Of a stretch of 64,000 nt of DNA, positions 1 through 64,000 are shown piece by piece (the first letter of the stretch is position 1; every line of letters starts with the position of its first letter). The position numbers and the translations under genes are program-made. The stretch is from Armatimonadota bacterium (lineage in GTDB: Bacteria; Armatimonadota; Fimbriimonadia; Fimbriimonadales; Fimbriimonadaceae). The notes below the pieces were generated by a model. The model was not told the DNA's origin, searched no databases, and was given only the letters and a program-made list of their open reading frames with translations. Where the stretch lies: contig JAFDWR010000001.1 in NCBI GenBank assembly GCA_018268355.1, forward strand, positions 645,858 to 709,857, in the 5' to 3' direction.

Positions 1-1395
1 GACGAACGGCTTGAAGAGTTCGAGAGCCATCTCCTTCGGCAGACCGGCTTGGTGCAGCTTAAGGTGGGGGCCAACGACGATAACCGAACGACCCGAGTAG
101 TCAACGCGCTTACCAAGGAGGTTCTTTCGGAAGCGACCTTCCTTACCCTTGAGCATGTCGCTGAGCGACTTGAGCGGGCGCGAGTTCGAACCCACGACCG
201 GGCGGGCGCGTCGACCGTTATCGATGAGCGCATCAACGGCCTCCTGAAGAAGTCGCTTCTCGTGGTTGATGATCGATTCCGGCGCGTGGATCTCGATGAT
301 CTTCTTGAGTCGGTTGTTGCGGTTGATGATGCGTCGGTAAAGGTCGTTCAGGTCCGACGTCGCGAAGCGACCGCCGTCGAGCTGGACCATCGGTCGAAGC
401 TCGGGCGAGATCACCGGCACCGTGTTGAGGATCATCCAATCCGGCTGGCTGCGGCTGTTGATGAGGGCCTCAGTGACTTCAAGTCGCTTGATCGCGCGGG
501 CTCGTCGCTGACTCGTGGTCATGACGATTTCTTGGCGAAGCTCGCGGGCGAGCTTTTCAAGGTCGACGCGCTCAAGGAGTTCCTTGACCGCTTCGGCGCC
601 GATGTTGGCGCGGAGAAGCGAGCGAAGGTCCTTGTTCATGCGCTGTCCCACGCTGTCGAGCAGCTTGGAAACCGCGCGGTACTTGTCTTCGTCGATGAGC
701 TGATTTCGCTCAAGCTTGCCGAGGATTTCGGCGGCAAGGTCGAGGTCCTTCAGTCGGTCGTCGGCATCGCGGTACTCAGCCTTGATTCGATCGTTGACGG
801 CCTTACATCGGTCGCGGACAAAGCCTTCGTCGTACTCATCGCGGTTTTCGTTCATGTCCGTGATGAGTCGGGCAATGGAGTCCTCTTCGAGTTGGCGAAT
901 CTCCATCTGCATGGATGCCTTCTCTTCTTCCACGGCCGAGCGGATCTCACCGAGAGCCTCTTGGATCTTTTCGACCTCAATGTCGATGATGATGAAGCTG
1001 GCGAAGTAGATGACCTTCTCGAGCAGTCGCGGCGAGATGTCGAGCACGAGCGACAGCGGCGAAGGAACGCCCTTCAGGTACCAAATGTGGCAGACCGGCG
1101 CGGCGAGGTCGACGTGACCCATGCGCTCGCGGCGGACCTTGCTTCGAGTGACCTCAACACCGCAGCGCTCGCAAACGATGCCCTTATACTTAATCTTCTT
1201 GTAGCGACCACAGGCGCACTCCCAATCCTTCACCGGGCCAAAGATGCGCTCGCAGAAGAGGCCATCGCGCTCTGGCTTGAAGGTTCGGTAGTTAATGGTT
1301 TCTGGTTTCTTGATTTCGCCGTGGCTCCAGGAAAGAACATCCGAGGGAGAGGCGATTCCGATGCGAATTTTGTCGAAGAGGCTGACGTCTACCAT
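1..1395 (-). CDS. rpoC: DNA-directed RNA polymerase subunit beta', N-terminal part (gene runs off the window)
   Basis: This is the first 465 residues of the large beta' subunit of RNA polymerase; the catalytic NADFDGD region lies beyond the window edge. The translation opens [17 protein letters not shown]. It carries the N-terminal zinc ribbon with Cys60, Cys62, Cys75 and Cys78 (CxC then CERC), followed by the clamp helices and, near the edge, the conserved [13 protein letters not shown] segment. The start is the ATG at 1395. The gene immediately upstream on the same strand is folC, about 90 bp away, whereas rpoB is the usual neighbour. Identity is certain; only the length is unknown. Confidence 0.97.
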
Positions 1396-1486
1396 TGAGT
1401 TTCGCTCATTTCGGGATGCGCAAAGGCTCGCACGCGCAAGGACCCGAATCTAGGACGATACCCGACAGTTCGGCCTAAAATCACCC

Positions 1487-2806
1487 TCAATCGTGGGTTT
1501 CTTCTTCATTTGTCACGAGGCCGAGATGCACTCCGCATTCGCCCACCAGGTAGAAGCTGCCCGCGACGAGCACCACTCCACCCTTCCCCGCCTTTTCCCT
1601 CCCAACGGCAAGGCCTTCCGCAAGGTCGTTTCGCACTTCGACACTGTTGAAGGTCGCGGTGACCGCCGGCACCAGCGTCGACGGGTCCACCGCCCGCGGA
1701 TTCTGGATCGGCACGAGGACGACCTCATCAACAACGTCCTTCATTGCCCGGAACACCGGTTCGGGGTCGTGGCCGGCGACCATGCCCGCCACCCAGACCG
1801 TCTTTTGGCCCTTCTTCCACTGCCGTAGGGTCTCGGCGAGAACCCGGCAGGAAGCCTCGTTGTGCGCGCCATCAAGAACAAAGGTCTGCTCGCCTGATTC
1901 GACCACCTGAAACCGGCCGGGGGCAAACGCCTTTCGCGCGCCTTCAGTGAGGCCGCGAAGCGTGCGGGTCATCCCCGCCGCGTCCATCATCGCCACCGCC
2001 ACTGCGAGGTTGTGCGGCTGCCGCTCGCCATAGATTCCTGGCTGGAGACCCGCATGGGTCGCCGATGGTGTCCGCACGGTCACCCCCGACGGCCGGACCT
2101 CGTAAGTGACTTCCCTACCCATCACCCAGCCGGACGCGCCGACCTCCTGGGCGCGGTCGAGGATCACCTTCCTGGGCCCTTCCTCCATCTCGCCAACGAC
2201 GACGGGCTTGCCGGGCTTGATCACACCCGCCTTTTCCGCCGCGATGAGCTCAAGGGTATCGCCAAGGATGGCCATATGGTCAAGGCCGATGCTCACAATC
2301 CCGCAGGCGGCGGGGTCGATGACATTGGTCGCGTCGAGCCGCCCACCGAGGCCAACTTCGAGGGCCACCGCCTCGCACTGCAGGTGCTGCCAAAACGCAA
2401 ATCCAATCGCGGTTTTGAACTCAAACTCGCTCGCACCGCCATATTCGGTGTCCGCGAGGCTCTCGGCAAACGGCCTCAGCACGGTCGTCCAAAGCGCGAG
2501 GAGATGCTTCGGGATGAGCCGACGGTTGTATTGAATGCGCTCGCGAGGGTCGAAAACGAAGGGCGAAAAGTAGGAACCCGACTCATAGCCCGATTCGACG
2601 AGGATGCTCTGAAGGTATGCGGTGACCGAACCCTTACCGTTCGTGCCCGCGACGTGGAGGAACTTCGGTGCCTCGGGACCTCGGACGGCGCGGAGCAGGT
2701 CGGCCCGCCGCAGGAACTCCTCCATCCGGTCGAGACCAAGCCGCCACCCACGTTTTGCCAGTCCATCGATGTAGGCGAGAGCTTCGGCGTAGGTTAGCGG
2801 TTCCAA
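1487..2806 (-). CDS. folC: Bifunctional folylpolyglutamate synthase/dihydrofolate synthase
   Basis: FolC adds glutamate to dihydropteroate or to folates in an ATP-dependent Mur-ligase-type reaction in the cytoplasm. The P-loop GTNGKGSV lies at about residues 54-61, and SYFSPF and the GLGGRLDATNV segment typical of the family follow. The C-terminal ligase domain contains FVLDGAHNEAS. The length of 439 aa is normal. The apparent start is TTG at 2806 with no obvious ribosome binding site, so the exact N-terminus is uncertain. The gene is co-directional with rpoC downstream and divergent from the haem protein at 2924. Confidence 0.95.
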   Translation of the reverse strand: MEPLTYAEALAYIDGLAKRGWRLGLDRMEEFLRRADLLRAVRGPEAPKFLHVAGTNGKGSVTAYLQSILVESGYESGSYFSPFVFDPRERIQYNRRLIPKHLLALWTTVLRPFAESLADTEYGGASEFEFKTAIGFAFWQHLQCEAVALEVGLGGRLDATNVIDPAACGIVSIGLDHMAILGDTLELIAAEKAGVIKPGKPVVVGEMEEGPRKVILDRAQEVGASGWVMGREVTYEVRPSGVTVRTPSATHAGLQPGIYGERQPHNLAVAVAMMDAAGMTRTLRGLTEGARKAFAPGRFQVVESGEQTFVLDGAHNEASCRVLAETLRQWKKGQKTVWVAGMVAGHDPEPVFRAMKDVVDEVVLVPIQNPRAVDPSTLVPAVTATFNSVEVRNDLAEGLAVGREKAGKGGVVLVAGSFYLVGECGVHLGLVTNEEETHD

Positions 2807-2923
2807 GACGAAACTATTTTGTCCCGAAGTTTTGTATTGTGTTGTAACGCTCGAAACTTCGCCGCGTCATAGCAACAAAGCTGACGCCGTTTGATGGACA
2901 AAGCGTGGGCTTTAGGGGGATCC

Positions 2924-3712
2924 ATGAAAGCAACCACCATTCTCATCGCGACCCTGTGTCTTGGTTCGATTGGCGTCGCCGCGACGCTGCTCACCTCGGG
3001 GGTCGATCCCAATGCGGCCAAAAAGGCCAACGAGAAGAAGTCTCGCAAGCAGATTCAAGTAGAAGTGGTGAACGAGCTGTCTCAGGAGATGCTCGTTCGA
3101 TTCCACGACCGCAACAACCTCGACTTTGGCTACGAGCGCATCATCCGAGAGAACGGGCGGCTCCACCGAGGCCCGATGAGCGGCAAGCGCGTGGGGCGGC
3201 TTCGCTCCACGATTGAGTCCCGCCAAGTCGGCAACACCTACGAGTACAAGGATCCGGAATCGGGGACCTGGGTCAACCAGGACAGCTGGAAGGAGACCTT
3301 CCAGCCCGAGAACGAAGCCGAAACCGCCACCATCGCTCGGCTTCGAGAGGCGAACATGGACGTCGCGTTCTACACCTTCAGCGAAGGATTGACGAACGAG
3401 CGGCGACGCGGCCCCGGCTACACCCGGCAGCTTTCGAACAACGCGCCCGTGATCGGCTCGCTTGAAAAGGCGATCGCCAAGGCCCGTTCGACCCAGAAGG
3501 ACCTCAACAGCTTCACGAGCGTGGACGGCTGGCTCATCTCGACCCGCCGGATCCGCGCCGACCATGAGGACTGCGTGAAGTGTCACAACGAGATGAACGC
3601 CACCTGGGATTCGGTTAAGCAGGTCTCGATCCCTGCGAAGAACCAGGTGAAGATCGGCGACACGCTCGGCATCCTCGTCCTCGCGGTCGAGAACAACAGC
3701 CCGAAGCACTAA
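2924..3712 (+). CDS. Secreted or membrane-anchored protein with a single c-type haem motif
   Basis: This is a 262-aa protein with an N-terminal hydrophobic signal or anchor (MKATTILIATLCLGSIGVAA) followed by a charged stretch. One CxxCH haem attachment motif (CVKCH, Cys217, Cys220, His221) sits near the C-terminus. That architecture resembles periplasmic haem sensor domains of the DUF3365/Tll0287 type, but this assignment is only suggestive. I chose the ATG at 2924 because a GGGGG purine tract sits 6 nt upstream and the signal peptide begins there; an in-frame start also exists at 2891. A strong terminator follows the stop. Its redox or sensing role is unknown. Confidence 0.7.
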   Translation: MKATTILIATLCLGSIGVAATLLTSGVDPNAAKKANEKKSRKQIQVEVVNELSQEMLVRFHDRNNLDFGYERIIRENGRLHRGPMSGKRVGRLRSTIESRQVGNTYEYKDPESGTWVNQDSWKETFQPENEAETATIARLREANMDVAFYTFSEGLTNERRRGPGYTRQLSNNAPVIGSLEKAIAKARSTQKDLNSFTSVDGWLISTRRIRADHEDCVKCHNEMNATWDSVKQVSIPAKNQVKIGDTLGILVLAVENNSPKH

Positions 3713-3728
3713 GCCTTTCGGTGAGAAA

Positions 3729-3768
3729 CGAATCGGGGGTGACGGTTGTCACCCCCGATTCGCGTTTA
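3729..3768. terminator. Bidirectional intrinsic terminator between convergent genes
   Basis: A perfect 15-bp stem (3729-3743 with 3748-3762) and a GGTT loop are followed by a short T run. It lies between the haem protein gene and the convergent cyclase-STAND gene and can serve both. Confidence 0.85.
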
Positions 3769-3778
3769 ACGGGCTGGG

Positions 3779-6532
3779 TCAGCATGTCCCGAGAGGCTCT
3801 TCCACTCCCTCGTCGGTCCCCTCAACGATGAAGTACGGGCGGGGATCAACCGCCAGCGTCCACTTTCGGCCCGCCGCGATCCACTCGTCCATGTCCTCAG
3901 GCGCCGCCTCACGGGCGAGCGAAAGGAGGTGGTCCATATCCGATTGGTCAACCGCATGGCGACGGATACCGTGCTCCGACCGCTGCTCTTCGGCACAGCC
4001 GATCAGGTTGCAGCCAAGTTCGGCGCGACCCTGGGCAAGAGCGAGAAAGGCATAACTCTCCAAAAGGTCAATCTGGGCTTCGATCTCACTTGCCTCGCGG
4101 CGAATCGCCCAAGCCTCGGCCAGCAGCTCCGCCGCCTCATCAAGGCGGCTCTGGTGCAAGAGCGATTGGGCAAGGTTGTGCTTCGACGCAGCGATCCCGC
4201 TCGTTTCGTTAATCCGAAGGCGAATCTCCAAGGCTTGGCGATGAGACCCAATTGCGCCGAGGACGTCGCCCCGGCTGAGTTGGAGCGTCCCGAGATTGTT
4301 GAGGGCGATGGCGGCCGAGCGTTCGTCGCCGACCTCTTTGCTCAGCTTCAGACTCTTCCCATAAAGCGCGGTCGCCGCATCGAGGTCACCAAGGTCGGTC
4401 GAGGTGAGGGCAAGGTTGGAATAGGCGCGGCAGAGTCCGACGCTATCTGATTGCGCCTCCATGATCGGGATCGCCTCCTCGAAGAGTCGCTTCGCGGCCG
4501 CGAGGTCTTCGCCGCGGCGCATGTGGGCGAGGCCAAGATTATGGATCGCCCGCCCATCCGCCAATGGGTCGCCGAGGTCAATCGCCACCTGTCGATTCCG
4601 CTCAAAGATCTCAATGGCGCTCGTGAACCGGCGCAGATTGAGCGACAAGAGTCCCCAAGCGCGCAGAGCGCCGAGCAGTTCCGGACACGGCGGACCGTCG
4701 CCGTAGGCCGTGATCGACCGCTCCAGTAAGGCCACCGACTCGCTCCAATGCGCGCGGACGTCCCAGAACCAGATCAGCCGACCCACCATCGCCATCGCCT
4801 GTCGCTGACCGTCGGGCTGGGCAACCAAGGTCTCGACCGCCTTATGGAGGTTCTTTCGCTCCTGGTCGAGGGTGTTCATCCAGAGGTTCGCCTCCGGCGT
4901 CGAAAGGTGCGGCTCAGCTTCCTCGCTCAGCTGGACAAAGGCCTGCGCGTGGCGCTGGGCGACTTCCTCTTCTTCCCCGCTCTCGCGCAGCTTCAGGAGG
5001 GCGTATTCGCGGATCGTCTCTAGGAACCGGTACCGCTGCTCGTCGAACACGACAAGGGATCGATCGACGAGCTTGGTCAAGTGGTCGAGCGTGTCCCAAG
5101 GGTCAAAGTCGCTCACCCGCTCCGCTTCTTCGATGCGCCAGCCACCGGCGAAGACCGCCAACCGGCGGAAGAGGATCTTCGCATCGTCCTCCAAGAGCTC
5201 GTGGCTCCATTCGATGAGCGCCTTCAGCGTCTGGTGCTTCGGCAAAGCGGTGCGCGATCCGCCGGTCAGCACCTTGAAACGGTCATCCAGCCGGTCGACA
5301 AGGGCATCAAGCGGCATCGCCCGAACGCGGCTCGCGGCAAGCTCCAGCGCGAGGGGAATCCCGTCGAGTCGAAGGCAAATCTGGGCAATCGACCTTGCAT
5401 GGGCATCAACAGGGACAAAGTCCGGCGAGACCGCCGCCACGCGGTCGAGGAACATCCGCACCGACTCCGTCGCAATGATGTCGCTGAGTTTGGTCGCGTT
5501 TTCGTCGGGAAGGCCAAGCGATGACAGCCTAAAGACGGCTTCGCCGTTGATGCCGATCGGCTCGCGGCTCGTCGAGAGGACGCGGACGGTGCTGAACTGG
5601 CGCAGGGCGCGCTCCGTCCACCGCGCCACTGCGTCGAGCATGTGCTCACAGTTGTCAAGAAGGAGGAGCGTTCGCCCGCCCGACAGCTGACTTTGCAGAG
5701 CGCGGTCCGGGGAGTCCTCGGGCCCAACGCGAAGGTTCATCGCCTCGCAAAGGGCGACCGAAAGCTCTTCTTCGGTCTGGAGCTTGGCGAGCTCGATGAT
5801 CCAAACGCCGCCGGGAAAGGAGTCGAGGCGCTCGGCGGCAAACTCGACCGAGATTCGCGTCTTGCCGCAGCCTCCGGGCCCGACGATGGTGACGAGGCGG
5901 TTCTGGCCGAACTCTTCACGCAGCCGCGCCATCTCGCGCTGACGACCGACGAACGCCCCGAGGAATTGGGGCAGATTCGAAGGCATCGACTCCATCGTCC
6001 GGATCGGCGGAAAATCGGCGGCGAGCCCGGGGACGTTGACCTGGAAGATCTCGGACGAGCGCTGAAGGTCGCGCAGGCGGTGAACACCCAGCGTTTGGAA
6101 CGTGAACGGCAGGCTCAGGCCCGAGACCCTCGACTCCACCTCGGCGGAGGCGAGCACCTGGCTCCCGTGCCCGGCACCCATGATCCGCGCGGTGCGGTTC
6201 AGCGTGGAGCCAAAGAAGTCGTCGTCGCGCGATTCGGCAGGGCCGGCATGGATCCCCATGCGCACCCGGATCGGCGTCTCGGCGGGCCAGTCTTCGGCAT
6301 GGAGCGCCTGCTGGATCGCCACCGCAGCTTCAACCGCCTGGCGGGCAGTCTGGAATCGAACGCAGAAGGCGTCGCCAATCGTCTTGAAGATATCGCCGCC
6401 GTGAGCGGCAAGGACCTCACGCATGAGCTCATCGTGCCGAGCAAGAGCCCTTTGCATCGCCTCTGGGAAGAGCTCCCACAAACGAGTGCTCCCTTCGATG
6501 TCCGAAAACAGGAAGGCCGAATCAACGATCAA
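3779..6532 (-). CDS. Class III nucleotidyl cyclase - STAND ATPase - TPR regulator
   Basis: This is a 917-aa multidomain protein. Residues 1-170 form a class III adenylate/guanylate cyclase catalytic domain, with FSDIEGST (Asp11) and TIGDAF (Asp54) as probable metal-binding sites. A STAND/NB-ARC type ATPase follows, with Walker A GPGGCGKT at 218-225 and Walker B LLLLDNCEH. The C-terminal half is a tetratricopeptide-like array (repeats such as RAIHNLGLAHMRRG and AALNNLGTLQLSRG). Related AfsR/MalT-like regulators usually carry a DNA-binding domain, and none is visible here. The start appears to be TTG at 6532. A small LuxR-type DNA-binding gene lies divergently about 270 bp upstream and may be its output partner (inference). 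Confidence 0.88.
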   Translation of the reverse strand: MIVDSAFLFSDIEGSTRLWELFPEAMQRALARHDELMREVLAAHGGDIFKTIGDAFCVRFQTARQAVEAAVAIQQALHAEDWPAETPIRVRMGIHAGPAESRDDDFFGSTLNRTARIMGAGHGSQVLASAEVESRVSGLSLPFTFQTLGVHRLRDLQRSSEIFQVNVPGLAADFPPIRTMESMPSNLPQFLGAFVGRQREMARLREEFGQNRLVTIVGPGGCGKTRISVEFAAERLDSFPGGVWIIELAKLQTEEELSVALCEAMNLRVGPEDSPDRALQSQLSGGRTLLLLDNCEHMLDAVARWTERALRQFSTVRVLSTSREPIGINGEAVFRLSSLGLPDENATKLSDIIATESVRMFLDRVAAVSPDFVPVDAHARSIAQICLRLDGIPLALELAASRVRAMPLDALVDRLDDRFKVLTGGSRTALPKHQTLKALIEWSHELLEDDAKILFRRLAVFAGGWRIEEAERVSDFDPWDTLDHLTKLVDRSLVVFDEQRYRFLETIREYALLKLRESGEEEEVAQRHAQAFVQLSEEAEPHLSTPEANLWMNTLDQERKNLHKAVETLVAQPDGQRQAMAMVGRLIWFWDVRAHWSESVALLERSITAYGDGPPCPELLGALRAWGLLSLNLRRFTSAIEIFERNRQVAIDLGDPLADGRAIHNLGLAHMRRGEDLAAAKRLFEEAIPIMEAQSDSVGLCRAYSNLALTSTDLGDLDAATALYGKSLKLSKEVGDERSAAIALNNLGTLQLSRGDVLGAIGSHRQALEIRLRINETSGIAASKHNLAQSLLHQSRLDEAAELLAEAWAIRREASEIEAQIDLLESYAFLALAQGRAELGCNLIGCAEEQRSEHGIRRHAVDQSDMDHLLSLAREAAPEDMDEWIAAGRKWTLAVDPRPYFIVEGTDEGVEEPLGTC

Positions 6533-6799
6533 CGCCGATCAGTTTAGTAGGTCCTTCGGTGAAATTGTGGAACAGTTGGCCGATTTGACGAATCAAAATC
6601 GGCATCGACGGGCGGAAACGCCCTGGTAATTTTTCTAGTGTATAACGAAGGAGTCAGAGAGTCAGACCGGGAGCCCCAAGGCCCCCTTTCCGGCCCCCAC
6701 CCCGAGTTTTTCTTTGAATCTGCGTGTTTGATGTGAAATTTTGACCATGGCGTGGAACAAGCAATGCAGGCGGTAACAAAAACAGTGAGGGGTGGGTAT

Positions 6800-7075
6800 A
6801 TGCCAATGCCAAATACGGCGAGATCGGATGCAGCACAACGTGCGGTTCGTCTCACCAAAAGGGAGATTGAGGTTCTAAGCCTCATCGCACAAGGCCACAG
6901 CAGCAAGGAAGCAGCAGACACGCTTTACGTATCGAAGCGCACGGTGGATTTTCACCTGGCGAACATTTACGACAAGCTCCAGGTGAACAACCGTGTCCAG
7001 GCATTCCGCGCGGCGACGCGACTCGGGTTAATCCCGTTCGAACCGTCGTTCGGCCACGCTCGCGGCGAAGCCTAA
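6800..7075 (+). CDS. Small LuxR/GerE-type helix-turn-helix transcriptional regulator
   Basis: This is a 91-aa protein consisting almost only of a GerE/LuxR DNA-binding domain (LTKREIEVLSLIAQGHSS, then SKRTVDFHLANIYDKL) with no receiver or sensor domain. I placed the start at the ATG at 6800 because GAGGGG lies 7 nt upstream; GTG at 6752 and ATG at 6764 are in-frame alternatives. The roughly 270-bp region separating it from the divergent cyclase-STAND gene probably holds both promoters; a TATAAC-like box is visible near 6642. It may supply the DNA-binding function that the neighbour lacks. Confidence 0.88.
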   Translation: MPMPNTARSDAAQRAVRLTKREIEVLSLIAQGHSSKEAADTLYVSKRTVDFHLANIYDKLQVNNRVQAFRAATRLGLIPFEPSFGHARGEA

Positions 7076-7101
7076 ACGCTTCGCTCTCAAACAGTTGAAT
7101 A

Positions 7102-7129
7102 CGGGGTCGGACCCAAGGGTCTGGCCCCG
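7102..7129 (+). terminator. Hairpin after the LuxR-type gene
   Basis: A 13-bp imperfect inverted repeat (7102-7114 with 7117-7129, including G-T pairs) lies just after the LuxR-type stop codon. No strong U tract follows, so termination is probable rather than certain. Confidence 0.5.
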
Positions 7130-7170
7130 ATTCGCTGTCTTTGGACCCCTCGAAAGCGTAAACTTAAGGT

Positions 7171-8037
7171 GTGGAAACCACCGCACCGCTCAAGATTCGC
7201 CTTGGACACTCCCCCGATTCCGACGACGCCTTCATGTTTTGGGGCCTTGCCCGCGGCGCGGTTGAGACTCAATATGAGTTCGAGCACATCCTCCGCGACA
7301 TCCAGACCCTAAACGAATGGGCAATGGAAGGCCGGCTGGAATCGACTGCGGTCTCCGTCCACGCTTTTGCGCATGTCGCCGACAAGTACGCCCTCCTGCG
7401 CCACGGCGGATCGTTTGGCGATGGCTACGGCCCGATGATCGTCTCGAAGACGCCGCTCACCCTCGACGAGCTGAGGGCGACCACGATTGCAATCCCCGGC
7501 ATCCTAACGAGCGCCTACCTTGAACTCCAGCTTTGGTGGAAGGACCAGTTCGGCGGAGACCTTTCGGAGCTGAAGACCGAAGTCGTCCCGTTCGACGAGA
7601 TCATCCCCGCCATCCAGCAGGACAAATTTGTGGCCGGTCTCATCATCCACGAAGGCCAGTTGACCTACGAAAAGGACGGCATGGTCGAAATCGCGAACAT
7701 GGGCAAGTGGTGGAAGGAAAAGACCGGCGGTCTTCCCCTCCCGCTCGGCGTGAACGTGGTGCGCAAGGACCTCGGACCCGAAGCAGTGATCGAAGTCAGC
7801 CGCTGCATGCGCGAGTCGATTGAGGCTGGCCTCAACCACCGCGCTCAGGCCCTCGATTACGCTCTTCAGTTCGCCCGCGATATGGATGTCGAGACGAGCG
7901 ACACCTTTGTCGGCATGTACGTGAATGAGCGCACCCGCGACATGGGTGAAGATGGAGTGAAGGCGATCAAGCTCCTGCTCCAGCTTGGCGCCGAAGCAGG
8001 GCTTGTTCCTGCGGTTGAAGTCGAAGTCGCGGACTAA
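7171..8037 (+). CDS. mqnD: 1,4-dihydroxy-6-naphthoate synthase (futalosine pathway of menaquinone synthesis)
   Basis: MqnD converts cyclic dehypoxanthine futalosine to 1,4-dihydroxy-6-naphthoate. The 288-aa sequence has the family opening GHSPDSDDAFMFWGLA at residues 12-27, AVSVHAFAHV, and the substrate-loop segment HGGSFGDGYGP. Length and motifs fit MqnD better than its paralogue MqnA. The start is GTG at 7171. Its presence implies that menaquinone is made by the futalosine route rather than the classical Men route. The stop codon lies inside a hairpin shared with the convergent nuclease gene. No other mqn gene is in the window. Confidence 0.92.
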   Translation: METTAPLKIRLGHSPDSDDAFMFWGLARGAVETQYEFEHILRDIQTLNEWAMEGRLESTAVSVHAFAHVADKYALLRHGGSFGDGYGPMIVSKTPLTLDELRATTIAIPGILTSAYLELQLWWKDQFGGDLSELKTEVVPFDEIIPAIQQDKFVAGLIIHEGQLTYEKDGMVEIANMGKWWKEKTGGLPLPLGVNVVRKDLGPEAVIEVSRCMRESIEAGLNHRAQALDYALQFARDMDVETSDTFVGMYVNERTRDMGEDGVKAIKLLLQLGAEAGLVPAVEVEVAD

Positions 8038-8048
8038 CGCGACTTCGA
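8021..8048. terminator. Shared hairpin containing both convergent stop codons
   Basis: A perfect 11-bp stem (8021-8031 with 8038-8048) has a 6-nt loop. The loop holds the mqnD stop (TAA 8035-8037) and, on the opposite strand, the stop of the S1/P1 nuclease gene (8036-8034). Neither side has a clear U tract. Confidence 0.5.
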
Positions 8049-8909
8049 ACCGAGCACTTCATTGAGGAGGTTGGCCAGCCGGTATCCGGCAAGCGCCAGC
8101 CTCTTCGAGCAAATCTTGCGGCACTTGATCATGTAGTCCGAACCGGGGGCCTCGCCGGGCTTCAGGTTATAGACCGACTCCTTTGCAATCGCAAGCCCTT
8201 CCTTCGCCCAGGCCTCGGGGTCAGAAACCTCAATCTCCTTGCTCAGCTTGTCGGCCGGGTTCTCCTTTTCCAGGTGCCGCGCAAGCTTGTCGAGCGAAGC
8301 AATGCCTTCCGCGGTCAGCGGACGCGGCGTGCTCTGATAGAGGCCACCCGCCATGTCCCAAAGGGAGTGGAGGTTCTTCGGCGGTCGATTCATCGACGCC
8401 AGCGATCCTGGAGGCAGGATCTGGAAGTCATTTCCACCCTTGTCGCCGTTCGGATGTTCGTCTGAATCGCAAGCGACCGCGTGGAGCGGCTGATGAACGT
8501 CACCCACGAAGTGGAGGATGAAGCGAAGCGCATCCGCACGATCTTCCTTGGTGGCGTTCTCGTCGCCGAGGACCTTCTTGAACCGGGCAATCGCTACGAC
8601 AACGTTCTCGGCATCAGGCAGGTTGTCGGTCTCCTTGCCATCGAGCCGGAAGTGGTAGTTGATGTAGTGCCAAGGCCCCGATTCGCGCCGCTGCGAGCGA
8701 ACGTCATCGGCCCAGCAGGCCGCGCCAAACATGTCCTGGGTCTTGGCGTCGCCGCCGACCTTCAGGAGGTCATCGATCTGCGAGATCACGTTCGGCTTCA
8801 GCCTCGCGCGGGCGATGTCGGCGACGACCATGTGACCGGTGTCGTGCCATGCCGAGGCGATGCTGGCGAGAGCGGAGATGAGGAGGGCGCTAAGAAGGGT
8901 TCGTCTCAT
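8034..8909 (-). CDS. Secreted S1/P1 family zinc-dependent nuclease
   Basis: This is a 291-aa exported phosphodiesterase/nuclease of the S1/P1 family (tri-zinc, acting on single-stranded nucleic acids). A signal peptide ends at about Ala20, leaving mature Trp21 whose amino group is a zinc ligand in this family. Further likely ligands are His26, Asp69, His81, His133, Asp137 and His143 in the motif HFVGDVHQPLH, with DKGGND nearby. The start is the ATG at 8909, overlapping the mazG stop as ATGA, so the two are translationally coupled. The role is probably nucleic acid scavenging outside the cytoplasm. Its pairing with mazG is unusual, but both act on nucleotides. Confidence 0.9.
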   Translation of the reverse strand: MRRTLLSALLISALASIASAWHDTGHMVVADIARARLKPNVISQIDDLLKVGGDAKTQDMFGAACWADDVRSQRRESGPWHYINYHFRLDGKETDNLPDAENVVVAIARFKKVLGDENATKEDRADALRFILHFVGDVHQPLHAVACDSDEHPNGDKGGNDFQILPPGSLASMNRPPKNLHSLWDMAGGLYQSTPRPLTAEGIASLDKLARHLEKENPADKLSKEIEVSDPEAWAKEGLAIAKESVYNLKPGEAPGSDYMIKCRKICSKRLALAGYRLANLLNEVLGSKSR

Positions 8910-9850
8910 GAGGATTCTTGGGTTTGTCGTTTGGCCTCGTTCCACCGGGCATCCCACTCTTCGGGAGTGAGGTCCCGAAGTCCGGGTCCAGGCATGGCTT
9001 CCATGGCTTGAAATCGAGCGGTGAAACGGGCGAGCATCGAGCGTAAGGCGTCTTCAGGTTCAACACCCATCCAGCGCGAAAGGTTCACGACCGTAAAGAG
9101 AAGATCGCCAATTTCGGCGGCTTGTTCCTTTTTGTCCTTGGCCGCACGGAGTTCGGCAATCTCTTCGGCAAGCTTGTCCCAAACGCCATCCAGGTCGGGC
9201 CATTCAAACCCGGCCCGTGCCGCTCGCTTGCTGATCTCATGGGCGCGCAGGAGTGCCGGCATCTCGCGAGGGATTCCACTGAGAATCGAGACGACGGGCG
9301 CGGACTTTCGCTCGGCGCGTTTGATGTCGTCCCACTGCTTCAGCACTTCCTCTTCCGAATTCGCGGCGGATTCGCCAAAGACGTGGGGGTGGCGGCGCAC
9401 CAGCTTATCGACGAGGCCTTGGGCGACGGCATCGGAGTCAAATCCGCCCGCCGCTGCCTCAATCTGGGCGTGCATGATCGGCTGCAGGAGCAGGTCGCCG
9501 AGCTCTTCCTTCAGCAGCGCCATGTCGCCTTGGTCGATCGCTTCGAGGGTCTCATAAGTCTCCTCGACAAGGCACTTCTTCAGCGATTCGTGGGTCTGCG
9601 CCTGGTCCCAAGGACAACCTCCCGGCCCGAGGAGCCGGTCCATGATGTGGACTGCATCATAGAGCGGCCCGCGACGATCAGGAATGAGCAGGCAGCCCTT
9701 TTCGATGCCCTCGACGGGCATCGGCTGGACGTTCAGCCCACCTTCAACGAGCTTGCCAAACGTCCAGTGGTCGGGATCCGAATGAAAGAAGGGCCCTGCC
9801 TCACCTTCAAGCGCGGCAGGGTCCCCGTTGGTCCATCTCTGTCGGACCAA
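8906..9850 (-). CDS. mazG: MazG nucleoside triphosphate pyrophosphohydrolase
   Basis: MazG hydrolyses (d)NTPs to NMP and pyrophosphate as a house-cleaning enzyme. Two MazG modules are visible: GGCPWDQAQTHESL with EETYE and EELGDLLLQ, then a second with AEEIAELR and EIGDLLFTVVNL. The protein is 314 aa with an N-terminal extension of about 70 residues before the first module. The longest frame begins at TTG 9850; an ATG at 9721 is an alternative that would remove most of the extension. It follows the SurA-like gene by 5 bp and overlaps the nuclease gene downstream, so these three form an operon. Confidence 0.92.
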   Translation of the reverse strand: MVRQRWTNGDPAALEGEAGPFFHSDPDHWTFGKLVEGGLNVQPMPVEGIEKGCLLIPDRRGPLYDAVHIMDRLLGPGGCPWDQAQTHESLKKCLVEETYETLEAIDQGDMALLKEELGDLLLQPIMHAQIEAAAGGFDSDAVAQGLVDKLVRRHPHVFGESAANSEEEVLKQWDDIKRAERKSAPVVSILSGIPREMPALLRAHEISKRAARAGFEWPDLDGVWDKLAEEIAELRAAKDKKEQAAEIGDLLFTVVNLSRWMGVEPEDALRSMLARFTARFQAMEAMPGPGLRDLTPEEWDARWNEAKRQTQESS

Positions 9851-9855
9851 GGAGG

Positions 9856-10815
9856 CTAGCCGCCCCCGTCCTTCAGGACCTGGTCGATGAACTTCTTGTA
9901 GATGTCGGCGAACTCCTTCGACTTGATATCGACGACGGCGTCCTTTCGAGCCTGGTTCATCAGCTTCTTAAGGTCGTTCTTGATGCTTCCTCGCACGAGC
10001 ATTTGCTCGCGGCGAATCTTCTCTCGCAGCGACGGGGTGAGCGGCATCTTTTCCGCCGCCTTGGCATCAACGAACTTGTATTTGGCCCACGCCGGTCCGA
10101 TTTGGAGCCACTTGGTCACTCCGCCGATCTTCACGCCGTTGAGCGCTTCGCGGACCGGGTCCATGAGCGCATAGTCGGGAAGCAGGCCGAGGTCACCGCC
10201 GATCCGCTTGGTGAGGTCCTCGCTGAACTCCTTCGCCACATCTTCAAACGACTTCCCTGCTGCAAGTCCGGCGTCCACCTTCTTCTTGAGGTCTTCGTTC
10301 GAGACCGCGATGACGCTCAGCTGATAGCGCTTGGGAATCGTGAACCGCGAGATGTTCTTGGTGTAGTGGTCGGTGACTTCGGCATCGGTGAAGGTGATGC
10401 CCTTGGTCACAATCTTGAACTTGGCGAGTTCGAGCTTGAGGAGGTTCTTGACGTCATCCTTGCTGATGCCGTTGTCGGTGAACTCCTTGAGGAAGTTCGG
10501 CGACTGCTCAAGCCGGTAGCGAAGCTCAGCCTCAATCTCCGCATCAGACGGCGACACTTCGAGCTTCTTGGCGAGCTGAAGGACGAGCTTCTCCGAGATG
10601 AGCTCGTCGAGCGTCATGAATCCCGGAGGCATCTCGGCGAAGCGATTGCCGAGGAAACGACCGACACCGGGCAAGAACTCCATGCGCCGGTAGTACTCCG
10701 CGCCCTTGATCTCTTCCCCATTGACGACAGCGACGACGCGGGCAGGATCGACCTGTCCCACCGATACCGAAGCTAAGGCACACAGCCCTGCGATCCACCA
10801 ACCCTTACGTTTCAT
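9856..10815 (-). CDS. SurA/PrsA-like peptidylprolyl isomerase or periplasmic chaperone
   Basis: This is a 319-aa exported foldase-like protein. It has a signal peptide (MKRKGWWIAGLCALASVSVG), a SurA-type N-terminal helical domain (VVAVVNGEEIKGAEYYRRM, then LISEKLVLQLAKK), and a parvulin-like middle region (YQLSVIAVSNEDL and SEDLTKRIGGDLGLLP). Some parvulin consensus positions look degenerate, so chaperone activity without isomerase activity is possible. The ATG at 10815 starts the signal peptide. It heads the operon with mazG and the S1/P1 nuclease and is divergent from murA. Confidence 0.82.
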   Translation of the reverse strand: MKRKGWWIAGLCALASVSVGQVDPARVVAVVNGEEIKGAEYYRRMEFLPGVGRFLGNRFAEMPPGFMTLDELISEKLVLQLAKKLEVSPSDAEIEAELRYRLEQSPNFLKEFTDNGISKDDVKNLLKLELAKFKIVTKGITFTDAEVTDHYTKNISRFTIPKRYQLSVIAVSNEDLKKKVDAGLAAGKSFEDVAKEFSEDLTKRIGGDLGLLPDYALMDPVREALNGVKIGGVTKWLQIGPAWAKYKFVDAKAAEKMPLTPSLREKIRREQMLVRGSIKNDLKKLMNQARKDAVVDIKSKEFADIYKKFIDQVLKDGGG

Positions 10816-10912
10816 ACAGTTCCTTGAGTTTACCGTTCGAGCATACAGACGTCCGTGAATGCAAAAGTGTGACGCTGAATTGCCAGAGTTGAAGGAAGGT
10901 AAAGAGGTATCC

Positions 10913-10941
10913 TTGGCACTTCGGCCACATTCCGCTATAGT
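10913..10941 (+). promoter_or_regulatory. Sigma-70-type promoter for murA
   Basis: TTGGCA at 10913-10918 and TATAGT at 10936-10941 are separated by 17 bp and lie about 40 bp upstream of the murA start. Confidence 0.75.
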
Positions 10942-10978
10942 GCATGGGAGCAAGCCTCACCACGGAAGGTTAGGAACG

Positions 10979-12268
10979 ATGAAAGCTTTTGAAATTGAGG
11001 GCGGTAATCCGCTTGTTGGTGAAGTCCAGGTCCCGGGCAGCAAAAACGCTGCTTTGGCCATTCTGTCCTCGGTCCTCTTGGTCGATGGAAGCGTTACGCT
11101 CCATAACGTGCCCGAGCTCTCCGACACCCGGATCAAGGCCGAACTCCTTCGCCGATTCGGCGCGGTCGTCGAATGGCGCGAAGGCACGATGTTCATCGAC
11201 TGCCGAAACATCCACGAAAGCGATGCCGACGAGGAGACCGTTCGGTCGATTCGCACCTCGTTCTACCTGCTCGGCCCGCTCCTCGCCCGGACGAAACGCG
11301 TCGTCCTCCCGGCTCCGGGAGGCTGCCAGATCGGCGCACGGCCCGTCGACTTCCACCTGAAAGGCCTCGCCCTGATGGGCGCGAGCGTCAGCCTCGACGG
11401 CGGCAACTACATCGCAGAATGCGACAAGCTCCAAGGAGCCGAGATCTACCTCGATTTCCCCAGTGCAGGCGCAACCCAGCACCTCATGGCAACCGCCACC
11501 CTCGCGAACGGCATCACCACCATCCAAAACGCCGCCACCGAGCCCGAAGTCACTGCCCTTGCCGACTTCTTGAACCGCAGCGGCGCGCGCGTTGAAGGCG
11601 CAGGCAGCAATTGCATCACGATTCAAGGCCGCGACGCCCTCGAGAACTCCGAGTTCCGCGTCCCGAGCGACCGATGTCAGGCCGCCACCTACCTCCTCGG
11701 CGGCGTGATCACGGGCGGAAAGGTCACCACGACCCAGATTGATCCCGAGCACCAGACCGCTCTCGTCAGCAAGCTCCGCGAAGCCGGTGCCGAGATTGAG
11801 GAAGGTCCAAACTGGATCACCGCCGGTGCGATCAATCGCCTGGAGAGCATCCGCGTGAAGACGATGCCCTATCCGGGCTTCCCGACCGACTACCAGCAGC
11901 CGATGGCCGCCGCACTTGCCCTCGCCGAAGGCGTAAGCGTGATCGAAGAGACGATCTACGAGAGCCGGACCGGCCACGTGAGCGAGCTCAACCGAATGGG
12001 CGCGAAGATGCACCCCGAAGGCCGCAGCGTCATGATCGAAGGCGTCCAGGAGCTCAAGGGCGCGACCGTGAAGGCATCCGACCTTCGCGCGGGAGCCGCG
12101 CTTGTGCTTGCCGGCCTCGCTGCCTCGGGCACCACCGTTGTGAAGAACATCCAGTACATCGACCGCGGCTACCAAGACTTCGAGCAGACGCTCAGCCGCC
12201 TTGGTGGAAAGATTCAGCGCGTCAACCTCCCCGAAAGCGACCTTGTCCGAGAGGAGTCAAACTCCTAA
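10979..12268 (+). CDS. murA: UDP-N-acetylglucosamine 1-carboxyvinyltransferase
   Basis: MurA transfers enolpyruvate from PEP to UDP-GlcNAc, the first committed step of peptidoglycan synthesis. The 429-aa protein has the substrate residues Lys22-Asn23 in GSKNAAL and the active-site Cys116 in PGGCQIGARP, the fosfomycin target position. The ATG at 10979 is chosen because MKAFEIEGG matches family N-termini and a sigma-70 promoter lies just upstream. mreB starts 2 bp after its stop, so peptidoglycan precursor synthesis and cell-shape control are transcribed together. Confidence 0.97.
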   Translation: MKAFEIEGGNPLVGEVQVPGSKNAALAILSSVLLVDGSVTLHNVPELSDTRIKAELLRRFGAVVEWREGTMFIDCRNIHESDADEETVRSIRTSFYLLGPLLARTKRVVLPAPGGCQIGARPVDFHLKGLALMGASVSLDGGNYIAECDKLQGAEIYLDFPSAGATQHLMATATLANGITTIQNAATEPEVTALADFLNRSGARVEGAGSNCITIQGRDALENSEFRVPSDRCQAATYLLGGVITGGKVTTTQIDPEHQTALVSKLREAGAEIEEGPNWITAGAINRLESIRVKTMPYPGFPTDYQQPMAAALALAEGVSVIEETIYESRTGHVSELNRMGAKMHPEGRSVMIEGVQELKGATVKASDLRAGAALVLAGLAASGTTVVKNIQYIDRGYQDFEQTLSRLGGKIQRVNLPESDLVREESNS

Positions 12269-12269
12269 A

Positions 12270-13283
12270 GTGAACTTCGCCGCTGAGCTGGGAATCGACC
12301 TCGGCACCGCCAACCTGCTGGTCTATCGCCGTGGTAAGGGCATTGTCCTAAACGAGCCGACCGTCGTTGCGATGAGCGTCAACAACGGTCGCATTCTCGC
12401 GGTCGGAAACGAAGCGCGCGAGATGCTCGGCCGAACCCCCGGCAACATCACCGCTGTTCGGCCCCTCAAGGATGGCGTCATCGCCGACTACAGCACCACC
12501 CTCAAGATGCTCGAGTACATCTTGAACAAGACGTGCGGCAACCGGCGACTCTTCCGGCCCACCGCCCTGATTTGCGTCCCCAGCGGCGTCACCAACGTCG
12601 AGCGACGAGCCGTCATCACCGCCGCCCAAGACGCGGGTGCGCGTCACGCGATGACGATCGAAGAGCCGATGGCAGCCGCCATCGGTGCCGGACTGCCGAT
12701 CGACTCCGCAGGCGGCAACATGGTCATCGACATCGGAGGCGGCACCACTGATATCGCCGTGCTGAGCCTAGGTGGCATCGTGACGTCGTCGAGCCTTCGC
12801 ATCGGCGGAAACAAGCTGGATGAGGCGATTGTGCGGCACATCCGCAACGTCTACAACCTCATGATCGGCGAGCCTACGGCGGAAGAGATCAAGATCAAGA
12901 TCGGCTCGGCCTATCCTCTGCCCCAAGAGCTCCGCATGGAGATCCGCGGGCGCGACCTCGTTGCGGGTCTGCCGAAGACGGTGGAAGTCACGAGCGACGA
13001 GATCCGCGAGGCGCTCAGCGAACCGATTCTTGCCATCGCCGAACGGCTTTGCCGCATCCTTGAAGAGACCCCGCCCGAACTTGCGAGCGACATCATTGAG
13101 CGCGGCATCACGATGACGGGTGGTGGCGCGTTGCTGCGAGGGCTGGACCAGCTGCTCAATAGCAAGACCGACATTCCCGTGCGCGTTGCCGACAACCCGC
13201 TCAACTGCGTGGCGATTGGCACCGGCAAGGCGCTCGAAGAGCTCGACGCCATCCGCCTCAGCGGCGCGATCACCAAGGTCTAA
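12270..13283 (+). CDS. mreB: Rod shape-determining actin homologue MreB
   Basis: MreB is an ATP-binding actin-like filament protein that organises lateral wall synthesis at the inner membrane. The 337-aa sequence has the phosphate-1 loop GIDLGTANLLVY, the IEEPMAAAIGAG segment and phosphate-2 DIGGGTTDIAVLS. The adenosine motif ITMTGGGALLRGLD is near the C-terminus. The GTG at 12270 is the likely start, 1 nt after the murA TAA; the frame is open further upstream, but that part overlaps murA and is not family-like. No mreC or mreD follows. Confidence 0.95.
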   Translation: MNFAAELGIDLGTANLLVYRRGKGIVLNEPTVVAMSVNNGRILAVGNEAREMLGRTPGNITAVRPLKDGVIADYSTTLKMLEYILNKTCGNRRLFRPTALICVPSGVTNVERRAVITAAQDAGARHAMTIEEPMAAAIGAGLPIDSAGGNMVIDIGGGTTDIAVLSLGGIVTSSSLRIGGNKLDEAIVRHIRNVYNLMIGEPTAEEIKIKIGSAYPLPQELRMEIRGRDLVAGLPKTVEVTSDEIREALSEPILAIAERLCRILEETPPELASDIIERGITMTGGGALLRGLDQLLNSKTDIPVRVADNPLNCVAIGTGKALEELDAIRLSGAITKV

Positions 13284-13286
13284 GCC

Positions 13287-13820
13287 ATGATGCGGATTGC
13301 CCTCTTGGTCGCCGGAATCACCCTCGTCCAACTGGGCATGGCCCAACAGGGCGAGCCGCCCAAGCATGCCGCGCCGCCGAAGGTCGTCGCCGCCGGAGGG
13401 CTCATTACCACGGGCGAGGCGAGCGTCGTTTGTGGGCGGGTTCGCGATTCGATCCAGCGCGTCCTGCTGGTCAAGAACGTGAAGTCGCTGCCAGGTGCGC
13501 CCGGCAACCTGACCCGCGCCCAGCTGATCAACGTCATGGCCGACTGGGTCGCGGCAACCAGGCCTAAGTGGGTGCTCACCCTGCCCAAGCTGCCGGTCGA
13601 AAGCCGCTACATCAAGGGGCTCGACGCCAAGACGACCGAGACCCTCAAGAAGCTCATTGCCCAAGGGTTCGTCGCCCGCCAATGCGTCCTGACGAGCGGC
13701 ACCAAACCGGGCCTGACGCCGGAAGAATTCGGCGACATGCTGGGCTATTTCATCTGCCGATTGGGCGAATACACCCACCAGCCGAGCAGCAAGTACAGCC
13801 CCGCTTTGATGAAGCAATAG
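13287..13820 (+). CDS. Secreted protein of unknown function with possible SLH-like repeats
   Basis: This is a 177-aa protein with a clear signal peptide ([20 protein letters not shown]). The mature part has two loosely similar helical segments ending [14 protein letters not shown] and [17 protein letters not shown], with a [11 protein letters not shown] stretch between them. The pattern recalls S-layer homology modules, but the match is weak. Three cysteines are present. It lies 3 bp after mreB and upstream of fumC on the same strand. No confident family assignment can be made. Confidence 0.6.
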
Positions 13821-13842
13821 CGGTACTCTTAAAGCCAATCGC

Positions 13843-15237
13843 ATGGCTTTTCGAATTGAATCCGACACGATGGGCGAGATGCAGGTCCCTGCCGACCGCT
13901 ACTGGGGCGCCCAAACTCAGCGATCGATCCAGAACTTCCCGATTGGACAAGAGCGCTTCGTCATGCCTCGCTCGGTGGTCCGAGCGATGGGAATTCTCAA
14001 GAAGGGCGCGGCCCTTGCCAATGCCGACCTCGGCGAGCTCCCGCGCGACATCGCCGACCTGATTTCCAAGGCTGCCGACGAGGTCATCGCGGGCAAGCTC
14101 GACGACCACTTCCCGCTCGTCGTCTTCCAAACCGGCTCGGGCACCCAGTCGAACATGAACGCGAATGAGGTCATCAGCAACCGGGCGATTGAAATCGCAG
14201 GTGGCACGATGGGCTCGAAGGCGCCGGTTCACCCCAACGACCACGTCAACCGTGGCCAGTCGTCCAACGACACCTTCCCCACCGCGATGCACATTGCCAC
14301 CGTCGAAGAGCTGCACCGCCACCTCTATCCGTGCGTGGCCAAGCTCCGCGACACCCTCGCCGCGAAAGCGGAGGCTTACAAGGAGATCGTCAAGGTCGGC
14401 CGCACCCACCTCCAAGATGCCACCCCGATCACCCTCGGCCAAGAGATCGGCAGCTGGGTCGCCCAGATCGACTTTGCGGTCAACGCGATTCGCACCGCCG
14501 AAGAAGGCATGCTTGACCTCGCGATTGGCGGCACCGCGGTCGGAACCGGCCTCAACGCCCATCCGAAGTTTGGTGACCTCGCCGCGAGCTACTTTGCGAA
14601 GGAGACCGGACTCGGCTTCCGCAGTGCAGAGAACAAGTTTGCCGCCCTCAGCGCGCACGATGCCCTCGCCAATCTCAGCGGCGCAATCCGCACCCTTGCC
14701 GGCGCGCTCATGAAGATGGCGAACGACGTTCGCTGGCTTGCGAGCGGCCCTCGAAACGGCATCGGCGAGATCAAAATTCCCGAGAACGAGCCGGGTAGCT
14801 CGATCATGCCGGGCAAGGTCAACCCGACCCAGTGCGAGGCGATGACGATGGTGGTCGCTCAGGTTTACGGCTGCGATGCCGCGGTCGCCTTCGCGGCCAG
14901 CCAAGGCAACTTCCAGCTGAACGTCTTTAAGCCGGTGATGGTCCACAACGTCCTCACCTCGATCCAGCTCATCGGTGACACCTGCGTGGCCTTCAACGAC
15001 AACTGCGCCGCCGGCATCGAGCCGAACATGCCGAAGATCACCGCGAACCTGGAGTCGAACCTCATGCTCGTGACCAGCCTCAACCGGCACATCGGCTACG
15101 ACAAGGCGGCGAAGATCGCGAAGACCGCCCACGCGGAAGGCCTCACCCTCAAGCAAGCGGCGATGAACCTCGGCTACCTGAGTTCCGAGGACTTTGACCG
15201 CTGGGTGGTCCCGATGGACATGACCCACCCGAGCTGA
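13843..15237 (+). CDS. fumC: Class II fumarate hydratase
   Basis: FumC interconverts fumarate and malate in the TCA cycle as a cytoplasmic, iron-independent homotetramer. The 464-aa protein begins [18 protein letters not shown] and contains the class II signature [11 protein letters not shown], the active-site region [14 protein letters not shown] and [14 protein letters not shown]. Its stop overlaps the next start by one base (TGATG), so translation of the YjbR-like gene is probably coupled. Confidence 0.97.
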
Positions 15238-15629
15238 TGCCAACCCTTCAGGACGTCCGTGACTTCTGCCAGACCCTTCCGGGAACCGAAGAAGGAACGG
15301 GCGTCCAATTTTCTATCGGTGTTCGCCGAGGATCAAAGCTTAAGGGATTCTGTTGGGTCTGGCTAGAACGACCCGGAGCCGGCGGCGCGAGGCAACCCAA
15401 CGAGAGCGTAGTCGGCCTGCGCGCCCCTGGGCTTCAAGCCAAAGAAGCCATCCTTTCAACCAATCCCGATTGGTTCCAGACCGATCCTCATTACGACAAC
15501 TACCCGGCGGTCCTTGTCATCCTCGCCAAGGTCCCGCTCGAAGAGCTCCACGAAATGTTGATCGAAGCCTGGAAGTGCCAGGCAACCCCAACCGCGGTTA
15601 AGGCGTTTCTGCAAGCAGCTGATCGATAA
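15237..15629 (+). CDS. MmcQ/YjbR-family protein
   Basis: This is a 130-aa protein with the compact CyaY-like fold expected of MmcQ/YjbR proteins. It has an N-terminal RDFCQTLPGTEEGT, a central variable region, NPDWFQTDPHYDNYPAVLVIL and a C-terminal LIEAWKCQATPTAVKAFL. Members are often called DNA-binding, but their role is not established. It is coupled to fumC by a one-base overlap, and its 3' end overlaps the convergent thioredoxin-like gene by 32 bp. Confidence 0.8.
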   Translation: MPTLQDVRDFCQTLPGTEEGTGVQFSIGVRRGSKLKGFCWVWLERPGAGGARQPNESVVGLRAPGLQAKEAILSTNPDWFQTDPHYDNYPAVLVILAKVPLEELHEMLIEAWKCQATPTAVKAFLQAADR

Positions 15630-16665
15630 GCGCTCGTCGTTCCTTCGGGTCGATAGCCCGCAGAACGCCCTTCTTATCGACGATGAACTGAGTCGGCCAG
15701 CTGGAAATTCCCCACTCGGTGGCGAATCCGCCCTGGGGGCCCTTGCCGTCATAGTAGTTCGGCCACGAGATGCCCTTGTCCTTGATGTAATCGGTGAGCA
15801 TCTTCTTGCCTTCGTCGCCCGGTACGTCGCCACTGACGCCGATGATCTCAAACCCCTTGGGCTTTAGCTCCTTGTACATCGCGAGCATTTCGGTCTCGAT
15901 GTCGCGCCGACAGGGTCCGCACCAAGTCGCCCAGAAGTCGATGAGGACGACCTTGCCTCGATAGTCCTTGAGGTCGATTTTTCGGCCCGTCGAGAAGTCG
16001 GTCACCTGGAAATCGAGAACCTTGCCCATGGCTTCCTTCTGCCGAAGGGATCCTTTCGCGCCGCGACCCAGGGCACTCTTCGGATACAGCCTAGCCATGT
16101 TGCGGATGACGTCGAGCTCGGCGGGCGAGCCTTCCGCGAGTCGCTGCAGCGCGTAGAGCAGGTAGACCCCGTCTTGATCCTTCGGGTAGGCCCGGTAGTA
16201 ACGATCAAAGTGCCCTTGGCCAGCCTTCACCGCAGCTTGACCTTCTGGCGTGGTGGCGGCAAGCTTCGCGTCCTTGATCTTCCGGTTCTCGGTCAGGATG
16301 CCCACCCGGGTTTCAAAGTAGCGAGCAATCTGCATCGCCTCCTTGCGGGGCTTCGAGGCGATGAACTCGTTGATGTCCTTGGCGATCCACTGCAGGCGCG
16401 GCATCTTGGGGACGCTCACGTGCCCGATGTAGTCCTCCCACCGGGTTTGCAGGAGCTTCACCGTCCGCTCGTGGGTCGGATACTTCTTGTAGAACTCCAG
16501 GATCAGCGCGCCGCGCTTGTCCGCGAGGGCATAGCACTCGTCCACCCACTTCATGATGTCGGTGTTCGCATCGGGGGCGGTTTCGACGATGGCGTCGATC
16601 GCCTTCAGTCGGTCGGAGACGTCGTCACGAACAAGGAGGAGGGAGAGCGCAGCGAGAGAAAGCAT
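15598..16665 (-). CDS. TlpA/ResA-like thioredoxin-domain protein
   Basis: This is a 355-aa protein. A short hydrophobic N-terminus (MLSLAALSLLLV) is followed by a helical region of about 210 residues without a recognised domain. A C-terminal TlpA/AhpC-type thioredoxin fold follows, with active site WATWCGPC at about residues 245-252 and cis-proline region SSWPTQFIVDKKG. Such proteins reduce disulphides in extracytoplasmic proteins, for example apocytochromes. I placed the start at the ATG at 16665, where the hydrophobic segment begins. The window also encodes a c-haem protein at 2924, but no functional link can be shown. Confidence 0.85.
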   Translation of the reverse strand: MLSLAALSLLLVRDDVSDRLKAIDAIVETAPDANTDIMKWVDECYALADKRGALILEFYKKYPTHERTVKLLQTRWEDYIGHVSVPKMPRLQWIAKDINEFIASKPRKEAMQIARYFETRVGILTENRKIKDAKLAATTPEGQAAVKAGQGHFDRYYRAYPKDQDGVYLLYALQRLAEGSPAELDVIRNMARLYPKSALGRGAKGSLRQKEAMGKVLDFQVTDFSTGRKIDLKDYRGKVVLIDFWATWCGPCRRDIETEMLAMYKELKPKGFEIIGVSGDVPGDEGKKMLTDYIKDKGISWPNYYDGKGPQGGFATEWGISSWPTQFIVDKKGVLRAIDPKERRALIDQLLAETP

Positions 16666-16717
16666 CTTGGTAAGTGTACAGGGCGGCTGTTCACCTGAGT
16701 TCCCTTCGCGCAATCGA

Positions 16718-19700
16718 TTAGATCAAGGCGGGTGCGCTTTCTGGTCCCTTCTTCGAAACGCGCTCCACCAGTTCCGCCGCCACCTTTCGATCCGCGAACC
16801 GGGCCGGTACGAGCGTCGAAACTCCTGGTTCTTGCATCGTCACCCCAAGCCAGACGTCGGCACGTTCGATGGTCGACGGGTTGTGGGTGATGACGATGAA
16901 CTGCATCGCCTCCGAAAAGTCGCGGAGTAGGTCAGCGAAGCGTTCCACGTTGCGGCCGTCCAGCGGCGCATCGACCTCGTCGAGTACGACGAGCGGCGAC
17001 GGCTTGACCTCCAAGAGCGAGAACAAAAACGCGGTGGCGCAGAGCGAACGCTCGCCACCACTGAGAAGTCCCAGCGGTTGACGCTTCTTGCCGGGAAGTG
17101 TGACGTCGATCTCGATGCCACTTTCGAGGACATTCTCCGGATCGGACAGCCGTAGTTCGCCCGATCCGCCGCCAAACAGGCGGTCGAACTGCTTCGAGAA
17201 GGCGGTCTGGACGAGCCCAAACGTGTCGACAAATCGCGTCCGGGTGAGCTTGTCCAGCTCGGCGATGCTCGCGCGAACTTGCTCCGCGCCTTCACTGACG
17301 TCGTGGTGCTGAGCGGTGAGTTCGTCGAGCCGCTCGGAGAGGCGCTCGTAGGCTTCAATCGCACCGAGGTTCACCACTCCCATCGACTTCATCTCGCGTC
17401 GAAGGCGGGCGGCGGTGCTCGCGGCATCGGCGGGCAGCTCAACCGTAGGATGGGCGAGCGCCTCGTCCATCTCCAGGCTGAAGTCCTCGATCAGGCGTTG
17501 GGCGGCGTTGGCCCGCTTGGTCTCCCACCGGGCGCGTGCAATTTCGGCCTGCATCGACGTGTCCTGGAGCGACTGAAGGTTGGCGCGCGCGGCGCGAGCC
17601 TCTTCACTCTTTTCAAGGCTGGCCTGCAAGAGATCCTTGCGTCGCTCCTGAGCCTGGGCGAGCCGGGCATCGGCGGCGGCAAGGGCGGTCGCTGCGACCG
17701 CCTTGGCCTCCTCGTGGCGTGCGCGGGCTTCCCGCACGGCGGCGCGCTCGGGGTCCAGCAGCTCTAGCCGCCTTCCGCGCTTCTCTTCGGTTTCCGTGGC
17801 GGCCTCCATTCGGCGGCGAGCACGGTGGGCGCGCTCGGTCGCTGCTTCGTGGTTACGGCGAAGGCCTTCCAGCTCAGATCCCGCTCGGTTGGCCGCTTCG
17901 CGAGCGGCGGCAAGCTCTTGCATGAGCCGGTCGCGCTCCTCTTCCAGCGGCGCAAGGTCGAGCGCGTCGCCAACTTCGACGTTGGCATCGGCCAACTGAG
18001 AAAGCTCAGACTGGATCTTTTGGAGGCTGCGCTCAAGTTCCTGCCGTTCGTTCTGGAGGGTTCGGTGGAAGTCCTTGGCCTCGTCGAAGCTCTTTCGGGC
18101 GTCGCGCTCCTCTGCGCTCAGCGCATCCACGTGCTGGATCAGCTCCTGGTACGAGCGGTTCGAGTCTTCCGCATCAAGCCGGGCGCGTTCGACCTCAGCT
18201 TCCATGTCATCCAGCTCTGCGAGGATCGAAGCAAGCTCCGCCTTGCGCTGGACGATGCCGATGCCCGCCTTAGCCTGGGTTCCGCCGGTGACCGCACCGC
18301 TTCCGTGGACCACTTCCCCGCTGAGGGTCACGAGCCGGCTCCAACCGCTCGACTTCGCAAGGCGCAGGGCCACATCGAGGTCGTCCACGATCACCACCCG
18401 TCCGAGCAACGACTCCACGACCGGTCGAACCCGTTCGTCATAGCTCAAGAGGTCGCTCGCGCGGCCAACAACGCCCCGCTCGGCGAGCACCCGCCGCAGA
18501 TCGGGACTCACCACCGAGGCCCGCATGAGGGGGATCGGCTGGAAGGTCGCGCGGCCCAGCCGATTGGACTTCAAGTACTCGACCGCACGCTTGGCGGCGA
18601 CGTCGGTGTCAACGATCAGGTCGTTGACGGCCGCACCAAGGGCGACTTCGATCGCCTGCGCGAGTTCAACCGGGGTTTCGATCGCCTCGCCAACGGGAAG
18701 GTAGTGGTCCTTGAGCAGCCCCTTCTCGACCGCCTCAATGACCGCGCGCGCGCCCTGGGTCATGCCCTCGTGGGCGGCGATGGTGGCCTCAATGCCGCGG
18801 CGTCGACCATCGAGCACTGCGCGGCGATGGGACGCACCGCGAATTATCTCCGCCGATTGGTCCTGCTTCTTGCGGGCGGCAGCGATGTCGCCCTCCAGGG
18901 TCGACTTTCGCTCGAGGACAAGGTTGAGTGCGGCCTGCGCCTGGTCCAGTTCGCTGGTTGCCGCGTCGAGCGCATCGACGAGGTCGGGCAGTCCGCGCTG
19001 CGCACCTTCAAGCTCGCGCCGGAGGAGGTTCGACCGCTCCTGCTGGTGCTGGGCCGTCGCAAGGAGCCGGGTGCGCTTTTGCTCGGCGTCGCGGGCCGCT
19101 CGCAGTTCGGACTCTTTTTCGGCGAGGCTCGCGGTGAGCCCCTTCACGGTGGACCCGCTGCCGGAATGGGTGGATTCGGCGACCTCCAATTGGGACCGGG
19201 CCTCTTCGGCTTCCGCCCGCGCATCCTCAAGCTCCTTTTGGAGTTGGGCGAGGTCGGTGGCCTCGGCTTCGGTTCGGAGGGCGCATTCCAGCTGATCGAG
19301 GCTCGCGAGCCTTTCGTCAGCGAGTCGAATCTCGGCCTCGGCACGCTCCATCGCGCTGAGGTTGGCCTGTTGCAGGCTGCGAATCGTGTCGAGGTCACTT
19401 TCAACGTCGCCGATCTCTTCACCCAGTCGGCGGGCGGCGGCTTCGATCTCATCGGCAAACCGCGCTTGGTCGGCGGCGGCCCGCGCCGACGACGCGATCG
19501 TCTGCTCCTGAACGTCGATCTCGCGAGTGGCCTCCTTTAGCTCGTGGAGCCAAAGGCCAAGGTCGATCTCGCGCAGGGCATCCGCCACCGACCGATAGCG
19601 CTGCGCCACTTCGGCCTCTTCGCGCAGGGGTTCGCGTTGGGATTCAAGTTCGCTGAGGATGTCCTCGATGCGCTGGAGGTGGTCTTTGGCCTGGGCGAGC

Positions 19701-20239
19701 CGGCGCAAGGATTCCGTCTTTCGAGCGCGGTAGCGCTGGACGCCCGCTGCCTCGTCGATCCACGCCCGCCGATCTTCCGCGCTCGCGGCGAGGGCCTGGT
19801 CAATTTCCTTCTGACCCACAATCGCATAACCGCTTCGCCCCAATCCCGAGTCGGCAAGGAGGTCGTGGATGTCACGCAGGCGGCAGTCCACGCGGTTGAT
19901 CGCATAGGCGCTGTCGCCACCGCGGGTCACGCGCCGCGAGATCGTCACTTCCGAGGTGCCGATGGGAAGTCCGCCGTCGGAATTGTCAAAGGTCAGGTGG
20001 ACTTCGGCGAGGCTAACCGCCTTTCGGCGGGACGAGCCACCAAAGATGACATCCTGTGCAGTAGCCGCGCGGAGGTGTCGCGAGTTCCCTTCGCCGAGTC
20101 CCCAAAGGATCGCATCGACGAGGTTTGACTTGCCACAGCCATTCGGGCCGACGACGGCAATGAAGCCGCCATCCAGCGTGAATTCCGTCTTCTCGGCAAA
20201 AGTCTTAAAGCCGTTGATCCTAACGCGCAACAATCGCAT
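16718..20239 (-). CDS. smc: Chromosome segregation protein SMC
   Basis: This is a full-length 1173-aa SMC ATPase, which forms the condensin core with ScpA/ScpB. Walker A GPNGCGKSN is at residues 31-39, with a Q-loop region near 140. Two long coiled-coil arms flank a hinge at about 500-640, which contains the glycine-rich segment SGEVVHGSGAVTGGTQ. The C-terminal head has the signature LSGGERSLCATAFLFS and the Walker B motif VVLDEVDAPLD. It starts at the ATG at 20239, divergent from rng. ScpA and ScpB are not in the window. Confidence 0.97.
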   Translation of the reverse strand: MRLLRVRINGFKTFAEKTEFTLDGGFIAVVGPNGCGKSNLVDAILWGLGEGNSRHLRAATAQDVIFGGSSRRKAVSLAEVHLTFDNSDGGLPIGTSEVTISRRVTRGGDSAYAINRVDCRLRDIHDLLADSGLGRSGYAIVGQKEIDQALAASAEDRRAWIDEAAGVQRYRARKTESLRRLAQAKDHLQRIEDILSELESQREPLREEAEVAQRYRSVADALREIDLGLWLHELKEATREIDVQEQTIASSARAAADQARFADEIEAAARRLGEEIGDVESDLDTIRSLQQANLSAMERAEAEIRLADERLASLDQLECALRTEAEATDLAQLQKELEDARAEAEEARSQLEVAESTHSGSGSTVKGLTASLAEKESELRAARDAEQKRTRLLATAQHQQERSNLLRRELEGAQRGLPDLVDALDAATSELDQAQAALNLVLERKSTLEGDIAAARKKQDQSAEIIRGASHRRAVLDGRRRGIEATIAAHEGMTQGARAVIEAVEKGLLKDHYLPVGEAIETPVELAQAIEVALGAAVNDLIVDTDVAAKRAVEYLKSNRLGRATFQPIPLMRASVVSPDLRRVLAERGVVGRASDLLSYDERVRPVVESLLGRVVIVDDLDVALRLAKSSGWSRLVTLSGEVVHGSGAVTGGTQAKAGIGIVQRKAELASILAELDDMEAEVERARLDAEDSNRSYQELIQHVDALSAEERDARKSFDEAKDFHRTLQNERQELERSLQKIQSELSQLADANVEVGDALDLAPLEEERDRLMQELAAAREAANRAGSELEGLRRNHEAATERAHRARRRMEAATETEEKRGRRLELLDPERAAVREARARHEEAKAVAATALAAADARLAQAQERRKDLLQASLEKSEEARAARANLQSLQDTSMQAEIARARWETKRANAAQRLIEDFSLEMDEALAHPTVELPADAASTAARLRREMKSMGVVNLGAIEAYERLSERLDELTAQHHDVSEGAEQVRASIAELDKLTRTRFVDTFGLVQTAFSKQFDRLFGGGSGELRLSDPENVLESGIEIDVTLPGKKRQPLGLLSGGERSLCATAFLFSLLEVKPSPLVVLDEVDAPLDGRNVERFADLLRDFSEAMQFIVITHNPSTIERADVWLGVTMQEPGVSTLVPARFADRKVAAELVERVSKKGPESAPALI

Positions 20240-20349
20240 AGCAACTAAAGGTCAGAGTAGGGACGCCCGTGGCGGGGGAATTGACGCACGAATTGAACCG
20301 AAAATGAGCCCAAATCGGTACACTGTCCTTACCGAGCGCATAACACCTT

Positions 20350-22155
20350 ATGACTACCCGAAAGAAGGCCCCCAAGGGCCGCCGCGCTGAATCAGTTTCC
20401 TCGTCCACCGGCAGCCGCCGCAATCCCAAAATCGAGATCCTCGTTAACGTCACCAACCGGGAGACTCGCATCGTCATGCTGGAAGATGGCCAGCCGATGG
20501 AGTACCGCGTTGAGCGTGAAGAGCGCGTTGTGGGTTCGATCTTTAAGGGCATCGTCCAAAACGTCCTCCCGGGCATGGACGCCGCCTTTGTCGATATCGG
20601 CCTCGAGCGCAACGCTTTCCTGTACGTTGGCGACATCCTTCCCGAAGAGGGCGGCGACCAAAGCCCCCAAAGCGTGAAGCGATCGGAGCTTCGACGACGC
20701 AAGATCAAGGAGCTCATCCGACCCGGCCAACAGGTCATGGTCCAGGTGACCAAGGGTCCCCGCGGCACCAAGGGTGCCCGTGTCACCACCCGGATCGCCC
20801 TTCCTGGTCGCTATGTCGTCTTGATGCCCGAGAGCAGCAGCGTCGGCGTCAGCCGAAAGATTGAAGACCGCAGCGAGCGCGAACGGCTTCGCAAGCTGGG
20901 CGACCGACTCCAGGTCCCCGGTTTCGGAATCATCATGCGCACCGAGTGCGAAGGACGAACCGAGGCCGAACTCCGCGCCGACATCTCGTTCCTTGAGCAG
21001 CTTTGGCAGGACATCACCAAGGCCTCGAAGCGCCAACGCGCCCCTGCCTGCGTTCACAAGGACCAGACCCTTCTCTTCCGGACCGTCCGCGACATGTTCG
21101 GCGAAAACATCGACACGATGGTGATCGACGATCCCGACGAGTACGAGAAGGTCCATCACGTCGCCAAGGCGGTCGCCCCCGGACTTCGGGACAAGATCAG
21201 CCTCTACGACGGCGAAGTCCCCATCTTTGACCATTACAAGATCGAAAGCGAGCTCGACCGACTCCTCCAGCACCACGTCTGGCTGAAGTCGGGTGCTTAC
21301 CTTGTCATCGACGAGATGGAAGCGCTCACCGCGATCGACATCAACACCGGTCGCCAGGTGGGCTCGACGTCGCTCACCGACACCATTGTCAAGGCGAACA
21401 TGGAGGCGATCGACGAGGTCTGCCGCCAGCTCCGCCTGCGCGACATGGGCGGCATCATCGTTATCGACTTCATCGACATGGAGAGCGAGACTGACCGGAA
21501 AAAGGTGCTTGCCGCTTTCACCGAACGGCTCGCGAGGGACCGGGCGCGTACCCGCGTCGGAAAGATCTCGTCCCTTGGCCTCGTCGAAATCACCCGAAAG
21601 CGAACCGGCGAGTCGGTGACCCAAGAGATCACCGAAATTTGCCCGATGTGCGAAGGCATCGGCCGAATTTCGTCGAAAGAAACGGTTTCGCTCTGGATTG
21701 AACGAGACATGTGGCGAAAGGCGGCCGAACCCGGCGATGCCTTCTTTGTCGAGTGTCACCCGTCGGTGGTCGAGGCCCTGGTTGGGCTCGACGGCGAGAA
21801 CGTCGAAGAACTCGAGCACGTCATGCGACGCGGCGTCTATATCCGCGCCAACTTCGACATGGAGTACGAGGAGTACGACATCCGCACCGGCAAGATCGAC
21901 GACTTCGACAAGGAGTACATGAACTATCGCCGCGCCCAGGTGGTCGAGGTGAACGTTCGCCGCTCCGCCTTTGAGGGCACGAACAAGGTTGTTGGCTGGA
22001 CGGACAATGGCTACTTTGTGGAGCTGCTCGACGGCTCGAACTTCGTCGGCCAGCGCGTGAAGGTCGTGATCCAAGACCTGCGTCGCTCGTTCGCGGTCGG
22101 CGACGTGATCGCCCCCGGCATCAGTAGCCCGAACTACGCTCGCAGTCTCTCGTAA
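20350..22155 (+). CDS. rng: Ribonuclease G/E family endoribonuclease with C-terminal TRAM-like domain
   Basis: This is a 601-aa RNase E/G catalytic protein for rRNA and mRNA processing. It has an N-terminal S1 region (GSIFKGIVQNVLPGMDAAFVDIG), catalytic DNase-I-like segments with TAIDINTGR and GGIIVIDFIDM, and the zinc-link cysteines in EICPMCEG. After the RNase G core comes a basic TRAM-like domain (VVEVNVRRSAFEG to VKVVIQDLRRSFAVGDVI), which E. coli RNase G lacks. The last seven codons (NYARSLS) and the terminator are duplicated 2160 bp downstream, at the far edge of an island. Confidence 0.93.
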   Translation: MTTRKKAPKGRRAESVSSSTGSRRNPKIEILVNVTNRETRIVMLEDGQPMEYRVEREERVVGSIFKGIVQNVLPGMDAAFVDIGLERNAFLYVGDILPEEGGDQSPQSVKRSELRRRKIKELIRPGQQVMVQVTKGPRGTKGARVTTRIALPGRYVVLMPESSSVGVSRKIEDRSERERLRKLGDRLQVPGFGIIMRTECEGRTEAELRADISFLEQLWQDITKASKRQRAPACVHKDQTLLFRTVRDMFGENIDTMVIDDPDEYEKVHHVAKAVAPGLRDKISLYDGEVPIFDHYKIESELDRLLQHHVWLKSGAYLVIDEMEALTAIDINTGRQVGSTSLTDTIVKANMEAIDEVCRQLRLRDMGGIIVIDFIDMESETDRKKVLAAFTERLARDRARTRVGKISSLGLVEITRKRTGESVTQEITEICPMCEGIGRISSKETVSLWIERDMWRKAAEPGDAFFVECHPSVVEALVGLDGENVEELEHVMRRGVYIRANFDMEYEEYDIRTGKIDDFDKEYMNYRRAQVVEVNVRRSAFEGTNKVVGWTDNGYFVELLDGSNFVGQRVKVVIQDLRRSFAVGDVIAPGISSPNYARSLS

Positions 22156-22209
22156 GGCTCCCGCAGAGACAAAAAGAATCGGCCCTGTTCGCTTTGAACA
22201 GGGCCGATT
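22130..22209. repeat. 80-bp direct repeat, left copy (rng 3' end plus terminator)
   Basis: This segment matches 24290-24369 at 75 of 80 positions, with a constant offset of 2160 bp. It spans the last codons of rng, the stop and most of the terminator stem. Three of the five differences fall in rng codons and all three are synonymous (Tyr, Ala, Ser third positions). Confidence 0.95.
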
Positions 22210-22215
22210 CTTTTT
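22171..22215 (+). terminator. Intrinsic terminator of rng
   Basis: A perfect 20-bp stem (22171-22190 with 22196-22215) with a GCTTT loop has T-rich right and A-rich left arms, so it can act on both strands. Confidence 0.92.
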
Positions 22216-22401
22216 GGTTGGTCGACGTCGACCGGGGATAGCTAACTTGTGATGTGAGGTAGACGGATCAACACCGGCGACTGAATCCTTCAACCTCAAG
22301 TCTCATGGTGAACATCCACTACTTCTGGACGGTGGTGAATCGATCCCTGCGACTGAATTCTCAACTCAGATTCACAAACACATCCAAACCGCACTTTGAG
22401 C

Positions 22402-22908
22402 CTAAAGTTTCCGCCCGCTCCTACTGCTATTGAGTTCCTCGAACAGCACATTGGCTTCAACCGCATCTTCTGGATCTTCCTGGTCCCACGTCCTCAACAA
22501 TCGCAACAAAGCTCCTACGTCTCTGCCGGGGGCGACTGGATCAACAGGCGAGTTAGTCTTTGCGTTGCACTTGGCGAAGCCGAAAAATGAGGCTGCAAGA
22601 TCGTATTCGTGCACACGGGCAAAGAGTTTAAAAGCGTCAATCGAATTTGTCTCCTCTGCCAAAGGGCGGTCCGTGTATGCCTCCCAGTCCTTCGGGGCCC
22701 AGTGAGCCAAATTTGCGAGATCGGAATCCAATTCAGTAAATGTCGTGAAGGCTGCTGAAACATTAAGATGTCGCAAGTGGGACGTATACAGTACTGGAGC
22801 ATTATTTTCCAAGTTTGAGACATCTACACTAAGGTAATGCACGCAACTGGGAACTCCGACTTGCTCCGCAATGCCGGTGTAGTCTTCTTCACGCAGGCTT
22901 AGCACCAT
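22402..22908 (-). CDS. Protein of unknown function, second gene of the island pair
   Basis: This is a 168-aa soluble protein with no signal peptide, membrane segment or motif that I recognise. It is acidic in the middle and C-terminal parts (LDSDLANLAHWAPKDWEAY and WDQEDPEDAVEANVLFEEL). Its ATG overlaps the stop of the upstream gene as TAATG, so the two products are probably made in fixed ratio and may interact. Three cysteines are scattered and suggest no metal site. Function unknown. Confidence 0.7.
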   Translation of the reverse strand: MVLSLREEDYTGIAEQVGVPSCVHYLSVDVSNLENNAPVLYTSHLRHLNVSAAFTTFTELDSDLANLAHWAPKDWEAYTDRPLAEETNSIDAFKLFARVHEYDLAASFFGFAKCNAKTNSPVDPVAPGRDVGALLRLLRTWDQEDPEDAVEANVLFEELNSSRSGRKL

Positions 22909-23579
22909 TATCTTGTCTCGAAAGTAACTGTACTGGTCGTGTTGGTAAGGGAAGCAATAGCCTCAGCTTTCCGCCTTGCTCGCTCAGCTTGGGCAATCAG
23001 CTTTTCCAGATCGCTGTCATCCAGAACGAATGACTGGTTGGTATCGTTCCCGATCCCGTCGACAGAGGCGATCACCAGGACGTGCTTTGTCAAAGCTCCC
23101 ATTACATTGTCGCCACTATCAGAGAAAATCCACCGGGTCTCCGTGAAAATTCTAGTGTTAAGTACAGAGCCCGGACTGAGTGAACTCAGGGCTGAAGCCT
23201 TGCTGAGCAGGGTAACAGACGTGTCTGGACCCACCAGACCAGCTAAGCGGGGCAGCTTTTCCTTCCACTCAGATTCATTCCACCAGTCCGGATTCTGTCT
23301 CTCAAGGTCCCGTTGGAGACCCGCAAGGACCTCTTGGATCGGCTCACTCGTTCTGATCCCGATAGATCCAATGGCCAAGAGAAAGTCGGTCATCCACTCG
23401 ACGAGCTCGTCACTCTGACCGCTCCTGATAAGCCTATCCCGAAACTCGGCGACGCTTGGAACGGCATTTAGCGCCAAGATTTCTGACGACAGTTCCCCAA
23501 ATGTTGATCCATCGAGCTCAAGAAAGCGTTGGAACATCGGTAGATGTTCTCGCGGAATGCGCAATCTAAGTTCCGGCAT
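22908..23579 (-). CDS. Protein of unknown function, first gene of the island pair
   Basis: This is a 223-aa soluble protein. The N-terminal half is helical (MPELRLRIPREHLPMF, then VEWMTDFLLAIGSIG). The C-terminal half has a beta-rich region (LNTRIFTETRWIFSDSGDNVMG) ending in a charged helix (DDSDLEKLIAQAERARRKAEAIA). I chose the ATG at 23579 because GGGTGAG lies about 8 nt upstream; an in-frame ATG at 23618 is the alternative. It is coupled to the following gene by TAATG. It has no recognised domain and could be part of a toxin-antitoxin-like or defence module (speculative). Confidence 0.7.
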   Translation of the reverse strand: MPELRLRIPREHLPMFQRFLELDGSTFGELSSEILALNAVPSVAEFRDRLIRSGQSDELVEWMTDFLLAIGSIGIRTSEPIQEVLAGLQRDLERQNPDWWNESEWKEKLPRLAGLVGPDTSVTLLSKASALSSLSPGSVLNTRIFTETRWIFSDSGDNVMGALTKHVLVIASVDGIGNDTNQSFVLDDSDLEKLIAQAERARRKAEAIASLTNTTSTVTFETR

Positions 23580-23852
23580 AGCAAGTCTCACCCTACCACA
23601 ACGGCCATGCGATGGCAAGATTCACTCGAAGAATTGGCATGAAACGCCGCGACCTTACGCCCGAGATCAATCTCCAGCCGACCAAGCAGATTCGCTAGCG
23701 AGCAGTCGGAATGTTACGACTTGACGAATTTGGCGAAACAATGTACTGTTCACAGCAATGATGACCTTGCACCCGCTTCCGCGCGATTGTCGTTCTCGTA
23801 GCCACAGATGATGCTGTTTTGAGTCCGTCGAGAGAACCGCAAATCATCGAAC

Positions 23853-24287
23853 ATGAAACTAGTACTTGACACCGGAATTGCCGGAATGCTGGTCCACAAG
23901 GATGAAGGACGACGTTCCGAGGTTCTCAACTTTCTTGCGAAGCTCCCTCCAAGAACTCCGGTTTTCTTGCCAGAGGTTGTTGACTACGAGCTCCGCCGAT
24001 CACTCTTGAGGATCAATAGCAGAAAAAGCCTAAATCGTCTCGACAGGCTTTCGGTCGAATTAGAGTACGTTCCGATCACATCCCAGCATATGCGCCGCGC
24101 TGCCGAAATTTGGGCAGAGTGTCGCCTCAAGGGTTTCCCGTTTGCTGACGAACAGTCGCTGGATGGAGATTGCATCTTGATTGCCCAAGCGGAGAGTTAC
24201 CTCCCCAATGTCAAAGTGCTGACGACAAACGCAAAGGACATTGGCCGATTCCTTGAAGTAGCGGAAATACCAACGCGATTTGATTAG
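23853..24287 (+). CDS. PIN-domain protein, VapC-like ribonuclease
   Basis: This is a 144-aa PIN-domain protein, usually a Mg2+-dependent ribonuclease and often a VapC toxin. The acidic residues fit the family: Asp in VLDTG near residue 6, Glu in LPEVVDYELRR, Asp in ADEQSLDGDCILIAQA, and the TTNAKDIGRF end motif. It resembles a subgroup common in cyanobacteria and other environmental bacteria. No antitoxin-sized frame is seen in the preceding 270 bp or before the second repeat, so it looks solitary. Its TAG stop sits almost on the right-hand repeat boundary. Confidence 0.85.
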   Translation: MKLVLDTGIAGMLVHKDEGRRSEVLNFLAKLPPRTPVFLPEVVDYELRRSLLRINSRKSLNRLDRLSVELEYVPITSQHMRRAAEIWAECRLKGFPFADEQSLDGDCILIAQAESYLPNVKVLTTNAKDIGRFLEVAEIPTRFD

Positions 24288-24289
24288 GT

Positions 24290-24369
24290 CGAACTATGCA
24301 CGCAGCCTCTCGTAAGGCTCCCGGAGGGACAAAAAGAATCGGCCCTGTTCGCTTTGAACAGGGCCGATT
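24290..24369. repeat. 80-bp direct repeat, right copy (displaced rng 3' end plus terminator)
   Basis: This second copy of 22130-22209 keeps the codons for NYARSLS and a TAA stop although no rng gene precedes it. The terminator stem is conserved; divergence begins just past it. Confidence 0.95.
24331..24369 (-). terminator. Intrinsic terminator after rplE
   Basis: A 14-bp stem (24337-24350 with 24356-24369) is followed, on the minus strand, by CTTTTT encoded at 24331-24336. This is the right-hand copy of the rng terminator and now ends the S10 operon transcript. Confidence 0.85.
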
Positions 24370-24394
24370 TGGTTTGCTTGGTAGAACGGAGTTC

Positions 24395-24985
24395 TTACTT
24401 CTCGCGGAGCGGGAGGCCAAGAGCCTTGAGAAGGGCGTAAGCCTCTTCGTCGGTCTTGGCGCTCGTGCAGATCGTGATGTCCATGCCACGGATCCGGTCG
24501 AACGTGTCGTAGGGGATTTCCGGGAACACGAGCTGCTCCTTCAATCCGAGCGAGTAGTTGCCGCGGCCATCAAAGCTCTTCGGGTTGAGGCCCTGGAAGT
24601 CTCGGATTCGGGGGAGAACGACGGTGGCGAGCTTGTCGAAGAAGTGGTACATGCGGTCGCCGCGGAGGGTGACCTTGCAGCCGATTTCCTGACCTTCTCG
24701 GAGCTTAAAGTTCGAGATCGAGGTCTTTGCCTTGGTGATGACGGGCTTTTGACCAGCGATCAGCGTAAGGTCGCGGACCGAGTTCTCAAGGTGCTTGTCG
24801 CCGTTCTTTTCCTTGGTTCCCGTCCCCATGTTGATGACGATCTTCTCAAGGTGCGGGATCTGCATCGCGGACTTGAAGCTGAACTGCTCCTTCAGCTTGC
24901 CGGCGATTTCCTTGTTGAACTTTTCTTTAAGTCGCGGGGTGGGCAGGGCGCCGACGGCCGCGGTTTCTTCCTTCTTCTTAGCCAT
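24395..24985 (-). CDS. rplE: 50S ribosomal protein uL5
   Basis: This 196-aa L5 binds 5S rRNA. It has the conserved [38 protein letters not shown] and [20 protein letters not shown] segments, plus a short basic N-terminal extension. It is the last gene of this cluster: a terminator follows, and rpsN, rpsH and rplF, which normally come next, are absent. Confidence 0.97.
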
Positions 24986-25027
24986 TTTGGGTTCTTCCTT
25001 TTGCCCGATTGCTGACCGGGCACGATG

Positions 25028-25054
25028 CTTTGCCCCTCACAGGGAGGGGCAAAG
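25028..25054 (-). other. Intercistronic hairpin between rplX and rplE
   Basis: An 11-bp perfect stem (25028-25038 with 25044-25054) has no U tract on the transcribed strand, so it is more likely a processing or stability element than a terminator. Confidence 0.5.
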
Positions 25055-25056
25055 GG

Positions 25057-25467
25057 TTACTTCGATTCGATGTTGGGTCGATCCTCGAGGACCGTGCCCG
25101 ACTTCTTTGCGTAGCGGACGATCTTGCCGCCTTCCTTCTTTCGACCGATGCGCGTGGGCTCGCCCGACTTGGGGTCGAGGACCATCACGTTGCTCGCATC
25201 GAGCGGAGCGGGAAGCGAAACGCGTGCGCCTCGCTCGCCCTGGGTTCGGGGCTTGCGGTGCTTGATCACGGCGTTAAGCGGAAGCGGCTGATCCGGGTTC
25301 TCATCGTTCTCCTTGAGGACGATGACCTTGCCTTCCTTCGGAGCGACGGCGGCAATGAAGCCAATCTGACCCTTGTCCTTTCCGGCAATGATCATGACCT
25401 TATCGCCCTTTCGGACCTTGAGCTTCGGCTTCTTGGCAAGCGCTTTGATTTCTGCTTTGGTGGGCAT
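25057..25467 (-). CDS. rplX: 50S ribosomal protein uL24
   Basis: This 136-aa L24 is an assembly-initiating protein with the KOW motif KVRKGDKVMIIAGKDKGQIG near the N-terminus. It is longer than the usual 100-105 aa because of a basic C-terminal tail with KKSGTVLEDRPNI. It follows rplN by 2 bp and is separated from rplE by about 70 bp that contain a hairpin. Confidence 0.96.
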   Translation of the reverse strand: MPTKAEIKALAKKPKLKVRKGDKVMIIAGKDKGQIGFIAAVAPKEGKVIVLKENDENPDQPLPLNAVIKHRKPRTQGERGARVSLPAPLDASNVMVLDPKSGEPTRIGRKKEGGKIVRYAKKSGTVLEDRPNIESK

Positions 25468-25469
25468 CT

Positions 25470-25841
25470 TTAGAGCACCTCAGGTGCAAGCGACACGATC
25501 TTCATGAAGTTCTTGTCGCGGAGTTCGCGGGCGACCGGGCCAAAGATACGAGTGCCTTTGGGTTCCAGGTTCGCCGGGTTGATCACGACGCAAGCGTTCT
25601 CATCGAATCGCAGCGTCGAGCCATCCGGGCGTCGGACCGAGCGCTTGGTGCGCACGATGACGGCCTTGACGACTTCGCCCTTCTTGATGGGCATGTTGGG
25701 GGTGGCTGCCTTGACCGAGCAGACGATGACATCGCCGACGGTTCCGTAGCGGGGCTGCGAACCCTTAAGGACGCGGATGCACATCACATCGCGCGCGCCG
25801 CTGTTGTCCGCAACTTTAAGCCTGGTGAACTGTTGAATCAT
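25470..25841 (-). CDS. rplN: 50S ribosomal protein uL14
   Basis: This 123-aa L14 has the family start [17 protein letters not shown] and the end motif [24 protein letters not shown]. It lies in the standard rpsQ-rplN-rplX order. Confidence 0.98.
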
Positions 25842-25866
25842 GGTTCGGTGTTCCTTGGTTTCAGAG

Positions 25867-25895
25867 GCCGGAGGGGGAGACGGGCTCCCGCCGGC
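25867..25895 (-). other. Intercistronic hairpin between rpsQ and rplN
   Basis: An imperfect GC-rich stem pairs GCCGG and GGGAG with CTCCC and CCGGC in the spacer. It has no U tract. Confidence 0.35.
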
Positions 25896-25916
25896 TTGAG
25901 GTTAAGGGAGAAGGCC

Positions 25917-26228
25917 TTACTTGACCTTCTCCAGAATTTGGGTCACGCGCCAGCGCTTGTCGCGGCTGATCGGACGGGTCTCCATGATCTCGACGGTATC
26001 GCCCTCATCGCAGTTGAGGAGGTCGTGCGCCTTGAACTTCTTCGACCGGATCACGACCTTGCCGTAAAGCGGGTGCTGGGTTCTTCGCTCGATGATCACG
26101 ACGACCGTCTTGTCCATCTTGTTGGACACGACGACGCCCTGTCGGACCTTGCGTCGGCCTCGCGGCTCAGCCGGGGTGACCGGAGCAGCCGCAGCGGCTG
26201 CCTTCTTCGTCTTCTTAGCTTCAGCCAT
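25917..26228 (-). CDS. rpsQ: 30S ribosomal protein uS17
   Basis: This 103-aa S17 has the core [25 protein letters not shown] and a Lys/Ala-rich N-terminal extension ([15 protein letters not shown]). The ATG at 26228 overlaps the end of rpmC by 8 bp (ATGGCTGA), so translation is coupled. Confidence 0.97.
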
Positions 26229-26433
26229 GGGTAGCACCTTGCTTCTTCTCGTGGATGACGGTGAGGATTCGCGCGATGTTGTGTCGTCGCGTCTTCATGC
26301 TCGCCGTGTCGGTCGATTGTCGGAACACGAGGTCGCGTCGGGCTCGGAAAAGACCTGCTCGCTCTTGGCGAACCATCTCTTCCAGCTCGGGCACCGACTT
26401 CTCGCGAAGATCCTTAGCCTTGATTTCTTTCAT
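26221..26433 (-). CDS. rpmC: 50S ribosomal protein uL29
   Basis: This 70-aa L29 starts [19 protein letters not shown] and has the two-helix pattern ending [13 protein letters not shown]. It lies at the peptide exit side of the ribosome. It overlaps rpsQ by 8 bp. Confidence 0.97.
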
Positions 26434-26451
26434 AGTCTTGTCGTCCCGGCT

Positions 26452-26913
26452 TTACTCGGCGGGCGTTTCCTCCGCAGCGGCAGGGGTCGGGGCTTCGAAA
26501 TCGCGCTTCGTCACGAACTTGCAGCGAATCGGGAGCTTGAAAATGGCGAGTCGCATTGCCTCTTTGGCGAGCTCTTCGGCAGGTCCAGCCATCTCGAAGA
26601 GGATGCGGCCCGGCTTAACGACGGCCACCCATCCTTCGATACCGGCCTTACCCTTACCCATTCGGGTTTCGAGCGGCTTCTTGGTGTACGACTTGTCGGG
26701 GAAGATGCGGATCCAGACCTTACCACCTCGTTTGATGTGGCGGGTCATCGCAATTCGAGCGGCCTCGATCTGGCGGCTGGTGATCCATGCCGGTTCAAGG
26801 GCCTGGATTCCGTAATCGCCAAAGCTGAGCTTCTCGCCTTGGGTTGCCTTACCCTTCATTCGACCGCGGAACATCTTTCGACGGCCTTCTTTCACGCGCT
26901 TAGGCATCAACAT
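26452..26913 (-). CDS. rplP: 50S ribosomal protein uL16
   Basis: This 153-aa L16 begins [21 protein letters not shown] and has [24 protein letters not shown] and [23 protein letters not shown]. The ATG shares one base with the rpsC stop (TAATG). The C-terminus carries an extra Pro/Ala/Glu-rich tail of about 15 residues. Confidence 0.98.
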
Positions 26914-27683
26914 TAGGCTTGTTCTCCTTCTGGGGTCGCAGGGGCTTCGGCCTTGGTCGCAGCGAAGGCGGGAGCGGACTCCTCTTCCTCGCGTCGCGGT
27001 CGGCGAGCCGGTCGGTCTTCGAGTTGTCGCAGGCGTCGCTCAGGAAGAACTTCACCCTTGTAGATCCAAACCTTACAACCCACCGAACCGTACATGGTGT
27101 GGGCGTAAGCGAAGCCGTAGTCAATATCAGCGCGAAGGGTGTGGAGCGGGATCTTGCCCGTCTTGTCCTTCTCGCATCGTGCGATTTCCGCACCGTTGAG
27201 TCGGCCCGAGACCTGGATCTTGATGCCGCGACCGTTGAGTCGCATGCATCGAGTCATGGCCTGTCGCATGGCTCGTCGGTGGCTGATTCGCTTTTCAAGC
27301 TGGGCGCAGATGTTCTCGGCGACAAGCTGAGCGTCGAGCTCGGGCTGTCGAACTTCCGTCACGTTGACCTGGACGCCGAGGGTGTTATCCTCGCGGCGAA
27401 CCATGGCATTCAGCATGCGGGTGAGTTCGTCGATGCCCTTACCGCCCTTACCAATGATGGCGCCGGGGCGAGCGGTGAAGATGTTGACCTTCACGCGGTT
27501 GGCGGCTCGCTCGATCTCCACGCGGGAGACGTTGCCGAGGCCAACGCGCTTCTTGATCATTTCGCGGATGACGTAGTCTTGCTTGAGCGCTTGAGCGTAA
27601 CCCTTCTTGGTATAGAACCAGTGACTATCGAAGCCACGGATCACGCCAACACGCAGGCCGACTGGATTGATTTTCTGACCCAT
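26913..27683 (-). CDS. rpsC: 30S ribosomal protein uS3
   Basis: This 256-aa S3 starts [20 protein letters not shown] and has the KH-domain motif [15 protein letters not shown]. The C-terminal domain includes [13 protein letters not shown] charged Ala/Pro/Glu tail extends beyond the usual end. It lies 3 bp after rplV. Confidence 0.98.
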
Positions 27684-27686
27684 AAG

Positions 27687-28253
27687 TTAGTCGTTCTCCT
27701 TGCTTTCGGTGGCTTCGGTCGCGGTTTCTTCCACTTGGGTTTCGGCCGCGGGGGTTTCAACTTCGGCGGTCGCCTCGGTCACGGTTTCGGTCACTTCGGC
27801 GGGAGCCTCTTCAACCGGTGCGGTGGCCTTGACGGTCGGCGCTTGATCCTTCTTCTTCGGTGCAGCGAACTTCGGTCGAACCTTGGGCTTGGTGCCGTGC
27901 GGCTTGATCGCAGGAGTCGGCTCGCGCTCTTCGACCACCACGGTGATGTGGCTGGTCTTCTTCACGATGCGGTTTCCGCGACCCATGGCTCGGGCCTGCA
28001 TTCGCTTGAGGCGAGGACCTTCATCAACGGTGATACCAGCGACATAGAGGTTGGCTTGGTTCATGCCATTGTTCTCTTCTGCGTTGGCCATTGCGCTGAC
28101 GAGGACCTTGCGGAGCATCTTGGCTCCCTTGCTCGTGTGATATCGGAGGAGAGACGCAGCGTGGGGAGCGGACTTGCCACGGATTTCATCGGCAATGATC
28201 CGCACCTTTCGGGGCTGGACTCTAACATATTTGGCTACTGCTCGTACTTCCAT
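27687..28253 (-). CDS. rplV: 50S ribosomal protein uL22 with long acidic C-terminal tail
   Basis: L22 lines the exit tunnel. The first 110-115 residues are a normal L22 (VRVQPRKVRIIADEIRGKSA, then GPRLKRMQARAMGRGNRI). They are followed by about 70 residues of low-complexity sequence rich in Glu, Thr, Ala and Val (for example TEATAEVETPAAETQ). This makes the protein 188 aa, far above the usual 110-120. The tail is in frame with no sign of a frameshift, and its function is unknown. Confidence 0.96.
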   Translation of the reverse strand: MEVRAVAKYVRVQPRKVRIIADEIRGKSAPHAASLLRYHTSKGAKMLRKVLVSAMANAEENNGMNQANLYVAGITVDEGPRLKRMQARAMGRGNRIVKKTSHITVVVEEREPTPAIKPHGTKPKVRPKFAAPKKKDQAPTVKATAPVEEAPAEVTETVTEATAEVETPAAETQVEETATEATESKEND

Positions 28254-28320
28254 CGTTTTTCACCTTTTGAGAGCGCTTCCCTTCTTTCAGGGAGATCACT
28301 CTGCTCATTGGTGGAGTGCC

Positions 28321-28608
28321 TTAGCGAATACGGCTACTCCTGTCCATCAGCTGACCCGCGTGGCCCTTAAAGGTGCGCGTCGGTGAGAACTCACCGAGCT
28401 TGTGGCCAATCATGTTTTCAGTAACGAACACCGGCAGGTGCTGCTTGCCGTTGTGAACAGCAAAGGTGTGCCCCACCATGTCCGGCGTGATCGTGCTTCG
28501 GCGCGACCACGTCTTGATGATCTTTTTGTCTCCGGACTCGTTCATCGCGTCCACCTTCTTTTGCAGGTGCTCGTCGACGAAGAATCCCTTCTTTAAGCTT
28601 CTCGCCAT
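28321..28608 (-). CDS. rpsS: 30S ribosomal protein uS19
   Basis: This 95-aa S19 begins [19 protein letters not shown] and contains [24 protein letters not shown] and [18 protein letters not shown]. It is of standard length and in its standard place. Confidence 0.98.
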
Positions 28609-28661
28609 GTTTCTCCTGTGTTAACCATCACCCTGCTCTTAGCTAGAGTGGGCAGTGCACG

Positions 28662-28689
28662 GGCTGGTGGAGCGAAAACCCCACCAGCC
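28662..28689 (-). other. Intercistronic hairpin between rplB and rpsS
   Basis: A perfect 9-bp stem (28662-28670 with 28681-28689) with a 10-nt loop lies just after the rplB stop. No U tract follows on the transcribed strand. Confidence 0.45.
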
Positions 28690-28697
28690 ACATTGTC

Positions 28698-29531
28698 TTA
28701 CTTGCCGCTTCGGCGTCGCACGATGTATTGGTTCGTGCGCTTGTTCCTCCGCGTCTTTTGGCCTTGGGCCTTGTTGCCCCATCGGTCGACCGGACCCTTC
28801 TTGCGTCCGACCGGCGACTTGGCTTCACCACCACCGTGGGGGTGATCTCGGGGCGACTTCACAACACCGCGAACGTGAGGCTTTCGACCGAGACCGCGGT
28901 TCTTACCCGCCTTACCGATCGATTCGTTCTCGTGCTCAGCGTTGCCAACCTCACCGACGGTGGCGCGGCAGGTGTTGTGCACCATTCGCATTTCACCGCT
29001 GGGGAGTCGAAGCGTAACGTAGTTGCCTTCCTTCGCCATCACCTGGGCCGAAGCGCCCGCCGAGCGGACGATCTGGCCACCTCGGTTCGGCTGGAGCTCA
29101 ATGTTGTGAACCAGCGTACCGAGAGGGATGTTTCGAAGCTGAAGGCAGTTGCCCGGAAGGATGTCTGCGCCTTCGCCGCTTAGGACGAACGCACCGACTT
29201 CCAGGTTTCGAGCTGCGAGGATGTATCGCTTCTCACCATCCATGTAGTGGAGGAGCGCGATGCGGCAGGTTCGGTTCGGATCGTATTCGATCGCGACGAC
29301 CTTCGCCTTGACGCCATCCTTGTTTCGCTTGAAGTCGATGACTCGGTAGCGCTGCTTGTGACCACCACCCACGTTGAACGAGGTGATCCGGCCATAGCTA
29401 TTGCGACCACCGCTCTTCGGCTTCGCCTTCGTCAGGCTCTTTTCAGGCTTGATCTTGGTGACTTCGGTGTACGTACCGGTCGCCATAAAGCGCCGGCCGG
29501 GCGAAGTTGGTTTGTACTGCTTTACCGGCAT
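28698..29531 (-). CDS. rplB: 50S ribosomal protein uL2
   Basis: This 277-aa L2 supports the peptidyl transferase centre. It has [38 protein letters not shown], and the functional [15 protein letters not shown] motif containing the conserved His. It lies 2 bp after rplW. Confidence 0.98.
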
Positions 29532-29533
29532 GG

Positions 29534-29878
29534 TTAGACTCCGTAGTCCTCCAGGACCTGACCCTTAGCAAGGGTGATGATCGCCTTCTTGCGATTCGGC
29601 TCATAACCCGACGACTTCTGGCTTCGTCGGCGGAACTTGCCGAGGACTCGCATCGTGCGAACCGACTCAACCGTGATCATGTCGTCCTTCTTCTTGCCCT
29701 CGTTGTAGATGGCTTCGATGGCGTTCTTGATCTCGATCTTGTTCGCGTTGTTTGCGACGATGAAGGTGTACTTGCGAACGATCTCCTTCTCATCCTTGAT
29801 GCGAGGATCGCCATAACTGAGGGCGACGCTTCGCTCGGTGATGTGAGGAGCAACGATGATGCTATAGATGTCTCGCAT
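29534..29878 (-). CDS. rplW: 50S ribosomal protein uL23
   Basis: This 114-aa L23 is the docking site for trigger factor and SRP at the tunnel exit. It has [17 protein letters not shown], then [23 protein letters not shown]. Its start overlaps the rplD stop as TAATG. Confidence 0.97.
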
Positions 29879-30534
29879 TAGCCCCAGACCTCCTGGATTC
29901 GGGTCATGGCATCCTTGGCCACCACCACTTGGGTCGCAACGAGGACGTCGCGAGCCGAGAACGCTTGGGTCTTCGCGGCGGCATCCTTGCTCGGAGCCGT
30001 GCGAACCTCAACGTTCGGGAGGTTTCGGAAGCACTTCGTGGTCACTTCGTCGTATTCGGGAAGAATGATCAGCACGCGTCGAGCTTCGCCGAGGCCAAGA
30101 GCCTTGAGGAAGTTCGTGGCGTCCTTCGTCTTCGGAGCCGTAAAGGTCACCGCATCCACAGCGATCAGCGAACCGTTGATCACCTTCTCGTGGAGTGCGC
30201 CGAGGATCGCTTGTCGTCGCTCGCGCTTGTTGATGCCCTTCGTGTAGTCGCGGGGCTTGACCGCAAGGGCCATACCGCCGTGGGCATAGTGCGGAGCTCG
30301 GATCGTACCTTGGCGAGCGTTACCGGTCTTCTTCTGCTTGTAAGGCTTTCGGCCACCACCGCGGACTTCGCTTCGCGTCTTCGCGCTTTGCGTGCCCTGT
30401 CGCTTGTTGGCTTCTTCAGCAACAACTGCTCGGTGGACGGTGTCCATCGACGGATTCGCGGCGAGAATCGCTGCGCTCACGTCGACCTTACCGACGGCCT
30501 TGCCGTCCTTGTTCTTGACTTCAATCGTCGCCAT
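29878..30534 (-). CDS. rplD: 50S ribosomal protein uL4
   Basis: This 218-aa L4 has the tunnel-loop signature GTQSAKTRSEVRGGGRKPYKQ and GNARQGTIRAPHYAHGG. In E. coli L4 autoregulates the S10 operon; no homologous leader could be recognised here. Confidence 0.97.
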   Translation of the reverse strand: MATIEVKNKDGKAVGKVDVSAAILAANPSMDTVHRAVVAEEANKRQGTQSAKTRSEVRGGGRKPYKQKKTGNARQGTIRAPHYAHGGMALAVKPRDYTKGINKRERRQAILGALHEKVINGSLIAVDAVTFTAPKTKDATNFLKALGLGEARRVLIILPEYDEVTTKCFRNLPNVEVRTAPSKDAAAKTQAFSARDVLVATQVVVAKDAMTRIQEVWG

Positions 30535-30536
30535 GG

Positions 30537-31163
30537 TTATTTGCCCGCCTTGTTCACGATCACGAGCGCGCCGTTAGGACCAGGCACGCTGCCATCGACG
30601 AGGAGCAGGTTTCGCTCTGAATCCACCTTCACGATCTTGAGGCCCTTCTGGGTCACCTGGGCGTCGCCCATGTGGCCCGGCTTTCGCACGCCCTTGAAGA
30701 CGCGCTGAGGGCCGGTTGCACCACTCGACAGCGGTCGTCGGTGCGTCATGTAACCGTGGGTCATGTGCTGGCCGCGGAAGTGGTATCGCTTCACGCCGCC
30801 CTGGAAACCGCGGCCCTTGCTGGTGCCGGTCACGGTGACCTTGTCGCCCTCGGTGAAGATGTCACAAGCGATCTCTTGACCCAGTTCGATACCGCTCGTC
30901 GAGTCCACGCGGAACTCCTTGAGGGTTCGAAGGTTCTTGTTCACGCCCGCCTTCTTCAGGTGGCCAAACTTGGGGAACGTGAGGTGCTTCTCACGAGCCT
31001 CTTCAAATCCAACTTGGACCGCCGTGTAGCCGTCCTTTTCGTCGTTCTTAATCTGGGTCACGAAAACGGGACCCGCCTGGATCACCGTCACCGGAACCAT
31101 CCGCCCATCCTCCGTAAAGAGATGGGTCATTCCTACTTTTCTTCCGAGAATTCCCGGTAGCAT
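30537..31163 (-). CDS. rplC: 50S ribosomal protein uL3
   Basis: This 208-aa L3 begins MLPGILGRKVGMTHLF and contains TGTSKGRGFQGGVKRYHFRGQ, the loop that reaches the peptidyl transferase centre. The ATG at 31163 has a perfect GGAGG 6 nt upstream. It is the first gene of this part of the S10 cluster and has its own promoter and leader of roughly 145 nt. rpsJ, normally directly upstream, is separated by two polysaccharide genes. Confidence 0.98.
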   Translation of the reverse strand: MLPGILGRKVGMTHLFTEDGRMVPVTVIQAGPVFVTQIKNDEKDGYTAVQVGFEEAREKHLTFPKFGHLKKAGVNKNLRTLKEFRVDSTSGIELGQEIACDIFTEGDKVTVTGTSKGRGFQGGVKRYHFRGQHMTHGYMTHRRPLSSGATGPQRVFKGVRKPGHMGDAQVTQKGLKIVKVDSERNLLLVDGSVPGPNGALVIVNKAGK

Positions 31164-31316
31164 TTTTTGCCTCCTATGGTGCTTGGCGTCTTTTTCGCGC
31201 AGCGGACCGTCTTTACAGCGTTGCCCAAACTCGGAGTCGGGTCGCTCGGCCACTGAGCTGAGAAGCCAGCGTCGCGTCACGCAGGGCAAAATTTGCCCCC
31301 AGGGACACGAAGGGAA

Positions 31317-31345
31317 ATATTACCTTGCTGGGAGCCTGAAGTCAA
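31317..31345 (-). promoter_or_regulatory. Promoter of the rplC-rplE ribosomal operon
   Basis: On the minus strand TTGACT (31345-31340) and TAATAT (31322-31317) are separated by 17 bp. It lies right after the glycosyltransferase stop. A GGGCAAA-A-TTTGCCC inverted repeat sits in the early leader at 31284-31298. Confidence 0.75.
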
Positions 31346-31348
31346 GGC

Positions 31349-32437
31349 TCAGCGGGCAGATTCAACAACCTTTGACGAACTCAATGTCCGGTCATAGGCT
31401 TGCTCAAGCGCAAGACCCATCGCTTCATAGCCAAAGGCCGTTCGTGCATGACGCTCGGCCGCGTCGATCTGGTCAGCATTGGAGCCCGAAAGGGCCCGCG
31501 AAACCGCCTCGGCGAGGTCTTGAGGGTCGTCGGGCCGCACAAGCGATCCCGTCCCTGGTTGGATGACCTCAGGGACGCCGCCGACATCCGAGCCGATCAC
31601 CGGCACCCGGGCGAGCATCGCCTCGACAATCGAGATCCCCATCGCCTCGTTCAGCGTGGGATGGACAAAGGCGTCGAGGGCACGCAGGAACCGAAAAACG
31701 TCCTGTTGGTAGCCGACAAACCGCACCGCATCAGCGAGGCCCTTCGCTTCGACCTCTTGGCGGAGTGCCTCAGCGTGCTTGCCATCACCCGCGACGACGT
31801 AGATCGCGTTGGGATGGTCCCGCAGAATCTGCGGAATCGCGTCGATCATCGTTCCAAGGCCCTTGTTCCGGTGGATCCTTGAGGTGGAACCGACGAGCAG
31901 GACGTCATCTCCAAAGCCAAGTTCGGCCCGGGCCTCTTCCCTGCTCGGCATCGATTCGAACGGCGGACAATCAATGCCGTTGTAGACCACCGAGACCCGC
32001 CTCGGGGCGACCCCCTGCTTCACCAGGTTCTCCTTCCCCGCTTCACTCACCGCGATGAGGTGGCGAGAGAAGAGGTATTTGAGCTTGTGATTCATCCCGT
32101 GAACGGTGCTCACCACCGGGACCTTCGCCCAGCGGCCCGACAGCGAACCGCTTAGCGTGGCCATCGAAAGGTGGGTGTGGACGAGGTCATAGCCCCCCGA
32201 GAGAATCAGCTTGCGAAGACCCGAGTAGGCACTGACCGCGTACTTCGACTTGAGGGCAAACTCTTCGACTTTGAATCCAAGCTGCCGCATCTCGCGGCCG
32301 AGCGGCCTTCCCTTCACGGTCAAAACCTCGACCGTGTGGCCACGGAGCCGTAGCGACTCGCAGGTCGAGATAAACGCCCTCGCCGCGCCATAGGCGTTGC
32401 CTCCTTCGATGTATTGGAGCACCTTCAGCGGCTTCAA
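31349..32437 (-). CDS. GT4-type glycosyltransferase
   Basis: This is a 362-aa GT-B glycosyltransferase, probably acting on a cell-surface polysaccharide or lipid-linked precursor. The N-terminal KPLKVLQYIEGGNAYGAAR and HTHLSMATL segments and the C-terminal EAMGISIVEAMLARVPVIGSDVGG (the E-x7-E nucleotide-sugar motif) fit family 4. The likely start is TTG at 32437, overlapping the deacetylase stop as TTGA; GTG at 32422 is an alternative. The donor and acceptor are unknown. It is coupled to the deacetylase upstream, and the pair interrupts the ribosomal S10 order. Confidence 0.85.
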   Translation of the reverse strand: MKPLKVLQYIEGGNAYGAARAFISTCESLRLRGHTVEVLTVKGRPLGREMRQLGFKVEEFALKSKYAVSAYSGLRKLILSGGYDLVHTHLSMATLSGSLSGRWAKVPVVSTVHGMNHKLKYLFSRHLIAVSEAGKENLVKQGVAPRRVSVVYNGIDCPPFESMPSREEARAELGFGDDVLLVGSTSRIHRNKGLGTMIDAIPQILRDHPNAIYVVAGDGKHAEALRQEVEAKGLADAVRFVGYQQDVFRFLRALDAFVHPTLNEAMGISIVEAMLARVPVIGSDVGGVPEVIQPGTGSLVRPDDPQDLAEAVSRALSGSNADQIDAAERHARTAFGYEAMGLALEQAYDRTLSSSKVVESAR

Positions 32438-33135
32438 AGCGGTCGGCTGGCCCTCCAAACCTTGTGCCAAAAGCGGAAGATCGTGGTCGACGACCGGATG
32501 TTGATTCGGTTGAGCAAGAAGGGCGGCGTGCTTGGGGTGTTGATCCCCTTTCGGGTGCTGCAAGCCCCGCGATAGCCGGCATCTTTCACAGATGCAGCCA
32601 CACGTTCGTCTTCCGCGCCATAGGGGTAGCAAAACCATTCGGGATCGCGGCCCATCTCGGCGGTGAAGTCGTCGAAAGACCCTCGAACCTCTTGGTGAAG
32701 CTCATCCTCGCTGGATTCGGTCAGCCGGGCATGGGTGCGAGTGTGGGTGCCGAACTCAATTCCTTGAGCGGCGAGCTGGCGCGCGCTTTCCCAGGTCATC
32801 AGGGGTTCAACGACATCGCCGCGCTTTGCGTCCCAGTCGTTGCTTTGGCCCATAAGACCAGTAACAAGAAAAACGGTTGCGGCGTCTCCCGATGCGCGAA
32901 GAACTGGCGCGGCGAGGTCAACGAACGACTGATAGCCATCATCGAAGGTGATGACGGCGGTTCCGGGTTGGAGTCCACTGCCGAGCTTCGCGGTGGGAAG
33001 TCCGAGTCGCTTGAGCAAGCGAAGATGGCGCTCGAAGGCGTTGGCGGTCACGTAATGACCTGGCACGAGGGTCCCGGAAGGGATGCTGCCCATCCGGTGA
33101 TACATCAGGATCGGAATCGCTCGATCTCGTGCCAC
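32434..33135 (-). CDS. Polysaccharide deacetylase (NodB-like, carbohydrate esterase 4)
   Basis: This 233-aa CE4 enzyme removes N- or O-acetyl groups from polysaccharide. Motif 1 TFDDGY is at residues 63-68, metal-binding HTRTH follows in GIEFGTHTRTHARL, and WFCYPYG is the later active-site segment. No signal peptide or membrane segment is obvious, so its location is uncertain. The frame starts at GTG 33135, but no ribosome binding site precedes it. Instead the leader reads ATCACCTCC, the complement of a Shine-Dalgarno sequence. It lies between rpsJ and the glycosyltransferase. Confidence 0.87.
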   Translation of the reverse strand: MARDRAIPILMYHRMGSIPSGTLVPGHYVTANAFERHLRLLKRLGLPTAKLGSGLQPGTAVITFDDGYQSFVDLAAPVLRASGDAATVFLVTGLMGQSNDWDAKRGDVVEPLMTWESARQLAAQGIEFGTHTRTHARLTESSEDELHQEVRGSFDDFTAEMGRDPEWFCYPYGAEDERVAASVKDAGYRGACSTRKGINTPSTPPFLLNRINIRSSTTIFRFWHKVWRASRPL

Positions 33136-33148
33136 GGAGGTGATTTGT

Positions 33149-33179
33149 CTGGACCTGCCGAGTTGGTCGGCAGGTCCAG
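33149..33179. terminator. Strong hairpin after rpsJ
   Basis: A perfect 13-bp stem (33149-33161 with 33167-33179) with a GTTGG loop lies between the rpsJ stop and the deacetylase start. No U tract follows on the minus strand, so it may be a partial terminator or an RNA-processing or stability element. Confidence 0.5.
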
Positions 33180-33189
33180 GGGCCTTAGT

Positions 33190-33492
33190 TTAGGCCTGCT
33201 TGATTTCGATGTCGACGCCGCTGGGAAGGTCCAGTCGCATGAGAGCGTCGATCGTCTTGTTGGTCGGCTCCATAATGTCGATAAGCCGGTTGTGGGTTCG
33301 CAGCTCGAAGTGCTCCATCGACTCCTTATCGATGTGCGGGCCGCGGATGACGCAGAATCGCTTCAGGTTGGTGGGAAGCGGGATGGGTCCGCTCACTCGT
33401 GCGCCGGTTCGCTTGGCGGTGTCGACGATCTTTTCTGCGCTTTGGTCGATCGTTCGGTGATCGAACGCTCGGAGTCGAATTCTAACTTTCAT
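33190..33492 (-). CDS. rpsJ: 30S ribosomal protein uS10
   Basis: This 100-aa S10 (NusE) begins [31 protein letters not shown] with the usual SGPIPLPT and GVDIEIKQA ends. It works in the 30S subunit and in Nus antitermination. It sits after tuf with its own promoter and is not adjacent to rplC. Confidence 0.98.
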
Positions 33493-33567
33493 AGCCTTTG
33501 GATGTCTCTTAGCGTCGCGCTGAAAACTGGAGCTTAGGCGAGCTCCACAACCTCAACGCGCCCGTAG

Positions 33568-33595
33568 GTTATACCTCAAAGTTGGCCCTGACAAA
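33568..33595 (-). promoter_or_regulatory. Probable promoter of rpsJ
   Basis: On the minus strand TTTGTC (33595-33590) and TATAAC (33573-33568) are spaced 16 bp. They lie downstream of the tuf terminator and about 75 bp upstream of the rpsJ start. Confidence 0.55.
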
Positions 33596-33598
33596 GTC

Positions 33599-33635
33599 CA
33601 ACGCTCCCGCAAGCAATCTGCCTGCGAGAGCGTTG
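33599..33635 (-). terminator. Terminator of tuf
   Basis: A stem of 8 bp (33599-33606 with 33628-33635) extended by CGCA/TGCG across a single mismatch is followed on the minus strand by GACTTTGTC. It separates tuf from rpsJ. Confidence 0.65.
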
Positions 33636-33659
33636 AACCCAAATCGCGAAGGACCGAGA

Positions 33660-34871
33660 TTATTCGGTGATCTTCGTGATCGTACCGGCGCCGACGGTTC
33701 GGCCACCCTCTCGGATAGCGAACTTGGAGCCTTCTTCCATCGCGATCGGCTGAACGAGTTCAACCGACATCGTGATGTTGTCGCCGGGCATGACCATTTC
33801 GACGCCAGCCGGAAGGTTGAGCGTACCGGTCACGTCGGTCGTTCGGAAGTAGAACTGCGGTCGGTAACCCGAGACGAACGGAGTGTGTCGACCACCCTCG
33901 TCCTTCGAGAGGACGTAGACCTGGGCGTCAAACTTCGTGTGCGGCTTGATCGAACCGGGCTTACAAATGACCATGCCTCGCTCGATGTCCTTTCGGTCGA
34001 CGCCTCGGAGGAGGAGACCGACGTTGTCACCGGCTTCGCAGTAGTCGAGAAGCTTGCGGAACATTTCGATACCGGTACAAACCGTCTTTCGGCTTGCCGG
34101 GGCGAGACCAGCGATTTCGACTTCTTCCATCGACTTCAGCTGACCGCGCTCGACACGGCCGGTAGCAACCGTACCGCGACCCGTGATCGTGAAGACGTCT
34201 TCGACGGCCATGAGGAACGGCTTATCCTTGTCGCGCTCGGGCGTCGGGATGTAGCTGTCCACGGCGGCCATGAGGTCGATGATCGACTTGACGTACTTGT
34301 CTTCGAAGTCCACCTTGCCAGCTTCAACCTGGTCGAGGGCCTTTCGCGCCGAACCCTTGATGATCGGAGCGTTGTCGCCATCGAAGCCGTTCTTGCTGAG
34401 CAGCTCGCGGATTTCCATCTCGACGAGCTCGATGAGCTCTTCGTCGTCGACGGCATCGCACTTGTTGATGTAGACCACGATGTAAGGCACGCCGACCTGT
34501 CGGGCGAGCAGGATGTGCTCGCGGGTCTGCTGCATCGGACCATCGGTACCGGCAACCACGAGGATTGCGCCGTCCATCTGAGCCGCGCCGGTGATCATGT
34601 TCTTGATAAAGTCGGCGTGTCCCGGACAGTCAACGTGGGCGTAGTGTCGGGTGTCGGTCTCGTACTCTTGGTGCGAGATGTTGATCGTGATACCGCGCGC
34701 CTTTTCTTCGGGTGCTGAGTCAATTTCGTCGTAGGCTCGCTTTTGGGCGAGGCCCTTCTCGGCCAGCACGCCGGTGATCGCGGCGGTCAGTGTCGTCTTG
34801 CCGTGGTCAACGTGGCCAATGGTGCCGATGTTGACGTGCGGCTTAGTTCGTTCGAATTTAGCTCTTGCCAT
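33660..34871 (-). CDS. tuf: Elongation factor Tu
   Basis: This 403-aa EF-Tu delivers aminoacyl-tRNA to the ribosome. The G1 motif GHVDHGKT is at residues 19-26, DCPGH and NKCD follow, and domains 2 and 3 are complete to the C-terminus. The ATG at 34871 has GGAG a few bases upstream. It is transcribed from its own promoter and bounded by terminators on both sides, so it is uncoupled from fusA. Confidence 0.98.
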
Positions 34872-34924
34872 TCCTTCTCCGATAAAGACCCGCGCGAACA
34901 CGCGCAGTCGCTTTGGGAATCTGA

Positions 34925-34954
34925 ATTGTGGCCTAGTTCAACCGGGAATGTCAA
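34925..34954 (-). promoter_or_regulatory. Promoter of tuf
   Basis: On the minus strand consensus TTGACA (34954-34949) and CACAAT (34930-34925) are spaced 18 bp, lying between the fusA terminator and the tuf start. The same 18-bp spacing occurs at the rpsL promoter. Confidence 0.7.
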
Positions 34955-34976
34955 GGGCCAACATGTTGATAACAAA

Positions 34977-35007
34977 GGGTCCCGGCTGCAAGCTGCAGCC
35001 GGGACCC
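34977..35007 (-). terminator. Intrinsic terminator of the rpsL-rpsG-fusA operon
   Basis: A perfect 14-bp stem (34977-34990 with 34994-35007) with a 3-nt loop is followed on the minus strand by TTTGTT. Confidence 0.85.
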
Positions 35008-35030
35008 TGGAGGTTCTCTTTGCGGGGGAC

Positions 35031-37169
<2,139 letters not shown>

Positions 37170-37199
37170 GGATTTGTCTCTTGGTCAGTTAGTGTAGGT

Positions 37200-37670
37200 T
37201 CAGAATCTATAGTGGGCGAAGGCGCGGTTGGCCTCCGCCATCTTGTGGGTTTCCTCTCGCTTCTTGATCGAGGCACCGGTGCCGTTATAGGCATCAAGGA
37301 ATTCGTTGGTGAGCTTCTCAACCATCGACTTCCCGCTTCTCTTACGTGCTTGGCCGATCATCCATCGCAAAGCAAGCGCGCGGCGTCGCTCGGGTCGGAC
37401 TTCCATCGGGACCTGATAGGTCTGTCCACCGACACGTCGCGGTCGAACTTCGAGGGCCGGCATGACGTTCGCCAGGGCCTTGTCGAAGATCTCGAGGGCA
37501 GGCACGCCAGCCTTCTCTTCTGCGGCAGCCATCGCGCCGTAGAAAATCTGCTCGGCCTTGACCTTCTTGCCGTCAAGCATCATGCGGTTGATGAATCGTT
37601 GGATCATTTCCGAACCGTAAACCGGGTCCGGGACGATCACGCGCTTAGGAGCTCTTCCTTTTCGTGGCAT
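37200..37670 (-). CDS. rpsG: 30S ribosomal protein uS7
   Basis: This 156-aa S7 is a primary 16S rRNA binder. It starts [20 protein letters not shown] and contains [28 protein letters not shown]7 autoregulates the str operon in E. coli; whether it does so here is unknown. Confidence 0.98.
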
Positions 37671-37679
37671 AACGGTTCC

Positions 37680-38078
37680 TTACTTCTTTCCTGCCGGGGC
37701 TGCGCCGGGCTTCGGTCGCTTCGCACCGTACTTGCTGCGACCCTGCTTTCGGTTCGAGGTGCCCGACGTTTGCTGCGCACCGCGAACGATGTGGTAGCGA
37801 ACACCAGGAAGGTCCTTCACACGGCCGCCACGAACGAGCACCACCGAGTGCTCTTGCAGGTTGTGGCCAATGCCGGGGATGTAAGCCGTGACTTCAATGC
37901 CGTTCGTCAAACGAACACGAGCGACCTTTCGAAGCGCCGAGTTGGGCTTCTTGGGCGTCATCGTTCGGACGACAGTGCAAACGCCTTTCTTGAAGGGGTT
38001 GTTCTTCAATGAAGGCGACTTCGACTTCACCTTTGGGGCGCTTCGCCCCTTTCGGACCAGTTGGTTAACGGTTGGCAT
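37680..38078 (-). CDS. rpsL: 30S ribosomal protein uS12
   Basis: This 132-aa S12 is in the decoding centre. It has [12 protein letters not shown] and the streptomycin-site segment [40 protein letters not shown]. In the first conserved stretch [15 protein letters not shown] is intact, and Lys is present at the classic resistance position. A GAGG ribosome binding site is visible. It heads the str operon behind an attenuator-like leader. Confidence 0.98.
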
Positions 38079-38115
38079 TCATTCCTCAGTTATTGCTGTT
38101 TTGCTCTCCAGGCAC

Positions 38116-38144
38116 AAAAAAACCTGTCGAAACTCCCCGACAGG
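38116..38144 (-). terminator. Attenuator-like intrinsic terminator in the rpsL leader
   Basis: On the minus strand a 7-bp stem (CCTGTCG with CGACAGG, 38144-38138 and 38129-38123) is followed by seven U residues (38122-38116). It lies 40 nt before the rpsL start and downstream of the only visible promoter. No upstream minus-strand gene needs it, so it is probably a transcription attenuator. Confidence 0.65.
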
Positions 38145-38254
38145 CGCGCATCAAGGTTTCATCACGGATACAGTCTGCGTTTGTCCTTGCTCCGAAACTC
38201 GGATGCGCCTCCTTGAGTCAGGTTCATCTAGACACAGGGCCCAGACGATTTCGA

Positions 38255-38284
38255 ATTATGGTGCCTTCTCGGAAGGCTTGTCAA
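38255..38284 (-). promoter_or_regulatory. Promoter of the str operon
   Basis: On the minus strand TTGACA (38284-38279) and CATAAT (38260-38255) are spaced 18 bp. The implied leader is about 170 nt and ends at rpsL. The remaining non-coding stretch up to 38429 carries an ATCACAA-AA-TTGTGAT inverted repeat at 38333-38348. Confidence 0.75.
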
Positions 38285-38429
38285 GGCTCCCCCGTCTTTT
38301 CCTCCACACTTGCCACCCTCATCACAGAACACATCACAAAATTGTGATTTTTCTTGGAATCTTTACCGGGCTCGGCGTGTAGGCAATGGTGTGCCGGGAA
38401 GCATTGCAGTCCCGAAACCTGAGAGAACC

Positions 38430-38936
38430 ATGAAGATCACCAAACTTTTTACGAGCCTCATCGTCGGCGCCTGCCTCGCAGTCAGCGCCTTTGCCCAGGA
38501 GAAGGATATTGTTGACACCGCCGTCGGTGCTGGCAAGTTCAAGACCCTCGTCGCCCTCGTCCAGAAGGCTGGCCTCGTCGATGTCCTCAAGGGCAAGGGT
38601 CCGTTCACCGTTTTCGCCCCGACCGATGCCGCTTTCGCGAAGCTCCCCAAGGCGCTCGTCGACAAGGTCGTGAACGACAAGGCTCTTCTCACCAAGATCC
38701 TCACCTACCATGTCCTCGCCGCCAACGTCATGAGCACCGACCTCAAGGACAAGCTGAAGGCCAAGACCGTCCAGGGCGAAGAGATCGTCGTCCGCATCAA
38801 GGGCAAGACCGTTCGATTCAACAAGTCGAACCTCGTCACCGCCGACATCAAGACCTCGAACGGCGTCATCCACGTCATCGACACGGTTCTCCTGCCGCCG
38901 AGCGTCGTCAAGGCCCTCGCCAAGAGCCACCACTAA
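38430..38936 (+). CDS. Secreted fasciclin (FAS1) domain protein
   Basis: This is a 168-aa exported protein. A signal peptide (MKITKLFTSLIVGACLAVSAFA) is followed by a single FAS1 domain: FKTLVALVQKAGLVDVLKGKGPFTVFAPTDAAFAKLP, the YHVL H-box region, then GVIHVIDTVLLPP. Single-FAS1 bacterial proteins are adhesion-like or stress-associated; the ligand is unknown. The ATG at 38430 begins the signal peptide with GAGAG upstream. It is monocistronic, with a strong terminator. Confidence 0.93.
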   Translation: MKITKLFTSLIVGACLAVSAFAQEKDIVDTAVGAGKFKTLVALVQKAGLVDVLKGKGPFTVFAPTDAAFAKLPKALVDKVVNDKALLTKILTYHVLAANVMSTDLKDKLKAKTVQGEEIVVRIKGKTVRFNKSNLVTADIKTSNGVIHVIDTVLLPPSVVKALAKSHH

Positions 38937-38988
38937 GATCGCCTTCCCTTACCGTTAGGACAATCCCTCCTGAACCCCCAAACAAGCG

Positions 38989-39030
38989 CCCCGCGGTTCG
39001 ATTCATTCGGACCCGGGGTGTCTTTTTTTT
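38989..39030 (+). terminator. Intrinsic terminator of the fasciclin gene
   Basis: A GC-rich 11-bp stem with one bulge (CCCCG and GGTTCG paired with CGGACC and CGGGG) is followed by eight T residues. Confidence 0.85.
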
Positions 39031-39034
39031 GTTC

Positions 39035-39940
39035 CTAAGGGTTCAGCTCGATGACGTTCGGCTTCCAGTCCAGCTTGTTCAGCGTGTCGAGGAAGTCCTG
39101 ATCCGTGATCTCGCTCGGCTTCTTCCCCAACAGCGCAACAATCACGGCTTCCATCACGTTCGTGGCGAAGGTCTCCCCGCCCATCATCGGCGTGGTCGTG
39201 ATAACCCGCTTCACGCCCGCCGCCTTGAACCGATCGAGGTCGGCCTTGCGCACCGTCTGGGTGAGTATCGTCTTTCCGGTCAGGTTGTCCGGTGAATACC
39301 GGAGGATATACAGCGTGTCGCCCGCGATGAGGGTCGATTCGTCGAAAGTCTTCTGGAACTTCGGGGTGCGCGTTTCCTGCTTTGCGCCCGTCGGATAGAA
39401 CCACTTGAACGGTAGCTTCGTGATGAGAGGCAGCGTGATCGCGCCGATGAGCTTGACCGTCTTGTACTTCCGAACCGGGATCGGGAGGCCGAGGCCGAAC
39501 ATGAGGTCGCCATAGACCACTTTCCCGCCGAGATCGCTCAACGCCTGGGCCATGCCGAACCGGTCCACCGCACCGACCAGCAAAACGTTTTCCTTCTTGA
39601 AGTCGACGATTCCCTCGTTTTGCAGCCGCTGGATCGTCGCCCGCTCCAGGGTGTGCTTCAGGCCGCTGCCATCGACTACCGGCGTCGTTTTCGCCCGCTG
39701 GGCGAGCTTGAGAATCTGCCGGAAGGCGTACCGCTTCTCGCCCACCACAAGCCAAATGTCGGCACCGCCGACACCCATGCAATCGACCTTGCCATCCAGG
39801 TCGGCAAACATCTGACCGAACTTCTCCAGGTCACCGTCGGTGCCGATGCGCTCGATCTTGAACGACTCGCCCAGGATCTCGACCTCTTGGCACTTGTTTC
39901 GCTTGCTCGAACCAAGCGACACGCTCACCACATGCTTCAT
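39035..39940 (-). CDS. Conserved protein of the family annotated as quinate 5-dehydrogenase
   Basis: This 301-aa protein opens MKHVVSVSLGSSKRNK and contains RIGTDGDLEKF, a glycine-rich VGGADIWLV segment and TTPVVDGSGLKHTLER. A Rossmann-like LLVGAVDRFGMAQALSDLG stretch and FKWFYPTGAKQE follow. These match a family carried in databases as quinate 5-dehydrogenase, but I know of no firm biochemical basis, and shikimate-pathway neighbours are absent. The ATG at 39940 is chosen because similarity begins there. It follows ridA by 8 bp. Confidence 0.7.
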   Translation of the reverse strand: MKHVVSVSLGSSKRNKCQEVEILGESFKIERIGTDGDLEKFGQMFADLDGKVDCMGVGGADIWLVVGEKRYAFRQILKLAQRAKTTPVVDGSGLKHTLERATIQRLQNEGIVDFKKENVLLVGAVDRFGMAQALSDLGGKVVYGDLMFGLGLPIPVRKYKTVKLIGAITLPLITKLPFKWFYPTGAKQETRTPKFQKTFDESTLIAGDTLYILRYSPDNLTGKTILTQTVRKADLDRFKAAGVKRVITTTPMMGGETFATNVMEAVIVALLGKKPSEITDQDFLDTLNKLDWKPNVIELNP

Positions 39941-39948
39941 TTCAAGTC

Positions 39949-40329
39949 CTAGAAGACGGCGACGGCTTCGATTTCGACGTCCGCACCACGCGGGAGTCCG
40001 CTGACCGCGAAGGTTGCGCGGGCAGGCGGCGCGCCGGTGAAGAACTCGGCATAAACCTGATTGACCTCGGCAAAGGCCTCCATGCTCGTGAGGAGGATCG
40101 TCGTCTTGACGATGTGGTCCATCGTGAGCCCTTGGGACTCGAGGACCGCCTTGAGGTTGGTGAGGCACTGCCGGGCCTGGGTTCCCGGTGCGCCGGTGAC
40201 CATATCACCAGCTGGGGTAAGCGGAATCTGGCCAGAAAGGAACAGGAGCTTCCCTTCCGCGATCATCGCTTGGCTGTAAGGGCCGACGGCAGCAGGGGCA
40301 TTCGAAGTGGAGACGGCTTCACGTCGCAT
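39949..40329 (-). CDS. ridA: RidA family 2-iminobutanoate/2-iminopropanoate deaminase
   Basis: This 126-aa Rid protein hydrolyses reactive enamine/imine intermediates made by PLP enzymes. It has APAAVGPYSQA, LFLSGQIPL and the signature PARATFAVSGLPRGADVEIEAVA, with the substrate-carboxylate Arg in RATF. Length and signature are typical. It probably shares a transcript with the downstream gene. Confidence 0.94.
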   Translation of the reverse strand: MRREAVSTSNAPAAVGPYSQAMIAEGKLLFLSGQIPLTPAGDMVTGAPGTQARQCLTNLKAVLESQGLTMDHIVKTTILLTSMEAFAEVNQVYAEFFTGAPPARATFAVSGLPRGADVEIEAVAVF

Positions 40330-40363
40330 GCCCCTACTTTAACCGGTCGGACCCCGCTCTTGC

Positions 40364-41044
<681 letters not shown>

Positions 41045-41198
41045 TATCGTTTGCTCCTACCGAACGGTTCCCACCGTTCCATTGTAGGACAACTTCACCC
41101 CAGAGCGGTTTCTTTGAGATGGGCAGAATGGGTATTATGTCCTTTCTGCACCTGTGACCAACGCCGGCCGAGGCGTTGCCAGGCTACCGAGGAACCCC

Positions 41199-43010
41199 TT
41201 GCCCAAGACGATTGAACTCAAGCCCGAAGAACTGCTCGCACGGTCGTATGTCGATCGACTCCTGCTCCGCCAGCTCGCCGAGATGGAGTCCGCGGTCAAG
41301 CTGAGTGAGCTTGCCGACCGACTGCAAACCCATGGTGTCGGCCTTGCCGCCGTCCGCTCTCTTCTTGCTTCAAACGCCGAGGCGTTTGCCTACCACGAGC
41401 GAAAGTGGGTCCCCGCCGCACGAATTCTTGGCTCCGGTCGCCCGTTCGCTTACGCGGTCGAGACCGCCCTCAACCAGTTTGGCCAGCCGACCCCGATCGA
41501 CCTTCTTGCCGCTGAAGTGGCCCGAAGCCGCGGAACCGAATACGAAGAAGAGCGCGAGCGCGTTCAGCGCATGGTCGACCGCGACCCGCTCCTCAGCGTC
41601 CACGGCGACGAAGTTGCCCTTCGCACCTGGTCGTTCGACGCCACCGATGAGGGACGCACCCGCGCTTATGCCAACAACGGCGTGAAGGCCGAAGATGTGG
41701 AAGCCCTTCGCGCCAAGCTCGGTGAAGTCGATTGGAAGAACCCCGAAGCCGTGCACAAGGCGGTCAAGGCCGCTGCCCCTGTGAGCATTAAGCTCCTCGG
41801 CGCAGTCGCTTGGAGCACGCTGAACAGCGAAGATCCTCGCTCGCCGCTCGTTTTTGACCCCGCTGCGTTCTACTGGATGACCGTACAAACCCCGGGCATC
41901 GTGAACGCTGCCGGCATGCTCGTCGCGCCGGAAGACGCCAAGAAGTGGGTCCAGGTCGCGGTGAAGCTCGCCGACAAGCTCGCTCCGTCGGTCGACGTGG
42001 AAGACGCGGTTGCGATTGAGGTCAAGCCAGCCGACACCCAGCGCATGGTCGAGAAGGTTCTCAGCAGCAGCACCTCGGTGACCGCGACCAAGCTCCTCGA
42101 AGAGTTTTACGAAATCACCGCTAGCAACAAGACGTTTGTCGATGACCTCGCCAACGTTTGCGACGCGCTCCGGGCCGATCCCAAGGTCCAATGGGTTGGC
42201 GGCGACCGATTCCGAAAGGCAGGCGATCAGCCTGACTTCATCTTCGAGACGCCCGAGCCGTTCTTCTTTGTCCAAACCACCAACGTGGATGAGGAAGGCG
42301 AACTCGTGGACGTCGAACTCATCGACGACGGTCTCAGCAGCTCGCTCCGAAAGCTCATCGTCCACCCGCTCGCAATGGACGTCCTCGACGAGGACATCGC
42401 CCCCGCGCCGAAGACGATGCCCGAAGAGGTTCGACTCGTTCTCAAGTCGATCCACCGCGAACTCGGCACGTTCCCGCTGGCTCAACTTCCGACGAGCTGG
42501 ATCGATGCACAGCCGCAGACCCAGGAGCTCATCTTCACCGATGCCGCCGGTCGCGAACTCGAAGTTTGGATGAACAGCGAGACCCGACTGATGTACGGCC
42601 TCTTCGATTGGTGGTTCGAGCAGCCGGTGGAAAGCGGTGCCGTCTTCACCCTCGCCCGAACGTCGAAGCCCAACGTCTTTGAATTCGCATGGATGGATCA
42701 GCCCGATCCCGTCGTCTACATCTCGAGCCAGCGAATGGAAGAGCTGCGCAACCTCGGTGCCGAGCACGAAGGCGAATCCACGCTGAAGCTGCTCATCGCC
42801 GTGATGTCGCACTGGCCGAAGGGTGCGGACTACCTCACCATCCTCGCCGAGCTCAACGTGGCCCGAAGAGCAAGCCGACGACTCGTCGCTTCGCTCCTCA
42901 GCAGCTACCAGTGCTTCTACCAGCGATCGGGTAGCCCGGTCTGGCACTTCGACAACAAGAAGGTGGACCAAGGCTTCGATAAGTCGAAGAAGAAGTTCAT
43001 CAAGAGGTAA
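41199..43010 (+). CDS. Large protein of unknown function upstream of rpsT
   Basis: This is a soluble protein of about 603 aa with no signal peptide, membrane helix or recognised catalytic motif. The N-terminal 150 residues are helical with winged-helix-like spacing (AVKLSELADRLQTHGVGLAAVRSLL, then PTPIDLLAAEVARSRG). A similar helical module recurs near the end (DYLTILAELNVARRASRRLVASLL). The C-terminus is strongly basic. The start is uncertain: TTG at 41199 has GAGGA 6 nt upstream, while GTG at 41154 gives 15 more residues but no ribosome binding site. A nucleic-acid-related role is only a guess. Confidence 0.7.
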   Translation: MPKTIELKPEELLARSYVDRLLLRQLAEMESAVKLSELADRLQTHGVGLAAVRSLLASNAEAFAYHERKWVPAARILGSGRPFAYAVETALNQFGQPTPIDLLAAEVARSRGTEYEEERERVQRMVDRDPLLSVHGDEVALRTWSFDATDEGRTRAYANNGVKAEDVEALRAKLGEVDWKNPEAVHKAVKAAAPVSIKLLGAVAWSTLNSEDPRSPLVFDPAAFYWMTVQTPGIVNAAGMLVAPEDAKKWVQVAVKLADKLAPSVDVEDAVAIEVKPADTQRMVEKVLSSSTSVTATKLLEEFYEITASNKTFVDDLANVCDALRADPKVQWVGGDRFRKAGDQPDFIFETPEPFFFVQTTNVDEEGELVDVELIDDGLSSSLRKLIVHPLAMDVLDEDIAPAPKTMPEEVRLVLKSIHRELGTFPLAQLPTSWIDAQPQTQELIFTDAAGRELEVWMNSETRLMYGLFDWWFEQPVESGAVFTLARTSKPNVFEFAWMDQPDPVVYISSQRMEELRNLGAEHEGESTLKLLIAVMSHWPKGADYLTILAELNVARRASRRLVASLLSSYQCFYQRSGSPVWHFDNKKVDQGFDKSKKKFIKR

Positions 43011-43058
43011 ATCTCGCGCAGATTGGGTACAATGCGCCGACAAGACTAACGAATCGAT

Positions 43059-43334
43059 ATGGCAAACAAGAAGTCAAGTAAGAAAGACCTGCGACGAATC
43101 GCAAAGCGACGCGTTCAGAACCAAGAGCTCCGAACCTCGCTCAAGACCTACGTCAAGAAGGTCCGAACCGCGATCACCGGTGGCGACAGCACTGCGGTGG
43201 CGACGACCCTCACCGCTGCGGTCAAGAACCTCGACAAGGCAGCCAAGCGAGGCGTCATCCACAAGAACGCCGCTGCTCGACGCAAGAGCCGCATCGCTCG
43301 CGCCGCCAACAAGGCGCTCGCCGCTTCCAAGTAA
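43059..43334 (+). CDS. rpsT: 30S ribosomal protein bS20
   Basis: This 91-aa S20 begins MANKKSSKKDLRRIAKRRVQNQ and ends HKNAAARRKSRIARAANKAL, typical of the helical family. A TACAAT box (43028-43033) just upstream suggests its own promoter. A strong terminator follows. Confidence 0.97.
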   Translation: MANKKSSKKDLRRIAKRRVQNQELRTSLKTYVKKVRTAITGGDSTAVATTLTAAVKNLDKAAKRGVIHKNAAARRKSRIARAANKALAASK

Positions 43335-43347
43335 GCAGCAAAAAATC

Positions 43348-43379
43348 AAAGCCGCTTGAGGAATCCTCAAGCGGCTTTT
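43348..43379 (+). terminator. Intrinsic terminator of rpsT
   Basis: A perfect 14-bp stem (43348-43361 with 43365-43378) with a 3-nt loop includes T-rich closing positions. Its A-rich left side also allows use by pilT on the other strand. Confidence 0.88.
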
Positions 43380-43403
43380 GTCATTTGTCCCTGTCCCCCG
43401 GGG

Positions 43404-44870
43404 CTACATTCCCTTCGCGAGTCGGGCAAAGGTCTCCCGGTCCACCGCACGCATCAAAGCCTCGTCGTAGCTGACGTTGCCATTCTTATAGTGGTGGGCG
43501 AGCGAGCTATCCAGGGTCTGCATTCCCACGCTTGCATTCGTCTCGATGATCGAATACATCTGGTGGGTCTTCCCTTCTCGGATCAGGTTCTTGATGGCGG
43601 GAGTGCCCACCATGATCTCAATCGCGGCGACGCGGCCGCCACCGAGCCTCGGAAGCAGCTGCTGGCTCACAACGCCTTCCAGCGTGTTGCCGAGGAGGAC
43701 GCGGATCTGGTCCTGCTGGTCGCTCGGGAAGACGTCGATGATTCGGTCAATCGTCGCCGGGGCATTGCGGGTGTGCAACGTACCGAAGACAAGGTGACCG
43801 GTTTCAGCGAGCGTCAGCGCGGCCTCGATCGTCTCGAGGTCACGAAGTTCACCGACGAGGATGATGTCGGGGTCTTCTCGGAGCACGGCGCGCAGGGCGG
43901 CATGGAACGAGAACGTGTCCGCGTGAAGTTCGCGCTGGTTGACCATGCACTTGTTGTGGTTGTGCAGGTACTCAATCGGGTCCTCCATCGTAATGATGTG
44001 GCCGTCACGGTTGCGGTTGATGTCGTCGATCATCGTGGCGATCGTCGTCGACTTACCCGAACCCGTCGGTCCCGTCACGAGGACAAGGCCGCTGATGCGC
44101 TTGCTGATCTCGCGGATGACCGGCGGCAGACCCAGGCTCTCAAAGCTCGGAATCTTGGTCGGAATCGTTCGCATCGCCGCCGCGACCGAGCCGCGCTGAA
44201 CGTAGACGTTCAATCGGAATCGGGCCGTGTTCTTGATGCTGTAGGCGCAGTCAAGCTCGTGGGTCTGCTCAAACTTCTGGATGCTCTCGTCGCTGAGGAT
44301 TTCGTAGATCAGGCGGCGCGTGTCCTCGGCGGTCAGGACGCTGTACGGCAGAGGCAAAATTTCGCCGTCCTGGCGGACCATCGGAGGCAGACCGACCGTA
44401 AGGTGGATGTCGCTCGCCTTACGCTCGAGCGCCATGCGCAGCACGTCGTCGAGGTGAACGTCCTCAATCGGCTTGGCATCGCTGACCTCCATCATCGGAC
44501 CGAGGGGGTCAACCTGGTCGTAGCGGTGGTCGCTGACGTCAATCTTGTGGACCGACGGATCGACGGTGATCGGCTTGTAGTTGGACATCATCGCCTCGTG
44601 GTCAGACTTGTCCACGCGGTCGAGGTCCTGGAGCAGCCGATTCGCTTCTTCCTGGAGGGGCGTCTTCGCCACCGGCAGCGGTGCTAGTGGCTCGATCACC
44701 GGTTCTGGAGTCGTCGATGGGTTCTCATCCGCAAAGTTATAGACCAGCGACTCAACGGGAGCCGGGGGAACGCCGGTCGTCGGGGCCACTGGCGGCGCCT
44801 CAGGCTTGGGTGCCTGGGGCTTTTCCTCCGAACCCGGAATGAGTTGATTCCAATTGAATTCGCTCGCCAT
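43404..44870 (-). CDS. pilT: PilT-type pilus retraction ATPase with N-terminal extension
   Basis: This 488-aa secretion-superfamily hexameric ATPase has Walker A GPTGSGKST at about residues 267-275, the Asp box VLREDPDIILVGELRD and the His box GHLVFGTLHTRNA. It also has the PilT-type AIRxGK-like segment IKNLIREGKTHQM. The PilT core of about 350 aa is preceded by about 135 residues of proline- and glutamate-rich sequence. The ATG at 44870 is preferred; an in-frame ATG lies 18 bp upstream. It is related to twitching or pilus retraction and may act with the prepilin at 40364. Confidence 0.92.
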   Translation of the reverse strand: MASEFNWNQLIPGSEEKPQAPKPEAPPVAPTTGVPPAPVESLVYNFADENPSTTPEPVIEPLAPLPVAKTPLQEEANRLLQDLDRVDKSDHEAMMSNYKPITVDPSVHKIDVSDHRYDQVDPLGPMMEVSDAKPIEDVHLDDVLRMALERKASDIHLTVGLPPMVRQDGEILPLPYSVLTAEDTRRLIYEILSDESIQKFEQTHELDCAYSIKNTARFRLNVYVQRGSVAAAMRTIPTKIPSFESLGLPPVIREISKRISGLVLVTGPTGSGKSTTIATMIDDINRNRDGHIITMEDPIEYLHNHNKCMVNQRELHADTFSFHAALRAVLREDPDIILVGELRDLETIEAALTLAETGHLVFGTLHTRNAPATIDRIIDVFPSDQQDQIRVLLGNTLEGVVSQQLLPRLGGGRVAAIEIMVGTPAIKNLIREGKTHQMYSIIETNASVGMQTLDSSLAHHYKNGNVSYDEALMRAVDRETFARLAKGM

Positions 44871-44920
44871 AGTGGGGCCATTCCACATTTGGCGGGGTTT
44901 TTCGAAAACAATTTTAGTGA

Positions 44921-45916
44921 TTATCGAACGGGCCAGCCCATCGCGCTCTTCACCATCCGCATCGTCTCCGAGGCGACCTCACGGGCGCGCTCTGCCCCGT
45001 CGGCGAGAATCGCTTCAATCGCGGCGTCGTCAAGTTCGGCGCGTCGCTCACGCATCGGTCGCAGCATCTCGTTCAGGCACTCCGTGAGCTCCTTCTTGTT
45101 CTGCATGCAACCACGTTCGCCCGCACGGTCCTCTTCCCACTGGGTCTGCCACTGAGGCGAGTACAGCTTGAGGTACTGGCACACCGCGCAGCCTTCCGGG
45201 ATCCCAGGATCGGTCTTTCGCATCTTCGTCGGCGTGGTGAAGGCCGATTTGATCTTCGCCGCCGTCTCGTCCTCGGTGTCGGAAAGGTAGATGCAGTTGT
45301 CGTACGACTTGCTCATCTTCCGCATGTCGAGGCCGGGCACCTTCGCACGGGTCTCGTCCTTCGGGATCAGATACCTGTAGGGTGTAAAGACCTCTTGACC
45401 GTACAGCCGGTTGAACCGGGTGCCGATGTCGTTGCCGATCTCGAGGTGGGGAGCTTGGTCGCGGCCCACCGGAACGCCCATCGGGCGATACAGCAAGATG
45501 TCGGCGGTCTGGAGCACCGGATAGCCGAGAAGGCCGTAAGGTTCGCGCTCTGCGCCGCCCATGTCGTCCTTTTTCTCCTTGTAGGTTGGCACCCGTTCCA
45601 GCCAGCCCAGCGGGGTGATCATGCTGAACAGGAGGTGGAGCTCGGCGTGCTCGGTGACGTCGGACTGTCGGAACACGACACTGCGCTTGGGGTCGATGCC
45701 CGCCGCAACGTAGTCCTTGGCGACCTCCCTTGCGTTCACCGCGACCTGAGCGGCATCCTCGTACATCGTGGTCAGGGCGTGGTAGTCGGCGACCATGCAG
45801 AACATGTCGTAGCCTTCTTCCTGCATGTCCACCCAGCTCCGCAAGGCACCCTCGTAGTTGCCGATGTGAAGTCGGGGGTTCGAAGACCGCATGCCGCTGA
45901 GTACGCGCTTGTTCAT
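44921..45916 (-). CDS. trpS: Tryptophanyl-tRNA synthetase
   Basis: This 331-aa class Ic synthetase has the HIGH-like LHIGN at residues 16-20, KMSKS in RKMSKSYDN at about residue 205, and the PVGRDQAPHLEI tryptophan-site motif. The anticodon region carries four cysteines (spacing C-x2-C-x23-C-x9-C), partly recalling Fe-S TrpRS enzymes but not matching their spacing. It is the last gene of the lysA-M50-trpS cluster, 6 bp after the protease. Confidence 0.96.
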   Translation of the reverse strand: MNKRVLSGMRSSNPRLHIGNYEGALRSWVDMQEEGYDMFCMVADYHALTTMYEDAAQVAVNAREVAKDYVAAGIDPKRSVVFRQSDVTEHAELHLLFSMITPLGWLERVPTYKEKKDDMGGAEREPYGLLGYPVLQTADILLYRPMGVPVGRDQAPHLEIGNDIGTRFNRLYGQEVFTPYRYLIPKDETRAKVPGLDMRKMSKSYDNCIYLSDTEDETAAKIKSAFTTPTKMRKTDPGIPEGCAVCQYLKLYSPQWQTQWEEDRAGERGCMQNKKELTECLNEMLRPMRERRAELDDAAIEAILADGAERAREVASETMRMVKSAMGWPVR

Positions 45917-45922
45917 TGAGTT

Positions 45923-46597
45923 TTATTTGATGCCGAAGAAGAACTTGGCAAGGCCGATGATCACAGGAGCAATGAGCTTGCTGATCACGTCGAACTGCCG
46001 AGGAAGAAGGATAAGGGCAAGGAGAATGATGCTGCCGTATGTTCGGTTGAACCGGTACCAGCGGAAGCGGAGATTCTCGGGCAGGAACGCGCCCACCAGC
46101 CAGTGGCCATCAAGAGGGCCGAGGGGGATGAGGTTGAACACCATCATGCCGATGTTGATCAGCACTCCAAGCGCAAAGAACGTGAGGAGAACGTTGCCTG
46201 CTGAATGCCCCAGCATCCCTGCGATGTCCTCTTTGCTCGCTCCGAGGAGCCGAAATGCAAGCGCAAAGATACACGCGAGCAACAGGTTCATCATGGGACC
46301 CGCAAGGACGCTGATGAAGTGATCCCACCGGGGATTTTTCATCTTGTCTGGGCGGACCATGACCGGCTTACCCCAGCCGATGCCAACCCCCGCGATGATG
46401 GTCACGAGGAACATCACGGTGCCGAGCGGATCGAGGTGGGCCAGCGGGTTGAGCGTGACCCTTCCCTGCATGCGCGGGGTCAAGTCGCCGGCAAGGTCGG
46501 CGAACTTCGCGTGACCGTACTCATGCAGCCCGACGCTGATCACCACCACCACAAAGGCGATGGCAACGTACATCCAGTCGATGTTGCTGAAGTTCAT
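45923..46597 (-). CDS. Site-2-protease-family membrane metalloprotease (M50, short type)
   Basis: This 224-aa integral membrane protease has zinc ligands in HEYGH (His25, Glu26, His29) and the second motif NLIPLGPLDG. About five hydrophobic segments are visible and there is no PDZ domain. This short M50B form resembles Rip2-like proteins of unknown substrate, distinct from RseP encoded at 49067. It sits 2 bp after lysA, so it is co-translated or co-transcribed with it. Confidence 0.92.
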   Translation of the reverse strand: MNFSNIDWMYVAIAFVVVVISVGLHEYGHAKFADLAGDLTPRMQGRVTLNPLAHLDPLGTVMFLVTIIAGVGIGWGKPVMVRPDKMKNPRWDHFISVLAGPMMNLLLACIFALAFRLLGASKEDIAGMLGHSAGNVLLTFFALGVLINIGMMVFNLIPLGPLDGHWLVGAFLPENLRFRWYRFNRTYGSIILLALILLPRQFDVISKLIAPVIIGLAKFFFGIK

Positions 46598-46599
46598 TG

Positions 46600-47907
46600 T
46601 TATCCGGTGGGTCCGATCCTACGCTCCCTAGCGAAGATTGTGTCCCAATTCTCACGGTCCTGCACGAGTACGGGGCCATCCGGGCGCAGGAGCACAGTAG
46701 CAGGGCGCGCGAAGCGGTTGTAGTTGCTCGCCATTGAGGCGTTGTAAGCCCCGGTGCTGAGGGCCACGAGGAGGTCGCCTTCGGCGGCTGCCACCGGCAT
46801 CTCGACGTTGCTAAAGAGGTGGTCGACTTCGCAATGCGCGCCGTAGACCTCGGCCGTCCGAACGCCATCAAGGTCAAACGAGACTGCGCCTGGGCCATCG
46901 GTCACGTAAGCGTAGTTCGAGGCGCGGAACCAATCGGTGCGATAGTTCGCCCCATAGAGCGCGGGGCGAGGGTTGTCGCTCAGTCCGCCATCGACGGAGA
47001 CGAACGGCACGCCGCTGACTTCCTTGATCGTCTCGACGCGGTAGATCGTCACGCCTGCATCGGCGACGAGGGAGCGTCCTGGCTCTTGCTGGAGCTGGAT
47101 CGAGTCGGGCACTCTCGCCCGCACCGCACCCACGAGCTGACGGCAATACTCCGCGATGCTCAGCGGTTGGGGGTCTCCGGCATAGGCCACGCCGAGCCCG
47201 CCCCCCAAGTTCAAGATCTGGAAGGCAAACCCAATCTTTTCCGCCATCGCGGTGCCGAATTCTGCCATCCGAATCGCGGCATCCACCTGCGCTTCGGGAT
47301 CCAAAAGCTGGGAGCCGACGTGTCCGTGCAACCCGACAATCGGCAGACCTGCACGAATCATGAGCTTCAGCGCCTGCTCGGCCGAGCCCTCCAAGATTGA
47401 TAGCCCAAACTTGGTGTCTTCGTGGCCGGTACTGATCTTCTCGTGGGTCTCGGGCTGGACGCTCGGGTTCAACCGCAAAAGCAACTTTGTATTCTTGAAC
47501 TTAGACTTTCGGTCCGCCAACCGCTGGGCTTCTGTTAAGGAATCAACGACAATCTTGCCTATTCCCTCCTCCAGGGCGCGGTCGAGCAGTGCATTCGACT
47601 TTGCGTTGCCGTGGAGGTGGCATTCGGCGGCCGGGACACCTGCCCTTAGGGCGGCTTCCAACTCGCCTTCGCTTGCAACGTCGATCGTGAAGCCCTCCTG
47701 GTGCAAGATCTCGATCACGGCAAGCGTGGAGTTGGCTTTGCTCGCATAGCTGAGAATCGAGCCGGGGGCAGCAGACTTGAACGACTCGCGATAAGCGCGA
47801 GCCCGGGAGCGAATGGTGGCCTCATCGAGGACATACAGAGGGGTTCCGAAGCGGTCGGCCAAATCCCAGGCTTGGCCCGACTCAAGACGGAACGGAACTT
47901 CGTCCAT
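46600..47907 (-). CDS. lysA: Diaminopimelate decarboxylase
   Basis: LysA makes L-lysine from meso-diaminopimelate with PLP. The 435-aa fold type III enzyme has the PLP lysine Lys57 in SYASKAN, HGHVGSQ, the phosphate-binding LGGGLGV, EPGRSLVADAG, and the C-terminal CEVDHLF and STGAYN motifs. It heads a three-gene operon with an M50 protease and trpS and is divergent from dxr. Confidence 0.96.
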   Translation of the reverse strand: MDEVPFRLESGQAWDLADRFGTPLYVLDEATIRSRARAYRESFKSAAPGSILSYASKANSTLAVIEILHQEGFTIDVASEGELEAALRAGVPAAECHLHGNAKSNALLDRALEEGIGKIVVDSLTEAQRLADRKSKFKNTKLLLRLNPSVQPETHEKISTGHEDTKFGLSILEGSAEQALKLMIRAGLPIVGLHGHVGSQLLDPEAQVDAAIRMAEFGTAMAEKIGFAFQILNLGGGLGVAYAGDPQPLSIAEYCRQLVGAVRARVPDSIQLQQEPGRSLVADAGVTIYRVETIKEVSGVPFVSVDGGLSDNPRPALYGANYRTDWFRASNYAYVTDGPGAVSFDLDGVRTAEVYGAHCEVDHLFSNVEMPVAAAEGDLLVALSTGAYNASMASNYNRFARPATVLLRPDGPVLVQDRENWDTIFARERRIGPTG

Positions 47908-47948
47908 TCACCCATTATGCCCGCCAACCCACAAGCTACACTTAGGCG

Positions 47949-49070
47949 GTGAAGCGCGTCGTCATCCTCGGTTCCACCGGCAGCATCGGAACCCAAACCC
48001 TTGATGTCATTGCCCAATTCCCCGATCGCTTCAAGGTCGTTGGTCTCGCCGCACGGCAAAACGAGTCCCTCCTCCTAGAGCAAGCGGCCAGATTTGACGT
48101 TCGCCACCTCGCGCTTTTCCAAGGTGCCACCGCTCCTCACATCCGCACCGGGATGGAAGGGCTGATTGAGCTCGCCACCCTTTCCGAGGCCGACATCGTC
48201 GTGGTCAGCGTCGCGGGTGTCATCGGCCTCCAGCCCACCCTTGCCGCCATCGAAGCGGGCAAAGACATCGCCCTCGCGAGCAAAGAAGTGCTCGTCGCCG
48301 CGGGCGAAATCGTCATGCCGGCGGTCGCTCGCAACGGCGTGAGCCTCAACCCCATCGACAGCGAGCACAGCGCGGTCTTCCAGTGCGTCCAAGGGTCCAA
48401 ACCTGAACAAATCGATGAGGTCATCCTCACTGCGAGTGGCGGACCGTTTCGTGGATGGTCACGGCCTCAACTTGAATCAATCTCCGTCCAGCAGGCCCTG
48501 AATCACCCAACCTGGTCGATGGGAGGCAAGATCACAATCGACTCCGCCACCCTCATGAACAAGGCCCTTGAGATGATCGAGGCAAGGTGGCTTTTCGGGG
48601 TCAAACCTGAACAGATCAAAGCAGTCGTCCACCCGCAATCGATCATCCATTCGATGGTGAAACTGACGGACGGGAGCGTTCTCGCCCAGATGGGATGGCC
48701 GAATATGCGGCTGCCCATCCTCTATGCCCTGGCCTATCCCGAGCGGCTCCCGAACGACCTGAAGCCCTGGAGCCCACTCGACAGCCCACGGCTGGACTTT
48801 GAGCCGATCGATACCGACGTCTTCCCGGGCCCGAAAATGGCGATCGAGGCGATGCAGATGGGCGGAACCGCGCCTTGCGCCTTCAATGCCGCCAATGAAG
48901 AGGCCGCGAATGCCTTTTTGCGGGGCGAAATACCCTTCTTAGCGATTGACGAAACGGTCGGCACGGTCCTTGCGTTACATAAGACCAAGCCGGTCACGCT
49001 TGAGGACCTCTTATCGGTGGATAATGAGGCACGCGAGCAGACTCGCCAGCTTCTTGCTCAACGCTCATGA
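47949..49070 (+). CDS. dxr: 1-deoxy-D-xylulose 5-phosphate reductoisomerase
   Basis: Dxr converts DXP to MEP in non-mevalonate isoprenoid synthesis. The 373-aa protein has the NADPH motif GSTGSIGTQTLDV at 8-20, LASKEVLVAAG, the metal-binding NPIDSEHSAVFQC, and ASGGPFRG and HPTWSMGGKITIDSATLMNK. The start is GTG at 47949. Its stop overlaps the rseP start as ATGA, a gene pair conserved in many bacteria. Confidence 0.97.
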   Translation: MKRVVILGSTGSIGTQTLDVIAQFPDRFKVVGLAARQNESLLLEQAARFDVRHLALFQGATAPHIRTGMEGLIELATLSEADIVVVSVAGVIGLQPTLAAIEAGKDIALASKEVLVAAGEIVMPAVARNGVSLNPIDSEHSAVFQCVQGSKPEQIDEVILTASGGPFRGWSRPQLESISVQQALNHPTWSMGGKITIDSATLMNKALEMIEARWLFGVKPEQIKAVVHPQSIIHSMVKLTDGSVLAQMGWPNMRLPILYALAYPERLPNDLKPWSPLDSPRLDFEPIDTDVFPGPKMAIEAMQMGGTAPCAFNAANEEAANAFLRGEIPFLAIDETVGTVLALHKTKPVTLEDLLSVDNEAREQTRQLLAQRS

Positions 49071-50266
49071 TCGTCCTCACCTATCTCCTGGTTGCCGTCG
49101 TCTTTGTGACGCTCTTTGCGCTGCTGGTTGCGGCTCACGAGTGGGGCCACTACCTTTCGGCGCGCATGTTCCGAATGGGCATCGAAGAGTTTGCGATTGG
49201 GATGGGCAAGAAGATCGCGGTCTGGCGCCGGCGTAAGCAGATCCTCGACGACGGCACCGAGCTTGAGACCGAGTACACGATTCGCCTGCTGCCGATCGGT
49301 GGTTTCGTCCGCATCCGGGGCATGGAGCCCCACGAGGACGGATCGGAAACCAAAGTCGCCAACGGATTTTATGCTTCCCACCCGTGGAAGCGGCTCGTGG
49401 TGCTCTTTGCGGGGCCACTTTTCAGCCTCCTCGCGGGCGTCATCGTGCTCACCGGGCTTTACTCCTTCTCTGGGATTGATCGTGCAGTGAATAAGCCGGT
49501 CATCGGTGCAGTGAGCGAGAAGGGGGCCGCGTTCCAGGCGGGAATGCTCGCCAACGACCGCGTGGTCAGCATCGACGGAACTCCGGTCAACTCCTTCTCC
49601 GAGATCGTCAACAAGACCTATCAATCCGGAGGCAAGCCCCTCAGCTTTGTGGTGGAACGCGACTCGAAGTTGATGACCCTCATGGTCACGCCCATTCTCG
49701 CCAAGGGCTTCCGCTTGGATAGCAACCTTGAGCCGCTTCCGGGAAGAGAGGATCTCTACCGGCTCGGCGTGAGCTTCAAGATGGAGCGAGTTGGACTTAC
49801 CTTTGGTGAGGCCCTCTCCGAAGCCTGCAGCTATCCTTTTAAGGCAATTGGTGGCCTCCTTGCCATCGTGAAGAAGCCCGCGATCTTCGAAGACTCGGTC
49901 GGTGGACCCGCGACTATCGTCAGCGCGGTGAAGTCGAGCGTGGAAAGCAGCCTCTACTCGGTGATCAGCCTCGGCGGACTGCTGAGCATCTCGCTCGGCA
50001 TCATGAACCTCCTTCCCATCGCTCCGCTCGACGGTGGCCAGATGGTGATGGCGTTCGTGGAACTCCTCCGCGGTGGCCGACGGCTGAGCTTCAAGGTTCA
50101 AAACGCGGTGATGACGGCGGGATTCATGATGGTGATGCTGCTCATGGTGAGCATCCTCTTCGTCGACTTCCGGCGATTCACCGGTGGCGATCCGAACAAG
50201 CCGACGCCGCCCGGGGCAACCTCAACCGCCACGCCTAAGCCTGCCGCGACGCCTGCCACGAAGTAA
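49067..50266 (+). CDS. rseP: RIP metalloprotease RseP (M50 with PDZ domain)
   Basis: This 399-aa intramembrane site-2 protease has zinc site HEWGH (His24, Glu25, His28). A PDZ domain lies at about 145-215 (GAVSEKGAAFQAGMLANDRVVSIDG) and the second catalytic motif NLLPIAPLDGG precedes the last transmembrane helices. In other bacteria it cleaves anti-sigma factors or remnant signal peptides. It is coupled to dxr, and its 3' end overlaps the convergent trmFO by 32 bp. The C-terminal tail is Thr/Pro/Ala-rich. Confidence 0.95.
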   Translation: MIVLTYLLVAVVFVTLFALLVAAHEWGHYLSARMFRMGIEEFAIGMGKKIAVWRRRKQILDDGTELETEYTIRLLPIGGFVRIRGMEPHEDGSETKVANGFYASHPWKRLVVLFAGPLFSLLAGVIVLTGLYSFSGIDRAVNKPVIGAVSEKGAAFQAGMLANDRVVSIDGTPVNSFSEIVNKTYQSGGKPLSFVVERDSKLMTLMVTPILAKGFRLDSNLEPLPGREDLYRLGVSFKMERVGLTFGEALSEACSYPFKAIGGLLAIVKKPAIFEDSVGGPATIVSAVKSSVESSLYSVISLGGLLSISLGIMNLLPIAPLDGGQMVMAFVELLRGGRRLSFKVQNAVMTAGFMMVMLLMVSILFVDFRRFTGGDPNKPTPPGATSTATPKPAATPATK

Positions 50267-51623
50267 ACGCCGCGCGCGCCGCTTCGAGCTTCATCGCCCG
50301 CTTCACCGCCTTGTCGCGTGGCACCGGCTCAGGGTCGGGGAGAAGGCCCCAGTTGATATTCATTGGCGCAAAGTCGCGGGGCGTGTCATCCATCAGGTGC
50401 GAAATCAGCGAGCCATAGGCGGTCTCTCGGGGCGGCACCGGCAGTGAATCGCCGCGTAACCTCGCCACCGCGACGAGACCCGAATAGATCCCCATCGCCG
50501 CCGATTCGACGTAACCCTCGACGCCCGTCAGCTGGCCCGAGATGCCGATGTTCGGCCGGTTCTTCAGCGTGAGGTCCGGGTTGAGGACGCGCGGCGCGTC
50601 GAGATAGGTGTTCCGGTGGATCACGCCATAGCGAACGAACTCGGCGTTCTCCAGCCCTGGAATCATCCGGAAAACCCGCTTTTGCTCGCCCCATTTCAGG
50701 CGGGTCTGGCAAGCGACGAGCGAGTAGAGGGTCTTCTCCTTGTTTTCGGGCCGGAGCTGGAGCGCGGCCCAGGGCCTTCGCCCGGTTCGAGGGTCGGTGA
50801 GGCCAACCGGCTTGAAGTTGCCAAACGCAAGCGACCGTGCTCCGCGCTCGGCGATGACCTCAATCGGCATGCACCCCGCGAAGTACTTCACCTGCTCGGT
50901 GAAGCGGTCCTCCAGGGTCTGAAGCTTGTAGGCCTCGCCGACCTCGACCTCGCCGCGCACGCCGCCCGCTTCAAAGGCATGGAAAGGGGCACGTTCGGCA
51001 TGGACAAGCTCGTGGACGAACGCCTCGTAGGTCTCCTTGTCAAACGGGCAGTTCAGGTAGTCGTCGCCGCCCTTGTCGTAGCGGCTCTGGCTAAAGGCGA
51101 CCTCAAGGTTGATCGACGAGGCCTCCACCGTCGGCGCGACCGCGTCAAAGAAGTACAGCCGGTCTCGCCCGGTTTCCGAGGCGAGCCACTCCGCCACATC
51201 GGGAGTCGTGAGCGGCCCGGTAGCGAGGATCACCTCACCAGTCATGGCGGCGATCTCCTCCGGGCCGACGGGGCGACGCTCAACCGTGATGTTGGGGTGG
51301 TTCTCAAGGGCGGCAGTGATCGCCGCGCCGAAGTTGTTGCGGTCAACGCCAAGCGCCTCGCCGGCGGGCACGCGGTGGTCCTCGGCGATCCGAAGCACGA
51401 TCGAGCCGAGCGCGGCCATCTCTTCCTTCAGGAGCCCCGCTGGCGAGGTCGGCAACATCGACTTCAGGGAATTCGAGCAGACCAACTCGGCGAAAAAACC
51501 GGTCGTATGGGCGGGCGTCGATTGCACGGGCCGCATCTCAAACAGGCGAACGGGGAACCCGGCCTCCGCCACCGCCCATGCCGCCTCAACCCCCGCAAAT
51601 CCTGCTCCAATGACCGTGACCAT
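50235..51623 (-). CDS. trmFO: tRNA (uracil-54 C5) methyltransferase, folate/FAD-dependent
   Basis: TrmFO methylates U54 in the T loop of tRNA using methylenetetrahydrofolate and FADH2. The 462-aa protein has the FAD motif VIGAGFAGVEAAW, LFEMRP, the conserved LVCSNSLKS, and LNCPFDKETYEAF and GQLTGVEGYVESAAMG. The GTG or ATG at 51623 matches the family start. The presence of TrmFO rather than a SAM-dependent TrmA is typical of Firmicutes, Cyanobacteria, Deinococcus and related lineages. Confidence 0.97.
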   Translation of the reverse strand: MVTVIGAGFAGVEAAWAVAEAGFPVRLFEMRPVQSTPAHTTGFFAELVCSNSLKSMLPTSPAGLLKEEMAALGSIVLRIAEDHRVPAGEALGVDRNNFGAAITAALENHPNITVERRPVGPEEIAAMTGEVILATGPLTTPDVAEWLASETGRDRLYFFDAVAPTVEASSINLEVAFSQSRYDKGGDDYLNCPFDKETYEAFVHELVHAERAPFHAFEAGGVRGEVEVGEAYKLQTLEDRFTEQVKYFAGCMPIEVIAERGARSLAFGNFKPVGLTDPRTGRRPWAALQLRPENKEKTLYSLVACQTRLKWGEQKRVFRMIPGLENAEFVRYGVIHRNTYLDAPRVLNPDLTLKNRPNIGISGQLTGVEGYVESAAMGIYSGLVAVARLRGDSLPVPPRETAYGSLISHLMDDTPRDFAPMNINWGLLPDPEPVPRDKAVKRAMKLEAARAAFTSWQASRQA

Positions 51624-51685
51624 GAAGGGGAAATCTTACCGGGAATGCGATCTTTGGTCCACAAAGTGCGTCATACTAGTAGTGC

Positions 51686-51728
51686 GACTGAGGGGCGTTG
51701 CGACCCCAGAAGTGGGCTAGGCTCAGTC
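51686..51728 (+). promoter_or_regulatory. S-adenosylhomocysteine riboswitch aptamer
   Basis: A perfect 7-bp outer helix (51686-51692 with 51722-51728) encloses GGGCGTTGCGACC, a short CCC/GGG hairpin and CTAGGCTC. This matches the SAH riboswitch core (GGnGCGnUGCRACC ... AGGCUC) that I know from literature. It precedes ahcY, the SAH-degrading enzyme, which is the classical target. A downstream terminator forms the expression platform. Confidence 0.85.
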
Positions 51729-51750
51729 GACCGCATAGCGGGAAAAACGG

Positions 51751-51787
51751 CGCTCGTAATCATTCCGGGTTACGAGCGTTTTTCTTT
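51751..51787 (+). terminator. Regulatory terminator between the SAH aptamer and ahcY
   Basis: A 9-bp stem (51751-51759 with 51770-51778) with a 10-nt loop is followed by TTTTTCTTT. It lies about 50 nt upstream of ahcY and would stop transcription unless SAH binding remodels the leader. Confidence 0.82.
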
Positions 51788-51835
51788 GTCAACAAGGGAA
51801 AACGCGGCCCGGAAATCCGAAGGATAAAGAAGAAG

Positions 51836-53251
51836 ATGCAAACCACTCAAACTCCGACATTCCTCGATTACCAGGTTGCTGACATCTCACTCGCAGAGTG
51901 GGGCCGAAAGGAAATCGCGATCGCCGAAACCGAGATGCCTGGCCTGATGGCCATTCGCGACGAATACGCCAAGAGCCAGCCGCTCAAGGGTGCTCGAATC
52001 GCCGGATCGCTCCACATGACGATCCAAACCGCCGTTCTCATCGAGACCCTCGTCGCCCTCGGCGCCGAAGTCCGATGGGCCAGCTGCAACATCTATTCGA
52101 CGCAAGACCACGCCGCCGCTGCTATCGCTGCCGGCCAGACCCCGGTCTTCGCGTTCAAGGGCGAATCGCTCGACCAGTATTGGGACTTCACCCACCGCAT
52201 CCTCGAGTGGCACGACGGCGGCACGCCGAACATGATCCTCGACGACGGCGGCGACGCCACCATGCTCGTCCTTATCGGCTCGCAGGCCGAAACCGACAAG
52301 AGCGTCCTTGAGAACCCGTCGAGCGAAGAAGCGGTTGCGCTTTTCGCTTCGATCAAGCGAAAGCTCGCCGAGGACCCGACGTTCTATAGCCGAATCAAGG
52401 CCAACATCCAGGGCGTCAGCGAAGAGACCACCACCGGTGTCCACCGCCTCTACCAGCTCCAGAAGGAAGGCAAGCTGCCCTTCCCCGCCTTCAACGTGAA
52501 CGACTCGGTCACGAAGTCGAAGTTCGACAATCTCTACGGTTGCCGAGAGTCGCTCGTCGACGGTATCAAGCGCGCCACCGACGTCATGGTCGCGGGCAAG
52601 ATCGCGGTCGTTTGCGGCTATGGCGACGTGGGTAAGGGTTCGGCCCTCGCTCTCGCGGCCCTGAAGGCCCAGGTTTGGGTCACCGAGATCGACCCGATCT
52701 GCGCGCTCCAAGCGGCGATGGAAGGCTTCCGCGTCGTGACGATGGACTACGCTGCCGACAAGGCCGACATCTTTGTCACCGCCACCGGCAACTACCACGT
52801 CATCACCCACGAGCACATGATGGCGATGAAGGATCAGGCCATCGTCTGCAACATCGGCCACTTTGACAACGAAATCGACGTCGCGTCGATGAAGCAGTTC
52901 AAGTGGGAGAACATCAAGCCCCAGGTCGATCACATCATCAAGCCGAACGGCAACCGAATCATCCTCCTCGCTGAGGGTCGACTCGTGAATCTCGGCTGCG
53001 GAACTGGCCACCCGAGCTACGTCATGAGCTCGTCGTTCGCCAACCAGGTGATGGCTCAGATCGAGCTTTGGACGAAGAAGGGCGAATACGCTCCTGGCGT
53101 CTACGTCCTTCCGAAGCACCTCGATGAGAAGGTTGCCCGGTTGCAGCTCAGCAAGCTCAACGCCCAGCTCACCCAGCTCTCGAAGGAGCAGGCGGACTAT
53201 ATCGGCGTTCCTGTCGAAGGCCCGTACAAGACCGAAACCTATCGCTACTAA
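51836..53251 (+). CDS. ahcY: Adenosylhomocysteinase
   Basis: AhcY hydrolyses S-adenosylhomocysteine to adenosine and homocysteine, recycling the by-product of methylation. The 471-aa enzyme begins [23 protein letters not shown]. It has the NAD motif [15 protein letters not shown], the catalytic [22 protein letters not shown] and the C-terminal [10 protein letters not shown]. The ATG at 51836 is chosen from family similarity. Expression is probably controlled by the upstream SAH riboswitch. Confidence 0.98.
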
Positions 53252-53272
53252 GGCTTTGGTCTGAAGAAAAAT

Positions 53273-53307
53273 CGCGGCGAGCCCCATCGTGGGCTCGCCG
53301 CGTTTTT
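53273..53307 (+). terminator. Intrinsic terminator of ahcY
   Basis: A perfect 12-bp GC-rich stem (53273-53284 with 53291-53302) is followed by TTTTT. Confidence 0.9.
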
Positions 53308-53323
53308 GTGGAATAGCCACGGC

Positions 53324-53506
53324 ATGCGCACCGTGCTTGCTTTGATCGCCGCTTCCGTTGTCCTCGTGGGTTGTGGATCGGCCGCGCCGGCCCCGGCGAC
53401 GGAAGAAAAGGGCGTCTACGCCCAGCAGATCGACAAGGCTCGGTCCACCGCCGCCAAGGAGACCGAGAAGGTCCGTAGTGGCGAGCGCGACGTTTACGGC
53501 GGTTAG
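53324..53506 (+). CDS. Small lipoprotein of unknown function
   Basis: This 60-aa protein has a lipoprotein signal peptide (MRTVLALIAASVVLVGC, lipobox LVGC) and a short mature part of about 44 residues rich in Ala, Glu and Lys. The ATG at 53324 begins the signal. It ends only 4 bp into the convergent ilvC gene. Length and composition recall small outer-membrane-linked lipoproteins, but no family is recognised. Confidence 0.7.
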   Translation: MRTVLALIAASVVLVGCGSAAPAPATEEKGVYAQQIDKARSTAAKETEKVRSGERDVYGG

Positions 53507-54486
53507 CCGCGCATCGACTCGCGGATCGGCGCGCCGACTTGCTCGACCGATAGCTCAGCCTCGACCTTTCGGTACTTCTTGAGGTTCGGCTGGCCGTTTT
53601 CGCATTCGGCGATCCAGTCCTTCGCAAACTCGCCGCTTTGAATCCGCTTCAGGGTTTCGCGCATCGCGGCGCGCGATTCTTCGTTGATCACGCTCGGCCC
53701 GGTGACAAATCCGCCCCACTCGGCGGTGTCGCTGATCGCAAGGCGCATCGCGGCAAGACCGCGCTCGACCATGAGGTCGACGATTAACTTGGTTTCGTGG
53801 AGGCACTCAAAGTAGGCCACTTCGGGGCTGAACCCGGCCGCGACGAGGGTCTCGAACCCCGCTTTGACGAGCTCGGGAATGCCACCACACAGGACGGCTT
53901 GCTCCCCGAACAGGTCGCTTTCGGTCTCCTCTTGGAAGCTGGTCTCATAGAGCCCTTTTCGGCAGCCACAACCCCACGCATAAGCGAGGACCCGGTCCCA
54001 GGCTCGGCCGGTTGCATCCTGGGCCACCGCGACGAGCCCCGGAAGCCCGCTGCCCTGCTCGTAGAGCCGCCGCAGGCCCGCGCCCGGCCCTTTGGGCGAA
54101 ACGAGGCCAAAATCGACGCCCTCGACGAGCGGAATCCGCCCAAAGTGGACGTTGAAGCCGTGGGCGAACAGCACCATCTGGCCCGCCCGCAGATTGGGAC
54201 GAACGCCTTCACGGAAGATCTCAGCCATCGGCACATCGGGCGTCGTCAGCATGATGAGGTCCGCACGCTTGGTCACCTCAGCCGCCGTGCCGACCTCAAA
54301 GCCGCTCGCCCGCGCCTCTTCCCCGCTCGCGCTGCCCGGCCGCGCCCCCACGATCACCCGGACCCCGGAATCGCGCAAGTTAAGCGCGTGGGCGCGGCCT
54401 TGGTTGCCATAGCCCACCACCGCCACCGTCTCGTCGCGCAGGGCGTCCTTCGGGATCTCAGGTTCGTCGAATCGGCGGGTTGCCAT
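53503..54486 (-). CDS. ilvC: Ketol-acid reductoisomerase
   Basis: KARI catalyses the second step of valine/isoleucine synthesis, combining Mg2+-dependent alkyl migration with NADPH reduction. The 327-aa class I enzyme has the nucleotide motif VVGYGNQGRAHALNLRDSG at 24-42, HGFNVHFGRI, and the metal-ligand segments SDLFGEQAVLCGG and ECLHETKLIVDLM. The cofactor loop reads ARPGSAS. It appears monocistronic; ilvB, ilvN and leuA are not adjacent. Confidence 0.95.
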   Translation of the reverse strand: MATRRFDEPEIPKDALRDETVAVVGYGNQGRAHALNLRDSGVRVIVGARPGSASGEEARASGFEVGTAAEVTKRADLIMLTTPDVPMAEIFREGVRPNLRAGQMVLFAHGFNVHFGRIPLVEGVDFGLVSPKGPGAGLRRLYEQGSGLPGLVAVAQDATGRAWDRVLAYAWGCGCRKGLYETSFQEETESDLFGEQAVLCGGIPELVKAGFETLVAAGFSPEVAYFECLHETKLIVDLMVERGLAAMRLAISDTAEWGGFVTGPSVINEESRAAMRETLKRIQSGEFAKDWIAECENGQPNLKKYRKVEAELSVEQVGAPIRESMRG

Positions 54487-54519
54487 GGCTCATTTTGGTC
54501 GATTCGATAAACTGGGCGC

Positions 54520-55083
54520 GTGGTTGAAGTCAGGTGGGCAACCGTGGAGGACGTGGCGGACATTGAATCCGTGCGCATCGCGGCCTGGCGCGCGGCATAT
54601 CAGGAGATCCTGCCTGCAACCGTCCTTGCCGGGCTCACGACCACGCCTGAGCGCGTCGCTTTGCTCAGCGAAAGGATCACCGAGCGGAAGGCGCGCTTCC
54701 TCGTCGCCATCCTGGACGGCGTGAATGTCGGCCACCTGGTGAGCGGCGTTCCTCAGGAATTCTCCGACCATCAGATCGGCGCGCTTTACGTGTCGCCATT
54801 CCACCAAGGACGCCGGATCGGGCCGACGCTTGTGGGGCAAGACATTGCCCTCGCCATCCAGGAGGGCGCGAGTTCCGCCTCAATCTGGAGCCTGGAAAAG
54901 AACGATCGGGCCGCCCGGCTTTACGGAGAGACCTTTGGCGCGGACGAGGTCCTCAGCGGCACCTATGACATCGAGGGCACGACCTATCCCACCCTCGGGT
55001 TTATCTATAGGGACCTACCAGGGTTGCTGCAAAGGCTCGAAACCCTCACCCAACGAACTTATAGCCCACACCTCGAACCGTAA
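54520..55083 (+). CDS. GNAT family N-acetyltransferase
   Basis: This 187-aa acetyltransferase has VEVRWATVEDVADIESVRIAAW at the N-terminus, the acetyl-CoA motif A around ALYVSPFHQGRRIGPTLV, and SIWSLEKNDRAARLYGETFGA. The substrate is unknown. The start is GTG at 54520. Its last 38 bp overlap the convergent response-regulator gene. Confidence 0.88.
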   Translation: MVEVRWATVEDVADIESVRIAAWRAAYQEILPATVLAGLTTTPERVALLSERITERKARFLVAILDGVNVGHLVSGVPQEFSDHQIGALYVSPFHQGRRIGPTLVGQDIALAIQEGASSASIWSLEKNDRAARLYGETFGADEVLSGTYDIEGTTYPTLGFIYRDLPGLLQRLETLTQRTYSPHLEP

Positions 55084-55717
55084 CGAGGCGAATGGGCTGG
55101 TTGGGGTCCTTCTCAATGCGGGTTCGCAGCCAGCGAATATGAACGTCCACCGTGCGCGGCGAGACGTAGGCATCCTTGCCCCAAACGCGGTCGAGAAGGG
55201 CTTCACGGGTGAAGACCTGGCCGGCATTCTTGGCAAGGAAGTAGAGGAGGGCGAACTCCTTGGGCGAAAGCGTCATGTGCTGGTCGTCGAGGAACGCCTC
55301 GTGCGACCGGGGGTCGATGCGTAGATTGCCGCGCTCGACGAGGTCGTTGCTGGTTTCCTGGGTGCTGCGCCGCAGGATCGCGCGGACTCGGGCGACGAGC
55401 TCGCTCAGGTTGAAGGGCTTGACCACGTAGTCGTCGGCCCCCATTTCGAGCCCCGCAATGCGGTCGGATTCGCTGCCTTTGGCGGAGACGAAGATGATCG
55501 GGGTGTCGGAGTCCTTGCGGATCGCCTTGCACAGGTCATGCCCCGAACGCCTCGGCAACATGATGTCGAGGATGATCAGGTCCGGTTTGACCTTGCGAAA
55601 GATCTGGATCCCTTCCTCGGCGGTCTCAGCCGCAAAGGTGGTGAACCCTTCCCGCCGAAACTTCATTTCGACGGTCTCCCGGATAGTCGCTTCGTCGTCA
55701 ACGATGAGCAGCTTCAT
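55046..55717 (-). CDS. OmpR/PhoB family response regulator
   Basis: This 223-aa two-domain regulator has a receiver with the acidic pair Asp7-Asp8, phospho-acceptor Asp51 in LILDIMLP, the Ser switch in FVSAKG and Lys in VVKPF. A winged-helix DNA-binding domain follows (LSPKEFALLYFLAKNAGQVFTREALLDRVWG, then RTVDVHIRWLRTRIE). No histidine kinase is encoded nearby, so it is an orphan in this window. Confidence 0.95.
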   Translation of the reverse strand: MKLLIVDDEATIRETVEMKFRREGFTTFAAETAEEGIQIFRKVKPDLIILDIMLPRRSGHDLCKAIRKDSDTPIIFVSAKGSESDRIAGLEMGADDYVVKPFNLSELVARVRAILRRSTQETSNDLVERGNLRIDPRSHEAFLDDQHMTLSPKEFALLYFLAKNAGQVFTREALLDRVWGKDAYVSPRTVDVHIRWLRTRIEKDPNQPIRLVTVRGVGYKFVG

Positions 55718-55770
55718 TCGAACTCGCCTAAGGCGACATTTTCGCGCCGCAATGTTAAGACGTCAATAAC

Positions 55771-56877
55771 TTAGGAGGTTTTGCCGTTTTTCTCAGCATC
55801 TATGCGAGCTTGCTTCTCTTGGCTACGGGCAACGGCATACCACCCGGCTAGAGCAAGCCCGGCGATAATCAAAGCGTACTGAAAGCCCGGCAGGGCGCGG
55901 TACTTGACCTTCACATGCTCCACGGGCTGAGCGATCCACGTCTTCCCTTCGGGGTCGGGCTCAATAAAGAGGTCTGAGCCTAGACGGTGGAAGGTCTCTT
56001 CAGAATAGGTGTTCAGCACCCACTCCTTCGATACGGCAAAGCCCTCCTTCTGGAGGACCTCAATCGCGCGATCATTCAAGTTCTGGCACTGAGCCAGTGT
56101 GACGTACCAGTCCTCCAACCCCTGTCTGACCTTGATTGGCTTGGGAGTGACGATCATGAGAGAGAGCTCGCGAAGGTAGTCGGGAACGTCGGCAAAATCC
56201 GGCTCGCTGTATGGATAAAACGGTTTCTCTGCCTTGAACTTGATCTCGATCTTCGGTGATCGCATGACCTGCGCCTTGTTTGACGGCCGCTTGAACCGAA
56301 ACGCCGAGAGGTAAAAGCTCTCGTCGACGTAGGGCTTTACCCACTCCTTGACCTCTTCACGGATCGTGAACCCGTTCTTCTTCGCCCAGAGCTGGAGTTC
56401 CTCGGGTGACTTTGCCTTCAGGACGGTGACCTCGTACTCGCCAAAGTCGACCTTGTCGAAGACCGTTGGCCCAGGCGAGGCGCTCGGTCCGGCCCCAGCC
56501 ACGCCGTCGTACTTCATGTACGAGTAGTACTCCTGCTCGGTCATGTCCTCGGCGAAGAGCTTGGCCGCGACAAAGGTGATCGTCTTCTCCTTGTAGATCG
56601 GCTTGGGGATCATCGCGTCCGCGAAGTCCTGATGGACGGACTCCGAGAGCTCGCGGAAGGTAGGCATGCTCGGCGTTGGGACGATAAAGCCAAAGCTGTC
56701 ACTGTTCCCCGCGAACTCGACCGTTCGGACGAACGATTCCATCTTGGTGGCGGGGTCGTAGACGATGAGTGTCCGTTCGGCCCCGATTCTCATCGAGTCA
56801 TCGATTACCGCGCAGGGCTTTGCGATGGCGGTAGCCAAAAAGCTTATTCCAATGAGTCCGATTCTTTGACGGTTCAT
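55771..56877 (-). CDS. DUF2330 domain secreted or membrane protein (paralogue 1)
   Basis: This 368-aa protein has a signal peptide (MNRQRIGLIGISFLATAIAKPCAVID). The exported domain has RTLIVYDPATKMESFVRTVEF, FGFIVPTPSMPTF, FDFGEYEV-like FDKVDFGEYEVTVLKAK and KPFYPYSEP, typical of DUF2330. A C-terminal transmembrane segment (ALIIAGLALAGWYAVA) precedes a short charged tail. Function is unknown in the family. It follows its paralogue by 4 bp. Confidence 0.85.
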   Translation of the reverse strand: MNRQRIGLIGISFLATAIAKPCAVIDDSMRIGAERTLIVYDPATKMESFVRTVEFAGNSDSFGFIVPTPSMPTFRELSESVHQDFADAMIPKPIYKEKTITFVAAKLFAEDMTEQEYYSYMKYDGVAGAGPSASPGPTVFDKVDFGEYEVTVLKAKSPEELQLWAKKNGFTIREEVKEWVKPYVDESFYLSAFRFKRPSNKAQVMRSPKIEIKFKAEKPFYPYSEPDFADVPDYLRELSLMIVTPKPIKVRQGLEDWYVTLAQCQNLNDRAIEVLQKEGFAVSKEWVLNTYSEETFHRLGSDLFIEPDPEGKTWIAQPVEHVKVKYRALPGFQYALIIAGLALAGWYAVARSQEKQARIDAEKNGKTS

Positions 56878-56881
56878 GGCA

Positions 56882-57967
56882 TTAGTCCTCCACGAAGTCC
56901 ATTGAAGGCTTCGGCGCCTTCGGTCGAGCCTTGAGGAACACCATTAGAGCAGCGGCGATGATCCCACCACCTGCAACGAGGAGCCAACCACCCGGGAAGG
57001 CCTTCCACTTGTATTTGAGTTCGTGGTAGGGCTTCTTGTACAACGGCGAGATCCCCGGATCGAGTTCAAAGGTCAGGTCCACGTCGGGTCGGACCGCCGT
57101 CTTGTCCTCAAAGGCGGTAAGGAACCACTTTCCGTCGACGTTCACGCCCTCGCTCGTGAGGGTTGAGATAGCATCGTGCCGCAGGCTTTCCACCTGAGTT
57201 GACTTTGCCGCCCAACGCGTATTGCCCTGCAGCGCGCGCACGGGTTGGGGAGCAACGAAGTAGACCTTGAGGTCCCGCTCGAAGGCCCTTCGGCCACCGG
57301 CGAGGACCTTCGGCTCCCGGTAGGGATAAAACGGCTTGTCCGTTTCGAACTTGATCTCGACCGTCGTGGACCTGTAGTTGGACTCGGCGCTTGAGAAACG
57401 AAAACACGAAAGGTAGTAACCCTTCTCAATGTACGGGCCAAGCCAGTAGGAAACGTTGGAGGGGACGTTGAAGCCATTCTTTTTGGCCCATTCCCCCAGC
57501 GCGACAGGGTCCTTTGCCTTCACGACCGCGACTTCGTACGGTCCGACCTTGGTTCGACCGAACTCCTCGTACCTTGCCCGGTCAGCGGCGGGATAAGCCG
57601 TTACTCCTGCATCTTGAGGCCCAGGGCTCTTGGCGTCGGTCACCCAGAAGCCAAACGAAAACACCCACTGAACGCGGATTTCCTGCACCACAGGAGGCTC
57701 CATCGCAAATTTGAACTTCTCAATCAGGTCCGCTGAGAGGGAGCGAAAAGTTGGCAGCGACGGCGTCGGGACGAGAAACCCGAACGACTGCGCTGGCCCC
57801 GCGAATTCGATCTGCCGGATGAATGATTCGGTCTTGGTGTTCGGGTCATAGACGATGACAGTGCCTTCAGATGTGATCGACATCCTCGGGTCGATTACCG
57901 CGCAGGGCTTCGCGATGGCGGTAGCCAAAAAGCTAAGTCCAATGAGTCCGATCCTTCGACAATCCAT
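56882..57967 (-). CDS. DUF2330 domain secreted or membrane protein (paralogue 2)
   Basis: This 361-aa protein shares architecture with the downstream gene: signal peptide MDCRRIGLIGLSFLATAIAKPCAVID, exported DUF2330 domain (EGTVIVYDPNTKTESFIRQIEF, FGFLVPTPSLPTF, KPFYPYREP) and a C-terminal membrane helix. The 70 bp encoding the signal are about 90% identical to the downstream copy, although the rest has diverged much further. The ATG at 57967 is chosen by alignment to paralogue 1. Confidence 0.85.
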   Translation of the reverse strand: MDCRRIGLIGLSFLATAIAKPCAVIDPRMSITSEGTVIVYDPNTKTESFIRQIEFAGPAQSFGFLVPTPSLPTFRSLSADLIEKFKFAMEPPVVQEIRVQWVFSFGFWVTDAKSPGPQDAGVTAYPAADRARYEEFGRTKVGPYEVAVVKAKDPVALGEWAKKNGFNVPSNVSYWLGPYIEKGYYLSCFRFSSAESNYRSTTVEIKFETDKPFYPYREPKVLAGGRRAFERDLKVYFVAPQPVRALQGNTRWAAKSTQVESLRHDAISTLTSEGVNVDGKWFLTAFEDKTAVRPDVDLTFELDPGISPLYKKPYHELKYKWKAFPGGWLLVAGGGIIAAALMVFLKARPKAPKPSMDFVED

Positions 57968-58028
57968 GCGTCCAACTCTCCGCAACTAATGGACGTAAGA
58001 TCGGCGGCATTCGTCGGTCCAGACGCAA

Positions 58029-58063
58029 GAATGGCCCGGACGCGAACCACGTCCGGGCCATTC
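58029..58063 (-). terminator. Hairpin downstream of the KOW-tailed gene
   Basis: A perfect 13-bp stem (58029-58041 with 58051-58063) with a 9-nt loop lies 13 bp past the stop at 58076. The following U tract is weak. Confidence 0.6.
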
Positions 58064-58075
58064 GCCAAAGGGGAT

Positions 58076-59200
58076 TTAGTCCGCCGCGATGATCTCGACG
58101 TTGGCGCGTGGGACGGTGACTTCGCCCTCGCCCGCAATCGTCGCCTTGAGGACGCGCACCTCAGTGCCCGACTCCAGGACCTGCAGGGTCGAAGGCAGCT
58201 CGGTCACAGTGCCGATCTTGCCGAAGTAGGGCTCGCGGATCATGCGGATCACGGTTCCGGGCTTCAGCTCGAACGTGGCCGCCGCAAGGTGGGCCGCCGC
58301 CGTTTCGGTGCTGATCGGGACGATGACTTCGGGGCGAATAACGCCCGCTCGGATCTGGGTTGCGCCATTGAGGCTTCCCTGCTGGCCTTCCAGCGACTTG
58401 AAGAGCTGGAACGTGCGGTTCGCCATTGCGAGATACCCAAAGCCTTCGGTCACGACAAGGGTGAACTTGATCGCTTCCGAACCCGTGATTGCAACGCCGA
58501 TGTCGTAGCCGAGGAAGCTGACGAGGTCGGAGTCCTTCACGCCGCCCGCGATCAATCCAGAAACGCCAAGCTCGTCGGCGCGCTTCATCGCGGCAAGGGT
58601 CACGCCCGAACCGCCGATGAGGATCATGCCCGCATCCGAATCCTTGATGTGCTGGGCGTCGAGAACTTCGTCGGGCGAAGAAACCGCGACGCGGATCGCA
58701 CCGACGCGCTCGCCACCGATGCCAAAAATGCCTTGGACAAGCGCGCATCGGGTTTCGATGATCGCGCCTTCTTCGGGGATGATGTCCGCGACCTTGCCTT
58801 GAATGTAGGCGGTCACATCAACCGGAATCGAGGGTTCACGAACAAGGACGTTGCCCGTAACGTCGCTGATCGCTTCAACCGTGCCGTCGAACTCCGAGGT
58901 CACGGTCTGCTTGAACATGCCGAAAAGACCCTTGGTCTCGGCAACGACCTGCCCCTGGGTGAGCTGGTCGCCAATCTGCGCTCGGAACATGCCGGGAGCG
59001 TCCTTGGCTTCAACGCCGAGCTTCTCTGCCAGCTTGATCGTCTGCAAGATACCGGGAAGGAGTGCCCGGGCGACAATGCTGTCGGGCTTGACTTCCGATC
59101 CCACCGCGACCAAGGTCTCTCCCTTGATCGGCAATCGGCGAGTCCGGCGAACGACGATGTCCGCGCTAACGGTTAGACCAGGTGTGTATGCGCTACCCAA
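58076..59200 (-). CDS. Conserved protein of unknown function with barrel-like repeats and a KOW-like C-terminus
   Basis: This 374-aa soluble protein begins with repeated beta segments resembling lipoyl/biotinyl barrels (GETLVAVGSEVKPDSIVARA, SEFDGTVEAISDVTGNVLV, TAYIQGKVADIIPEEGAIIET). A Rossmann-like middle follows (MILIGGSGVTLAAMKRADELGVSGLIAGG). It ends with a KOW-like turn (PYFGKIGTVTELP) and LPSTLQVLESGTEVRVLKA. The TTG at 59200 has AGGAGC 8 nt upstream and is the best start. It is 40 bp after the ferredoxin reductase gene, which suggests a shared redox or assembly pathway. Function unknown. Confidence 0.72.
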   Translation of the reverse strand: MGSAYTPGLTVSADIVVRRTRRLPIKGETLVAVGSEVKPDSIVARALLPGILQTIKLAEKLGVEAKDAPGMFRAQIGDQLTQGQVVAETKGLFGMFKQTVTSEFDGTVEAISDVTGNVLVREPSIPVDVTAYIQGKVADIIPEEGAIIETRCALVQGIFGIGGERVGAIRVAVSSPDEVLDAQHIKDSDAGMILIGGSGVTLAAMKRADELGVSGLIAGGVKDSDLVSFLGYDIGVAITGSEAIKFTLVVTEGFGYLAMANRTFQLFKSLEGQQGSLNGATQIRAGVIRPEVIVPISTETAAAHLAAATFELKPGTVIRMIREPYFGKIGTVTELPSTLQVLESGTEVRVLKATIAGEGEVTVPRANVEIIAAD

Positions 59201-59240
59201 CTTGAAAGCTCCTGAATGTGCTGGGGATTGTACTCGGAAC

Positions 59241-60242
59241 CTAAGGCGTTTGCCCCACTGCTCCGAGGTCGAGATCGGAGGAATGGCCGGGAAAGAGCTT
59301 CGCAGAAGGATCGAGCCGGGTCTTGGCGAAGCAAACCGCGCTGACCGCCTCGCCAACGCCGGTCGCGATCAGCTTGAGCTTGCCGGGGAAGGTCGCCACG
59401 TCACCGACGGCGAAGACGCCCGACCGATTCGTTTCAAACTGCCCGTTGACGACGATCTGGTTCTTCTCGATCGTCAGGCCCCAATCCTTGATCGGCCCGA
59501 GGCTCGATTTGAACCCGATGCAAACCACGAGGTGGTCGTACTCAAGCCGGTCCTCATCCTTCGTTTCCGAATTCAAAAGGGTGACCGCCTGGAGGTGGTC
59601 GTCGCCGTGCAGCTCCTTCACCTGGCGGAAGAGTCGCATGTTCACCGCGCTCGATTGGACCTGGCGAACGGTGTCCTCATGGGCGCGAAAGACGTCGCGG
59701 CGGTGGATGAGGTCAACGCTTTCAGCAACATCGAGAAGGTGGAGAGCCCAATCAAATGCGCTGTCTCCGCCGCCCACTACGCCCACTCGCTTGCCGCGAA
59801 AGGCCTCGGTGCTTCGGACGCCATAGCTGATGCCGCGGCCGACAAAGTCATCTTCGCCGGGGACGCCGATCTTGGTCGGCGAAAAGGCACCTGCGCCGGC
59901 GGCGATGATGAGGGTGCGGGTGGGATAGCGGTTCCCGCTCGAAGTGACGAGGGTGTAGCCCTCTTCGTCTTCGATGAGTTCGCTCGCGGTTTCGCCGAGG
60001 GCGAGTTCGGGGTCAAATTGGGTGCCCTGAGCAATGAGGTCGCGGGCAAGGTCCTTGGCAAGGACCTTCGGGAATCCCGGCATGTCGAAAACGAACTTCT
60101 CGGGATAGAGCGCGGTCAGCTGGCCGCCAAGTTCGGGAAGAGAGTCGATGATACGCACCGACATGCCGCGAAGTCCCGCGTAAAAGCTGGCAAAGAGCCC
60201 ACAAGGGCCACCGCCCAAGATCGTGATGTCCACCCGGTCCAT
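59241..60242 (-). CDS. Ferredoxin/flavodoxin-NADP+ reductase, thioredoxin reductase-like (type 2 FNR)
   Basis: This 333-aa flavoprotein has the FAD motif ITILGGGPCGLFASFYAG, the NADPH motif VGVVGGGDSAFDWALHL and the C-terminal FAD-binding GVFAVGDVATFPGKLKLIATGVGEA. It lacks the CxxC redox pair of thioredoxin reductase, which points to YumC-type ferredoxin-NADP reductase. Its operon partner is the unknown KOW-tailed protein. Confidence 0.92.
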   Translation of the reverse strand: MDRVDITILGGGPCGLFASFYAGLRGMSVRIIDSLPELGGQLTALYPEKFVFDMPGFPKVLAKDLARDLIAQGTQFDPELALGETASELIEDEEGYTLVTSSGNRYPTRTLIIAAGAGAFSPTKIGVPGEDDFVGRGISYGVRSTEAFRGKRVGVVGGGDSAFDWALHLLDVAESVDLIHRRDVFRAHEDTVRQVQSSAVNMRLFRQVKELHGDDHLQAVTLLNSETKDEDRLEYDHLVVCIGFKSSLGPIKDWGLTIEKNQIVVNGQFETNRSGVFAVGDVATFPGKLKLIATGVGEAVSAVCFAKTRLDPSAKLFPGHSSDLDLGAVGQTP

Positions 60243-60284
60243 GAACCCACGAGTTTACCGTTCACCCCGTCATTCGCCCTTTTA

Positions 60285-60319
60285 GCGGGACGGCCGACAC
60301 GGAATGTCGGGCCGCCCGC
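60285..60319 (-). terminator. Hairpin after the small protein gene
   Basis: A 14-bp stem with single-base bulges (60285-60299 with 60305-60319) lies downstream of the stop at 60371. No clear U tract follows. Confidence 0.45.
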
Positions 60320-60370
60320 AAGGGGTGTGGGGTGTTGGAGGGTAGTTTTGGCGACGGAGGGTGACCCTGG

Positions 60371-60760
60371 TTAGAGGGCCATCGCAGTCGCGGAGGTGGA
60401 AACCGATGGGAGCTTGGAGCGGTCGGGTTCGAGGAGAAACTCCTCGCGGCCCTCAAGCACGTACTGAATGCGGTCGGTGGTGCCATCAACAAGGTCGGTG
60501 TCGTCCCGAGCGATGTTGATGATCTTGCGGATACCCAGTTCAAGAAGGGCGTCCTTCACCCAGCACAGCTGCGTCCGAGTGTCGGCGTCCATCGCCTTGG
60601 CGCGGCTGTAGTCGAGCATGATGGTGAACTTGTTAATGTCCTTGCCATACATCGTGGCGGCAAGGTCTTTCGCCATCACCTGGATCTCGCTGGGGTCGAG
60701 CTTTCCCCCGAGGCTCGCCTCGACGAAAAAGCAGTCTTCGATCATATCGATCATGTACAT
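60371..60760 (-). CDS. Small protein of unknown function, possibly STAS-like
   Basis: This 129-aa soluble protein begins MYMIDMIEDCFFVEASLGGKLDPSE and contains FTIMLDYSRAKAMDADTRTQL and LLELGIRKIINIARDD. The alternating strand-helix pattern recalls STAS or SpoIIAA-like folds, but no phosphorylation motif is clear. The ATG at 60760 has a good GGAGAGGAG tract upstream. It appears monocistronic. Confidence 0.65.
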   Translation of the reverse strand: MYMIDMIEDCFFVEASLGGKLDPSEIQVMAKDLAATMYGKDINKFTIMLDYSRAKAMDADTRTQLCWVKDALLELGIRKIINIARDDTDLVDGTTDRIQYVLEGREEFLLEPDRSKLPSVSTSATAMAL

Positions 60761-60982
60761 TGTTCTCTCCTCTCCTTCAACCAGGACCCAGTGGTCCCAA
60801 GTCACACGTTGACCTTTTTCCCTTCCCACCGAGGAATCCGCCCTAGTAAGCGTTGCAGGAGCGAGGGAATCAAGCGGAGTTGTCAGCTAGATGGGTTAAC
60901 AGCCGTTTGGAATGCCAGCCGATGGCTTTGCGAGCGGCAAAGATGCCGGGGAATGAACCTAAAAAACGGGGGAAGCCAAACC

Positions 60983-61013
60983 AAAAAGGTGCCCGCCGAG
61001 CAAGGGCGGGCAC
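60983..61013 (-). terminator. Intrinsic terminator of the cystathionine gamma-synthase-yggS-sepF operon
   Basis: A 9-bp GC-rich stem (60989-60997 with 61005-61013) is followed on the minus strand by CTTTTTGG. The rest of 60761-61052 shows no gene. Confidence 0.8.
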
Positions 61014-61052
61014 TGAGGAGGAGAGGGTCAGTCTTTCGACTGCGTTCTAGTA

Positions 61053-61460
61053 TTAGTTGCGGAAAGGTTGAACCTTGCTCGCTTGACCAGGAACGTCGAC
61101 AAAGGCATGATTCGGGACGATGAGATAAATGTTTTCGCCCACATCCTGCCAGGTACCTTCCAAGCTGAAATTGACCCCGGCCATGAAGTCCACGATCTTC
61201 TGTCGCAGATTGGGGTCGGTCTCGCTCAGGTTCAGAATTTGCTGCTCGCCCCGCTTGAGTCCGTTGGCAGCGGCCATCGCATCATCAAACGATCGGACAT
61301 CGCGTCGGACCGAAATCGTGTAGCGATAAGCGCCTCGGACGGGCGTCGTGTGATCCACTCGGTGCTCGGGCATGTCCTCGATCTCGCTGAAATCGTCGAC
61401 GGGGCGGGTGAAAAGTCGAGTGAAGAAGCCTTGCTTCTCGCGGGTTGCTGTCTCTTCCAT
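61053..61460 (-). CDS. sepF: Cell division protein SepF
   Basis: SepF bundles FtsZ and anchors it to the membrane. The conserved domain includes YTISVRRDVRSFDDAMAAANGLKRGEQQILNLSE and VDFMAGVNFSLEGTWQDVGENIYLIVP. The ATG at 61460 has GAGGAA 7 nt upstream, giving 135 aa; ATG at 61487 is an alternative. The gene follows yggS, the arrangement seen in Gram-positive and cyanobacterial genomes. Confidence 0.93.
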   Translation of the reverse strand: MEETATREKQGFFTRLFTRPVDDFSEIEDMPEHRVDHTTPVRGAYRYTISVRRDVRSFDDAMAAANGLKRGEQQILNLSETDPNLRQKIVDFMAGVNFSLEGTWQDVGENIYLIVPNHAFVDVPGQASKVQPFRN

Positions 61461-61488
61461 AAGATTTTCCTCAGTTGGGCTCGCCATC

Positions 61489-62133
61489 CTAGCGCTCACC
61501 AAAAATGGCGGACCCGATCCGAATGTGGGTCGATCCTTCTTGGATCGCCACTTCCATATCATGGCTCATGCCTGCGCTCAAAAACTGGAGGCCGAGCGAC
61601 TTTCGCCTCTCGTTGACCAAGCGGTGAAACTTCCGCGCGGCCTCCGGCTCAAGAGCAGGACCGATATGCATCAGCCCTAGCAATCTCACCAGGGGATATT
61701 GTAAAGCGATTTTCGCAAAATCGTCAAGAAAGTTCGGAAAAATTCCACTTTTTTGTGATTCTTCCCCGCTGTTGACTTCAATGAAGGCATCCACGCCCCC
61801 CGGGACCTTGCTCAATTCCTTCAGGGCTGACTCCGTTGAGACGGTGTGGACCCAGTCAAAAGCGGTCCCGATCGCCTTTGCCTTGTTGCTCTGAAGGTGG
61901 CCGATGAAGTGCCAGGTCACGTCGTCCGGCATCGCCTCGATCTTTGGTTTCGCCTCTTGCCACCGACTTTCGCCAAAATCGCGAACGCCGAGGTCGTAGG
62001 CCTCCTTGAGCAGATCGAGCGGAAACGTCTTCGAGACGGCGATGAGGGTAACCGACGCCGGGTCACGTCCGGCGGCATCGCAGGCACGGCTGAGCCGGTC
62101 GCGAACCCCTTGCAGCCTCGTCTCGAGCGACAT
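61489..62133 (-). CDS. yggS: YggS family pyridoxal phosphate homeostasis protein
   Basis: This 214-aa single-domain PLP-binding TIM-barrel protein balances free PLP and amino-acid pools and has no known catalysis. PLP lysine Lys35 is in IAVSKT, with FGESRWQEA, HFIGHLQSNK, VHTVSTES, and SAGMSHDMEVAIQEGSTHIRIG binding the phosphate. It lies between a PLP-dependent sulphur enzyme and sepF. Confidence 0.96.
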   Translation of the reverse strand: MSLETRLQGVRDRLSRACDAAGRDPASVTLIAVSKTFPLDLLKEAYDLGVRDFGESRWQEAKPKIEAMPDDVTWHFIGHLQSNKAKAIGTAFDWVHTVSTESALKELSKVPGGVDAFIEVNSGEESQKSGIFPNFLDDFAKIALQYPLVRLLGLMHIGPALEPEAARKFHRLVNERRKSLGLQFLSAGMSHDMEVAIQEGSTHIRIGSAIFGER

Positions 62134-62137
62134 CAGC

Positions 62138-63319
62138 TTAAATGCAGTTGATCGCGCGGTCGAGGTCGGCCATGAGGTCCTCGGCGTGCTCGATGCCTAC
62201 GCTGAGGCGCACCAAGTTGTCGGTGAGGCCGATCTTCAGCCGGGTTTCCAGCGGTACCGAGGCGTGGGTCATGATCGCCGGGTGGTCGACGAGGCTTTCC
62301 ACGCCGCCGAGCGACTCCGCGAGGGTGAACAGCTCAAGTGATTCCAGGAATCGACGCGCCCCTGCAAGGTCCGATTTGAGGAAGAAGGTGATCATGCCGC
62401 CGAAGCCGTGCATCTGGCGCTTCGCGAGTTCGTGACCGGGGTCGGTGGTGAGGCCCGGATGCCGGACGGACTCCACGCGCGGGTGGGATTGGAGCCACTT
62501 GGCGATTTTGAGCCCGTTCTCGTTGTGCCTCTGCATGCGAACCGCGAGGGTCTTGATCCCGCGCAGGACGAGGAAGCAGTCGTGGGGTCCCGGCACTGCG
62601 CCAATCGAATTCTGGAGGAACTTCAGCCGGTCGCCGAGGCCGTTTTCGCCCACGTAGCGGTCGCCGAGGGGAAAACCGGGCTCCTTGATCATCAGCGCGC
62701 CCATGACGACGTCGGAGTGGCCGTTCAGCCACTTCGTCATCGAGTGCATGACAATGTCCGCGCCGAGCTCCAGCGGCCGCTGGTTGTAGGGCGACATAAA
62801 GGTGTTGTCCACGGCTAGGAGGGCGCTGCCCTCATGCGCAATCGAGGCGATCGCGGCAATGTCCACGAGCACCATGCCCGGATTGGTTGGGGTCTCGACC
62901 CAGACGAGCTTGGTGTTGGGCCGCATCGACTCACGCACCGCAGCATGGTCGCGCATGTCGACAAAGGTGAACTCGAGCCCGCGGTTCTTCGCAACTCGGT
63001 TAAAAAGCCGGAAGGTCCCGCCGTAAAGGTCATCGCCCGCGACGATGTGGTCGCCGACCTTGAGGAGGTTCAACACCGCGTCGATGCTGGCGAGCCCCGA
63101 AGAGAAGACGAGGGCGCGATCCGCCGATTCAAGCGCCGCAAGCTGAGTCTGCAAGACCGTCCGCGTGGGGTTATCGGTGCGGCTGTATTCATAGCCTTGA
63201 TGCTCGCCGGGCGACTTCTGGGCGTAGGTCGAGGTCTGATAGATCGGCGTCATCACGGCGCCCGCGACAGGATCAGGTTCGATCCCAGCGTGGAGCACCT
63301 TCGTCTCAAAGCGACTCAT
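62138..63319 (-). CDS. Cystathionine gamma-synthase/gamma-lyase family PLP enzyme
   Basis: This 393-aa Cys/Met metabolism fold type I PLP enzyme has YEYSRTDNPTRTVLQTQLAALE, SSGLASIDAVLNLL, the VDNTFMSPYNQRPLELGADIV segment and the PLP lysine in SMTKWLNGHSDVV. Sequence alone does not separate cystathionine gamma-synthase from gamma-lyase. It lies 4 bp upstream of yggS. It may act together with ahcY in sulphur amino-acid turnover (inference). Confidence 0.92.
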   Translation of the reverse strand: MSRFETKVLHAGIEPDPVAGAVMTPIYQTSTYAQKSPGEHQGYEYSRTDNPTRTVLQTQLAALESADRALVFSSGLASIDAVLNLLKVGDHIVAGDDLYGGTFRLFNRVAKNRGLEFTFVDMRDHAAVRESMRPNTKLVWVETPTNPGMVLVDIAAIASIAHEGSALLAVDNTFMSPYNQRPLELGADIVMHSMTKWLNGHSDVVMGALMIKEPGFPLGDRYVGENGLGDRLKFLQNSIGAVPGPHDCFLVLRGIKTLAVRMQRHNENGLKIAKWLQSHPRVESVRHPGLTTDPGHELAKRQMHGFGGMITFFLKSDLAGARRFLESLELFTLAESLGGVESLVDHPAIMTHASVPLETRLKIGLTDNLVRLSVGIEHAEDLMADLDRAINCI

Positions 63320-63331
63320 GGAATCCCAAGT

Positions 63332-64000
63332 TTAGCCGCCCCGGAGCCAAGCGAGGAGCGGTTGCCGCGACTTTGGACTGTCGAGGCTGAACGACCGGCA
63401 GTCGCCGAGTTCATCGCGGATGAAGGCCTCGGTCTTTTCGATCTCGTTGAGCGTTTGTGGCGTTGGCGGGACCCAGTGCTTGGCGACGATCTTCCCCGCA
63501 TCGGGGTCGAACTCCCACCAGCCGATCAGCACGCCACGATCAAAGATGCCGTTCGAGACCATGTCCTGGAGACCGCTCACCTTGCTCGGCCCCTTCTCGC
63601 GGAAGACTTCGGAGGCGAGGTCCTTGGGCCGCAAGACGGCGGCAAGATCGCGGCGTAGGAGGACGAGCGAATCGAGGCTGCTGAGGAGCTTGATCTGGGG
63701 CTGGTTGCTTACCTGAAAGGCGGTAAAGGCTTGGATGGCTTCGGGAGTACCTAGGAGGCCGGTCTCAGGTTCGCCAACCAGGCCCGCCCGGGCGATAATG
63801 GCCTCCGCCTGCCGCTTGCCAAAGCCCGTGAACCAGACGAAATGCTCCAGGCTTGCGAGCCCGACCCATGACCAATAGCGCTGCGCGATGAGGTCTTCGG
63901 CCTCTTCGTCGGTGAGCGAACTCGGCTCCGGACCGCCCTCCCAAAGGGCGTATTTGTATCGCTCGCCATCGAGACGACCATCGACCGCGATCCGCCGAAT
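63332..64000 (-). CDS. Winged-helix DNA-binding/AlkZ-like DNA glycosylase family protein, C-terminal part
   Basis: An open frame of 222 codons reaches the window edge, so the N-terminus is missing. The visible part has RYWSWVGLASLEHFVWFTGFGKRQAEAII, LLSSLDSLVLLRRDLAAVL and NGIFDRGVLIGWWEFDPDAGKIV, which resemble the HTH_42/AlkZ-YcaQ family of winged-helix DNA glycosylases. The catalytic QxQ or QxD motif was not confirmed. It lies 12 bp upstream of the cystathionine gamma-synthase/lyase gene. Confidence 0.6.
   Translation of the reverse strand: MRRIAVDGRLDGERYKYALWEGGPEPSSLTDEEAEDLIAQRYWSWVGLASLEHFVWFTGFGKRQAEAIIARAGLVGEPETGLLGTPEAIQAFTAFQVSNQPQIKLLSSLDSLVLLRRDLAAVLRPKDLASEVFREKGPSKVSGLQDMVSNGIFDRGVLIGWWEFDPDAGKIVAKHWVPPTPQTLNEIEKTEAFIRDELGDCRSFSLDSPKSRQPLLAWLRGG

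Follow-up and report, generated by a model that had tools for sequence, protein, structure and literature searches.

A duplicated rng gene end around a small foreign islet in an Armatimonadota genome, most likely an insertion scar of a known kind

Some integrative elements supply the gene they target with a replacement 3′ end, as e14 and phage 21 do at icd and SCC at rlmH. Cis-mobilizable and pseudo-SCC elements are also flanked by att sites and are devoid of a recombinase. A process of another kind is homology-facilitated illegitimate recombination, which has been proposed to displace old 3′ ends in T6SS effector-immunity arrays and Rhs loci (PMC5361080) and which is also described in PMC2884548.

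The locus considered here lies in a window of 64 kb, a stretch of a 2.7-Mb genome that is 97.7% complete and belongs to an uncultured bacterium. Among named genomes, those closest to it are MAGs with the labels Armatimonadetes and Chthonomonas. Two convergent genes of the ORF list frame the locus: the target gene rng (20350-22155, + strand), encoding a 601-aa protein of the ribonuclease G/E family with the C-terminus NYARSLS, and rplE (24395-24985, - strand), the gene with which the ribosomal protein operon ends here. Between them, two direct 93-bp copies of the rng end enclose an islet. Most likely, this arrangement adds one more case to a known class of insertion scars, here without a visible recombinase. 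The window contains no tRNA or tmRNA target, and no Rfam element was found in it, the sole match being a chance-level miRNA.

Two copies of the rng end

The left copy (22130-22222, + strand) comprises the end codons of rng with the stop codon and the terminator, while the right copy (24290-24382, + strand) is an orphan rng tail with its own terminator. Repeat search and ungapped comparison place the copies 2160 bp apart, with 84 of the 93 positions identical and nine different, and self-BLAST of the window recovers the repeat over 101 nt at 88% identity (E 5e-25). The repeat itself is certainly beyond chance. A first-pass annotation had described two 80-bp segments at this spacing with 75 matches, containing the end codons of rng, the stop and the terminator. 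This description is borne out, as positions 22130-22209 hold five differences and the segments contain eight codons, stop included, and a strong hairpin. The repeat and hairpin have no further occurrence in the genome (two loci in all), which excludes an ordinary terminator repeat unrelated to rng, an outcome for which the same annotation had allowed. Sampling 264 kb of the same genome turned up no further direct repeats within 20 kb apart from tandem pilin genes and a single short repeat between genes. Elsewhere in the window, self-BLAST detects a 0.7-kb direct repeat of about 63% identity at 56200-57968, probably tandem paralogues.

The eight end codons of rng in the repeat are AAC TAC GCT CGC AGT CTC TCG TAA. 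Three of them differ between the left and right copies (TAC/TAT, GCT/GCA and AGT/AGC), each at the third position and each silently. That the in-codon differences are all silent and that the right copy is attached to no gene had been seen at first pass, and both points hold: the right copy begins 2 bp past the stop codon of a PIN gene (24285-24287), in another frame, and is part of no rng gene. Of the remaining six differences, two fall between the stop codon and the hairpin, three are neighbours in the T-tract of the + strand (22210-22212) and one lies past this T-tract.

How much weight can the silent pattern carry? For three random substitutions in the 24 nucleotides of these codons, the chance that all are silent is P 0.013 if transitions are not favoured and 0.04 if they are strongly favoured. 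With three sites, the pattern is only suggestive and is weak evidence when taken alone. Given these values, the earlier argument that a decaying duplication would not keep such a bias is overstated, and what can be drawn from the bias is weaker than the first-pass annotation put it.

Each copy contains a hairpin that folds much better than shuffled sequences (z -8.3 for the left, -6.3 for the right). The left hairpin (22170-22216) is a bidirectional terminator, a perfect 21-bp palindrome with perfectly matched 21-bp arms and T-tracts on both strands. In the right hairpin (24330-24376), the T-tract is kept intact solely on the strand that terminates rplE. A further perfect palindrome of 14 bp (GGTCGACGTCGACC, 22220-22233) lies at the left boundary of the islet.

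Content of the islet

With about 51% GC, the islet (22223-24289) lies below rng and the ribosomal genes, which have about 60%. In its roughly 2.1 kb it carries a PIN gene and a divergent, coupled orfB-orfA pair. The drop in GC and the absence of its genes from nearly all relatives support a foreign origin. None of the islet genes resembles a recombinase, transposase or relaxase, and neither an integrase nor an excisionase is present. The first-pass view of a small insert without integrase is thus correct; its 2.1 kb encode only the PIN protein, a COMMD-like protein and an orphan that matches no family.

The COMMD-like protein, of 223 aa, is the product of orfB (22908-23579, - strand). Its topology, predicted from the single sequence in a poor model, pointed to COMMD, and the profile search then agreed: a profile of five homologues matches a solved bacterial COMMD-like protein, PDB 9q6a, at full length (E 3.4e-22, profile positions 6-218 of 225), and the single sequence matches it at E 2.6e-4. 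The likeness extends over almost all of orfB, whereas the downstream partner gene varies between loci, being orfA here and other uncharacterised ORFs elsewhere. Homologues of orfB occur in 5 of 300 relatives, at loci that include L142, L145, L146 and L180:9319-9993. Three of the five are genomes of the same family, and two of the family homologues count as one because they lie on one nearly identical common contig.

A separate observation concerns L178 (G055 C59) and L179/L235/L236 (G062 C43). The two genomes are placed in separate genera and share 26.8 kb in essentially identical form, and a breakpoint falls within an L-fucose-isomerase-like gene. Such identity across two genera is more readily explained by a mis-binned or chimeric contig than by transfer, and movement of the islet between genera (L178/L179) is not used as support here.

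The partner gene orfA (22402-22908, - strand), coupled to orfB through TAATG, encodes an orphan protein of 168 aa with no relative in the 300 relative genomes, Pfam, NCBIfam, PADLOC, PHROGs, PDB, plasmids or viral contigs. No mobile source of orfA or orfB was found in IMG/VR or among plasmids. The third gene (23853-24287, + strand) encodes a PIN-domain, VapC-like toxin (PF01850, E 7e-11), with homologues in 37 of the 300 relatives and none in its own family. In most of the homologue loci that were read, an antitoxin-like ORF sits upstream; none was found upstream of the gene in the window. Compared with a type II toxin-antitoxin (VapBC) system, the islet therefore has the PIN toxin and no adjacent antitoxin gene, and the toxin gene is an orphan, unlike most of its homologues.

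Origin of the second tail

How did the end of rng come to be present twice, in two diverged forms? The preferred explanation, to which we give a probability of roughly 45%, is that DNA with a diverged rng tail and the islet entered rng through homology-facilitated illegitimate recombination and moved the native tail to its position beside rplE. We infer where the DNA came from, which of the tails is incoming and how the ends were joined, as follows. The donor would be a related strain or species with the islet genes 3′ of its rng. The incoming molecule would pair with the resident rng over a homologous stretch, and the incoming tail and terminator would become the working 3′ end, now the left copy. 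The far end would be joined about 25 bp upstream of the resident rng end, probably via microhomology, a step for which no recombinase would be needed. The resident tail and terminator would be pushed intact to the far side as the right copy, with the hairpin still terminating rplE. Uptake of DNA is plausible because the genome encodes ComEC.

The silent tail differences, the GC drop, the foreign genes, the recombinase-free islet, ComEC and a parallel in a genome of a related genus, G070, all speak for displacement. The small number of silent sites (three), the same anatomy expected from site-specific integration and the tangled state of the G070 locus speak against it. The structure at rng would suit a homologous junction at one end and an illegitimate one with microhomology at the other. 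For replacement of the 3′ end by a diverged allele, the three of three silent codon differences (P 0.013-0.04) are consistent with the proposal made at first pass that one copy came from such an allele: the two tails do look like two alleles, but this origin is plausible rather than proven. The corresponding signature is stronger at G070.

In G070, a COMMD-like operon lies between orphan 3′-end copies of a UvrA C-half ORF, with degenerate tail fragments beyond. A similar string of uvrA-tail fragments is present in G018, a related single-contig genome congeneric with G070. The strings of orphan tails with cargo genes between them span L180:1179-12755 (G070 C9) and L191:3017-14756 (G018). Between the nearest orphan tail of G070 and the attached one, 34 of the 61 codons differ, 26 silently, and 30 of the 43 changes are at third positions. 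Relative to the G018 tail, the G070 orphan has 28 codon differences (3 non-silent) and the attached tail has 38 (7 non-silent). Since the orphan is closer to the G018 tail, it looks native and the attached one looks like the newcomer. Codon comparison thus suggests a parallel with the same signature as the rng tails and with better power, at a locus that is tangled, with many partial copies, and that offers a UvrA C-half ORF only. In G018, short uvrA-tail fragments are also dispersed elsewhere (L192:9665-11919 and L193:8012-8985), and other sequence breaks up some of them; the pattern looks like that of a dispersed repeat derived from the end of the uvrA-like gene.

Alternatively, the locus may be the remnant of a site-specific integrative or cis-mobilizable element at the 3′ end of rng, the left copy being attL with the replacement tail and the right copy attR with the native tail. 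We consider this doubtful. Its anatomy matches that of 3′-end-replacing elements, as repeats of the target-gene end are found at both junctions; the cargo is of the toxin type, and at its gene-proximal edge the repeat has a short identical block, CGAACTA, that could be the overlap region or core of a recombinase. However, the 2.1 kb contain no integrase, excisionase or relaxase, nor a tyrosine or serine recombinase, and the tyrosine recombinases (PF00589) in the 97.7% complete genome are two, both XerC/XerD-like. The resemblance to such elements noted at first pass is for these reasons a structural one only. On the integration route, the integrase, if there was any, would have been lost or would act in trans.

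Is the end of rng used as an integration site in related genomes? The gene is matched in 84 of 85 family genomes, its own genome counted. In the other 84 family genomes, a set without another species of the genus, rng and rplE were both searched for and were adjacent in none. Sequence 3′ of rng was read in 20 other family members (6.7-16 kb where present), and in 18 of the 20 no duplication of the rng tail lies downstream of the gene, which also argues against a site-specific element. Of the other two, contig L222 is too short, and the single match in G083, a candidate for such a duplication, proved to be a tandem Uma2-like gene. As far as the testable relatives show, the 3′ end of rng is not a recurrent integration site. 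The diagnostic tail pattern and hairpin are absent from the viral contigs of IMG/VR as well, and the search suggested at first pass for other elements ending in the same sequence returned none in the genome, in IMG/VR or in the relatives read. Nor did the genome repeat search or the diagnostic patterns in viral contigs reveal an autonomous element with matching att sites.

It is possible, though just as doubtful, that the tail was duplicated locally when the islet was inserted, by copy-choice or template switching at the perfect hairpin, and that the right copy then diverged neutrally, the silent pattern being due to chance. Stalling or switching is plausible at the perfect 21-bp palindrome, the three adjacent changes at 22210-22212 sit in a T-tract that rng no longer needs, and for a feature chosen by eye a P of 0.013-0.04 for three silent changes is not negligible. 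What weighs against local duplication is that none of the three codon changes alters an amino acid, each being at the third position, and that the repeat, for all its overall divergence of about 10%, shows no change in the hairpin core or in the T-tract on the rplE side.

Very improbable is a relic of a second rng, tandem or xenologous, that once lay beside rplE and was lost but for its tail when the islet arrived: it would account for a coding-like silent tail without a gene, but the genome has a single rng match, as nearly all family genomes do, and the two matches in each of G082 and G094 are complementary fragments.

Meaning and comparison with known systems

If the right copy is the displaced native tail, one genome keeps both alleles of a recombination event. 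In that case, foreign genes would have been gained with no recombinase involved, beside a housekeeping-type RNase gene whose protein stayed the same. The arrangement also provides a searchable signature, namely orphan gene tails with mostly silent differences beside small islets, with which integrase-free acquisitions could be counted across genomes. A broader proposal is that islets with COMMD-like cargo spread in the family without a recombinase, through repeated replacement of housekeeping 3′ ends by donor alleles that leaves orphan native tails, with rng and the uvrA-like gene of genus g19 as two instances. At present this seems improbable; the locus would be of greater interest if tail displacement proved to be a recurrent recombinase-free route in the family.

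In e14/phage 21 and SCC, as at rng, foreign DNA lies between direct repeats that are formed by the 3′ end of a gene and differ silently, and the gene product is unchanged; the rng islet differs in having no recombinase, a size of only 2.1 kb and no second use of the site seen. With cis-mobilizable and pseudo-SCC elements it shares flanking repeats without a recombinase, but no parent element with matching att sites is found in the genome, in IMG/VR or in the relatives read. On the preferred explanation, the displaced 3′ ends of T6SS effector-immunity and Rhs loci (PMC5361080) would resemble the rng locus in the anchor provided by a shared gene, in the replaced 3′ end, in the toxin-type cargo and in the old end left as an orphan downstream. 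In contrast to these loci, the target at rng encodes a housekeeping-type RNase and its tail is short, so that the replaced end would be functionally equivalent and not a new toxin domain, and the orphan includes the terminator.
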